DNA of 42,521 nucleotides from Candidatus Cloacimonadota bacterium (lineage in GTDB: Bacteria; Cloacimonadota; Cloacimonadia; Cloacimonadales; TCS61), in contig JABGOP010000001.1 of the NCBI GenBank assembly GCA_018645365.1, positions 235,024 to 277,544 on the forward strand. The letters run 5' to 3'. Numbering within the stretch: position 1 is the first letter of the stretch; the number at the start of each line of letters is the position of its first letter. A model generated the notes under the pieces. The model did no database searches and was not told the origin of the DNA. It saw nothing but the letters and a program-made list of their open reading frames with translations. Of the stretch, positions 1 through 42,521 are shown piece after piece. Both the position numbers and the translations under genes were made by a program.

Positions 1-467
1 CCAAAGAGGAATCCAGTTACAACGGCAACAATTATCGCAATGAAAAAATAGAGAGCGTTGCGCAAAATTGCAATGGTTGTTCCCAAATATTTTCTTTCAA
101 CTGGGAAGGTGATAATTCCTACCATCATTAAAGTTGTAGTAAAAGCTGAAATTACCATAAATGGCACATTTTGTTCTCGTAAAATTCCGGCTAATGGGAA
201 AGTTATAAAACCGGGCATCATCGTGATAGAACCAAAAACAGAAGCAAAGATAGTGCTTAAAAATGTGTTTTTCGTTCCCAAATAAAGTGCAATTTTTTCT
301 TTTGGTAAAAAATGAAGAACAATAGAAACCAAGATTAACATCGTGAGGATTGACGGTAAAATTTTGATGAGTTTTTTAGCAGAAATTTTTAGTGCTTTTA
401 TTGTTTTTTGTCTATTTTTTACGAAAGAAATTAAAAGTAAAAACAGGATGATAAAATAAAAAATCAT
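1..467 (-). CDS. Permease, ArsP_1/DUF318-like (3' end cut by window edge)
   Basis: Reading the minus strand from the ATG at 467 gives an open frame that runs off the window start, about 155 residues. It begins MIFYFIILFLLLISFVK and contains at least four hydrophobic segments. The central part (FGSITMMPGF followed by FPLAGILREQ) resembles the half-size permeases of the ArsP_1/DUF318 group, which are integral membrane proteins of largely unknown substrate. The start codon overlaps the stop of the upstream gene (ATGA at 467-464), and an AAGGAG lies just upstream inside that gene, so translation is probably coupled. The family call rests on motif style and is moderate; that it is a real membrane protein is well supported by the frame, the start signals and the hydrophobic pattern. 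Confidence 0.7.
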   Translation of the reverse strand, partial: MIFYFIILFLLLISFVKNRQKTIKALKISAKKLIKILPSILTMLILVSIVLHFLPKEKIALYLGTKNTFLSTIFASVFGSITMMPGFITFPLAGILREQNVPFMVISAFTTTLMMVGIITFPVERKYLGTTIAILRNALYFFIAIIVAVVTGFLF

Positions 468-982
468 AAACGATTAATCTCCTTTTCGGTTACAATTCGA
501 TAGTGCGGATTGTATTGCTTTTTGTAGATTTCGGAGTGATGAACCGAAGTGAAATCAAGCACGCCAGTTTGGATTTTCTCCAAATCCGTTTCCACATTTT
601 TCAATGGTAAATTCATTGTGAAAATTGTCTTTTGAATTTTTTGCCATTCGTCTTTCCACTCATTTTTTACCTTTGAATTAATTGGGGAATTACTATTCAA
701 GAATGCATTTAGAAAGCGGTCAAAAGTAACAACATTATCTTTGATTAATTGAAGTGAAATACGATAAATAGGTGTTTTATGCCCAATGTTTTGCCAAAAC
801 GAAAAATTTGAAAAAGTGAATTGTTCAAGTTCTTTTCGTAATTTTTTTTCGGCAGTAATTTTGTCTGCAATAAAATGTTCTGCTCCGAAATTTGCCTGAA
901 AAAACAGTTTATAATAATCAACCAATTGGGCTTTTGGATAGTACGAATATTCGTTTAAAATTAGTTGATTAATTCTTTGCAC
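464..982 (-). CDS. Conserved uncharacterised protein, 172 aa
   Basis: I do not recognise a function. The protein is soluble, with no signal peptide or membrane segment. Two stretches look like conserved signatures of an uncharacterised family I recall from Firmicutes: an N-terminal YPKAQLVDYYKLFFQANFG followed by AEHFI, and a C-terminal VHHSEIYKKQYNPHYRIV. Histidines in both (AEHF, VHHSE, NPHYR) could form a metal or catalytic site, but that is speculation. The start overlaps the end of the upstream radical SAM gene by 14 bp, and its stop overlaps the start of the downstream permease, so the three genes appear to be one translationally coupled unit. Confidence 0.8.
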   Translation of the reverse strand: MQRINQLILNEYSYYPKAQLVDYYKLFFQANFGAEHFIADKITAEKKLRKELEQFTFSNFSFWQNIGHKTPIYRISLQLIKDNVVTFDRFLNAFLNSNSPINSKVKNEWKDEWQKIQKTIFTMNLPLKNVETDLEKIQTGVLDFTSVHHSEIYKKQYNPHYRIVTEKEINRL

Positions 983-1904
983 AATAAAAAATTCCTCGTT
1001 CTTGTTTTTGGGTGGAAATTTTGTTTTCAGAGATTAATTTTTCGAGGTTTTTATCAATTTCTACAGTGCTAATTCCACACATTTTCGCGAGTTCTGTGTT
1101 GGTGCAAGGTCGTCTTTTTATGGTTTGCAGAATTTGTGATTTCACGTTGTTTTGCGAATTGCTCAATTTTGCTATTTTTTTATTTTTCCCAATTATGCCT
1201 ACACTTAAAGGCTTGAAAAACGCAACGATATTCTCCAATTTTTCGATAGAAAGAGGTTTTACCCAGCTTAATGTTCCTGGTCGATCGAGAGAATTTAATT
1301 GGATTTCATCAGGTTTTATTTTTTGGATGGCATTTTTTAACAATTTGAGCTCATTTTCCGAATCATTTAAGCCTTCGATGAGGAAAATTTCTAACCAAAT
1401 TTTGCCCCGAAAGATTTTTCTGAATTCAATTAAACCATCGATAATTTTTGTAATTTCAAGTTGGCAATTTGGGCGATTTATTTTTTTGAAAACATCACTA
1501 CTAACTGCATCGAGTGATGGTAAAAGTAAGTCGATGTTTTTTATTTCATTTCTGATGTTTTCATCCGAAAGAAGGGTTGAGTTTGTAATGAGAGCAAGCT
1601 TGTATTGTGGAAAATTAGTTTTTAAAAATGCGATAATTTCACTAATTTTATTATTTAATAATGGTTCACCAGCACCAGAAAAAGTGATGAAATCTAACGG
1701 TGGGTTTGTTTTCAAAAACTCTGTTAATTCGGCAATAATTTTTGAAAACGAAACATATTCTTTTCGTTGTAAAGTAAGGTTAGAGGTGGCTTTTGCTTCA
1801 CAGTAAATGCAATTTAAACTGCACACTTTATGCGGTACCAAATCGACACCAAGCGAGATGCCAAGTCTGCGAGAAAAAACTGGACCGAACAGATATTTTG
1901 CCAT
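969..1904 (-). CDS. Radical SAM protein, COG0731-type, with C-terminal winged helix
   Basis: The opening GPVFSRRLGISLGVDLVPHK leads into a CSLNCIYC cluster-binding motif (C-x3-C-x2-C), the radical SAM signature that holds a 4Fe-4S cluster and S-adenosylmethionine. The following FSGAGEPLLN matches the usual GGEP-type SAM-binding strand. This N-terminal pattern is typical of COG0731 Fe-S oxidoreductases, distant relatives of the wyosine enzyme Tyw1; the bacterial members have no firm reaction. The last 60 or so residues (TNTELAKMCGISTVEIDKNL region) read as a winged-helix domain, so nucleic acid or protein binding is possible. It is the first gene of a minus-strand operon and is divergent from rpsA. 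Length (311 aa) is normal for the group. Confidence 0.88.
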   Translation of the reverse strand: MAKYLFGPVFSRRLGISLGVDLVPHKVCSLNCIYCEAKATSNLTLQRKEYVSFSKIIAELTEFLKTNPPLDFITFSGAGEPLLNNKISEIIAFLKTNFPQYKLALITNSTLLSDENIRNEIKNIDLLLPSLDAVSSDVFKKINRPNCQLEITKIIDGLIEFRKIFRGKIWLEIFLIEGLNDSENELKLLKNAIQKIKPDEIQLNSLDRPGTLSWVKPLSIEKLENIVAFFKPLSVGIIGKNKKIAKLSNSQNNVKSQILQTIKRRPCTNTELAKMCGISTVEIDKNLEKLISENKISTQKQERGIFYCAKN

Positions 1905-1941
1905 AATTCACGAACCTTTTCTTTTTTTAATTTTTTACGAA

Positions 1942-1970
1942 TTGACAGAAGAGTTTTATAGTTGTTTAAT
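1942..1970 (+). promoter_or_regulatory. Candidate rpsA promoter
   Basis: TTGACA at 1942-1947 is followed after 17 bases by TTTAAT at 1965-1970, a fair sigma70-type match that would give a leader of about 110 nt before rpsA. A second possibility, TTGATT at 1977-1982 with TAAAAT at 1998-2003, has a short 15-base spacer. The choice cannot be made from sequence alone. Confidence 0.3.
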
Positions 1971-2085
1971 GTCAAGTTGATTTTTTCTAACTTTTTGTAA
2001 AATAAATAGTTGGGTAAAATATCGCTGGACAAAGAAAGGTGTGAAAATTTTTTCGCACTCAAAATAGTTGTTAGGGGAGATAGTA

Positions 2086-3585
2086 ATGGAAAAAACAGAA
2101 GTAAAAGTAACAGAAGAACAAGTTGTAACAGAAACAAAAGAAATGGTAGAAGAAAAAAAAGAAACAATTGAAAACACTGAATCAATTGATAATTCAGAAA
2201 GTTTTGAAACAATGTTAGAGGCATCACTCGACAGTTTTAAGAAATTTGAAGTTGGTGAGAAAATCGAAGGAGAAGTGATTAATATCACTGATTCGTACAT
2301 TTTCATTTCGTTGGGTGGAAAGCATGACGCTCTCGCTGATAAAAGCGAATACACGAATAAAAAAGGTGAATTGGAAGTTGTAGTTGGCGATAAATTGACT
2401 GGTTATATTGTGAAATTTAGCGAAACAGAAACAGTTGTAGCCAAAAGTTTACAAATCTTAAACGTTAATATTATTCAAGAGGCGTACGCTGATAAAATTC
2501 CTGTAAGAGGTAAAGTTAGAGGAATTACAAAGGGTGGATTTTTAATTGATATTTCCGGTATAAAGGCATTTTGTCCACTTTCTCAAATGGATGCTAAACC
2601 AGTTGTAGAACCGAAACAATTTGTTGCATCTACTTTTGATTTCAGAATAATTGAATTCAAAGACGGTGGTAAAAACATTGTTGTTTCGCGTCGCGTAATT
2701 TTGCGTGAAGAGCAAAACCAAGTTCGCAAGGAACGATTGAAAGAGCTCAATATTGGCGATATTGTGAAGGGGAAAGTTATTCGACTTACAAATTTCGGCG
2801 CATTCATCGATTTGGATGGCATAGATGGACTCATTCACATTTCGCAATTTTCGTGGGAACACATCGAATCTCCTTCTGAAATTTTGAATTTGGGTGATGA
2901 AATTGAATCTAAAATTGTCAAAGTGAAAGGCAATAAAATTTCTCTCAGCATGAAAGCTTTACAGGCAAACCCGCTCGATAAAGCGTTGACTGAATTGGAA
3001 GTTGGACAAATCGTCAAATGTAAAGTTTTGCGAAATCTTCCGTTTGGTTCTTTTGTGGAGATTAAAGTTGGCGTGGAAGGTTTGATTCCTATTTCTGAAA
3101 TGGCTCACGGTCGCAGAATTAACAATCCATCAGAGATTGTTGATGAAGGCGAAGTTGTGGAAGCACAAATATTGAAAATTAACGCGGAAAAAAGAAAAAT
3201 CTCACTTTCTTTGAAACGCCTCCAGCCAAATCCTTGGGACACAATTTCCGAAACTATAAAAGAGGGCGAAATTGTAATGGGAACTATCGAAAATGTGGTT
3301 AACTTTGGTGCCTTCATTAAAATTATTGATGGCGTAACGGGCTTGCTTCCATCTGCAAAAATGAAGATTGCAAAAATGAATTTAACAGCGGCGAATGTTG
3401 ATGAACAAATTGAAATAAGGGTATCAAGAATCGACACAGATGCACGTAGAATTTCATTGGAGCCAACAGAAATGCCGGAAAAAATATTTGATAAAAGAGT
3501 AGATAGGGGCGATTGGAAAAAGTTCAAAGACGAAAAAAGCAAAGAAGATGTTATCAAAGAAGATAACCCGTTTATGAATTTATAA
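2086..3585 (+). CDS. rpsA: 30S ribosomal protein S1 (five S1 domains)
   Basis: The 499-residue product has an acidic N-terminal tail (about residues 1-50) and then five S1 OB-fold repeats, starting near residues 52, 135, 220, 305 and 392. They are recognisable by VGEKIEGEVIN, IPVRGKVRGITKGGFLID, IGDIVKGKVIRLTNFGAFID, VGQIVKCKVLRNLPFGSFVE and EGEIVMGTIENVVNFGAFIK. S1 binds mRNA and helps it dock on the small ribosomal subunit. The E. coli protein has six domains and five-domain forms are common elsewhere. I chose the ATG at 2086 because an AGGGGAGA ribosome site lies 6-8 bases upstream; the frame is open back to a TTG at 2068 that would place this site inside the gene. The gene is monocistronic and ends at a strong terminator. 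Confidence 0.95.
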   Translation: MEKTEVKVTEEQVVTETKEMVEEKKETIENTESIDNSESFETMLEASLDSFKKFEVGEKIEGEVINITDSYIFISLGGKHDALADKSEYTNKKGELEVVVGDKLTGYIVKFSETETVVAKSLQILNVNIIQEAYADKIPVRGKVRGITKGGFLIDISGIKAFCPLSQMDAKPVVEPKQFVASTFDFRIIEFKDGGKNIVVSRRVILREEQNQVRKERLKELNIGDIVKGKVIRLTNFGAFIDLDGIDGLIHISQFSWEHIESPSEILNLGDEIESKIVKVKGNKISLSMKALQANPLDKALTELEVGQIVKCKVLRNLPFGSFVEIKVGVEGLIPISEMAHGRRINNPSEIVDEGEVVEAQILKINAEKRKISLSLKRLQPNPWDTISETIKEGEIVMGTIENVVNFGAFIKIIDGVTGLLPSAKMKIAKMNLTAANVDEQIEIRVSRIDTDARRISLEPTEMPEKIFDKRVDRGDWKKFKDEKSKEDVIKEDNPFMNL

Positions 3586-3600
3586 AATCAACATAAAATT

Positions 3601-3630
3601 AAAAAGCTCCGTATTCTCGGGGCTTTTTTT
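3601..3630. terminator. Intrinsic terminator, probably bidirectional
   Basis: AAAGCTCC and GGGGCTTT pair around a short loop and are followed by a T-run on the plus strand, with an A-run on the other side. It sits between convergent rpsA (plus) and mnmE (minus), overlapping the last codon of mnmE, and can serve both. Confidence 0.85.
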
Positions 3631-4963
3631 ATTTTCCGACACAAAAATTATCGAAAATTTGGTTGAGGATATCGTCGGTAGAAATTTTACCAATAATCTC
3701 TTCTAAAGCAGCACTTGCTTCTTTTAAATCGAAAGCCGTGAACTCAAAACCTAGATTTTCGTTGAGTGACTTAATCGCTTTTTCAAGTGACTTAGTAGTA
3801 CGCTTTACTGCTGCAATTTGGCGCGTATTTGTCAAAATTCCGTCACCAATGTTGTCATCAGAAATTGACAAATATTTCAGTAAAACTGTTTTTAAATCGT
3901 CAAGTCCATTTTCTGTGAGAGTAGAGCAAAAGACAGTATTTTTAAATTTAATAAGAGTTGATTTTGGCAAAACATCAATTTTATTTAATACCTTAATAAT
4001 GCGACTTTCATCAACTATTTGGCTTAATTTTTTATATTCCAAAAAACTTTCAGGACCATCGAAAATAAAGAGAACCTTATGTGAATTTTTGATGATGTCG
4101 AACGAACGGATGATGCCAATTTTTTCAATTTCATTTTCAGTTTTACGTAAACCAGCAGTATCGAAAATACGCACTAAATATCCCTTTAACGAAATGGTTT
4201 CTTCCAAATAATCGCGTGTTGTGCCGGGAATAGGTGTGACGATAGCGCGTTCACTTTCTAAAAAAGCGTTAAAAATACTTGATTTTCCAACATTTGGTGC
4301 CCCTACTAAACTTATTTTCAAACCTTCACGCAGAATTATACCCATCTCTCCAGTGGCGGCTAGTTTTTGCAATTTAGAGAGTAATTCTTTCATTTTTTTT
4401 ATCAATTTTTCTAAATCAATTTCAGGTAAATCTTGTTCCAGAAAATCAATTTCTAATTCTAATTGAGTGCGAAATGTTGTCAATTTTTGTAACAATTTAT
4501 CAATTTTTCGGTATAAGCTTCCACCCATTTGCTCGAGTGCTGTTTTGTGCGAAATTTTTGTTTTTGCGTTCAATAAATCGTTGATTGCCTCTGCTTCCGT
4601 CAAGTCAATTTTGTTGTTTAAAAATGCGCGTTGTGTGAATTCTCCTGCTTCCGCTAATCTGCTATGTTGGAGTAAAATTTCCAAAATTCGATTAGCGATA
4701 AAAATGCTACCGTGACATGAAATTTCCACCACATTTTCACCAGTATAACTCTTGGGTGCTTTGAAAATCGTTATGATTACTTCGTCGATGAGCTCATTAT
4801 TTTGAATGATTTTTCCGAAAACAGCGGAATGTGATTTTACTTTTTGCAAAGATTTTGAGAAAACATTGTCCACTATCTTGATTGCGTTTTTACCAGAAAT
4901 ACGGATAATTGCGATTCCGCCAGTGCCAAAAGGGGTCGAAATTGCTGAAATGGTATCTAACAT
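3629..4963 (-). CDS. mnmE: tRNA modification GTPase MnmE
   Basis: MnmE works with MnmG to install the (carboxy)methylaminomethyl group at C5 of the wobble uridine of certain tRNAs. The 444-residue length is normal. The N-terminal tetrahydrofolate-binding domain begins DTISAISTPFGTGGIAIIR; the central G domain shows the P-loop GAPNVGKSS at about residues 221-229, then PIPGTTRD (G2), DTAG (G3) and NKID (G4). The helical C-terminal domain ends FCVGK, the conserved cysteine tail of the family. Its start codon overlaps the dxs stop by one base (TAATG), so it is the last gene of the queD-engB-dxs-mnmE operon and is probably translated by coupling. Confidence 0.97.
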   Translation of the reverse strand: MLDTISAISTPFGTGGIAIIRISGKNAIKIVDNVFSKSLQKVKSHSAVFGKIIQNNELIDEVIITIFKAPKSYTGENVVEISCHGSIFIANRILEILLQHSRLAEAGEFTQRAFLNNKIDLTEAEAINDLLNAKTKISHKTALEQMGGSLYRKIDKLLQKLTTFRTQLELEIDFLEQDLPEIDLEKLIKKMKELLSKLQKLAATGEMGIILREGLKISLVGAPNVGKSSIFNAFLESERAIVTPIPGTTRDYLEETISLKGYLVRIFDTAGLRKTENEIEKIGIIRSFDIIKNSHKVLFIFDGPESFLEYKKLSQIVDESRIIKVLNKIDVLPKSTLIKFKNTVFCSTLTENGLDDLKTVLLKYLSISDDNIGDGILTNTRQIAAVKRTTKSLEKAIKSLNENLGFEFTAFDLKEASAALEEIIGKISTDDILNQIFDNFCVGK

Positions 4964-6816
4964 TATTTGATTATTTTTTTAATTTGATTGTAAATTTGTT
5001 GAGGTTCGAGTTGATTTATCTCGCGTAATTTTTCGGTATTCCCGTGCGTGATAAATTTATCTGGAAGACCGAAAGAGTACACAGCTACATCAGTTGATGC
5101 GAAAAAACCTTTAACCGTGCTACCGAATCCACCGACTAAACTATTATCCTCAATCGTGAAAATAATTTTGTGATTTATTGCTAAATTATTCAATGAATTT
5201 TTGTCGAATGGTTTGAGAAAACGCGGATTTATTAGCGTTGGGTTTAGCCCATCTTTTTCGAGTAATTTAACGATTTTTTCGGCATCATCGAATGATTTTC
5301 CAATTCCTAAAACAGCAATATCTTCGCCATTTTTCACAATTTCTACTTTACCAACTTCTATTTTTTTAATAATGCGATTGTCTTTTATTGCCGTTCCACG
5401 TGGATAACGAATGGCGATTGGTCCATCGTCAAAATTTTCCGCAAATTTTAGCATTTCGGAAAATTCAGTTGCACAAGTGGGTGCCATAATTACCAAGTTT
5501 GGTACAAAATTCAAATAAGAAAAATCGAATGCACCATGATGTGTTGCGCCATCTTCACCGACCAATCCTGCTCGATCGAGACACAAAACAACAGGTAATT
5601 TTTGGAGTGCGATATCGTGAATAATTTGGTCTATAGCGCGTTGCATAAAGGTGGAGTAAATTGCAATAAATGGTTTTAATCCACGCGTGGCAAGCCCACC
5701 CGCAAAAGTGATGGCGTGTTGCTCGGCGATACCTACATCAAAAAAGCGATCTGGAAACTTTTTGGCAAAATCGGAGAGACCGGTTCCATCTGCCATGGCA
5801 GCGGTTATTGCAACTATATTCTTGTTTTTTATTGCCATTTCGGAAAGGGTTTCACCGAAAATTTTTGAGTAAGATTTTCCGTTTTTTACTACTGTTTTCC
5901 CACTTTCTATTTCGTATGGTGCAATGCCATGAAATTTGGTAGAATCGTTTTCCGCGTGATGGTAACCTTTCCCTTTTTGGGTGATGACATGAATTAGAAT
6001 GGGTCCGATCATATTTTCTTTTGCTTTGCGGAAAATAGTTGACATTTTTTCGATATCGTGACCATCGATAGGTCCCACATATTTGAAACCAATCTCTTCA
6101 AAAATTGTCACTGGTGCGAAGGTATTTATCAAATTTTCTTCAAATGTTTGCAATGCAATAATTAATCTTCGGCTAATTCTTTTGGGTAATTTTTGGAAGA
6201 AATTCCAAATGCCATCTTTCAATTTGTTATAAAATTTACTCACTAAAATTTTGGCGAGATAAGATTGTAGTCCGCCTACAGTTTTGGAGATAGACATGTG
6301 ATTGTCATTCAAAATAACGAGCATATCTTTCTGTAAATGTCCGGCGTGATTGAGTGCTTCAAAAGCCATGCCACCCGTGAGAGCACCATCGCCAATAATG
6401 GCAACAGTTGAACCTGATTCTTGCCGAATATTTTTCCCCAATGAAATACCTAAGGCCGCAGAAATAGAAGTGCTTGCGTGACCAACACTAAATGCATCGT
6501 ACTTGCTTTCGGCGGTATTATTGAAGCCACTAATACCATCAAATTGGCGTAATGTGTCGAACTTCTCGTTGCGTTCAGTCAAGATTTTGTAGGGGTAAGA
6601 TTGATGTCCTACATCCCAAATAATCCTATCGTTCAGCGGATCAAAAATCTTTAGTAGTGCGATGGTAATATCGGTTGCACCCAGACTCGGCGCGATGTGC
6701 CCGCCATTTTTAGATGAAACTTCGATGATGCGTTCACGCACTTCGGTAGCCAATTTTTCCAAATCCTTGAAAGTTAGTTTTTTTATTTCTTCTGGATTTT
6801 TTATTTTATTCAACAT
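4963..6816 (-). CDS. dxs: 1-deoxy-D-xylulose-5-phosphate synthase
   Basis: Dxs condenses pyruvate and glyceraldehyde 3-phosphate with thiamine diphosphate, the first step of the MEP isoprenoid pathway and a source of precursors for thiamine and pyridoxal. The 617 residues match the usual length. Visible landmarks are DVGHQSYPYKILT, the GDGA cofactor motif at about residue 142 followed by LTGGMAFEALNHAG and NDNHMSIS, GPIDGHD, and the transketolase-like central domain with DVGIAEQHA and HHGAFDFSYL. The gene lies 17 bp after engB and overlaps mnmE by one base. Cytosolic; a housekeeping gene with nothing missing. Confidence 0.97.
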   Translation of the reverse strand: MLNKIKNPEEIKKLTFKDLEKLATEVRERIIEVSSKNGGHIAPSLGATDITIALLKIFDPLNDRIIWDVGHQSYPYKILTERNEKFDTLRQFDGISGFNNTAESKYDAFSVGHASTSISAALGISLGKNIRQESGSTVAIIGDGALTGGMAFEALNHAGHLQKDMLVILNDNHMSISKTVGGLQSYLAKILVSKFYNKLKDGIWNFFQKLPKRISRRLIIALQTFEENLINTFAPVTIFEEIGFKYVGPIDGHDIEKMSTIFRKAKENMIGPILIHVITQKGKGYHHAENDSTKFHGIAPYEIESGKTVVKNGKSYSKIFGETLSEMAIKNKNIVAITAAMADGTGLSDFAKKFPDRFFDVGIAEQHAITFAGGLATRGLKPFIAIYSTFMQRAIDQIIHDIALQKLPVVLCLDRAGLVGEDGATHHGAFDFSYLNFVPNLVIMAPTCATEFSEMLKFAENFDDGPIAIRYPRGTAIKDNRIIKKIEVGKVEIVKNGEDIAVLGIGKSFDDAEKIVKLLEKDGLNPTLINPRFLKPFDKNSLNNLAINHKIIFTIEDNSLVGGFGSTVKGFFASTDVAVYSFGLPDKFITHGNTEKLREINQLEPQQIYNQIKKIIK

Positions 6817-6833
6817 TTAAATATCTCCAAAGT

Positions 6834-7442
6834 TTACAAAATTCGGTTTGAAATCCAATTCGTTACTTTTTGAATCCCTATTTTTTTGAGTGATGAAAAA
6901 TGAGTGATTTGATTATTTTCTAACTCAAACGCTTTTTGCAAAGGGCTCAAATATTTATTGATTTGTGATTTTTTTATTTTGTCACACTTGGAAGCAACTA
7001 CCAAAAACGGGATATTATTATTTTGCAACATTTGTAGCATTACCGCGTCTTTCGGGTCTGCTTTATGGCGGACGTCAACGATGAAAATAACCCCGCGAAG
7101 TTGTATTCTTTCTTCAAAAAAAGTACCCACCATTTTTCGCCAAGCGGCACGCTCTGTTTTGCTAACTTTAGCGTAGCCATAACCGGGTAAATCTACAAAA
7201 TTCAAAAACCCAAATTCGTCTGTTTCATCAATTTTAAATCTAATTTTGAAAAAATTTACGAGTCGTGTTTTGCCAGGGGTGGAGCTAACTTTTGCGATTG
7301 CTTTTCGGTTGAGAAGCGTGTTTATGAGCGAAGATTTCCCTACATTTGATTTTCCCACAAAAGCAATGTCGGTAAATTCAGAAGACGGATAATCTTTTGG
7401 ATAAACTGCACTTTTGATAAAATTAGATTCGACAAATCGCAT
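6834..7442 (-). CDS. engB: Ribosome biogenesis GTPase EngB (YihA/YsxC)
   Basis: EngB is a small GTPase needed for late assembly of the large ribosomal subunit. The 202-residue protein has the P-loop GKSNVGKSS at residues 30-38, the G2 region SSTPGKTR, the G3 motif DLPGYGYAKV characteristic of the family, and SKCDK as the G4 base-recognition motif. It starts 4 bases after the queD stop and is followed within 17 bp by dxs, which places it inside the same transcript. Confidence 0.96.
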   Translation of the reverse strand: MRFVESNFIKSAVYPKDYPSSEFTDIAFVGKSNVGKSSLINTLLNRKAIAKVSSTPGKTRLVNFFKIRFKIDETDEFGFLNFVDLPGYGYAKVSKTERAAWRKMVGTFFEERIQLRGVIFIVDVRHKADPKDAVMLQMLQNNNIPFLVVASKCDKIKKSQINKYLSPLQKAFELENNQITHFSSLKKIGIQKVTNWISNRIL

Positions 7443-7446
7443 AAAA

Positions 7447-7809
7447 TTACCTTGAATAAATCATTGAAGTTCGGTCAGATTCCCAAACTTCCACATCTGC
7501 CATTTTGCCATTTTCTAACTTTTTTTGCATCTCATCAAAGATGAATTTCGCAATATTTTCGGAAGTTGGATTTTCCATAATAAAAGGCGAAAATTCGTTC
7601 AAATACTTGTGATCAAGTAGAACCATAATTTCTGAAAGTGATTTTTTGACGATACCATAATCGATTGTCATCCCAATATTGTCGGTGGTTTCGCAGAAAA
7701 TTCCAATCCGAACTTTCCAGTTATGACCGTGCAAATTTTGGCAAGCTCCTTCATATCCAATAAGGCGATGAGCCGCCGAAAATTCCGATGTTACATTTAA
7801 TTTATACAT
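7447..7809 (-). CDS. queD: 6-carboxy-5,6,7,8-tetrahydropterin synthase QueD
   Basis: QueD converts dihydroneopterin triphosphate to 6-carboxytetrahydropterin, the second step of queuosine/preQ0 synthesis. The 120-residue protein shows the family's features: FSAAHRL with the first zinc histidine, CQNLHGHNW with the catalytic cysteine and two more zinc histidines, LDHKYLN, and a C-terminal EVWES. I start at the ATG at 7809 because GGAGGAAATA lies directly upstream; an in-frame ATG 12 bases earlier would put that ribosome site inside the gene. It heads the minus-strand operon that continues into engB, dxs and mnmE. Confidence 0.95.
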   Translation of the reverse strand: MYKLNVTSEFSAAHRLIGYEGACQNLHGHNWKVRIGIFCETTDNIGMTIDYGIVKKSLSEIMVLLDHKYLNEFSPFIMENPTSENIAKFIFDEMQKKLENGKMADVEVWESDRTSMIYSR

Positions 7810-7868
7810 TATTTCCTCCAATTGCAGTTCATATTTTTAAACTCGATAAAATTGTAAAGAACTTTAAA

Positions 7869-7899
7869 ATTGACAAAAATACAACCTATTTTATTTTCC
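7869..7899 (+). promoter_or_regulatory. Candidate promoter, ATTG-N19-TATTTTCC
   Basis: ATTGACA is followed, 19 bases after the ATTG, by TATTTTCC, about 31 bases before the start of the zinc-ribbon gene. The same geometry recurs upstream of several other genes in this window and resembles the TTTG / TAnnTTTG promoter of Bacteroidota. Sequence match only. Confidence 0.4.
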
Positions 7900-7930
7900 A
7901 TTTCAAATGTAAAAACAATGGGAGAATTTT

Positions 7931-8719
7931 ATGAAATGTAAAGGGAAAATTAAAGTTAAAGCCGAAAATGGCAAAACTCGTGCAACAAACTGCAATGAAC
8001 AATTGGAATTACACGCAATTTTTTGTCCAAAATGTGGTGAACCCACGAAAGCGCTTTCGACTGACTTGTCGGCGAAGCAAAATTTCAATGAAATTTGGGA
8101 ACAATTTAGAACGATAAAATCAAAATTTTATACAACAGCACTGCTTGTTATCATTCCACTTTTGGCGATAATTGCTGGGATTTATTTTCGCGAAAATTTG
8201 GCAGAGATAGTAAAAATCGATCAATATTATTTTACCAACTTGTTGCTTTTGGTTTTTATTCCATTTCTCTTAACTCCATTCGCATCAAAACCAAACTTTT
8301 CCAAAAATTTAACTTTAAAATTCCAATTTTATCCCAAAATGTTTTTGGTTACGTTAATGAATCTTTTATACTTTTTTATTTTGAAAATAATTTGTACTGG
8401 TTATCATTTGAACTTATTTGTCGATCCGATTTTACATTTAGTCATGGTGGTTTTGGTGCTGTATTGGATAACGATTATGATTTTCGTACCAATTCTAGTA
8501 ATTCGTAAAAAAACAAATCCAATTAAAGCCGCGGTAATGTGCTACAAAGCTAGTGCTGAAACGCGTTGGCAGCAGTTTTTTCTGGTTTTGCAAATTACCT
8601 TTGTGAATGTGATTGGTGTTTTATTTTTTGGGTTTGGATTGCTAATTTCACTGCCATTGTCGTACATTTTAATCGAAAATTACTTTGCCAAATTAGAACA
8701 ATATCAACTATTTAATTAG
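7931..8719 (+). CDS. Zinc-ribbon membrane protein, unknown function, 262 aa
   Basis: The first 45 residues carry cysteines at MKCKGK, TNCNEQ and FCPKCGEP, a layout typical of a small zinc ribbon. The rest is strongly hydrophobic with about five membrane segments (TTALLVIIPLLAIIAG, a long leucine/phenylalanine stretch near 95, two around 135-185 and one near 225). Small zinc-ribbon membrane proteins of this kind are common and mostly uncharacterised. A GGGAGA ribosome site precedes the ATG. It stands at the head of the plus-strand run, 8 bases before the kinase gene, and is divergent from queD. No function can be assigned. Confidence 0.82.
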   Translation: MKCKGKIKVKAENGKTRATNCNEQLELHAIFCPKCGEPTKALSTDLSAKQNFNEIWEQFRTIKSKFYTTALLVIIPLLAIIAGIYFRENLAEIVKIDQYYFTNLLLLVFIPFLLTPFASKPNFSKNLTLKFQFYPKMFLVTLMNLLYFFILKIICTGYHLNLFVDPILHLVMVVLVLYWITIMIFVPILVIRKKTNPIKAAVMCYKASAETRWQQFFLVLQITFVNVIGVLFFGFGLLISLPLSYILIENYFAKLEQYQLFN

Positions 8720-8727
8720 GTGGTTTT

Positions 8728-10161
8728 ATGGAACATTTGAGAATCGGAATTGTGGGGAATATTGGGGTTGGAAAATCTACCTTGGTGGAAGCTGCCAGCC
8801 AAAAACCATTTAATGAAATTTTATTATCAACAATTTCAGACAGGATGGGTGATGAGCAAGTTTATGCTTTTCAAGAAAAATTTAATCCAAAGGTTTTAGA
8901 TGCTTTTTACGCAGATCCCATCAAAAACGCGTTCATGGCACAAATTGAATTTTTTAATGGCAGGTTAGACAGGCAGCGTCAGATTGAAGATAAAAAAGGG
9001 ATAATTTTAGAAGATCGCACTTTAGCGGAAGATTATCATATTTTTGGAATGGCTCAGAAAATTATGGGAAATATGAGCGAAGAGGAATTTTTGGCGTATC
9101 AACGCAATTACAATTTGATGGCGCAAGAAATTGCTTTCCCAGACTTGATAGTATATTTGCGTGCAGATGTTTCAATTTTGATAGATCGAATAAAAACTCG
9201 CGGTCGTGCGAGCGAAGCCAGTATTCCCGAAACTTACTTACGCCAACTGAACGAGCTTTACGAAGAATTTATCAGTCGTTATGTGACTTGTCCAATTTTA
9301 ATAATTGACGCAAATTCTGATACGCCAATTGAAGAATATTTAGAAAATACACTTACGAAAATTGCTGAAAAAATCACAACTTTGAATTTACGTGTAACTA
9401 CGCCAGGTATCAGTAAGTGGGTAACTTTATCGGAAACAGCTGCCACATTGCAGGCCATCGATGCTGAAACAAAATTGGAAAATTTTTTGGAATCAAGTCC
9501 CAAATTAATCGCGATAGCCGGCAATGTTGGCTTAGGGAAATCTACTTTGGCGGCAATCATGCAACGCAGTTTAAAGATAGATGGACTTTATGAAAATCCA
9601 GAAGAAAATCCTCTTTTGGAAAAATTTTTAAAAGATAAAAAAAAATATTGTTACGACCTACAATTACATTTTCTCGAAATGCGAAAACAACTACAAATAA
9701 ATGGTCACAATAGCAAAATAAGTGCTGTGATGGATAGATCCTTACCAGAAGATTTACTCGTTTTTTGCCATCAGTTTCATCAAGATGGCTTACTTACTTC
9801 CGATGAGCTTGACCTTCTAACTGCAAAGTATAAGTCGGTTTGTAGAGAAATACCATCGCCAGATTTACTCATCGTACTGAAGGGTCGCACCGATTTGGCA
9901 TGGAACAGAATTCAACAACGCGGTCGCGAAATGGAACTTAAGGGTGGTTGGAGTTATTCTGAAATAGATGCCCTGAATGAATGGTATCAAACCTACTCAA
10001 ATGATGTGCGGAAATTCGGTTATCACAAAGGCGATGTGCTCGAAATAAACGTGGAGAAAATCGATTTTACCAATCGTATTCACATCGGTTATCTTTTTGA
10101 GATAATTCACAAAACGCTGTTTCTTCAAAAAGAATTTCATTTTTACGAAAAGGAGCAATAA
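8728..10161 (+). CDS. Fused tandem deoxynucleoside kinase (two dNK domains)
   Basis: Deoxynucleoside kinases phosphorylate salvaged deoxynucleosides to monophosphates. This 477-residue protein contains two full copies. Domain 1 (about 1-215) has the P-loop GNIGVGKST at residues 10-18, EDR at 95-97, and RIKTRGRASE as the arginine-rich lid. Domain 2 (about 255-477) has GNVGLGKST at 265-273, YENPEENPLLEKF at the substrate-glutamate site, DRS at 336-338 and RIQQRGREME. Typical family members have one domain of about 210 residues. Domain 1 shows no clear equivalent of the glutamate in YEN(P), and domain 2 has aspartate where ERS is usual, so the halves may differ in substrate or one may be regulatory. 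The next gene, an acid phosphatase, starts on the base after this stop. Confidence 0.9.
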   Translation: MEHLRIGIVGNIGVGKSTLVEAASQKPFNEILLSTISDRMGDEQVYAFQEKFNPKVLDAFYADPIKNAFMAQIEFFNGRLDRQRQIEDKKGIILEDRTLAEDYHIFGMAQKIMGNMSEEEFLAYQRNYNLMAQEIAFPDLIVYLRADVSILIDRIKTRGRASEASIPETYLRQLNELYEEFISRYVTCPILIIDANSDTPIEEYLENTLTKIAEKITTLNLRVTTPGISKWVTLSETAATLQAIDAETKLENFLESSPKLIAIAGNVGLGKSTLAAIMQRSLKIDGLYENPEENPLLEKFLKDKKKYCYDLQLHFLEMRKQLQINGHNSKISAVMDRSLPEDLLVFCHQFHQDGLLTSDELDLLTAKYKSVCREIPSPDLLIVLKGRTDLAWNRIQQRGREMELKGGWSYSEIDALNEWYQTYSNDVRKFGYHKGDVLEINVEKIDFTNRIHIGYLFEIIHKTLFLQKEFHFYEKEQ

Positions 10162-10938
10162 ATGCGTTTGAAAATTTTTATTTTCAGCTTTCTCTTTTTG
10201 AAATCACTCCTCTTTGGAGAACTAAATTTTGTTCAAAAAGCGATGGTGATGTCCACTCTGTGGCAGGCAACATCGGCGGAATATTATGCACTTTCACAAC
10301 AGGCATATTCGTTGGCAAAATTACGATTGGATGAAGATTTGAAGCTAAGTTTAGCGCAAAAGCGGGCGGTTGTAGTAGATGTTGACGAGACGGTTTTAGA
10401 TAACACGCCTTTTGAGATAAAAATTATTTTGGAAGACGCAAAATATCCCGATGATTTTGACGAATGGGTAAATAGTGCGCAGTGTAAAAAAATTCCCGGT
10501 GCACTCAATTTTTTAAATTATGCATCGCAAAATGGTTGTGAAATTTTTTATGTTTCGAACAGAAGATTACGCCACCTAGATGGCACTTTGAAAAATTTAC
10601 TAAAATGGAATTTTCCAAATGCCGATGCCGAGCATATTCTCTTGAAGGACAATACTTCTAACAAAGAAGTTCGATTCAATGAAATTGCCAAAAGTTATCA
10701 CATTGTGATGTTGATTGGTGATAATTTAGCAGATTTTTCCAATGCATTTAGGAAAAAAAATATAGCCGAAAGATTTGCAATTGCAGATTCGCTGAAAGAT
10801 GAGTTTGGAAAGCGTTTTATTGTACTTCCAAATCCAATTTATGGTGAATGGGAAAAGACAGTTTACGGTGGAACTCGTCGCATTCCACTTGGAGAAAAAG
10901 AAGAAAAAATGATGAAAATCTTAAAAGGAGAAATGTGA
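10162..10938 (+). CDS. HAD acid phosphatase, 5'-nucleotidase e(P4) family
   Basis: The family removes phosphate from nucleoside monophosphates (and NMN) outside the cytoplasm so that nucleosides can be taken up. The 258-residue protein starts with a hydrophobic signal (KIFIFSFLFLKSLLFG) but has no lipobox cysteine, unlike classical lipoprotein e(P4). The HAD nucleophile motif DVDETVLDN lies at residues 73-81, and LIGDNLADF supplies the later acidic motif; WVNSAQCKKIPGALNFLNYA and FYVSNRR are also typical of class IIIB. It directly abuts the fused deoxynucleoside kinase, suggesting a salvage pair: dephosphorylate outside, rephosphorylate inside. The stop shares bases with the start of the next gene (TGATG). 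Confidence 0.9.
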   Translation: MRLKIFIFSFLFLKSLLFGELNFVQKAMVMSTLWQATSAEYYALSQQAYSLAKLRLDEDLKLSLAQKRAVVVDVDETVLDNTPFEIKIILEDAKYPDDFDEWVNSAQCKKIPGALNFLNYASQNGCEIFYVSNRRLRHLDGTLKNLLKWNFPNADAEHILLKDNTSNKEVRFNEIAKSYHIVMLIGDNLADFSNAFRKKNIAERFAIADSLKDEFGKRFIVLPNPIYGEWEKTVYGGTRRIPLGEKEEKMMKILKGEM

Positions 10939-13900
10939 TGTTTAGTAAAAAAAGTTTTTGGTTAATTTTTGTGATTTTAGTGATTTTTGGTGCAATATTT
11001 GTGGTGAAAAATTTTCCACAAATGATGTCATTTGTGAATGTTGAAATTAAAATGGATAGAAAACAAGCACTTTTACAATCGGAATTTTTTGCCGAAAAAC
11101 TTGCATTGGGACTTTTAGAATATGAGCAAGCTGTTATTTTTGATACGGACTACAACACTCAGATTTATGTGGAATTAGAAGGTGGTGGTAAGGATGTTTT
11201 TAATGAGATAATTGCTGAACATTACTATAAACCATATAAATGGAAGGTGCGTCATTTCACGGAAAATGAAGTGAAAGAAGTAACTTTTTGGTTTACGCCA
11301 AAAGGTGAATTTTATGGATTTAAAGAGAAACTTCCAGAAACCGAAGAAAGGGTAAATGTTTTTGAAGAAGATGCGCTAAAAATGTCCAAAGATTTTGCGA
11401 TAGATAATTTTCAAACAAATTTCACAGAATATGATTTAATTGAAACAAAAAAGAACGAAGAAAAAAGCGGTAGGGTTGATTACACCTTTGTCTATCAACA
11501 TAATGGCCGTCAAATTAACGAAGCATTTTATCGTTTGCAAATTACCGTAAGTGGCGATAAAGTCTCGGAATTTAGGCATTTCGTCAAAACTCCAGAAGCA
11601 TTCAGCAGACGCTATTCTGAAATGCGTTCTGCCAACAACACAATTGCGTCAGCTGGCTCTATCGCGATGGCTATTTTTTATGGATTTGGCGGGATTCTAA
11701 TCGGAATTTTTATTCTATTAAGAAAGCGATGGCTAATTTGGAAAAAGCCGTTAATTTGGGCGTTTATCGTTGCCGTTTTTGGTTTTATCACCCAATTTAA
11801 CAATTTGCCGCTAACATGGTTTTGGTACGATACGGCAATTTCCAAAGGCTCATTTATTTTTCAGACAATCATTCAAAATTTCATGATGTTTTTGCAGGAT
11901 TTTTTGTTGCTTGCTTTGTCATTTATGGCAGCGGAAAGCTTGACGCGGAAAGCATTTCCGCAACATTTACAATTTTGGAAAATTTGGGATAAGGGAGTGG
12001 CAAACTCCAAACAGGTCTTAGGAAACACATTAGCTGGATATTTTGTCGCAATTTTATCACTCGTATTCATAACTACTTTTTATTATTTTACCACCAATTA
12101 TCTCGGTTGGTGGAATCCAGCATCACTATCCACCGATCCCAATAGCTTGGCGACTTATTTTCCTTGGTTTTCTGCGATTGCAAATTCGCTTCACGCTGGC
12201 TTTTGGGAAGAATGTCTTTTCCGAGCAGTGCCACTTGCTGGTGCCGTTCTTATCGGGAGAAAACTGGGTAAAGAAAAATTATGGTTGGGAATTGGGCTCG
12301 TTTTACAAGCTGTTATTTTTGGCATGGGACACGCTAATTATGCGGCTCAACCTGCATATGCTAGAGTTGTGGAATTGCTAATTCCCTCGCTTTATTTTGC
12401 TTTTCTGTATCTTCGTTTTGGACTTCTTACCGCGGTATTGATGCACTTTGTGTTTGATGCAATTTTGATGTCATTACCAATCTGGATTACTTCTGCACGC
12501 GGGATTTGGCTAGAACGAATATTATTTTTACTGCTGTTTTTTATTCCTTTATTTATCGTTATTTATCGTAGAATTCAAGCAAAAAAATGGGTTGAAATAT
12601 TGCCGCAAAAATTTAATTTTAATTGGCAACCAAAAATTGAAAAAGTACATCGAAAAATTGGAAAAAATGCTTATCAAACAACATATTTTAATCAAAACAG
12701 TGTCCGCCCAATGTTGTTACTGGGTATTATCGGCATTGCAATTTGGATTGGTATTACAGAATTTTCAAACCATTATTTACCGCTAAAAATTAGCAGAAAA
12801 GAGGCGATTGCAACCGCAAAAGCAGAGTTGGAAAAGCAGAATATTCATCTTTCGGAAGATTGGCAAGTTTTGACAAAAATTTGGGACCACACAACCTTCG
12901 AACATCGTTTTATCTGGCAAGAAGGTAATGAAAATTTATTCAAACAATTTATCGGAAAATTTATTGATGGTGCAAGTTGGCGTGTTCGATTTGTACGATT
13001 TGAAGGTGAAGTTGCTGAAAAAGCAGAAGAGTACAATATTTTTGTGCGAGAAAAAGGGCGAGTTGTTAGATTTTGGCACCGCCTTCCAGAAAACCGAGAA
13101 GGTGCGTTTTTGGAAAAGGAAGATGCACTAAAATTGTCTAAACAGGCACTTCAAAATGTTTATGGAATTAACCAGAATATGCTTTCAGAAAAATCTGCAT
13201 CACCAACCGAATTGCCCAATCGTCGCGATTGGAAATTCACATTTATCGATTCGGTAAATTACAAATTTCCCCAAAGTGAATTACGCTATAATACCGTGAT
13301 TGCTGGTGATTTACCAACAAATGTGGTGCGTAATATCCATCCTTCGGAAGAGTGGTTGCGTCGTGAACGAAATGAGCAAAAAGTAGCAAAGACATTACGG
13401 AATTTTTTGTATATACTCGTATTATTATTCTATTTTGCCGCAGTTGTAATTGGCGTTATAAAATGGACTAAAAAAGAATTTTCGTTGCATAAATTTTTCT
13501 TGTTTTTTGGAGTTTTGTTTATTTCCAAGTTTTTTGCATTTTGGAATAGTTGGCCGTCGATAATGGCTGATTTTTCAACATCTGCACCACTAAATAATCA
13601 AATTTTTACCACTATTTTCTCAGCATTAATAGGAATGCTTTTTGTTAGCTTTGCGTTAGCAGTTATAGCGGGGTTTATCAAAAAATGGATAAATAATTAT
13701 GATGAAAAATTAACGTTGCCAGCATTTTCTTGGGGCGGTATTACTGTTGCTATCATTGCTATTGCTGCAATCTATTTGCCATCAACTCAACCGATTAAAC
13801 CGTCACTTTCAGAATTTGACACACTGCTTGCTATTTTCCAGCCAACGCTGTTGCACCTTCCTCAATTTATTGCCAAAACATTACTCTTTATGTTTGCCTT

Positions 13901-14261
13901 TGCAACGTTCCATAAAATTACCAAAAATTGGCAAGAGAACAAAAAAATAGCAATTTTAATATCGCTTTTTTATGGATTAATCTGGGTGGGAACAGTTAGC
14001 TTGCAAACATTAAGTGCTGAAAATTTGGTTTATTGGGTATTTTTCGGCTTAATTGTAGGTTGTTTGATGATTTTTGTATATAAAGAATTTGTTCGATTTT
14101 CTTTCTCGACATTACCTATTTTGATGTTGGTGATATATTCGTTAACCTCAGTAAAAACAATTCTTTATGATGCCTATCCACTGGTGGTATTCGGTAGTTT
14201 TTTGAGTGTTATAATGATATTATTATTTGGTTTTCTTTGGGCGAAAAAATTTGAAAAATAA
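10938..14261 (+). CDS. Giant CPBP intramembrane metalloprotease with duplicated outer domains
   Basis: The 1107-residue product has a CPBP (Abi/Rce1-like) core with EExxxR at E424-R428 (EECLFRA), the histidine of FGMGH at 465, and HFVFD at 503-507, the expected glutamate/histidine active site in the membrane. Around it are many hydrophobic segments. Two non-membrane regions, about residues 30-205 and 610-840, look like diverged copies: each starts with a RKQAL/RKEAI helix, has a W-[KR]-V-R-[HF] strand, a [22 protein letters not shown] stretch, and then re-enters the membrane. Most CPBP proteins are 200-300 residues. I start at the ATG at 10938, just after AAAGGAG, although the frame stays open into the upstream gene. 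The substrate is unknown. Confidence 0.85.
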
Positions 14262-14275
14262 AAAAGGAGTTTAAT

Positions 14276-16420
14276 ATGAAAAAAGTATTATTTGCAGTTT
14301 TGTTTGTGATGTTGATGCAACTTTGGGCGGATCCGCCAGCAACTTTCGATTTACGCGATTTTGACGGAGTAAACTATGTAACTTCGGTGAAAAATCAACA
14401 GGGTGGAACTTGTTGGACGCACGGTGTGATGGCGGCAATTGAAGGTAATCTTTTAATGACTGGCGTTTGGGCAGAAGCTGGTGAAACAGGAGAGCCAAAT
14501 TTGGCAGAATACCATCTTGACTGGTGGAATGGATTTAATCAGTATTACAACAGCGATTTAGAGCCACCAGAAGGAAATGGTTTAGAGGTGCATTATGGTG
14601 GAGATTACCGTGTTACATCTGCATATCTATCGCGTGGAGATGGTGCGGTGCGAGATGTTGATGGGCAATCTTATACATCGCCACCAGAATTTCAAATGCC
14701 GAATTATCATTATTATTATCCGCGCACAATTGAGTGGTACACGCTCGGTGAAAATCTGGAAAATCTTGATTTCATTAAAGAACAAATTATGGAATTTGGC
14801 GTTTTGGGGACTTGTATGTGTTACGATGGTTCTTTCATAAATTATCAGTACGAGCACTACCAACCACCTTCAAATGAATTGGAACCAAATCACGCAGTTT
14901 CGATAATCGGTTGGGATGATTATCGCGAAACACAAGCACCAGAAGTTGGGGCGTGGTTAGTAAAAAATAGTTGGGGTTCTGGTTGGGGAAACGGTGGCTA
15001 TTTCTGGATTTCGTACTACGATAAACATACTTGTCGCAATCTCGAAATGGGCGCAATTTCATTCCAAGAAGTGGAGCCGATGAACTACGATAATGTCTAT
15101 TATCACGATTACCACGGGTGGCGTGATGTAAAAGAAAATTGTACCGAAGCATTTAATGTATTTCAAACGAGTGGAGTTCAAACCATCACGGCGGTTAGCT
15201 TTTTCACGGCGGAACATAATGTAGATTACTCCATAAAAATATATGATGATTTTGATGGCACAGAGTTACAAAACGAATTATCTTCCAAAAGTGGAACAAT
15301 AGCCTACAGCGGTTTACACACCATCGATCTTGATGATTTTATTAGTATGGAAGCGGGGGAAGATTTTTATGTTTATCTAAATCTTGCAAGTGGCGGACAT
15401 CCATACGATCGCACTTCCGAAGTGCCAGTTTTGTTGGGCGCGAGTTCTCGCACAATAGTGGAATCATCTGCACAGCCGGGAGAAAGCTATTATTTCGAGA
15501 CAGGATCTTGGCACGATTTCTACAATTATGATGACCCCTCCGAATTTCAAAATACAGGGAATTTCTGCATAAAAGCACTTTCTATTGATGGTGCGAGCGG
15601 AACAAATCCACCTCAAAATTTTGAGGCTGAAATTATCGATTATAACGATATTTTGTTGTCGTGGGAAGCTGGAAGTATCGGCGTTATCAGCTATATACTT
15701 TCTATATTTCGAGATGGTAGCTTATTGGTTGAATTGGAGTTGGAAAACGAACCGTATCCAGTTTCTTCTTATTTATGTGAAGGATTGGGTGAAGGCGAAT
15801 ACGCATTTTATCTCGTTGCAGTTTACGATGAAGTAACATCCGAACCGACGGAAATAATTACCTTGAATTTGGTTTTGCCTATTCCTCAAAATCTAACAGC
15901 TCAAAATAATGATGGGAATATTTTGTTGATTTGGGACGAACCTGCACGAAGTTTTGTTGAGTTTAATCTTTATCAAAATGATGAATTTCTATTTGCCACG
16001 ACGCAAAGTTTTGCCGTAGTGCCGAATTTACCAGATGGAAATTATGAATTTTTTGTAACTGCAACTTACAGTGTAAATTACGAATCGGAAGCATCAAATG
16101 TAGCTACAGTTGAAGTGCTTGACGCAGATGATAACGAGTTGCAAATCACAAATAACGATTTACAAAACTATCCAAATCCATTTAGTTTATCAACCGTTAT
16201 TTCGTTTACATTAAGTGCCGAAAATACAGGATTTGCAGAGATATTGATTTTTAACATAAAGGGGCAACTTGTGAAAATTTTTTCAAATCAAGAAATTACA
16301 AGTTCAACAAATCAACAAATTGTTTGGAATGCCAACAGTTTCCCAAATGGTATCTATTTTGCAAAGTTTATGGTAAATGGTGAAGTTGTTAAAACAAATA
16401 AGATGATTTTGTTGAAATAA
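14276..16420 (+). CDS. Secreted papain-family (C1) protease with T9SS-type tail
   Basis: A signal peptide ([17 protein letters not shown]) is followed by a C1 peptidase domain. The catalytic cysteine is C46 in GGTCWTHG, the histidine H206 in NHAVSIIGW, and the asparagine N231 in [10 protein letters not shown]. After about residue 270 come a beta-rich region with lectin-like character, two fibronectin type III-like modules (about 445-535 and 540-620), and a C-terminal Por-type sorting tail beginning [18 protein letters not shown] and ending KMILLK. The protein should be exported and anchored or released by a type IX-like system. The gene follows the CPBP protease by 14 bp with AAAGGAG and is followed closely by another large exported protein. 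Confidence 0.92.
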
Positions 16421-16432
16421 TTGGGGGTGAAA

Positions 16433-19400
16433 ATGCGTTTGATAATGATTTTATTTTTTAGTTTTACTGTTCTTTTTGCAGTGGTGGAAGAGACTGAGTC
16501 GTTATCTGCGTTTTTATACGGTGAAGCACTCAACTGTGAATATGATAATTGGATAAGCCATGTCGCGGAAGGCATCGCATCTGCTGGCTATAATAAATAC
16601 GCACCGTGGGATGTGCAAAACAATAGTTTTGGAAATTTTGTTATTCCATCTGAAAATGAGTTAGCTACTTGGAGTAATGTTATCGAACATTTTGTGGCAG
16701 GAAATTTAACTGTTGTAGAAAGTATTTTGGGTCTTGCTCAACTTCCATTTCAAGTGGTTATATTTCATGATACAGATAGTGGTCGCACCTTTAACATGTT
16801 ACGGGAAATCCCCAATATGGAGTATTATGACGGCAATAGTACCTTTGATTCTGCTGACGATGAAGTTGGTGCGTTTGATTACGGTTGGGGGCTGTATATT
16901 CATTATCCAAATGGGAACAATCCGCACATTACAACTGCACCTCATCCCAACGATGATTATATTTCTGTTCCACTTGCCCACAAAGCATTCATAGAACACG
17001 AATCAAAATTTTTACTGATTTCGGGAGTAGGAAGGGAAGTCGTTTGGACGGAAGTTGGAGATTATACAAACAGTAAATCACTTTGCGATCCGTCGAGAGT
17101 GGAGGAGCATCCGTTCAATATTTGCTATCAACAATTTTGTGAATCGATTCGAGCGGAATTTGGTCAGCACGAGTTTAGTTTGCAAATTCACAGTTATGAC
17201 TGGGGCAGTAGTCACGCAGGTTTTGCAAATGTGCAAATTTCGGCTGGTTATTATGCAGGTTCGCCTGATTTACCAATTCGAGACCACTCTTCGTTGAAAT
17301 TGGACATTCCAAATGCGAGTAATGAAATAGTTGTTTCCGAAAATTCAGTTGGATTGCATGCCGCGGTATTGTTGAACGAATATTACAGTTTTCACTGCAA
17401 CGAATATGAATTTTGTTTTACGAATGAAGATACCACTTTTGCGATAAATACCGAAATTGATTTGTGCGGTTACAGTCAAAATAAGCAAATTTTATTTACC
17501 CAAAGTGGAATGTCTCATCACGATAATTTTGAACGATTTTTACATCTCGAGATGGACGAGTTGCCAAATGTTTACGCTCAAACTGAACAAAATTATCATT
17601 GGTTTCACGGTTGGAATGTCGCCGAGAATAAGTGGGATATTCCGCATCGATTTGACCGCACAATTGCTTACTATTCAGCTTGGATTGAAGCTTCAAAAAA
17701 TGTATTAACTCCGCTTTATGAAATGGATGATCATCTAATTCCAACTTCACCTTCTAATTTGGAAATTATTTCCGGACATTCAAATGAAATAACATTAAGG
17801 TGGGATAAAGGTGATTGTTATGACATCGAAACTTACCAAGTTCTGTACGCGAATGAACCACTTGAAGATTTGCAAAATTGCACTATAATTGATAACAATG
17901 ACTTTTCAAAACTTGCTTGTTTGGCACAAAATACTTTCACCTTGGAAGATGTTGAAGAAGAATTGCCGTATTATTTTGCAGTTCGCATCAAAGATAAAAA
18001 TGAAAATTTTTCGGAAATTTCAAATGTCGTAATCGGCATGGTCAACAATGTTTCTGTGAATTATTTTAATTGTCTAAATCGCGATAGTAGTGTGGAATTG
18101 TCTTGGCGAGCAACGAGCAACAGCGATTTTCAGGGTTTTAATATTTTCAGAAAAAGTGAAAATGAAGATTTTGAACTGATAAACTCGTGGATAGTAAATC
18201 CATATTTGGCGGGACAAAATGGCTATAATGTGCTTTACAATTTTACTGATTTTGGCTTACAAAATGGGACAGAATATATTTATAAACTCAGCTTCAATAA
18301 TGACAATATTGAATTTTTAGTTGATGATTTGGAATATGGTAATCCCGAAAAAATTTATCAAATTGTGGCGTTTCAGCAGAATGGGTTTTTGGCGGATACT
18401 TGTTATTTTGGCTACAATAAAGATGCCACAGATGCCTACAATTCAAACTACGATTTCGACACAGCAGATTCAACTTCGGGCGATTACTTTTTTACTCAAT
18501 TTTATGAAGCAGATTGGACTACTCATCAAGAATTGTACCAAAATATTGTGGAAAATTACGACCCGACCGTAGAATCTAAAAGCTGGAGTTTTCGTATTCG
18601 CACAAACCAACTAGGCGAACCGATAGAAATAGGAATTAACAATTTTGACCGTGATTTAGAAAGATTTTATCTTTGTGAAAATAATGAAATTTACACAAAT
18701 CTCGCTGAGGAAAATTATATTTTCACGCCCAACTCAACCGATTTTTACGAGTTTACTTTGCTTTATGGTAATTTGAGTCCAAATGTGGATTTTACAGTAA
18801 TTCCAAACCAAATTTTACGTGCTGGCGATGCTGCTTACTTCACTTGGCAAATTGAGCAAATAATGGATATTGCCTGCATAAATGCCTATATTGAAAATGA
18901 GAATGAAAGCATCATTATTGGCGAAGAATTATCTGCTACAACGACGGAAGTTTTTTGGAATATTCCCGAAATTAGCGAGTCAGACTTGCGGTTGAAATTA
19001 GAATTAATTATGAGCGACGGTTCCTCACTAAATCATTTTTCTGAATACCGCGTTGGCGTAATTCCATCAAGTTATGCTATTCAAACGGAATTGGGTTGGA
19101 ATTTAATGACAAAATCTTTTGAAACTGATGAATTTTCTGACGCAGAAATTTTCGGTATTGAATCTGTTTTTTATGAATTTCATTTGGACGAATTTTCCGA
19201 AACTAATGAATTGGATTTTCTCAAACCATATTGGATGCATGCTTTTGTTGAAAATGAAGTTGTGTTAAATGATTTTGTGATGGCTCAGACGGAATGCTAT
19301 GTTGAACTGAATGAAGGTTGGAACTTAATTCCGAACCCTCATTTGGCAACTTATGATATCGAACAGCTTGTTTTTTTGATCAATAATGAAGAGTATGAAT

Positions 19401-20311
19401 TTTACAGTGCAGTGCAGAATGGGCTAATTGAACCGACGATTTATGAATTTGATAATTATTTTAATTCTGTTAACCAGGTATTACCGTTAACTGCATATTA
19501 TCTATATGTCTATGATGATGATATTTCACTGAAATTTATTCCTTTTTATGAAAATTGGTATTCACCTGAATTTTTGCTTGATTGGAAATTAAAAATAATT
19601 GCCGAACAATCCGATTTTTCTTCTATAATCGTGGGAACATCTTTGCAGGCAGATTCGTTGTATAACCCATATTACGATTATTTAAAGCCAACGCACAAAC
19701 CATTTGTTGACGGAATTTCTTTCTATATTCCAGATAATTCAGACGGATTAAAAAAACTACATCAATCGATAACGGCACCGCAAAATCCAAATTCAGATTT
19801 TTTATATTCGTGGAGTGCACAATTGGAGTTGAATAATTTAGATCCTATTTTGTTTGAAAAAAAAGAAGATGATATTCCAGAAAATCACAATATTTATTTG
19901 CAAATTGATGGTGAAACTTTAGATTTAAGCGAGGTTAATTTTGCAGAGTTTACGCCATCTGACACGCTTTTACAAATTACGATTTTAGTAACAGACTCAT
20001 ATGTTAGCGATGTGGAAGATGATGGTGAATTAAATATCTCGAATAACAAATTGATGAATTATCCAAATCCATTTAATGGCAAAACAACAATTTTGTTTGA
20101 TATTTCTCAAGCAACATCAGAAAATACAAAAATAGAAATTTACAACATTAAAGGTCAAAAAATAGAAACATTTTCAAATCAACAAATCAAAAATTCAGCA
20201 AATCAACAAATAGTTTGGGATGCGAGTAAATTTGCGAGTGGAGTCTATTTTTATAAATTATCTGAAAATGATAAAACAATTGCGACCAAAAAGATGATCT
20301 TGCTAAAATAA
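16433..20311 (+). CDS. Very large secreted protein of unknown function with T9SS-type tail
   Basis: The 1292-residue protein begins with a signal peptide (RLIMILFFSFTVLFA). Its N-terminal 420 residues are not recognised but look enzymatic: TTAPHPNDDY, FLLISGVGREV, LQIHSYDWGSSH, RDHSSLKLD and SGMSHHDNF give many ordered histidines and aspartates, as in secreted metal-dependent amidohydrolases or peptidases. Two fibronectin III-like segments follow (about 440-535 and 540-640), then long beta-rich regions, then a sorting tail from LMNYPNPFNGKTTILFDI to KMILLK. I chose the ATG at 16433, after TTGGGGGTG; a frame-extending GTG or TTG 12 bases upstream is less suitable. It is the last gene of the run and ends near a hairpin. 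Confidence 0.85.
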   Translation: MRLIMILFFSFTVLFAVVEETESLSAFLYGEALNCEYDNWISHVAEGIASAGYNKYAPWDVQNNSFGNFVIPSENELATWSNVIEHFVAGNLTVVESILGLAQLPFQVVIFHDTDSGRTFNMLREIPNMEYYDGNSTFDSADDEVGAFDYGWGLYIHYPNGNNPHITTAPHPNDDYISVPLAHKAFIEHESKFLLISGVGREVVWTEVGDYTNSKSLCDPSRVEEHPFNICYQQFCESIRAEFGQHEFSLQIHSYDWGSSHAGFANVQISAGYYAGSPDLPIRDHSSLKLDIPNASNEIVVSENSVGLHAAVLLNEYYSFHCNEYEFCFTNEDTTFAINTEIDLCGYSQNKQILFTQSGMSHHDNFERFLHLEMDELPNVYAQTEQNYHWFHGWNVAENKWDIPHRFDRTIAYYSAWIEASKNVLTPLYEMDDHLIPTSPSNLEIISGHSNEITLRWDKGDCYDIETYQVLYANEPLEDLQNCTIIDNNDFSKLACLAQNTFTLEDVEEELPYYFAVRIKDKNENFSEISNVVIGMVNNVSVNYFNCLNRDSSVELSWRATSNSDFQGFNIFRKSENEDFELINSWIVNPYLAGQNGYNVLYNFTDFGLQNGTEYIYKLSFNNDNIEFLVDDLEYGNPEKIYQIVAFQQNGFLADTCYFGYNKDATDAYNSNYDFDTADSTSGDYFFTQFYEADWTTHQELYQNIVENYDPTVESKSWSFRIRTNQLGEPIEIGINNFDRDLERFYLCENNEIYTNLAEENYIFTPNSTDFYEFTLLYGNLSPNVDFTVIPNQILRAGDAAYFTWQIEQIMDIACINAYIENENESIIIGEELSATTTEVFWNIPEISESDLRLKLELIMSDGSSLNHFSEYRVGVIPSSYAIQTELGWNLMTKSFETDEFSDAEIFGIESVFYEFHLDEFSETNELDFLKPYWMHAFVENEVVLNDFVMAQTECYVELNEGWNLIPNPHLATYDIEQLVFLINNEEYEFYSAVQNGLIEPTIYEFDNYFNSVNQVLPLTAYYLYVYDDDISLKFIPFYENWYSPEFLLDWKLKIIAEQSDFSSIIVGTSLQADSLYNPYYDYLKPTHKPFVDGISFYIPDNSDGLKKLHQSITAPQNPNSDFLYSWSAQLELNNLDPILFEKKEDDIPENHNIYLQIDGETLDLSEVNFAEFTPSDTLLQITILVTDSYVSDVEDDGELNISNNKLMNYPNPFNGKTTILFDISQATSENTKIEIYNIKGQKIETFSNQQIKNSANQQIVWDASKFASGVYFYKLSENDKTIATKKMILLK

Positions 20312-20334
20312 AACCTTCAAGATTAATTTATTTT

Positions 20335-20360
20335 GACCACTGACACACTTGTTAGTGGTC
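20335..20360. terminator. Hairpin between convergent genes, possible terminator
   Basis: GACCACT and AGTGGTC form a perfect 7-bp stem around a 12-base loop. It lies between the large secreted protein (plus) and the lipoprotein gene (minus). No strong U-tract follows on either side, so termination efficiency is doubtful. Confidence 0.45.
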
Positions 20361-20366
20361 ATTGTC

Positions 20367-21521
20367 CTATTTGATTTTATCAAAGATTAAACCCCATTCG
20401 GTAACAACAAAACCCTTTCGTTCAAAAGATGGAATTTCTGGTTTCGTTAATTCAATCTCATTTGAATCCAACCTTACAATTAAATAAGTTAACCTTAGAA
20501 TATTTTCTGGATGTTGTGAAAAATTGAGTTGAATAAGTGGCTCAAGCTGTTTATTATATTGAGGATAAACTGCATAATACTTTGAATCAGTCAATATTGG
20601 AATCCAATGTTCAATGAAATCGCTAATCTCCCGATTATTAAATCCAGATTGTTGTAAATTTTCTTTGAAGAAGTTTGTTAGATTTTCAAGTTTTACAACC
20701 CATCCTTTTGTTTTTTGAAAAATATTTGGTTGAATACTCTCATAAAATAAATAATCGTATTTATCATTGATTTTCCCATCAGGTTCGATTTGTAGATTCT
20801 GCCATTGTTTAGGAAACTCTGGGATAGACTTTATCACTTTTCCAGATTTTGGAAACGAAATATTAACATTTAAATTTATTGTAGTTTGTGGATAAATATA
20901 AATATTGGGCTTGTAACTAGTTGAATAATAATCAAAATAATAATCTGCATATTCATCCATTAATTGAAATTCGGTTTCAAAAGATTCTTCCATTAGTACA
21001 GCTTTTAACAAATAGTTATCAGGTTCAATTTCTGTTTCAAATCTTCCAATATTGTCTGTAAACAAGGAATCAATAAAGACAGAATCTTGCCAGACAGAAA
21101 AACTTGCATTAATTATAAATCCATCTAGAGAATCGTACATTGTGCCACAAATTAAATTTTCATCTACAGCATCAAAATCTAATTGGTAATCAATTCTTAA
21201 GGTATCAAGGTGGCTTCCACCATTGAATTTTGTATAATTGTTATCTTTTCGAGAAATTACCCTGAAAGATACTTCAGTATTATCTTCTGGTAAACCGCAA
21301 AAATAATTAAATGTAGCAATTTCAATTTCGCCGATTTGTTGATTATCAAAGCTGATGGGGTATATAACTCCATCTTCTTGTTCAGTTACAATGAAGGTCT
21401 CTTGAATGGTGCCACTCTGCAAGACTTCAATTGTTATCATTTGTGTTTCATCGGGTGCCACTGAACCGTTACACCCAAAAATTAACATCACAATAATTAA
21501 TATGCCGATAAAATACTTCAT
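20367..21521 (-). CDS. Lipoprotein with conserved KPNIYxYP...WG domain, unknown function
   Basis: A signal with lipobox (LIIVMLIFGC) indicates lipid anchoring. Residues about 130-190 resemble a carboxypeptidase-regulatory/transthyretin-like beta fold (GFIINASFSVW, DNIGRFETEIEPDNYLL). The C-terminal 185 residues match a domain I recall from uncharacterised proteins of several phyla: SYKPNIYIYPQTTINLNV at its start, WVVKLENLTNFFKENL and FIEHWIPILTDSKYY in the middle, and a closing ERKGFVVTEWG. No catalytic role is known to me. The ribosome site AGAGGAGA precedes the ATG. The gene is transcribed away from the restriction-modification operon, from a promoter that mirrors that operon's promoter. 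Confidence 0.82.
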   Translation of the reverse strand: MKYFIGILIIVMLIFGCNGSVAPDETQMITIEVLQSGTIQETFIVTEQEDGVIYPISFDNQQIGEIEIATFNYFCGLPEDNTEVSFRVISRKDNNYTKFNGGSHLDTLRIDYQLDFDAVDENLICGTMYDSLDGFIINASFSVWQDSVFIDSLFTDNIGRFETEIEPDNYLLKAVLMEESFETEFQLMDEYADYYFDYYSTSYKPNIYIYPQTTINLNVNISFPKSGKVIKSIPEFPKQWQNLQIEPDGKINDKYDYLFYESIQPNIFQKTKGWVVKLENLTNFFKENLQQSGFNNREISDFIEHWIPILTDSKYYAVYPQYNKQLEPLIQLNFSQHPENILRLTYLIVRLDSNEIELTKPEIPSFERKGFVVTEWGLIFDKIK

Positions 21522-21560
21522 AATATTCTCCTCTTATATCTTATGTTACTGCCTAACCAC

Positions 21561-21591
21561 CAAAACTTATAATTTTTCTTTGGGTGTCAAA
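21561..21591 (-). promoter_or_regulatory. Promoter of the lipoprotein gene, TTTG-N19-AAGTTTTG
   Basis: On the minus strand, TTTGACA is followed after 19 bases (counted from TTTG) by AAGTTTTG, a close match to the Bacteroidota TTTG / TAnnTTTG pattern. It lies 40-70 bases before the ATG at 21521. The -35 region sits inside one arm of a long inverted repeat. Confidence 0.5.
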
Positions 21592-21676
21592 TAAAAAAAT
21601 AAAAACTTTTTTACTTTGTAAAAAATTAGAGACGTTTTTTATTCCATAAAAAATTATTGACACCCAAAGAAAGATT
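21571..21676. repeat. Inverted repeat, 20-bp arms, spanning divergent promoters
   Basis: The arm at 21571-21590 and the arm at 21657-21676 are reverse complements over 20 bp with one G/T mismatch; 16 bp (TTTCTTTGGGTGTCAA) are perfect. The arms are 66 bases apart. Each contains a TTGACA box pointing outward, and the distance from box to start codon is nearly equal on both sides (about 68-69 bases). This suits a shared operator or duplicated promoter; a small transposon-like footprint is the alternative. Confidence 0.8.
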
Positions 21677-21686
21677 ATTTCTTTCG
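21656..21686 (+). promoter_or_regulatory. Promoter of the restriction-modification operon
   Basis: ATTGACA followed after 19 bases (from ATTG) by TTCTTTCG, in the right arm of the inverted repeat and about 40 bases before the start codon. It mirrors the lipoprotein promoter across the repeat. Confidence 0.45.
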
Positions 21687-21724
21687 GTGGAGTGGGAAGA
21701 AAAGAATACAATAGGAGATAATAA

Positions 21725-24700
21725 TTGTCATTATTTCAAAAAGTTATAGTTAAAAAGTATCTAAAAAATTTACCGTTGGACTTGATTGAAGAAAACTATC
21801 AAAAATATACGAAGTATTTTAATGATTTTAGCAGAACGCAAAGAATCAGAACTCTCAAAGAAGAACAATATCAAGAAGGATTTTTACGAGAGCTTTTTGT
21901 AGAATGTTTAAATTATACCATAAATCCTGATGAAAACTTTAACTTAACAACTGAATTCAAAAATAAAACAGATGCAGAAAAAGCTGACGGTGCAATCCTG
22001 AAAGACAATAAACCAATTGCTGTTATCGAATTGAAATCTACAAAAACAAAAGACTTAAAGACAATCGAGAAACAAGCTTTCAATTATAAAGCACATCAAG
22101 TAGATTGCAAATATGTAATTACTTCTAATTTCGAGAAAATTCGATTATACATTAATGATGCAACTGAATTTGAAGAGTTTAATGTATTTCAACTTTCCAA
22201 AGATGAATTCAAATTTCTCTACCTTTGTTTTAGTAAAGAAAGTCTATTCGAAAATATTCCAGCAAGAATAAAAGAAAAATCGAATCAGCACGAAGAACAA
22301 ATCTCAAAAAAACTTTATAACGATTATTCTGATTTCAGAAATAAGATTTTTCAAAACTTAACAAAAAATAATCCCCAATTTGATAAATTGATGTTATTCA
22401 AAAAATCACAAAAACTTTTAGATCGCTTTCTATTTATTTTCTTCGCCGAAGATAAAGGACTAATTCCTGCAAATATGATTTCTAAAATTATTGATGATTA
22501 TAACAAATTGAAAGGGATGGACAACTACACTCCGTTATATAGCGAATTCAAAAGATTTTTCAGTTATATAAATAAAGGGAATGAGAGATATAACATTAGT
22601 AAATACAATGGTGGATTATTCAAATTTGATGAGATTTTGGATAATGTCAAAATTGACGATGATGTTTTAATTACCGATTCTTTAAAACTCTCAAATTATG
22701 ATTTTGATTCCGAAGTGGATGTAAATATTCTCGGTCATATATTCGAACATTCGTTAGATGACATTGAAAACATTACTGTAAAATTATCTATAAACGAAAC
22801 CGCTACGAGCGTAACAATGGGACATGTTCCATTGTCGAAAGCGGAAGTCCCATTGTCCACAGTAAATGTCCCATTGTCGAAGAAAACAAGTAGAAGAAAA
22901 AAAGAAGGCGTTTTTTATACTCCAAACTACATTACAAAATACATTGTTGAAAATACAATTGGCTCGCTTTGTGAAGAGAAGAAAAAAGAATTAAAATTAA
23001 TTAATCTTGAAGTTGATGACACCTATACCAAAAAAGGACGCAAAGGGGAAATAGTTCCTTCCCAAAAAGGTGAACAACTTCTTGCTAAATTAGAAGAATA
23101 TAAAGAATGGCTTCTGTCTCTAAAAATTCTTGACCCTGCTTGTGGAAGCGGTGCATTTCTAAACCAAGCTTTAAACTTTTTAATTGAAGAACATAGTTTC
23201 ATAATAAATCTTGAAGCTGATTTACGCAAAGGACAATTCTCTATTTTTGATATTGATATAGCAGTTTTGGAAAACAATCTTTACGGTGTAGATATAAATG
23301 AAGAATCTGTCGAAATTGCAAAACTTTCTCTTTGGCTGAAAACTGCGAAAAAAGGTAGAAAGTTAACTGATTTAAGCGAACACATTAAATGTGGTAACTC
23401 TTTAATTGATGACCCTGAAATTGCAGGAGATAAAGCTTTTGACTGGCATAAAGAATTTCCGCAAATATTTACCGTAAAAGATAAGAAGGCTTGGCACATT
23501 ACCACAGCATTGCATAATTCTCGCTATTCGCAACGAATGCTTGATTATAATGTGATAACTGACGATGTTGTTTTGCTAACAGAAGAAGATGAAATATTTA
23601 TAACAAGTGCAATTGCTACAATAATAAAAGAAGATAATCTAAATATTCCTGCCTATAATATTTGTACGGATCATTTGCATTTTATAATTGTCTGTGAAGA
23701 AGAAAATCTAACAAAAATTGTAGGAAAAATAAAAGCGGTTAGTGCAAGAAAATACAACATAGAAAAAGGAATAACCGTTCCGCTTGTAAATGCAGAACCA
23801 ACAAGGAGACAAATAGATGCAGAACCAACAAAGGGACATGTAGATGCAGAACTAACAAGGGGACATGTCCCCTTGTCAAAAGAAGAAAAGAAAAAATATA
23901 ATTCGCTATGGACACAAAAATTCGGCAGAAAAGAAATACTGACAGATGAACAATTGAACAACACAATAAATTATATTTACGACAACAGAAAGAAACATAA
24001 CTTTCCGAACAATAAACAATTACAGAAAATAATAAATAAAATAACCTGTACCGTAGGTCATGCTTTCAGGTTTGAGTATAATGGTGGTTTTGATGTTGTG
24101 ATTGGGAATCCTCCTTATGTTTTTGCACGAGAAAATATAAAAGAAAATGAGAAAAAACATTATTCAAAAATTTACAATTCTGCAATTTATCAAATAAACA
24201 CCTATCTGCTTTTTATGGAAAAATCCATTAAACTTTTAAAACATAAAGGGAGTTTTGGGCTGATTGTACCAAATGCTTGGTTGATGGTTTATTCTGGTAA
24301 AGGAATAAGAGAATATCTTCTCAATAATTGTAATCTTAATCAAATTATAAATTTAGAAGGTTATTCATTCGAAAATGTAAATGTAGAAACAATCGTAATT
24401 CTTGCTCAAAAAGAGAAAGATTCGAAAAAGAAGTTTGATGTTTTCTTGAGTAAAGATAAAGAATTTGTGTTTTCTCACAAAAGTCATCAGCTTGATTTTT
24501 CAAAAAATGAAGGTTACGAATTTAAAGTATTTTCTGATGATATAAGCTTATTGTTAACAAAAAAGATTATAAAAAACTCTGTTATGCTTGATTCGATTGT
24601 TCAGATAAAAGCTGGTTTACAGGCTTACGAAAAAGGAAAAGGAAATCCAAAACAAACAGCCGAAGATGTAAGAAATCGTCCTTATGATTTTAATTTTAAA

Positions 24701-25462
24701 TTTGATGAATCCACTTTTAAATATTTAGATGGAAAAAATGTTAATAGATATTTTGTCCATTGGTCAGGCTTATATCTAAAATATGGTGAACATTTAGCAG
24801 CACCAAGAACATTTAATTTATTCAATGGAAAAAAAATAATTATCAGAGAAATTACAGGGAAATATCCTAAAAGTGTAATAGCTACATTTAATGAAGACAT
24901 TTATTTATACAACAGAAGTAATATTGCGATTATTGAAAGAGAAGAAAAAAAGATCTCGTTAAAATATATTTTAGTAATTTTAAACAGTTCTTTAATATCA
25001 TATTATTTTATGAAAAATACTGCAAAATCAGTTCGGAAAATGTTCCCAAAAATTATTTTGAAAGACTTGCGTTTATTCCCATTTAAAGAAATTTCAATTG
25101 AATCACAGAAACCTTTCATCGAAAAAGCAGACATAATGCTTTCTTTAAACAAACAAAAACAAGAAAAGGTAAATAAATTCCTTCAGCGTCTCGAGACTAA
25201 TTTTGTGATTGAAAAGTTTACTAATAAAATTAAAGCATTTTACAATTACGATTTTAAAACTTTGATAGCTGAATTGAAGAAGAAAAAGATAAAGCTTACC
25301 CTTGTCCAACAAGACGAGTGGGAAGAGTATTTTAATATTTATCAAGAAACAATTAATCAATTACAAAAGCAAATTACTCAAACCGATAAAGAGATAGATC
25401 AAATGGTTTATAATCTTTATGGTTTAACAAAAGAGGAAATTGAGATTGTGGAAAAAAACTGA
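21725..25462 (+). CDS. Type IIG (Eco57I-like) restriction/methylase with inserted HUH/Y1 domain
   Basis: A single 1245-residue chain that should both methylate and cut DNA. The N-terminal nuclease has a PD-(D/E)xK arrangement with D88 and E102-L-K104 (AVIELKS). The adenine methylase shows RRKKEGVFYTP, motif I DPACGSG at 470-476 and motif IV NPPY at 795-798. The C-terminal half resembles the TaqI-like target recognition region and ends in coiled-coil-like helices. Between FDWHKEFPQIF (to residue 582) and GGFDVVIGNPPY (from 787) about 204 residues are inserted that read as a REP-type transposase domain: WHITTALHNSR, DHLHFII with the HUH histidines H650 and H652, KIVGKIKAVSARKYN and LWTQKFGRKE, then NYIYDNRKKHNF with candidate tyrosine Y750. 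Two palindromic repeat clusters also lie in frame. The start is a TTG with AGGAG seven bases upstream; no in-frame ATG fits. Confidence 0.93.
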   Translation: MSLFQKVIVKKYLKNLPLDLIEENYQKYTKYFNDFSRTQRIRTLKEEQYQEGFLRELFVECLNYTINPDENFNLTTEFKNKTDAEKADGAILKDNKPIAVIELKSTKTKDLKTIEKQAFNYKAHQVDCKYVITSNFEKIRLYINDATEFEEFNVFQLSKDEFKFLYLCFSKESLFENIPARIKEKSNQHEEQISKKLYNDYSDFRNKIFQNLTKNNPQFDKLMLFKKSQKLLDRFLFIFFAEDKGLIPANMISKIIDDYNKLKGMDNYTPLYSEFKRFFSYINKGNERYNISKYNGGLFKFDEILDNVKIDDDVLITDSLKLSNYDFDSEVDVNILGHIFEHSLDDIENITVKLSINETATSVTMGHVPLSKAEVPLSTVNVPLSKKTSRRKKEGVFYTPNYITKYIVENTIGSLCEEKKKELKLINLEVDDTYTKKGRKGEIVPSQKGEQLLAKLEEYKEWLLSLKILDPACGSGAFLNQALNFLIEEHSFIINLEADLRKGQFSIFDIDIAVLENNLYGVDINEESVEIAKLSLWLKTAKKGRKLTDLSEHIKCGNSLIDDPEIAGDKAFDWHKEFPQIFTVKDKKAWHITTALHNSRYSQRMLDYNVITDDVVLLTEEDEIFITSAIATIIKEDNLNIPAYNICTDHLHFIIVCEEENLTKIVGKIKAVSARKYNIEKGITVPLVNAEPTRRQIDAEPTKGHVDAELTRGHVPLSKEEKKKYNSLWTQKFGRKEILTDEQLNNTINYIYDNRKKHNFPNNKQLQKIINKITCTVGHAFRFEYNGGFDVVIGNPPYVFARENIKENEKKHYSKIYNSAIYQINTYLLFMEKSIKLLKHKGSFGLIVPNAWLMVYSGKGIREYLLNNCNLNQIINLEGYSFENVNVETIVILAQKEKDSKKKFDVFLSKDKEFVFSHKSHQLDFSKNEGYEFKVFSDDISLLLTKKIIKNSVMLDSIVQIKAGLQAYEKGKGNPKQTAEDVRNRPYDFNFKFDESTFKYLDGKNVNRYFVHWSGLYLKYGEHLAAPRTFNLFNGKKIIIREITGKYPKSVIATFNEDIYLYNRSNIAIIEREEKKISLKYILVILNSSLISYYFMKNTAKSVRKMFPKIILKDLRLFPFKEISIESQKPFIEKADIMLSLNKQKQEKVNKFLQRLETNFVIEKFTNKIKAFYNYDFKTLIAELKKKKIKLTLVQQDEWEEYFNIYQETINQLQKQITQTDKEIDQMVYNLYGLTKEEIEIVEKN
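22814..22878. repeat. In-frame REP-like palindrome and 21-nt repeats (cluster 1)
   Basis: A 22-bp imperfect palindrome at 22814-22835 (core GGGACATGTTCC) is followed by two more copies of the half-site CCATTGTC, starting at 22829, 22850 and 22871, exactly 21 nt apart. The reading frame is kept: the protein reads HVPLSK, then VPLST, then VPLSKK. It lies just before the conserved RRKKEGVFYTP of the methylase. The sequence is closely related to the palindrome in cluster 2. Confidence 0.85.
23471..24082 (+). mobile_element. HUH/Y1 (REP-associated transposase-like) domain inside the methylase
   Basis: This segment encodes residues 583-786 of the type IIG protein and interrupts what is otherwise a continuous Eco57I-type methylase between motifs I and IV. 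It carries the strand order and motifs of IS200/REP-associated (TnpA-REP, RAYT) transposases: an HLH metal-binding pair at 650-652 and a tyrosine in the final helix at 750. The key residues appear intact. The frame is unbroken on both sides, so the domain is fused rather than a separate inserted gene. It also holds palindrome cluster 2. Whether it still nicks single-stranded DNA is not known. Confidence 0.85.
23791..23876. repeat. In-frame 27-nt repeats ending in a perfect REP-like palindrome (cluster 2)
   Basis: TGCAGAAC begins at 23791, 23818 and 23845, 27 nt apart, encoding NAEPTRRQI, DAEPTKGHV and DAELTRGHV. The last unit runs into a perfect 22-bp palindrome at 23855-23876 with core GGGGACATGTCCCC, coding GHVPLSK. 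The same GHVPLSK coding palindrome occurs in cluster 1. The repeats interrupt the transposase-like domain between its HUH motif and its tyrosine helix, where such proteins usually have a variable loop. Confidence 0.88.
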
Positions 25463-26291
25463 AAATCCCTATAATCAATATCTAATTACTTTTTTCGATA
25501 GAATAAACTTTTTGTTTGGTTCATATAATTTACTTGGCAATCAGTTAAAACATCTTGAAAATTTATTTAAAGAAAGTTTAGAAAAAAATAATTACTCTCC
25601 AGAAATCATAAGAGCTTTCTGCTGTTTACTTATGCGAGATATAACTGAAAAGCCTAAAAGTCTTTGTCATTTCAAATATAATACGGGAAAGTTTGAAATT
25701 AAAGGTGATGAATATTTTAAACATCTGAATAAAGTTAAAATTAGAGAAGCCTCTTGGTGCATTTCACAATCCTTTGAAGCGTTTGAAAGTTTCCTAAAAA
25801 AAGTGATTTATCTTACACACGAATTAAATCCTGATTGTATAGATGAGGATAAAAGAAAAAAATTTGAAGATGTGTGCACAAAACAATCAAAAGATAAAAA
25901 GAATTATTTAACTAATTACTTTAATTTTACATACAAATACAGTAATAGTTTATTACCATTTTTGAAGAACTATTCTGATTATTACAAACAATTTTTAAAT
26001 AATAATTATAGAAACTTAAAGTTTGAAGATTGGCTTAAATTCGTATCCGAAGCAAGAAACGCAATTGTTCATCATGAAATGGTAATTAAATACGATAAAA
26101 TTAATTGGGAGAGAGTAAATCCAAGATTTATGAATAAATACTTTCCAGGTAGTTTATCAGAAAAAGGTTATTCATTACAGATTGAGAATAAAAATGTAAG
26201 ATTGAATTTAGAAACATTTCTGGAGCATGGTTTCTTAATATACAAAAGTTTATCAACTGAAATGAATTATGACATTATTGATCTAAAGTAA
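25446..26291 (+). CDS. HEPN-like protein downstream of the type IIG gene
   Basis: A 281-residue, lysine-rich, probably all-helical soluble protein. Near residue 204 it has EARNAIVHHEM, which fits the R-x4-H (RNxxxH) signature of HEPN domains, many of which are RNases in defence and toxin systems. The rest is not recognised. The frame opens with alternative TTG codons at 25440 and 25446; I prefer 25446 because GAGGA at 25432-25436 is then nine bases away. Either way the start lies inside the end of the restriction gene in another frame, so the two are probably co-translated. A strong terminator closes the operon. HEPN assignment is an inference from one motif and the helical make-up. Confidence 0.78.
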   Translation: MWKKTENPYNQYLITFFDRINFLFGSYNLLGNQLKHLENLFKESLEKNNYSPEIIRAFCCLLMRDITEKPKSLCHFKYNTGKFEIKGDEYFKHLNKVKIREASWCISQSFEAFESFLKKVIYLTHELNPDCIDEDKRKKFEDVCTKQSKDKKNYLTNYFNFTYKYSNSLLPFLKNYSDYYKQFLNNNYRNLKFEDWLKFVSEARNAIVHHEMVIKYDKINWERVNPRFMNKYFPGSLSEKGYSLQIENKNVRLNLETFLEHGFLIYKSLSTEMNYDIIDLK

Positions 26292-26320
26292 TAAAGTGAA
26301 GAAGCCCCTAGCATCCCCCC

Positions 26321-26355
26321 AAAAAATCCCTACTCATTGAGTGGGGATTTTTTTT
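26321..26355 (+). terminator. Intrinsic terminator of the restriction-modification operon
   Basis: AAATCCC-T-ACTC, loop ATT, GAGT-G-GGGATTT form a long stem followed by eight T residues. It lies 30 bases after the HEPN-like gene. Confidence 0.9.
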
Positions 26356-26427
26356 ATTTGCGTTATCTTCTGTTGTAGTGGGTAGTTAACTATCTTATTA
26401 TGCTCTTATTAAGTAACAATTAGGCTG

Positions 26428-26553
26428 AGAAAAACAAAATATTTCTTAAGAAAAACAAATATTTTCCTAGGAAAGTTCCCAACTATCCTAGGAAATATTA
26501 AAACTTTCTATGGAAATATTAAAACTTTCTATGGAAATATTTAAACTTTCTAT
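26428..26553. repeat. Six tandem 21-bp AT-rich units
   Basis: Units begin at 26428, 26449, 26470, 26491, 26512 and 26533, each exactly 21 bp. The last three are nearly identical (GGAAATATTAAAACTTTCTAT); the first three are diverged but keep phase. Unit junctions are near-palindromes such as TTTCTTAAGAAA and TTTCCTAGGAAA. The 434-base stretch between the HEPN-like gene and the next gene otherwise holds only the terminator, a decayed gene end and a promoter. The repeats are non-coding and have no unique spacers. Confidence 0.85.
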
Positions 26554-26610
26554 GGATAATTATTGATTACTAACGGGAAAGTGGGAGGTGGGACTTTCCA
26601 TAAGATTTAT

Positions 26611-26660
26611 GGGGATAATGTTTGCGAAAAATCATCTCGTTTTTAAAGATTGTGATGATT
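26611..26660 (+). pseudogene. Decayed 3' end of a thioredoxin-like gene
   Basis: The 71 bases at 26611-26681 align without gaps to 27171-27241, the 3' end and downstream region of the thioredoxin-like gene, with 55 identities by my count. The relic reads GDNVCEKSSRF and then stops, against IDNVREKLSRLYGML in the intact gene. Similarity may extend back to about 26581. This points to an old tandem duplication in which one gene copy was lost but its downstream promoter region was kept. Confidence 0.6.
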
Positions 26661-26675
26661 TTTTTTGAATTAATA

Positions 26676-26706
26676 TTTGACATAGATAGATAGAAGGTTA
26701 CCTTTT
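26676..26706 (+). promoter_or_regulatory. Promoter, TTTG-N19-TACCTTTT
   Basis: TTTGACA, then TACCTTTT 19 bases after the TTTG, about 20 bases before the DUF6132-like gene. The preceding TTTTTTTTGAATTAAT is shared with the promoter upstream of trxA. Confidence 0.5.
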
Positions 26707-26725
26707 TAATCAAAATGGAGAAGTT

Positions 26726-26911
26726 ATGAAAATATTATTAAATGTAGCAACCATCGTTATTGGGGCAGTTGCAGGTTGGCTTTATTACAAATTTGTCGGA
26801 TGTAGAACTGGTGCTTGTCCCCTTACTTCAAATCCATATTCGAGCATGATATTCGGGGCTATTTTTGGTTACTTGTTTTTGTCATCATTTGTTGAAAAAA
26901 TTCTCAAATAA
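26726..26911 (+). CDS. Small membrane protein, DUF6132-like, 61 aa
   Basis: Two hydrophobic helices flank a conserved loop: LLNVATIVIGAVAGWLYY, then GCRTGACPLTSNPYSSMIFG, then a second membrane helix. The GC-TG-CP-TSNP-S pattern is characteristic of a small family (DUF6132, as I recall) often found beside rhodanese or thioredoxin genes. The two loop cysteines could take part in thiol chemistry at the membrane, which is inferred. A GGAGAAG ribosome site precedes the ATG. It is followed after 10 bases by a thioredoxin-like gene. Confidence 0.85.
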   Translation: MKILLNVATIVIGAVAGWLYYKFVGCRTGACPLTSNPYSSMIFGAIFGYLFLSSFVEKILK

Positions 26912-26921
26912 AGAGATTTTT

Positions 26922-27218
26922 ATGGATTTTGAAAAAATTAAACAAGAAAAATTTTCATTTGTCTATTTAACGACAAAAACATGTAATGTTTGTAAAATAT
27001 TGCAGCCAAAATTAAGGAAATTAGCAAATGAATTTGACGATGCAACTTTCCACAAAATTTATTTGGAGGAATTTCCAGAAGCAACTGGAGATTTCATGGC
27101 ATTCGCAGTTCCTACTTTTGTGGTATATGTGGAAGGTCGTGAAGTTTTACGCACCGCCAGGCACATTTCGATAGATAATGTACGAGAAAAACTATCTCGT
27201 CTTTACGGAATGTTGTAA
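26922..27218 (+). CDS. Thioredoxin-like protein with CNVC active site
   Basis: The 98-residue protein has the thioredoxin order: an N-terminal strand, the redox motif TCNVCK in place of WCGPC, AFAVPTFVVYVEGRE with the cis-proline, and a final helix. The tryptophan before the CxxC is absent. I start at the ATG at 26922; the longer open frame would begin inside the upstream membrane protein gene. It is probably cytosolic and paired with the preceding small membrane protein. Its 3' end and downstream sequence have a decayed copy 560 bp upstream. Confidence 0.88.
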   Translation: MDFEKIKQEKFSFVYLTTKTCNVCKILQPKLRKLANEFDDATFHKIYLEEFPEATGDFMAFAVPTFVVYVEGREVLRTARHISIDNVREKLSRLYGML

Positions 27219-27235
27219 TTTTTTTTGAATTAATG

Positions 27236-27266
27236 TTTGACGCTGTTAAATATCGCATTAGTGTAT
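27236..27266 (+). promoter_or_regulatory. Candidate trxA promoter, TTTG-N19-TAGTGTAT
   Basis: TTTGACG, then TAGTGTAT 19 bases after the TTTG, 31 bases before the trxA start. The 23 bases at 27219-27241 match 26659-26681 upstream of the DUF6132-like gene with one difference. Confidence 0.45.
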
Positions 27267-27296
27267 CTTCAAAATAAAAAATAAGGAGTTGTAAAA

Positions 27297-27653
27297 ATGG
27301 AACATTTGACAAAAGAGACATTCAAAGAAAAAGTGTTTAACTATGAAGCAAGCAAAGAGTGGAAATTTGAGGGCAAGAATCCTTGTATTATCGATTTTTA
27401 TGCAGATTGGTGTGGACCGTGCAAAATGGTAGCACCAGTATTAGAGGAACTCGCAGAAGAGTACAAGGGGAAAGTTGATATCTACAAAGTGAATACAGAG
27501 CAACAGCAAGAGTTAGCTGCAGCTTTTGGAATTCGCAGCATTCCTTCCATTTTATTTGTACCAAAAGACGCTGAGCCTCAAATGTCTATGGGTGCACTTC
27601 CAAAAGAATCTTTTGTGAAAGCAATTGAGGATGTATTCAAAGTTAAAAAATAA
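27297..27653 (+). CDS. trxA: Thioredoxin
   Basis: A classical thioredoxin of 118 residues with FYADWCGPCKMVAPVLEEL around the redox pair, GIRSIPSILF with the cis-proline, and a final helix. It has a 25-residue N-terminal extension compared with E. coli TrxA. It reduces disulfides in cytosolic proteins using electrons from thioredoxin reductase, which is not in this window. AAGGAG precedes the ATG. The DUF438 gene follows 21 bases later. Confidence 0.95.
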   Translation: MEHLTKETFKEKVFNYEASKEWKFEGKNPCIIDFYADWCGPCKMVAPVLEELAEEYKGKVDIYKVNTEQQQELAAAFGIRSIPSILFVPKDAEPQMSMGALPKESFVKAIEDVFKVKK

Positions 27654-27674
27654 GTTTTGTTAAAGGGAGAAAGG

Positions 27675-28853
27675 ATGTCTGAATTTATTCAAAATCGTGA
27701 AAAAAGAGTGAAAGCATTGTTGAGTTTTTCCAAGGGAATCATCAATGGTGAAGATGGTTTGATGTTGGTAAATCGTCACAAAGAGGCATTGGAAAACATT
27801 ACGCCATACGATATGATTGAAATGGAAGACCGTCAAATAAAAGCGGGAATTACAACGGTAGTTATTAAGCGACATATTGAAAAAATTATGAATGTAATCT
27901 ATTCATATTTGAAACAATACGATTGGAAGAAACCGCAAAAAGGACATCCTCTCTTTTATCTTATGTTGGAAAATCGGGAACTGGAAAAAATCATGGATAC
28001 AATAAAAAAATCACTTAAAGAAAATGATTTTAGTAATTTTAAATTACAGATTTCTAAGCTTTCACAATTTGAAAATCACTATGTTCGCAAAGAAAATATC
28101 TTGTTTCCGTATTTAGAAAAAATTTGGGAAAATTACAGCCCGCTCAAAGTAATGTGGTCGCTTCACGATGATATTCGCAAAAAATGGAAAGAGATAGCTG
28201 AGCACATTGAAGCCGATAATGATTTTACAGCGAGAATTCACAAAGATGTTGGCGAACTATTTTTTTTGATGTTTGGAATGGTTTTCAAGGAAGAATTGGT
28301 GGTTTTCCCGATTGCATCTGAAACTGTAAGTGACGAAGATTGGGCAGGCATGCAAAAACAATCTGCTGAAATTGGTTACTCATTTATTGAAAAGCCAGAT
28401 GTGAAATTTTCGATTAAACCTGATATTGTTGCTGATAAATTGACAGATTTATTTTTCAAGGTGGAAACGGGCGAACTTTCTAAGTCTCAGTTAGAAATAA
28501 TGCTAGACACACTTCCGCTCGATATTACCTTTGTGAACGAGAATGATGAAGTGCGTTACTTTTCTAATCCAAAAGATAGATTCTTTCCAAGATCCCCAGC
28601 AATAATTGGCAGGAAAGTACAAAATTGTCATCCGCCAGAAAGCGTGCACATTGTCGAAAAAATTGTTGCTGCTTTCAAAAACGGTGAAAAAGACAGTGCG
28701 GAATTTTGGTTTCAAATGATGGGTAAATTTATCTACATTCGTTATTTTGCAATGCGTAACGAAGCTGGAGAATACCGTGGAACTTTGGAAGTTAGCCAAG
28801 ACATCACCGAGATCAGAAAATTAGATGGCAGTCAAAAATTGTTGGATTGGTAA
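27675..28853 (+). CDS. DUF438 / hemerythrin HHE / PAS protein
   Basis: A 392-residue cytosolic protein of three parts. Residues about 1-75 match DUF438. About 90-240 form a hemerythrin-type four-helix domain with ligand-like positions in FENHYVRKENILFPYLE, SLHDDIRKKW and FKEELVVFPI. About 265-390 form a PAS domain (LPLDITFVNENDEVRYFSNP, IGRKVQNCHPPESVHIVE). Such proteins are thought to sense oxygen, nitric oxide or redox state through the di-iron site; the output is not established. It starts at the ATG at 27675 after AGGGAGAAAGG. The glutaredoxin gene follows one base after the stop. Confidence 0.9.
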   Translation: MSEFIQNREKRVKALLSFSKGIINGEDGLMLVNRHKEALENITPYDMIEMEDRQIKAGITTVVIKRHIEKIMNVIYSYLKQYDWKKPQKGHPLFYLMLENRELEKIMDTIKKSLKENDFSNFKLQISKLSQFENHYVRKENILFPYLEKIWENYSPLKVMWSLHDDIRKKWKEIAEHIEADNDFTARIHKDVGELFFLMFGMVFKEELVVFPIASETVSDEDWAGMQKQSAEIGYSFIEKPDVKFSIKPDIVADKLTDLFFKVETGELSKSQLEIMLDTLPLDITFVNENDEVRYFSNPKDRFFPRSPAIIGRKVQNCHPPESVHIVEKIVAAFKNGEKDSAEFWFQMMGKFIYIRYFAMRNEAGEYRGTLEVSQDITEIRKLDGSQKLLDW

Positions 28854-28854
28854 A

Positions 28855-29109
28855 ATGAAAAAGGTAATAGTTTTTAGTACGCCAACTTGCAGTTGGTGTC
28901 GGAAATTGAAGAGTTATTTAAGGGAAAATAAAGTGAAATTTACCGAAGTTGATGTGTCGCGTAATCATCGTGCTGCTCGCGGTATGGTTCGCAAAACAGG
29001 TCAGCAAGGTGTGCCGCAAATGTGGATAAATAATCGTCCAGTGGTTGGTTTCGATAAAACCAAAATTGACCGATTGTTAGAGCTTAAAAATAGAGAGAAA
29101 AAGAAATGA
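28855..29109 (+). CDS. Glutaredoxin-like protein (CSWC)
   Basis: An 84-residue glutaredoxin fold: VIVFSTPTCSWCRKLKSYL with the redox pair, VKFTEVDVS, and QQGVPQMWINNRPVVGFD with the cis-proline and GF. It resembles the NrdH/YruB glutaredoxin-like group that is reduced by thioredoxin reductase or partners other than glutathione. The start ATG comes one base after the stop of the DUF438 gene, and its own stop overlaps the ferredoxin start (ATGA), so it is embedded in a coupled operon. Confidence 0.92.
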   Translation: MKKVIVFSTPTCSWCRKLKSYLRENKVKFTEVDVSRNHRAARGMVRKTGQQGVPQMWINNRPVVGFDKTKIDRLLELKNREKKK

Positions 29110-29303
29110 AAAAAGCGATAATAGACAATAATAGATGCGATAAATCACCGTTTTGTCCGGTAAAGAGAGTTTGCCCTACAGGTGCAGTAACGCAAAAAGG
29201 TGGAATGTTCAGATCCGAAACACCTAAAATCAATGAAGAATTATGCATTGGTTGTGAAAAGTGTGTTTTAGTTTGTCCGATGGCTGCGGTTAAAATGAAA
29301 TAA
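29106..29303 (+). CDS. Small ferredoxin-type protein, 65 aa
   Basis: The C-terminal half has a canonical 4Fe-4S motif, CIGCEKCVLVCP (C47, C50, C53, C57). The N-terminal half has only three cysteines in an unusual spacing, C11-x5-C17-x5-C23-P, so a second cluster would be atypical or absent. The protein probably passes electrons among the redox proteins of this operon. It overlaps the glutaredoxin stop by four bases. Confidence 0.9.
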   Translation: MKKAIIDNNRCDKSPFCPVKRVCPTGAVTQKGGMFRSETPKINEELCIGCEKCVLVCPMAAVKMK

Positions 29304-29334
29304 CTTGACCAAATGACATTAGTATCAATCTTGG
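29304..29334 (+). promoter_or_regulatory. Candidate promoter, CTTG-N19-AATCTTGG
   Basis: CTTGACC followed 19 bases after the CTTG by AATCTTGG, about 40 bases before the lipoprotein gene. Weaker match to the pattern seen elsewhere in the window. Confidence 0.3.
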
Positions 29335-29375
29335 CGGTGAATATTGACAAGCATTCAAAAAAAAAGGGGTTATAA

Positions 29376-30200
29376 ATGAAAAAATTATTTGTAATTTTAA
29401 CGGTAGCTTTAATTTTTGTAGGTTGTGAAGTTGTGGAGAAGTCTGAGATGGGTGGACATTTGTGGATTGGTGATTCAACATTTGTGCACACAACGGTAGA
29501 TGCAACTCAGCTTCTTGATGGGAATTTGCGTGCAAAGGTAGATGGTGAGTGGCAAGATTTTACACTCTTGGAACTACCGCAAGAATTTTTGGAATGGAAT
29601 ATCGAATATCGCAAAGAAGTAATTCAAGGAATTATGAAGGGAGATATGCCCAATCTAGAAGGTCCACACAACGGTATTATTGCTACACACGGGTATAAAA
29701 GAGGCGATTCACAATTTCGTGTGAATAATGCTATCAAAGGGCTCGGTTTTTTACCAAAACCAGAGAACATCGAAGAACTAATTCAGCGCATGAAAGACAC
29801 AAGTGAAGAGGGTTTTCCAGTAAAACTTGATGTTTTAATGGACTTCTATAACAATGCGGAAGATATCTTTGATATGACAAAACAGGTCTCATTGGAACTT
29901 TATGCAAATCCAAAAAGGGGAACGCAAACTTTTCTCAATCAAATGACAGACCCTACTTCAGTAATCGTTTTTATGGCAATTCCAACTTATAAGTTGAAGA
30001 CAATTGCTTATTTACTTCATCCAAAAAATCCAAATTTAACAGAATATGAAAAAAATGTGGTAGAATATATAAACTTGATTCACAGTTATTTTCACGGCGA
30101 CTTTCCAGTCGATTTTACAGCCGCCATTTACAATGTGGTAGAAGTTTATGATAGTTCACCCGGAAAACAAAAAGGAATGGGAACAAGAATTGTTCCATAG
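29376..30200 (+). CDS. Lipoprotein of unknown function, 274 aa
   Basis: The N-terminus has a lipobox signal (FVILTVALIFVGC), so it should be a lipid-anchored envelope protein. The rest is mixed helix and strand with no repeat I can see. It has no recognised domain. Notable stretches are MGGHLWIGDSTFVHTTVD and EGPHNGIIATHGYKRGD, which contain spaced histidines. A ribosome site AAAGGGG precedes the ATG. The MarR-type regulator begins six bases after its stop, so it may be part of the same redox-responsive transcript. Confidence 0.8.
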   Translation: MKKLFVILTVALIFVGCEVVEKSEMGGHLWIGDSTFVHTTVDATQLLDGNLRAKVDGEWQDFTLLELPQEFLEWNIEYRKEVIQGIMKGDMPNLEGPHNGIIATHGYKRGDSQFRVNNAIKGLGFLPKPENIEELIQRMKDTSEEGFPVKLDVLMDFYNNAEDIFDMTKQVSLELYANPKRGTQTFLNQMTDPTSVIVFMAIPTYKLKTIAYLLHPKNPNLTEYEKNVVEYINLIHSYFHGDFPVDFTAAIYNVVEVYDSSPGKQKGMGTRIVP

Positions 30201-30206
30201 AAAATT

Positions 30207-30665
30207 ATGAATAATACAAGAAAATTTAAGAAAATTGCTGATTTGTTTACAATTTTGTACAAGCAAAACGACATTTATCACAAGCAATGCACTAACTTAG
30301 GCAGATCAGAATGTAATATGGTTACTTTTTTGAATAGCGTTAACAAGCCAGTTTGCATGAAAGAACTTGCGGAAGAGCTTTGCGTCACACAAAGCAGAAT
30401 TACGCGTTTGGTAGATAGTTTGGTAGCAAAAGGATTTGTAAATCGTTCTGTTTCAAAACAAGATAGAAGAAAATATTTGGCATCAATTTCGAAATATGGC
30501 AAGAAAGTAAATAATCAAGTTAGCGATGAATTGCAACAAATTCACAAAGATATTGTGAAGGCGTTGCCGACCGAAAAACTTGATGACGTTTATGAATGTT
30601 TGACGCTCTATTTGGACATCTATTTTGCAGTTTTGAAGAAAAAAGGCATTAAATATGAGTCATAA
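30207..30665 (+). CDS. MarR-family regulator, cysteine-rich
   Basis: A 152-residue winged-helix regulator: MKELAEELCVTQSRITRLVDSL is helix-turn-helix like, then KGFVNRSVSKQDRRKYL forms the wing with the family's DRR motif. It has cysteines at 28, 36, 50 and 59, the first two near the dimer interface and the last in the DNA-binding helix region, so redox sensing similar to OhrR is plausible. The stop overlaps the OsmC gene by 11 bp, which suggests that it controls this operon. That target is inferred. Confidence 0.9.
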   Translation: MNNTRKFKKIADLFTILYKQNDIYHKQCTNLGRSECNMVTFLNSVNKPVCMKELAEELCVTQSRITRLVDSLVAKGFVNRSVSKQDRRKYLASISKYGKKVNNQVSDELQQIHKDIVKALPTEKLDDVYECLTLYLDIYFAVLKKKGIKYES

Positions 30666-31071
30666 GTCCACGACAGTGTGGAAGAACGATGGCTTAAAAT
30701 TTGAATCAACAGTAAATGGTCATAAAGTCGTGATGGATACTGCGGCTGGCGATAGTGGTGCCCGACCCAAGATTTTACTTTTATCAGCTCTTGCTGGCTG
30801 TACAGGGATGGATGTAGTTTCCATTCTGAGTAAAATGAAAGTGGAAAATTTTGAGCTTACTATTGATGCTGATGCAGAACAAACAGATGAGCATCCCAAA
30901 GTGTATCATACCATTGATGTTACTTATAATTTTGTGGGTGAAAGCTTACCAATTGATAAGATAAAACGTGCGATTGAACTTTCTCAAACGAGATATTGTG
31001 GCGTTTCCAAAATGCTCGGCGAAACTGCTAAAATAAACACAAAAATAAAGATAAATTCGGAGGAGATATGA
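30655..31071 (+). CDS. OsmC-family peroxide/thiol protein
   Basis: The 138-residue protein has the OsmC/Ohr fold with its two conserved cysteines: C49 in LSALAGCTGMDV and C115 in TRYCGVSKM. Family members reduce organic hydroperoxides or act on other small electrophiles through this cysteine pair. The gene overlaps the MarR regulator upstream and the thioredoxin-like gene downstream (ATGA), an arrangement like ohrR-ohr. The exact substrate cannot be read from sequence. Confidence 0.92.
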   Translation: MSHKSTTVWKNDGLKFESTVNGHKVVMDTAAGDSGARPKILLLSALAGCTGMDVVSILSKMKVENFELTIDADAEQTDEHPKVYHTIDVTYNFVGESLPIDKIKRAIELSQTRYCGVSKMLGETAKINTKIKINSEEI

Positions 31072-31559
31072 GAAAACTATTTTTAATTATGGTTATTTTT
31101 GCATTTTCAGTTACAGCTTGTGTAGCAGAAGATGTGAGAGTAGAAGCCACAGAAAAGGTGGAAAACGTTAAGGAAGAATTGTTGTGGCTCGAAAATTTTG
31201 AAGAAGCACAAGAAATTGCGAAAACAGAAGACAAAACAATTTTAGTAGATTTTACAGGCTCAGATTGGTGTGGTTGGTGCATTAAATTGGACAATGAAGT
31301 TTTTTCTCAAACAGCTTTTATCGACTACGCAAATGCAAATTTAGTTTTAGTAAAATTAGATTTTCCACGCAAAGCTCCACAAACAGAAGAGAAAAAAAAT
31401 TACAATCGAGCATTAGCTCAAAAATATGGAATTAAAGGTTTCCCTACGATTTTACTTTTTGATGCAAATGGTGAAGTGATTGCTAAAACAGGTTACCAAA
31501 AAGGTGGGCCAGAAAGTTATGTATTACACTTGGAAGAATTTATTCATCCAAAGCAATAA
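31068..31559 (+). CDS. Exported thioredoxin-like protein (CGWC)
   Basis: A 163-residue protein with an export signal (KLFLIMVIFAFSVTAC) whose end looks like a lipobox. The thioredoxin domain has DFTGSDWCGWCIKLDNEVF as redox site, a KYGIKGFPTILLFDANG cis-proline region, and a closing helix. It resembles periplasmic thioredoxins of the DsbD-C/YyaL-like type that repair or form disulfides. It overlaps the OsmC gene and ends the operon just before a strong terminator. Confidence 0.9.
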   Translation: MRKLFLIMVIFAFSVTACVAEDVRVEATEKVENVKEELLWLENFEEAQEIAKTEDKTILVDFTGSDWCGWCIKLDNEVFSQTAFIDYANANLVLVKLDFPRKAPQTEEKKNYNRALAQKYGIKGFPTILLFDANGEVIAKTGYQKGGPESYVLHLEEFIHPKQ

Positions 31560-31575
31560 TAAACAGAAATAATAG

Positions 31576-31608
31576 AAAAACACCGCAAGATTTTGCGGTG
31601 TTTTTTTA
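31576..31608 (+). terminator. Intrinsic terminator
   Basis: AACACCGCAA, loop GATT, TTGCGGTGTT, then a run of T. It follows the exported thioredoxin-like gene by about 17 bases. Confidence 0.93.
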
Positions 31609-31679
31609 TTAAAATAAATATAAAAAAAACGAACCATCTGATTTTTGAATTGTTATAAAAGTAGACGAAGGAGAAAATA

Positions 31680-32906
31680 ATGCAAGCAAAAAAAATATTT
31701 GAAAAAAAAGTTATAGTGTTAATTCCACGCTTGAAATCGTTTATTAAAACACTTATTTTCGATGAAGATGCAGCAAATGATATTTTACAAGAAACACTGA
31801 TAACTGCTTTTACCAAAATTATCGAATTACAAGAACCATTTAATGTTTCTGGGTGGTTATTTACGATAGCAAAAAACAAATCTCTTAATTTTATTAAAAA
31901 ACAAAAAAGAACCATCAGGTTGGCTGAAATTCCTGAAAGATATTTTTCTGTTTTTAACGACAATAATATTGAAAGCGATGTTGCTGAACAGCAACTAATT
32001 GATTGCCTAAGCAAGATGTCGCATTCCTCAAAATATATTTTACAAATGAAATATTTTACTCATCACTCGATAAAAGAAATCAGTAAATTATTGCAAATGC
32101 CAGAGGGAACTGTGAAACGACGTCTTTTTGAGGCTCGGAGAAAATTAAAAAAGGAGATTATTATGAACAAAAATGAAAAATGGGATACAAAGAAAAATGC
32201 ACCTATTATTAAGATTATTCCTAAAAAAGAAAGTAATGTCAATTCTGTAAAGAAACTTGGTTATGGATTAAATTTTGGTGCTCCACTTGCTGGTATTGGG
32301 GATGTAGAAATTTATGAATCTTATGAATATCCAGGAAGAATTTTAATAAATAAATTTAAATCTGAAGTTGCAAGAAAAACAAAAATATTTGGAAAAGAAG
32401 TAATTGAGGTTGTTGATAAATCAGTTAATCAAAACACAAAAGTTTCTAAATATTTTTATTACACTATTGATGATGATAAGGTCTCAATTATATTCAGAAT
32501 AATGAATTTTTCTCAGAAACTAAAGATTGATTTTGAGACTGACGAATTAATGGAGCCCACTTGTATTAATTTGAAAGTAGGTGAATATGTAAATCCTAAA
32601 ATAAATGGAAAAAGTACCGTAGATGTAGTTGATTTAAAAATTGGGAATAAGCAATATACTAATGTTTTACGAGAAAGAGAAAGCTGTGATGATTATCACG
32701 GAAGGTGTTATGGTGAGTCATTTTATACTTCTGATGGTCGTGAAATACTACAACGAAATTATATCAGTAAAGATTGGAAAATGGGTGGATTTGTAACTTG
32801 GGAAAAATGGAAAGATGCTCCAGAAGTTGAATTTAAAGGAGAGCAATTTAGGTTATGGTTTGAGTTTATTTTAACTGAAAATTATAAAATAGATAATACT
32901 CTATAA
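31680..32906 (+). CDS. ECF sigma factor with a 240-residue C-terminal domain
   Basis: Residues 1-160 are an ECF-type sigma factor: region 2 with DEDAANDILQETLITAFTKI and GWLFTIAKNKSLNFIKKQKR, region 4 with LLQMPEGTVKRRLFEARRKLKK. From residue 162 the frame continues without a stop into about 247 residues of beta-rich sequence (YPGRILINKFKSEVARKT, CDDYHGRCYGESFYTSDGRE) that I do not recognise. An AAGGAG at 32151-32156 sits six bases before the in-frame ATG at 32163, so the C-terminal part may also be made as a separate protein. No anti-sigma gene follows. Regulon and signal are unknown; GAAGGAG precedes the main start. Confidence 0.85.
   Translation: MQAKKIFEKKVIVLIPRLKSFIKTLIFDEDAANDILQETLITAFTKIIELQEPFNVSGWLFTIAKNKSLNFIKKQKRTIRLAEIPERYFSVFNDNNIESDVAEQQLIDCLSKMSHSSKYILQMKYFTHHSIKEISKLLQMPEGTVKRRLFEARRKLKKEIIMNKNEKWDTKKNAPIIKIIPKKESNVNSVKKLGYGLNFGAPLAGIGDVEIYESYEYPGRILINKFKSEVARKTKIFGKEVIEVVDKSVNQNTKVSKYFYYTIDDDKVSIIFRIMNFSQKLKIDFETDELMEPTCINLKVGEYVNPKINGKSTVDVVDLKIGNKQYTNVLRERESCDDYHGRCYGESFYTSDGREILQRNYISKDWKMGGFVTWEKWKDAPEVEFKGEQFRLWFEFILTENYKIDNTL
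32151..32165 (+). promoter_or_regulatory. Internal ribosome binding site and in-frame ATG within the sigma gene
   Basis: AAGGAG at 32151-32156 with ATG at 32163-32165, in frame as codon 162, at the junction between the sigma factor and its C-terminal domain. It has the same quality as the true start sites nearby. It may allow separate production of the C-terminal domain, or be a remnant of two fused genes. Confidence 0.5.
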
Positions 32907-32931
32907 AAATTATTGTTTTACGCTAATTTAA

Positions 32932-32971
32932 AGCCACTATTGATGTAAAAATCGATAGTGGTGCTTTTTTT
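32932..32971 (+). terminator. Intrinsic terminator
   Basis: CACTATTGAT and ATCGATAGTG pair (one G-T) around GTAAAA, flanked by AGC/GCT, followed by a T-run. It lies between the sigma gene and mutM. Confidence 0.85.
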
Positions 32972-33047
32972 CTTGACAGGCTCTGTATTGATTACAAATT
33001 TAAAAGGTATTTGTAAAAAATATTTGAATTAATTGAGGAATAAAATT

Positions 33048-33842
33048 ATGCCAGAATTACCAGAAGTACAGGTGGTTGTGAACGGAATTATCGAAAAATT
33101 TTTAAATAAAGAGATTGCTGAAATCATTGAAATTCGACCAAAAACTGTACAATATTTTACCGAAGTAGAAGAGTTTGGCAAAATTTTGGATATAGAAAGG
33201 CGTGGGAAATTCATTTTGCTTTTTACTGATAAAAAGCTAAAAATAGTTGTCCATTTACGAATGACTGGTAAACTGATTTCGGAAGAAACGGAAGATTATT
33301 TGCCACCGCATGCGCGTGCTTATTTTGTTTTTAAAGATAAAACTCGTCTTATTTTTGATGATGCTCGTACTTTTGGGAAAATTCAAATTTATCAGCAAAA
33401 TGCAAAAATAGAATCAATTGAAAAACTTGGGGTGGAACCGCTTACAGATAACTTTAACGAAAAATATTTGAAAAATATTTTGAAAAATAAAAAAGCACCG
33501 ATTAAAAATTTACTTTTGAATCAACATTTAGTTGCTGGTTTGGGAAATATTTATGTAGCAGAATTACTTTTCAGAGCAAAAATCTCACCCAAGAAAGAGG
33601 GTGGAAAACTTACCTCAAAAGAAATTGTAAAAATCGTAAAAGAAACAAAATCTGTGTTGCAAGAAGCAATAAAACATAATGGTACAACGATTTCTGATTA
33701 TCGAAGTATCTACAATAAAACGGGTGAATTTCAAAACTTTCTCAAAGTTTATCAAAAAAAAATATGCGAGTGTGGAAACGAAATCAGTCGTATCAAGCAA
33801 GCGGGAAGAAGTACTTACTATTGTCCAAAATGTCAAAAATAG
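33048..33842 (+). CDS. mutM: Formamidopyrimidine-DNA glycosylase (Fpg/MutM)
   Basis: Fpg removes oxidised purines such as 8-oxoguanine and cuts the abasic site. The mature N-terminus PELPEVQ supplies the catalytic proline and glutamate, which fixes the start at 33048 rather than 15 bases upstream. HLRMTGKLI has the conserved lysine, DDARTFGK lies in the middle, the H2TH region is LLLNQHLVAGLGNIYVAE, and the C-terminal zinc finger has CECGNEI and YYCPKC. The 264-residue length is normal. Its presence among oxygen-defence genes fits repair of oxidative damage. Confidence 0.96.
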   Translation: MPELPEVQVVVNGIIEKFLNKEIAEIIEIRPKTVQYFTEVEEFGKILDIERRGKFILLFTDKKLKIVVHLRMTGKLISEETEDYLPPHARAYFVFKDKTRLIFDDARTFGKIQIYQQNAKIESIEKLGVEPLTDNFNEKYLKNILKNKKAPIKNLLLNQHLVAGLGNIYVAELLFRAKISPKKEGGKLTSKEIVKIVKETKSVLQEAIKHNGTTISDYRSIYNKTGEFQNFLKVYQKKICECGNEISRIKQAGRSTYYCPKCQK

Positions 33843-33850
33843 GATGAAAA

Positions 33851-34027
33851 ATGGGAAATAAGAAAGTTGTCTTGGACGCATTGCGAAGTGCTGATGAACC
33901 GCTTAAAACTGGTGAGATTGCCAAGCTTTGCGGATTAGATAAGAAAGAAGTTGACAAAGCAATGAAAGATTTAAAAAAAGAGAAAGTTATTGTCTCTCCA
34001 AAAAGATGTTATTGGGAAGTAAAATAG
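33851..34027 (+). CDS. Small winged-helix regulator, 58 aa
   Basis: This short gene starts at the ATG at 33851 with AGGA six bases upstream and ends with TAG at 34025-34027. The product is a minimal helix-turn-helix domain: VVLDALRSADEPLKTGEIAK, LCGLDKKEVDKAMKDLKKE and a wing with IVSPKRCYWEV. Similar small proteins in anaerobic bacteria and archaea are annotated as MarR- or HTH-type regulators. It lies nine bases after mutM and 41 bases before the reverse rubrerythrin, so it may regulate oxygen-defence genes. That role is inferred. Confidence 0.82.
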   Translation: MGNKKVVLDALRSADEPLKTGEIAKLCGLDKKEVDKAMKDLKKEKVIVSPKRCYWEVK

Positions 34028-34068
34028 ATAGAAAGTAAGGTTTAAATAAAGATAAAAGGAGATTCAAA

Positions 34069-34611
34069 ATGAAAAAATGGGTATGTGAAGTATGCGGTTA
34101 CATCCACGAAGGTGAAACTGCACCAGAAAAATGTCCACAATGTGGTGCACCAAAAGAGAAATTTTCACTTGTGGGAGAATCGGGATTACAATGGGCAGAT
34201 GAACATAAAGTAGGCGTTGCCAAAGGTCTTGACGAAAAAGTTGTAGAAGGTTTGAAGCAAAACTTCATGGGCGAATGCACCGAAGTTGGAATGTATATTG
34301 CAATGAGCCGCCAGGCAGATCGAGAAGGTTTCCCAGAAGTTGCGGAAGCTTACAAAAGAATCGCGTGGGAAGAAGCAGAACATGCGGCAAAATTTGCTGA
34401 AATGCTCGGTGAAGTTCTTGTGCCAGACACCAAGAAAAACCTTGAAATGCGTGTGATGGCAGAAAACGGAGCTTGCAAAGGTAAGAAAGATTTGGCAACA
34501 TTAGCGAAACAATTGAACTACGATGCTGTACACGATACAGTTCACGAAATGTGTAAAGATGAAGCACGCCACGGAATGGTGTTTGCGGGTCTTTTAAAAA
34601 GATATTTCTAA
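34069..34611 (+). CDS. Reverse rubrerythrin (NADH peroxidase type)
   Basis: The N-terminal 35 residues are a rubredoxin-like iron site (C6, C9, C22, C25 in WVCEVCGY and KCPQCGAP). The rest is a ferritin-like di-iron domain with [35 protein letters not shown] and [15 protein letters not shown] as ligand-bearing helices. This order is the opposite of classical rubrerythrin and defines the reverse type, which reduces hydrogen peroxide with electrons from rubredoxin and NADH. AAAGGAG precedes the ATG. A rubredoxin gene, its likely partner, follows within 15 bases. Confidence 0.95.
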
Positions 34612-34624
34612 ATAGGAGAATATG

Positions 34625-34765
34625 ATGAAAAAATATGTATGTGATGTATGCACATGGGTTTATGATCCAGTCGAAAACGACAATGTGGCGTTCGAAGATT
34701 TAGCAGAAGATTGGGTTTGCCCCGAATGTGGCGTTGGTAAAGATATGTTTAGTCCTGTTGACTAA
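34625..34765 (+). CDS. Rubredoxin, 46 aa
   Basis: A small iron protein with [12 protein letters not shown] and [15 protein letters not shown], the four cysteines of a rubredoxin Fe(SCys)4 site, and the usual [14 protein letters not shown]. It carries electrons to rubrerythrins and flavodiiron proteins. Two consecutive ATG codons are possible; I choose the second (34625), six bases after AGGAG. It is transcribed with the reverse rubrerythrin and followed by a strong terminator. Confidence 0.94.
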
Positions 34766-34770
34766 ATAAT

Positions 34771-34800
34771 AAAAACCCGCTCGAAAGGGCGGGTTTTTAT
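34771..34800. terminator. Intrinsic terminator, bidirectional
   Basis: AAAAACCCGC and GCGGGTTTTT pair around TCGAAAGG. It lies between convergent rubredoxin (plus) and phosphatase (minus) genes and can end both transcripts. Confidence 0.93.
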
Positions 34801-34852
34801 TTTATTATAACGGAGCTACAAGACTAAATGGAATAATTTTACTGCGAGCAGT

Positions 34853-35455
34853 TTATTTTTTGATTGATTGTATCATTATTTGATCATCTTTTAAGCTTCC
34901 TCCTAGATAAGCATACTCCAATAAAGCTTTTTCTAATGACCAATTGTTTTTGTAAATCCGATACACTAAGCCTAAAATCCCTCCACGATGTGCTCCGCCG
35001 TGACAATGCACATAAATAGGCATGTTTTCTTTTTTAAATATGCCTATTGCGTTTTGTAAATCAACTTCAGATAAACCAATATCTTTAGTAAATGGAACTT
35101 CAAAAAGTTTTAACCCATGCTCCTTTGCCATTTTCCGTTCTACTTCAGTTGGGGTTACTGACAGTATTGTTGAGACATTAAGTGATTTTAAACTTTGAAT
35201 ACCTTTTTTCGAATATAATTCACCACCACGATAAAAATTATCGTCGTATTTTACCACGAATCCTTTTAAGCCTGGCATTGAACCGATTGTAGTGTAGGAA
35301 TCAGATTTAGGAGGTAAAATTATTTTCTCGTTTTGCACATATTTAGCAGTAGCACCACTAACTGTGTCAGGATTAGATTTGTTCTTACATGACCCTACAG
35401 TCACCATAATGATTAATGATATTAAAAGAGTAATTATCTTTTTTAATTTGTTCAT
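34853..35455 (-). CDS. Dual-specificity/tyrosine phosphatase-like lipoprotein
   Basis: A 200-residue protein with a lipoprotein signal (LLISLIIMVTVGSC) and a cysteine phosphatase domain. The active-site loop is VHCHGGAHRGG, which fits C-x5-R, and NFYRGGELYSKKGIQSL plus LNVSTILSVTPTEVE are typical of the DSP-like group found in many bacterial envelopes. It should act outside the cytoplasm, on an unknown phosphate ester. AAAAGGAGATAAAC precedes the ATG. The 171-base leader region before it contains a possible promoter and a foldable segment. Confidence 0.88.
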   Translation of the reverse strand: MNKLKKIITLLISLIIMVTVGSCKNKSNPDTVSGATAKYVQNEKIILPPKSDSYTTIGSMPGLKGFVVKYDDNFYRGGELYSKKGIQSLKSLNVSTILSVTPTEVERKMAKEHGLKLFEVPFTKDIGLSEVDLQNAIGIFKKENMPIYVHCHGGAHRGGILGLVYRIYKNNWSLEKALLEYAYLGGSLKDDQIMIQSIKK

Positions 35456-35486
35456 TGTTTATCTCCTTTTTTACAAATTCATTACT

Positions 35487-35525
35487 ATCACACCAAGTGG
35501 CATGCATGATAGCATTCCTTGTGAT
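35487..35525 (-). other. Possible structured leader of the phosphatase gene
   Basis: ATCAC...AAG at 35487-35497 can pair with CTTGTGAT at 35518-35525, with ATGC/GCAT stacking inside (35502-35505 with 35512-35515). A TTGACA box on the minus strand lies at 35580-35575. The fold is imperfect and no known RNA family is recognised. Confidence 0.25.
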
Positions 35526-35626
35526 GCTTAATTTCTTAAACTCACCACAATGCAATAATTATTTACAGAACCATGTGTCAATAAAAAAAACTATCATTCT
35601 TGCCTTTTTTAATGTCGAGAAAAGCA

Positions 35627-36547
35627 TTAGTCTTTCCATGAATTCGGATAACCTTTATATTGCTGAATGAGAATACCCACAACAATGCAAATCAAACCAA
35701 CAATTGTAGAAAATAATATTTTTTCTCCAACAATCAAATAGATTACAACTAAAGATAGGAAGGGGGCAAAATAAATAAGATTACTCACTTTTGCAGTTGT
35801 TTTTGATAGTTTTAATGCTTTCGACCAGACTACAAAAGTAATGCCCATCTCGAAAATGCCCACATATGTTACGCTTAATAATCCCGAAATATCTGGGAGA
35901 ATAATTTTTGAGAATAACAGTGTAGCAACAAGAATATAGATAAAACCGAAAACAAAATTCAAAAATATTTTAGCAACCTCATCACGCTTATCTTTAATGT
36001 TATAAATCCAAAACAACGCCCAAATGATAGTGCTACCTAATGCTAACGATGCACCAGTTAAATTAGTAAATCGAAAACTCAGAATATTACCATGGGTTGA
36101 TATAATCAAAACACCAATAAAGCTTATGGTAATTGCAAGTATGGTGCTTGCTCCCACCCTTTGTTTTAATAAAGGAATTGATAATAAAACTAATACTATT
36201 GGCCATGTATAATTTAAAGGTTGGGCCTCTTGAGCAGGCAGTAGGGAATACGCCTTGAAAAGAATAACATAATAAAGAAATGGATTTAGAAACCCAAGCA
36301 AGGCAGAAGATAGATACTCTTGCTTTGAGTACTGTTTGATGACCTTAAGTTTGTGTTGTGTTAATAAAATTAAAAAGGTTGTAATTACTGAAACAAGTGA
36401 AGAGTATAATAATAGTTGAAGGAAATCTAAAGATCTTAATGCAATCTTGAAAGCAGAGGCAACGGTTGACCAAAATAGTACAGCAATTATTGCATATATG
36501 TACGCTCTTTTTTGTAAATCCATAGTATATAATTTATTCTCCATCAT
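35627..36547 (-). CDS. EamA/DMT-family transporter
   Basis: About 306 residues with ten hydrophobic helices in two EamA repeats (YIYAIIAVLFWSTVASAFK opens the first; TGASLALGSTIIWALFWIY the second). EamA proteins export amino acids, purines or other metabolites across the inner membrane; the substrate cannot be predicted. The start is uncertain: the first ATG at 36547 has no clear ribosome site, and an in-frame ATG at 36523 is possible. It is followed by the phosphatase gene on the same strand after 171 bases, probably as a separate transcript. Confidence 0.9.
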   Translation of the reverse strand: MMENKLYTMDLQKRAYIYAIIAVLFWSTVASAFKIALRSLDFLQLLLYSSLVSVITTFLILLTQHKLKVIKQYSKQEYLSSALLGFLNPFLYYVILFKAYSLLPAQEAQPLNYTWPIVLVLLSIPLLKQRVGASTILAITISFIGVLIISTHGNILSFRFTNLTGASLALGSTIIWALFWIYNIKDKRDEVAKIFLNFVFGFIYILVATLLFSKIILPDISGLLSVTYVGIFEMGITFVVWSKALKLSKTTAKVSNLIYFAPFLSLVVIYLIVGEKILFSTIVGLICIVVGILIQQYKGYPNSWKD

Positions 36548-36694
36548 TTATAATCGTTATTGATGAGTAGCAACCCATAGTGGAAAGCCAGTGTGTCCCT
36601 TTCGTTCTTTTTTCATCTAAACTGCAAGGTTACTCGTTCAAAAAGTAAATTTCTGTCAAATAAAAAGTTTGTAAAAATGATGATTACTTTTTTT

Positions 36695-36725
36695 GTTGAC
36701 TTCAAAATATTAATCTAAACTTTTA
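36695..36725 (+). promoter_or_regulatory. Candidate fprA promoter, GTTG-N19-AACTTTTA
   Basis: GTTGACT followed 19 bases after the GTTG by AACTTTTA, 25 bases before the FprA gene. It lies in the 203-base divergent region shared with the EamA transporter, in which I see nothing else. Confidence 0.4.
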
Positions 36726-36750
36726 CCGTAGTAAAGAAAATGGAGTAAAA

Positions 36751-37923
36751 ATGTTACCTATAGAAATTAAAAAAGATGTTTACTGGGTGGGTGCAATTGA
36801 TTGGGATTTACGCAATTTTCACGGCTACTTAACACAGCGCGGCTCAACGTACAATTCTTATCTTATTGTTGATGAGAAAATTACGCTCGTAGATAATGTT
36901 AAAAAAGCATTTGCAGAAGAGCAGATGGAACGCATTTCTAAAATAATAGATTTGTCAAAAATTGACTACATTGTGCAGAATCACGTTGAGATGGATCACT
37001 CAGGTTCGCTCTCAAAAATCATGAAACATTGTCCGAATGCGGAAATAATCGCATCACCACAAGGTGTGAATGGACTCAAAAAACACTATTTTGGAGATTG
37101 GAAATACCGCGAAGTTAAATCTGGTGAAACGCTTAACTTAGGTAAAAGGAATCTCCATTTTGTGCAAACGCCGATGGTACACTGGCCAGATAATATGGTC
37201 TCTTATTTAGCAGAAGAAAAATTACTTTTCTCAAACGATGCATTCGGACAACACATTGCCTCAACAGAACGGTTTGACGATGATTTTCCGACAGATATAA
37301 CAATGTTGGAAGCCGCAAAGTATTATGCAAATATTGTCTTGCCGTATAGTCGTCAAGTCCAGAAAGCACTAGAAGTTGTAGGAACATTAGACATTGAAAT
37401 TGTTGCCCCGAGTCACGGTTTAATTTGGCGAAAGAACATTCCGCAGATTTTGGCGAAATACCAAGAGTGGTCATCGAATCAGATAGAGAATAAAGCATTA
37501 ATTATTTACGACACAATGTGGAAGTCGACCGAAAAAATAGCAGTTGCTATCCAAGATGTGTTTGCGGAAAAAAACATCAAAACAAAAATGTGTAATCTAC
37601 AAACAAATCATATTTCTGATGTTATGACTGATGTTTTGAATGCGAAATATATCTGCGTTGGTTCTCCTACCTTGAACAATAATATTTTGCCTACGGTAGC
37701 CGCATTTCTTACATATTTAAAAGGTTTAGCTCCCAAAAATCGAATTGGACTTGCCTTTGGTTCTTACGGTTGGGGTGGACAAAGTATCGGTATTGTAGAA
37801 AATAATTTACAAGATTGTGGCTTTGAAATGTTAGAAAATATAAAGCTTCAATACATTCCAAAAATAGAAAATTTACAAACGGTAAAAGATGGTCTAATGA
37901 AAGAAATTGAGGAGAAAAAATGA
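36751..37923 (+). CDS. FprA-type flavodiiron protein
   Basis: Flavodiiron proteins reduce oxygen to water, or nitric oxide to nitrous oxide, in anaerobes. The N-terminal beta-lactamase-like domain has all iron ligands in place: H78, E80, D82 and H83 (NHVEMDH), H144 (HWPD), D163 (NDAFGQH) and H222 (SHGLIW). The C-terminal flavodoxin domain holds FMN (LIIYDTMWKSTEKIA, GSPTLNNN, FGSYGWGG). There is no fused rubredoxin or reductase, so a separate electron donor is needed. The stop overlaps the ferritin start (ATGA). Confidence 0.96.
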   Translation: MLPIEIKKDVYWVGAIDWDLRNFHGYLTQRGSTYNSYLIVDEKITLVDNVKKAFAEEQMERISKIIDLSKIDYIVQNHVEMDHSGSLSKIMKHCPNAEIIASPQGVNGLKKHYFGDWKYREVKSGETLNLGKRNLHFVQTPMVHWPDNMVSYLAEEKLLFSNDAFGQHIASTERFDDDFPTDITMLEAAKYYANIVLPYSRQVQKALEVVGTLDIEIVAPSHGLIWRKNIPQILAKYQEWSSNQIENKALIIYDTMWKSTEKIAVAIQDVFAEKNIKTKMCNLQTNHISDVMTDVLNAKYICVGSPTLNNNILPTVAAFLTYLKGLAPKNRIGLAFGSYGWGGQSIGIVENNLQDCGFEMLENIKLQYIPKIENLQTVKDGLMKEIEEKK

Positions 37924-38426
37924 TTTCAAAAAAGGTAGAACAAGCGATAAATGAACAGATAAACAAAGAGCTTTATTCGGAATATTTTTATTTGGCGATG
38001 GCTTCCTATTTTAGTTCGGAAGGGTTGAGTGGATTTGAGAATTTTTTTCTCGTTCAAGTTGAAGAGGAGCGATTCCACATGATGAAAATGTACAAATTCA
38101 TCAATGAAAAAGGGGGGCGAGTTAACCTGAAAAAGATTGATGCACCTCGCAATGAATTTAAATCTCCAACAGAAGTTTTTGAACTAGCATTCAAACACGA
38201 GCAATTTGTAACAAAGTCGATTAATGAATTGATGGACATAGCGATTGCCGAGAATGATCATGCAACCAAAAGTTTTTTGAATTGGTTTGTGGATGAACAA
38301 GTGGAAGAAGAAGATTCGATGAGCACAATTTTGCAGAAATTACGCATGATAAATGGTGAAGGTTACGGCATGATTATGCTTGATAAAGAACTTTCAATCC
38401 GTGTGTTTACGCCTCCAGTAAAATGA
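37920..38426 (+). CDS. ftnA: Ferritin
   Basis: A 168-residue non-haem ferritin that oxidises Fe(II) and stores iron inside a 24-subunit shell. Ferroxidase ligands are visible in NKELYSEYFYLAMA, EEERFHMMKMYKFI and FVDEQVEEEDSM. Removing free iron limits Fenton chemistry, which suits its place between the flavodiiron protein and a flavin reductase. It overlaps both neighbours by four bases (ATGA), so the three are translationally coupled. Confidence 0.96.
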   Translation: MISKKVEQAINEQINKELYSEYFYLAMASYFSSEGLSGFENFFLVQVEEERFHMMKMYKFINEKGGRVNLKKIDAPRNEFKSPTEVFELAFKHEQFVTKSINELMDIAIAENDHATKSFLNWFVDEQVEEEDSMSTILQKLRMINGEGYGMIMLDKELSIRVFTPPVK

Positions 38427-38932
38427 TAGACACATCTGTTTTGCACAAAATTTCTTACGGTGTTTATTTGGTTACTTCTAAAAATGGAGAGCGAATAAAT
38501 GGGCAAATTGCTAACACGGTTTTTCAATTGACGAATAATCCCATTCAGCTTGCCATTAGTATCGCGAAAACAAACTTAACACATGAATTTATTACCCAAA
38601 GTAAAGTTTTTTCGATGATGATTTTAGCAGAGAATTGGACGATGTTGGATATCGGTTGTTTTGGTTTTAGATGCGGACGCGACATTGATAAGTTTGTTGG
38701 TAAAAAATATAAAATTGGTAACAATGGTGCACCTATTCTGCTGGAAAAAACGGTTGGTTATACTGAATGTGAGGTAGTGCAAACAGTAGATACTGGCAGT
38801 CACACACTTTTTATTGGACAGGTTACTAATTCCGAGATAATAAACAAGGATTTAATTCCAATGACTTATGCATATTATCACCGCGTTTTGAAGGGAAAAG
38901 AGCCAAAGACAGCACCAACATATCAAGCATAA
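38423..38932 (+). CDS. Flavin reductase domain protein
   Basis: A 169-residue FMN-binding split-barrel protein: LHKISYGVYLVTSKNGERING, ANTVFQLTNNPIQLAISI and the CGRDIDKF stretch are characteristic. It resembles the flavin reductase half of high-molecular-weight rubredoxin (Hrb), which passes electrons from NADH to flavodiiron proteins, but the rubredoxin half is missing here. Being coupled to fprA and ferritin, it is the likely donor, perhaps together with the separate rubredoxin encoded 2 kb upstream. It could also help mobilise ferritin iron by making reduced flavin. Confidence 0.92.
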   Translation: MIDTSVLHKISYGVYLVTSKNGERINGQIANTVFQLTNNPIQLAISIAKTNLTHEFITQSKVFSMMILAENWTMLDIGCFGFRCGRDIDKFVGKKYKIGNNGAPILLEKTVGYTECEVVQTVDTGSHTLFIGQVTNSEIINKDLIPMTYAYYHRVLKGKEPKTAPTYQA

Positions 38933-38958
38933 ATAAAAAAATAAAAAAGGAGATTCAA

Positions 38959-40161
38959 ATGTTTAATTTTAAAAATGTATCAGCAAAATGGGCGGTATTA
39001 TTACTTATTCTAATCACAGTTTCGTGTACTAGTACCACCGATAATGATGATGATAATCCCGATGGCAATGGCGATTATTTATTTGTGATCAATAATGGGG
39101 CTCAAACTATGCGAGATGGTGAAACCATCACTTACACAGCAAGCTTAGTTGATATTGATGGCAATGTAACTGTGCAAACATCCGTAAATTGGGCTTCATC
39201 TAATGAGGAAATAGCTACAATTAATGATGGTACAATTTCTACAGTTGATATTGGCACAACAGAGATTACTGCTTCGATTAGTGTTGATGGAATAAATTAT
39301 GTAGCAAGCGTTCCTTTGGCGATTAGATTGGCATCTCCAATGCCCTACCTCGTAATGCCGCAAACAATCATTGCACTTGTAGGAGACACAATTGATTTGG
39401 AGGTGATAACTTTTTCTGCTGAAGACATTGTGCCTACTTTTTCATCAAATAATTCAAATATTGCAAGTGTAAATTCTAATGGGTTGGTAACGGCTAATGC
39501 GATGGGTTTTGCCGAGGTTAACGCTGCATATGAAGGTATGAATTTTTTGATTCCCGTGCTTGTTGTTGGTTTACCGGAGATTAATTTTCCGATTGTGAAT
39601 GTTAGCATCACTTCTGGAACTTGTGATTTATTTGTTGGAGAACATAGCCAATTTACTGCAACCGCAATAGATAATGAAGGTCAATCTGTGGAAACAGATT
39701 TTGAATGGATTTCCACGGACACAGCTGTTGCAACCGTAGATCAGAATGGGAATGTGACTGCAATAAGTGTTGGTGAAACTAAAATTCAAGCAATTGCAAA
39801 TGGCATTATTGGCGAAATTGAATGTCGTGTTTTACCCGATACAATTATTATCGTAACACCATTTTTGCAAGATATCGGAATTGGTGAATCATTTACATTT
39901 AATGCACAAGCATATAGTTTGAAAAATGAACAGTATCTACCAGAACTTGATGATTTTTATTGGTTTATCCCACAATACCCACCTCCATTTGACCAATTCT
40001 TCAATAACGCTTCTGTAGATCAAGATGGAACGGTGAATGTTGAACTTGATGCAATGCCAGGCATGATGGGATTTGTCCTTGTCTCATTTGCAGATGATGT
40101 AGAAAACCCTTTAGGTTGTGGAGTCTATATGGTAAACATAGGTTGGCCACTTAATAATTAA
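38959..40161 (+). CDS. Lipoprotein with bacterial Ig-like (BIG2) domains
   Basis: A lipobox signal (VLLLILITVSC) precedes an acidic linker (TDNDDDNPDGNGD) and at least three Ig-like modules, about residues 40-125, 128-205 and 210-290. The modules are marked by ASSNEEIATINDGTISTVD, SNNSNIASVNSNGLVTANA and STDTAVATVDQNGNVTAIS, the typical BIG2 pattern. The C-terminal 100 residues are a further beta-rich region. It is an outer surface protein with a likely adhesive or structural role. AAAGGAG precedes the ATG, 26 bases after the flavin reductase gene, so read-through from that operon is possible. Confidence 0.9.
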   Translation: MFNFKNVSAKWAVLLLILITVSCTSTTDNDDDNPDGNGDYLFVINNGAQTMRDGETITYTASLVDIDGNVTVQTSVNWASSNEEIATINDGTISTVDIGTTEITASISVDGINYVASVPLAIRLASPMPYLVMPQTIIALVGDTIDLEVITFSAEDIVPTFSSNNSNIASVNSNGLVTANAMGFAEVNAAYEGMNFLIPVLVVGLPEINFPIVNVSITSGTCDLFVGEHSQFTATAIDNEGQSVETDFEWISTDTAVATVDQNGNVTAISVGETKIQAIANGIIGEIECRVLPDTIIIVTPFLQDIGIGESFTFNAQAYSLKNEQYLPELDDFYWFIPQYPPPFDQFFNNASVDQDGTVNVELDAMPGMMGFVLVSFADDVENPLGCGVYMVNIGWPLNN

Positions 40162-40171
40162 ATTATCTTGT

Positions 40172-40203
40172 AAAAAACCGCTCCATTCGGAGCGGTTTTT
40201 TGT
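40172..40203. terminator. Intrinsic terminator, bidirectional
   Basis: AAAAACCGCTCC, loop ATTC, GGAGCGGTTTTT. It lies between the convergent BIG2 lipoprotein and beta-helix genes and has A and T runs on both sides. Confidence 0.93.
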
Positions 40204-40209
40204 TTGTAG

Positions 40210-40290
40210 TTACTTCAACAAGATGGAAAAGTTGTCTAACCACAAAAAGTGGTCAGGCTAACTCATCTTACTTTATTACTTCAACAAGAT
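40210..40290. repeat. 15-bp direct repeat at the end of the beta-helix gene
   Basis: TTACTTCAACAAGAT occurs at 40210-40224 and again at 40276-40290, where it encodes the C-terminal ILLK and stop on the minus strand. A small stem (CTAACCAC/GTGGTCAG with one mismatch) lies between the two copies. The outer copy looks like a relic of another gene end of the same sorting-tail type. Confidence 0.6.
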
Positions 40291-42363
40291 CATCTTCTTG
40301 GTATCGATAGCTTTACCATCGACGACAAGTTTGTAGAAATAAACACCATTGGCAAATTTATTTGCATTCCAAATAATTTGTTGATTTCCTAATCCGTCCC
40401 GAACGCTTTCGGGATTAACTACTAATTGCTTCACAAGTTGACCTTTGATGTTAAATATTTCAATTCGTGTGTTTTCGTGTAAATTCGTGGTTAAAGAAAA
40501 ACTAATCGTGGTGCTTGGATTGAATGGATTAGGGTGGTTAGTTAAATTGTAATTATTTATTATAGGTAAAATGGTCTCCTCTTCCGTGCTGACTCCTTCC
40601 CACTCAAGTGCTCCCATATCTGGTGCGATACCGTAATATTCATCTTCTGCCATATCTACCAAAACTTCTCCATCCCATTCAAAGTAAGCTGTACCCGCAT
40701 CGATACAAGGTGAATCTGCCAAAAGGTGATAGTCTCCATTTTCTGCATCTACGAAAAGTGGGTCTGTGTCTATGTTGCCTTCCCCTTCCCAGCCACCTTG
40801 AATATTTGAGTAACTTACAATTGTTCCATAGCCATAAATCTCTTGCGGTGAATCATTCCACAATATACAATTGGTTAAGCTAAGACCGGAACCATAACAA
40901 TAAATTCCACCACCATTAAGAGCAGAATTGTTGGCTATTGTTACATTCACTAAATTTGGATTAGAGAAAGAAAGACAGCAAATCCCGCCACCATCATCAA
41001 CAGCGCTATTGTACCTTATCGTTACATTTTCCAAACTTGGACTGGAGTTATTACTACAATAAATTCCGCCACCATCCAGCTCTGCAAAATTATTCTTAAT
41101 CGTTATATTCTCCAAACTGGGGTTAGAATTATAACAATAGATCCCACCACCATAATAAACAGTCATTCCACCAGTAACTGTTAAATTGCTAATAGTAGCC
41201 GAATTTATATCTCTACATCGAATTACACCAGCAACGTCTTCTGCATTTAGAATGGTACCTTCTTCCGATTCTCCAATGAGAGAAACATAACTTATCATTT
41301 CCACAGGGAAATATTCACCATTCGTGGATGGACTGTAAACACCGTTAGCAAGATAAATTGTGCGTGGGTTGTTACTGTCTGCTAAAATAATACTATTAGC
41401 ATATTGAATTGTCTTCAATGGCGTTTGGGCTGTTAAACCATCATTGGCGTTATCACCATTCGGTGAAACATATAAGTCTGCATCAATTTGTTCAGTAATC
41501 GCAGCATTCAAAATATCAAAAGTGAAATTATTCAAAGGCGATGCATGGTAATCGGTTGGGTTTATTACAGTGAATGTATCTAAAATTACACTTATGGTTG
41601 AACCAGAATAAATATCTGCACCACTTCCGCGGTTTTCCACATTGTTGGAATAGATATCACACCTGTTTATTGCTGAAAAGCTCAAGCTGGAATTTTCCGC
41701 ACAATAAAGCCCACCACCACGAGAATAAGCAAAGTTATTTGTAATTATTACATTCTCTAAACTTGGATTGGCATTATAACCACAATGGATACCGCCGCCA
41801 TAATCAGCAGCAGAGTTATTCGTAAACGTTACATTTTCCAAACTTGGATTGGAAGAATAAAAACAATAAAGTCCACCACCATGGTTGGCAGAATTATTCG
41901 TAAACGTTACATTCTCCAAACTTGGATTGGAACTATAACGACAAGAAATGCCACCACCATAATCAACAGCAGAATTACAAGTAATTGTTATATTAGTCAA
42001 ATTTGGACTAGATTCTTCACAACGAATCCCGCCACCATAATCAGATGAACCATTTTGAATAGTGAAGTTAGTTGTCAGTGTGGTCGTATCAATGTTGCTA
42101 CTGTTAAAATAAATTACGTTTGCAAGAGCATTACCGTCGATTATGGTAGTTTCTTCGCTTTCTCCAATCAGTTTAATGCCATTCACAACAGGCCAAACAA
42201 TGTTTTCGTAATAAATTCCAGCAGCGACGAGAACACTATCACCTTCCGTAGCAGCATTTATTCCCGCTTGAATGGTTTCGTAATCGGCGGGTACATTAAT
42301 TGTAATCGTAAACGCACATACTGCCAAAAATAAGACAGCTAAAGCTAATAAAACTTTTTTCAT
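40276..42363 (-). CDS. Secreted right-handed beta-helix protein with T9SS-type tail
   Basis: A 695-residue exported protein. The signal is KKVLLALAVLFLAVCAFTITI. Next come ADYETIQAGINAATEGDSVLV and two beta-helix blocks (about residues 20-260 and 275-520) made of near-identical rungs of 26-27 residues such as NPSLENVTFTNNSA followed by YGGGIHC. The second block opens with DLYVSPNGDNANDGLTAQTP, a DUF1565-like start, and closes with DSPCIDAGT. The tail runs from LTNHPNPFNPSTTISFSL to KMILLK. Such proteins are surface polysaccharide-binding or structural proteins; no lyase residues can be identified. I start at 42363, after AAGGAGGAAAC, rather than 30 bases upstream. Confidence 0.93.
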   Translation of the reverse strand: MKKVLLALAVLFLAVCAFTITINVPADYETIQAGINAATEGDSVLVAAGIYYENIVWPVVNGIKLIGESEETTIIDGNALANVIYFNSSNIDTTTLTTNFTIQNGSSDYGGGIRCEESSPNLTNITITCNSAVDYGGGISCRYSSNPSLENVTFTNNSANHGGGLYCFYSSNPSLENVTFTNNSAADYGGGIHCGYNANPSLENVIITNNFAYSRGGGLYCAENSSLSFSAINRCDIYSNNVENRGSGADIYSGSTISVILDTFTVINPTDYHASPLNNFTFDILNAAITEQIDADLYVSPNGDNANDGLTAQTPLKTIQYANSIILADSNNPRTIYLANGVYSPSTNGEYFPVEMISYVSLIGESEEGTILNAEDVAGVIRCRDINSATISNLTVTGGMTVYYGGGIYCYNSNPSLENITIKNNFAELDGGGIYCSNNSSPSLENVTIRYNSAVDDGGGICCLSFSNPNLVNVTIANNSALNGGGIYCYGSGLSLTNCILWNDSPQEIYGYGTIVSYSNIQGGWEGEGNIDTDPLFVDAENGDYHLLADSPCIDAGTAYFEWDGEVLVDMAEDEYYGIAPDMGALEWEGVSTEEETILPIINNYNLTNHPNPFNPSTTISFSLTTNLHENTRIEIFNIKGQLVKQLVVNPESVRDGLGNQQIIWNANKFANGVYFYKLVVDGKAIDTKKMILLK

Positions 42364-42521
42364 TGTTTCCTCCTTAATATTGTTTAAAGTCATTCATCTT
42401 AATTTGCGATATTAACACATCAACTTGCTTACTTTCGATATTTACATTTCAAGTTACCCATTCACTATTTTTTTACTATTACTTTCTGTCAAATAGTATT
42501 TTGTTTGTCAGAAAATAATCT

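Follow-up and report, generated by a model that had tools for sequence, protein, structure and literature searches.

ECF sigma factors that carry regulatory extensions form a known class, for which the available part of PMC8999054 gives at least 26 groups, with 15 of them remaining to be studied. As far as the available parts of PMC8999054 and PMC3426412 describe them, ECF41, ECF56 and groups 205, 294 and 295 have a regulatory domain fused at the C-terminus and no anti-sigma gene, and the gene reported here is built in the same way. It also resembles IutY (ECF243) and ECF48/52/53, in which sigma factor and regulator are joined in one polypeptide and some of whose fusions are thought, in the same part of PMC8999054, to stem from an ancient fusion with an anti-sigma factor. 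Outside the sigma factors, SpaO/HrcQ of the type III sorting platform and Cas8b/Cas11b each yield a full protein and its C-terminal part, the latter from an internal start in the same frame, according to published abstracts and the part of PMC11899642 available. In the literature searched, no case of a sigma factor with an internal translation start was found.

The gene lies in the window, the whole stretch of 42,521 nucleotides that was analysed, from a Candidatus Cloacimonadota genome of 1.79 Mb in 59 contigs. Table 1 summarizes its features. The reading frame proposed in the initial annotation was recovered exactly, with its 408 amino acids, and the statement that the ECF sigma part is complete by residue 160 agrees with Pfam, where region 4 ends at residue 156. 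Regions 2 and 4 are separated by a gap of 25 residues and neither sigma3 nor sigma1.1 was found by Pfam, which is the arrangement of an ECF factor. It is the only gene between two terminator-like hairpins. Since the flanking genes encode a thioredoxin-like protein and formamidopyrimidine-DNA glycosylase, no anti-sigma gene adjoins it, as had been noted at the outset. With a 247-residue extension, unrelated neighbours and no adjacent anti-sigma gene, it falls into the class of ECF factors with extensions, and the extension may regulate the sigma part as a substitute for an anti-sigma factor.

Table 1. Features of the sigma factor gene and its surroundings, in positions of the window.
Feature	Position	Strand	Remarks
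Terminator-like hairpin, upstream	31576..31605	.	tool call on - strand; + strand also enters TTTTTTT
CGAACC, proposed ECF -35 element for autoregulation	31630..31635	+	
GTTA, possible -10 element	31652..31655	+	15-17 nt after CGAACC in 6/8 window-clade genes; uncertain
Shine-Dalgarno AAGGAG of full-length start	31668..31673	+	spacing 6 nt to ATG 31680
ECF sigma factor fused to C-terminal domain	31680..32906	+	408 aa, stop included
Sigma-70 region 2, residues 16-78	31725..31913	+	Pfam PF04542, E 1.1e-9
Sigma-70 region 4, residues 104-156	31989..32147	+	Pfam PF08281, E 5.3e-11
Internal Shine-Dalgarno AAGGAG, codons Lys158-Glu159	32151..32156	+	spacing 6 nt to ATG 32163
In-frame ATG (Met162), proposed start of free domain	32163..32165	+	
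C-terminal domain, proposed second product	32163..32906	+	247 aa; all-beta, LolA/RseB-like half-barrel in model
Terminator-like hairpin, downstream	32933..32962	+	hairpin prediction

Several genes that Pfam assigns to redox or oxygen defence surround the sigma gene between 28825 and 38423, namely glutaredoxin, MarR, OsmC, thioredoxin-like, rubrerythrin, flavodiiron-like (ODP/flavodoxin) and ferritin genes; in the homologues other genes stand alongside, and this setting may thus be irrelevant to function. A protein of 274 residues is encoded at 29376-30200; its start looks like that of a lipoprotein when judged by eye, and at E 1e-5 Pfam has no family for it. A shared gene neighbourhood was not found, as the flanks vary between most homologues, and context gave no function.

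A sequence search found the domain in 6 of 98 genomes and a profile search in 7 of the 124 genomes of the window's phylum, the window genome being included in both counts. Within the phylum the domain is always fused, in frames of 391-413 residues, and the gene was not found in G001 and G002, which belong to the same genus as the window genome. Outside the phylum, a search of 386 genomes added a fused copy in G200 and a broken remnant in G271. This remnant (L036, 3288-4300) has a sigma2 part without recognisable sigma4, followed by stops and frame changes and then by the end of the domain. With a later profile, G235 and G372 were also found; in their phylum, represented by 16 genomes, 11 carry the domain, which is fused in 10 intact genes and stands alone in G397. 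Two rows were left out, L007, which lies on the same contig as L003, and that of G271, broken by its stops and frame changes. This left for comparison 18 fused genes that are intact, of which Cloacimonadota contributed 7, G200 one and genus g162 10.

The initial annotation had claimed that an AAGGAG and an in-frame ATG at the junction are as good as true starts nearby. Indeed, they equal the gene's own start both in the hexamer and in the 6-nt spacing. A third AAGGAG in the gene (32836-32841) has no in-frame ATG after it. To judge how often such a site arises, we took the 210 ORFs with a length of 150 codons or more that were kept from the 277,544-base contig. Their interiors contain 1102 in-frame ATGs, and for only one of these, codon 162 of the sigma gene, does AAGGAG stand no more than 15 nt upstream. 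In the ORFs of the same contig, 10 of 432 Lys-Glu pairs are spelled AAGGAG. Samples of other genomes gave 1/85 (G021), 1/66 (G043), 1/77 (G027), 1/59 (G018), 0/29 (G003), 0/80 (G113) and 3/97 (G200) interior ATGs with the hexamer; the single matches in the clade samples should be the junctions themselves, because the samples include the fused genes, and two of the three in G200 should be the adjacent ATGs of its junction.

Homologues lacking the internal ribosome site had been named as the finding to look for against the proposal, and none occurs among the 18 intact fused genes: AAGGA with an in-frame ATG stands at the domain border in all of them, and the full AAGGAG in 16. In the window clade (n=8), the hexamer is AAGGAG in six genes, AAGGAT in G003 and AAGGAA in G113, with an in-frame ATG shortly downstream in each. 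The spacing is 6 nt in all seven Cloacimonadota genes, and the G200 junction has ATGs at 3 and 9 nt past the hexamer. In 6 of the 8 window-clade genes, the region around the site has less structure than 79-97% of the segments of its gene; in the other two (G021 and G027) it does not fall below the average. Since the second start is preserved across distant lineages of bacteria, it is probably used, and judging from this conservation a short product is very probably translated from it.

The region upstream of the gene bears on its expression. According to the available part of PMC3426412, ECF factors recognise a -35 element containing AAC and generally autoregulate. Such an element is present before the sigma factor's own gene in the form of GAACC, in a putative promoter, and GAACC stands 46-56 nt before the start codon in all 18 fused genes, while shuffled upstream regions contain it at any position in 2-16% of cases. 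The two-gene ECF arrangement of G260, too, has GGAACC 46-56 nt upstream. Given this conservation and the habit of ECF factors, self-activation of the sigma gene is likely. In g162, GTTA follows GAACC by 22 nt, a different spacing from that in Table 1, and so its assignment as the -10 element is tentative.

A search for a wider regulon with CGAACCN{15,17}GTTA in 8 genomes gave 47 matches (3-10 per genome) against 77 for a reversed-pattern control, so the promoter pattern is not enriched genome-wide. Of these 47 matches, 30 were given loci, and 10 of the 30 lie outside the kept ORFs. Five of the 10 are the promoters of the fused genes themselves; the other five (L057, L061, L066, L082 and L085) have no evident common target, the L061 match standing 78 nt before a 93-residue ORF. 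The site of G200 itself was tallied as inside an ORF, which had been read from too early a start.

The identity of the C-terminal domain had to be approached through structure. Described at first as unknown, the domain (residues 162-408, a length of 247) is indeed without a family in Pfam, and a PDB sequence search gave nothing convincing. A weak NCBIfam match at E 0.06 and one match in a plasmid search at E 1 were both taken as chance. No match was found in phages and viral contigs, in BFVD at E<=0.001 or in Rfam. Structure prediction, recommended in the initial annotation, was useful in part: the domain alone, aligned with 7 relatives, gave a confident all-beta model (pLDDT 85.3, pTM 0.86), and the model of the full-length protein was poor (pLDDT 48) and was not used. 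Foldseek returned no PDB match at E<=0.001, the best being a YmcC-like protein with E 1.2e-3, probability 0.99 and low TM. Structural re-alignment (VIA) places the YmcC-like 3fzx at the top (Z 9.7, 4.2 A, 166 residues), followed by RseB (Z 9.6), MucB (Z 8.9) and LolA3 (Z 8.8). Many LolA chains lie at Z 7.5-8.2, the rows being mostly of LolA/RseB/YmcC type, and outer-membrane barrels follow at Z 7-7.4; values of Z near 8-10 are moderate. From this model the domain is probably a LolA/RseB-like half-barrel. Lipids and other hydrophobic molecules are common ligands of proteins with this type of fold. The export feature of LolA/RseB-like proteins is absent, the domain being fused to a sigma factor, and the stand-alone relatives have no obvious signal peptide by eye.

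Our main reading, to which we give a probability of roughly 0.6, is an autoregulated one-gene system comprising a sigma-sensor fusion and a free domain from the internal start, the latter probably acting in trans. In this view one autoregulated gene would code for an ECF sigma factor and, attached to it, a LolA/RseB-like half-barrel located in the cytoplasm. Translation would begin at two places, the first yielding the complete sigma-sensor fusion and the internal ribosome site the half-barrel alone. Most likely, the half-barrel would bind a hydrophobic or other small ligand and exert control in cis on its sigma part. The free copy would come from that one self-activated mRNA too and would most likely work in trans, on the sigma surface or the ligand that the fused copy also uses, serving as an inbuilt brake or buffer that resembles an anti-sigma factor. 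This reading builds on the fusion, the conserved internal site, the stand-alone relatives and the upstream GAACC, all present in the sequences; from them we infer that two proteins would be made, that the domain would control the sigma factor, that it would have a ligand and in which direction control would run. For regulation of the sigma factor by the free domain in particular, we see the chances as about even.

A search for the domain as a separate protein, suggested in the initial annotation, was positive: such copies exist, their start corresponds to the internal Met, and five of them lie behind a separate ECF-like gene. Relatives of about 250 residues occur in G342 and G387 (profile comparison probability 97, E 9.8e-11). 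The domain gene is the next gene 3' of the ECF-like gene in G342, G387, G200:C16, G386:C263 and G260:C75. The stand-alone proteins start 9-17 residues before the motif P-x-[IV]-x-I, and the internal Mets of the fused proteins stand 7-14 residues before it. The partner in G260 resembles, by eye, a standard 169-residue ECF factor, that in G387 has only weak sigma matches in Pfam and NCBIfam, and that in G342 has no match in either. Of the ECF-like proteins that precede stand-alone domain genes, L041 3864-4673, L037 2755-3357, L051 4038-5033 and L052 1255-2094 show, by eye, long tails rich in Arg and Pro; L041 and L037 match sigma families weakly or not at all. These four proteins may represent a divergent sigma branch. 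Other copies, in G227, G397, G342:C20 and G386:C181, have no adjoining sigma gene, and the domain may therefore sometimes work apart from any sigma factor. Two more distant copies, L056 3344-4078 and G386:C181 (L053), lie near genes that by eye are DtxR-type-regulator-like and FeoB-like, and not near a sigma gene.

The main rival accepts two products and gives them a structural role, the free domain and the full-length protein forming a complex of fixed ratio as do the short forms of SpaO/HrcQ and Cas11. It draws on the same conserved internal start, and short products of this kind have been published for other genes, as abstracts and the available part of PMC11899642 record. Against it, copies of the domain occur without an adjoining sigma partner, and we regard it as unlikely. 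Half-barrels of this fold class, moreover, are usually monomeric ligand carriers, which likewise speaks against such a complex.

A second alternative is that only the full-length protein is made, the internal AAGGAG-ATG being a relic of the fusion or a by-product of the Lys-Lys-Glu that ends sigma4. In these proteins sigma4 ends in a stretch rich in Lys and Arg, and an ancestral two-gene operon would presumably have carried such a site. We account for the site differently on the basis of its codons. In the window clade, where AAA is generally preferred over AAG for Lys, Lys158 is AAG in all 8 genes, the only all-AAG column among 12 Lys columns common to at least 6 of the 8 genes, with the next best at 3/6. 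Glu159 is GAG in 6 of 7, level with Glu388 among 14 Glu columns. The ten g162 genes are 76-96% identical and have a variable linker (residue 181 R/G/K/T, 183 S/R, 184 M/T/I), yet AAGGAG with an ATG 7 nt later is invariant in all of them. Their Arg182 is AGG throughout, the sole such column among 39 conserved Arg columns. Of 82 interior ATGs in g162, 71 are without AAGGAG; the 11 that have it include codon 184 of L100, a neighbour of the conserved ATG. In g162 the site falls on the codons of R-R-S, about 8 residues further along than the K-K-E that holds it in the window clade. As the site is kept while the encoded residues change, selection on the nucleotides is indicated. This pattern, with the less used codons AAG and AGG invariant exactly at the site, is the one expected if a ribosome site is under selection; protein constraint does not readily account for it, and the full-length-only alternative is improbable. 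Least probable is that AAGGAG acts as a translational pause which aids folding, sitting as it does at the border of two domains, since this leaves unexplained both the invariant ATG at start-site spacing in a variable linker and the stand-alone proteins that begin there.

To place the fused and stand-alone forms relative to each other, a tree of 24 rows was made, with midpoint root, some long branches and one row (F_L107) starting two residues early; G386:C263, G386:C181 and G342:C20 are not in it. The fused genes form two groups, one of the window clade with G200 and the other of g162, which are split by stand-alone rows on supported branches, and at least two changes between the fused and stand-alone states are forced. 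The tree would fit either two fusions or a fusion and a fission. We put forward more tentatively a stronger form of the main reading, in which positive autoregulation of the fusion is coupled to internal translation, so that every activated mRNA would make its own trans-acting regulator, and in which this arrangement would have arisen at least two times, with the internal start kept or rebuilt each time.

When compared with the known systems, the gene differs from each of them in some respect. Among the extensions described in the available part of PMC8999054, none is LolA/RseB-like and none has an internal start, and it is by these descriptions, in which 15 groups are still to be studied, that the fusion is set apart from the ECF extension groups. 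The ECF41-type extension is SnoaL-like in the available descriptions, whereas here we have a 247-residue, all-beta, LolA/RseB-like domain in the model with a conserved internal start; no SnoaL family is among the Pfam matches to E 10 of 6 members, a comparison of sequence only. In IutY and ECF48/52/53 the extensions are membrane-linked or zinc-finger anti-sigma domains that are activated by proteolysis or expected to be so, as the available part of PMC8999054 describes them. Here, in contrast, the model is a beta domain with no helix of 4 or more residues, which speaks against a transmembrane helix, and the free form is proposed to arise through translation, not cleavage. The CXC feature of CorE-like factors (ECF238) is missing, there being no Cys in residues 79-103, and the all-helical TPR extension of ECF42 is not matched by the predicted all-beta domain (pLDDT 85).

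RseB and MucB, with YmcC-like proteins and LolA, are among the closest solved folds (Z 7.9-9.6), and the titles of RseB structures name a negative regulator and sensor of the bacterial stress response. These two proteins are periplasmic and act on RseA/MucA, unlike the present domain, whose fusion partner is a sigma factor of the cytoplasm; no sequence relation between it and them was detected. The short forms of SpaO/HrcQ and Cas8b/Cas11b are structural subunits of complexes, unlike the regulator proposed here. The gene would widen the range of known sigma extensions by what is probably a LolA/RseB-like fold, and it offers a concrete, testable candidate for a fused signalling gene that retains control in trans. 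Fusion of sigma factors to regulatory domains is believed to have taken the place of separate anti-sigma proteins; the conserved internal start, if used, would mean that the separate protein was never given up and that the fusion keeps a free regulator.
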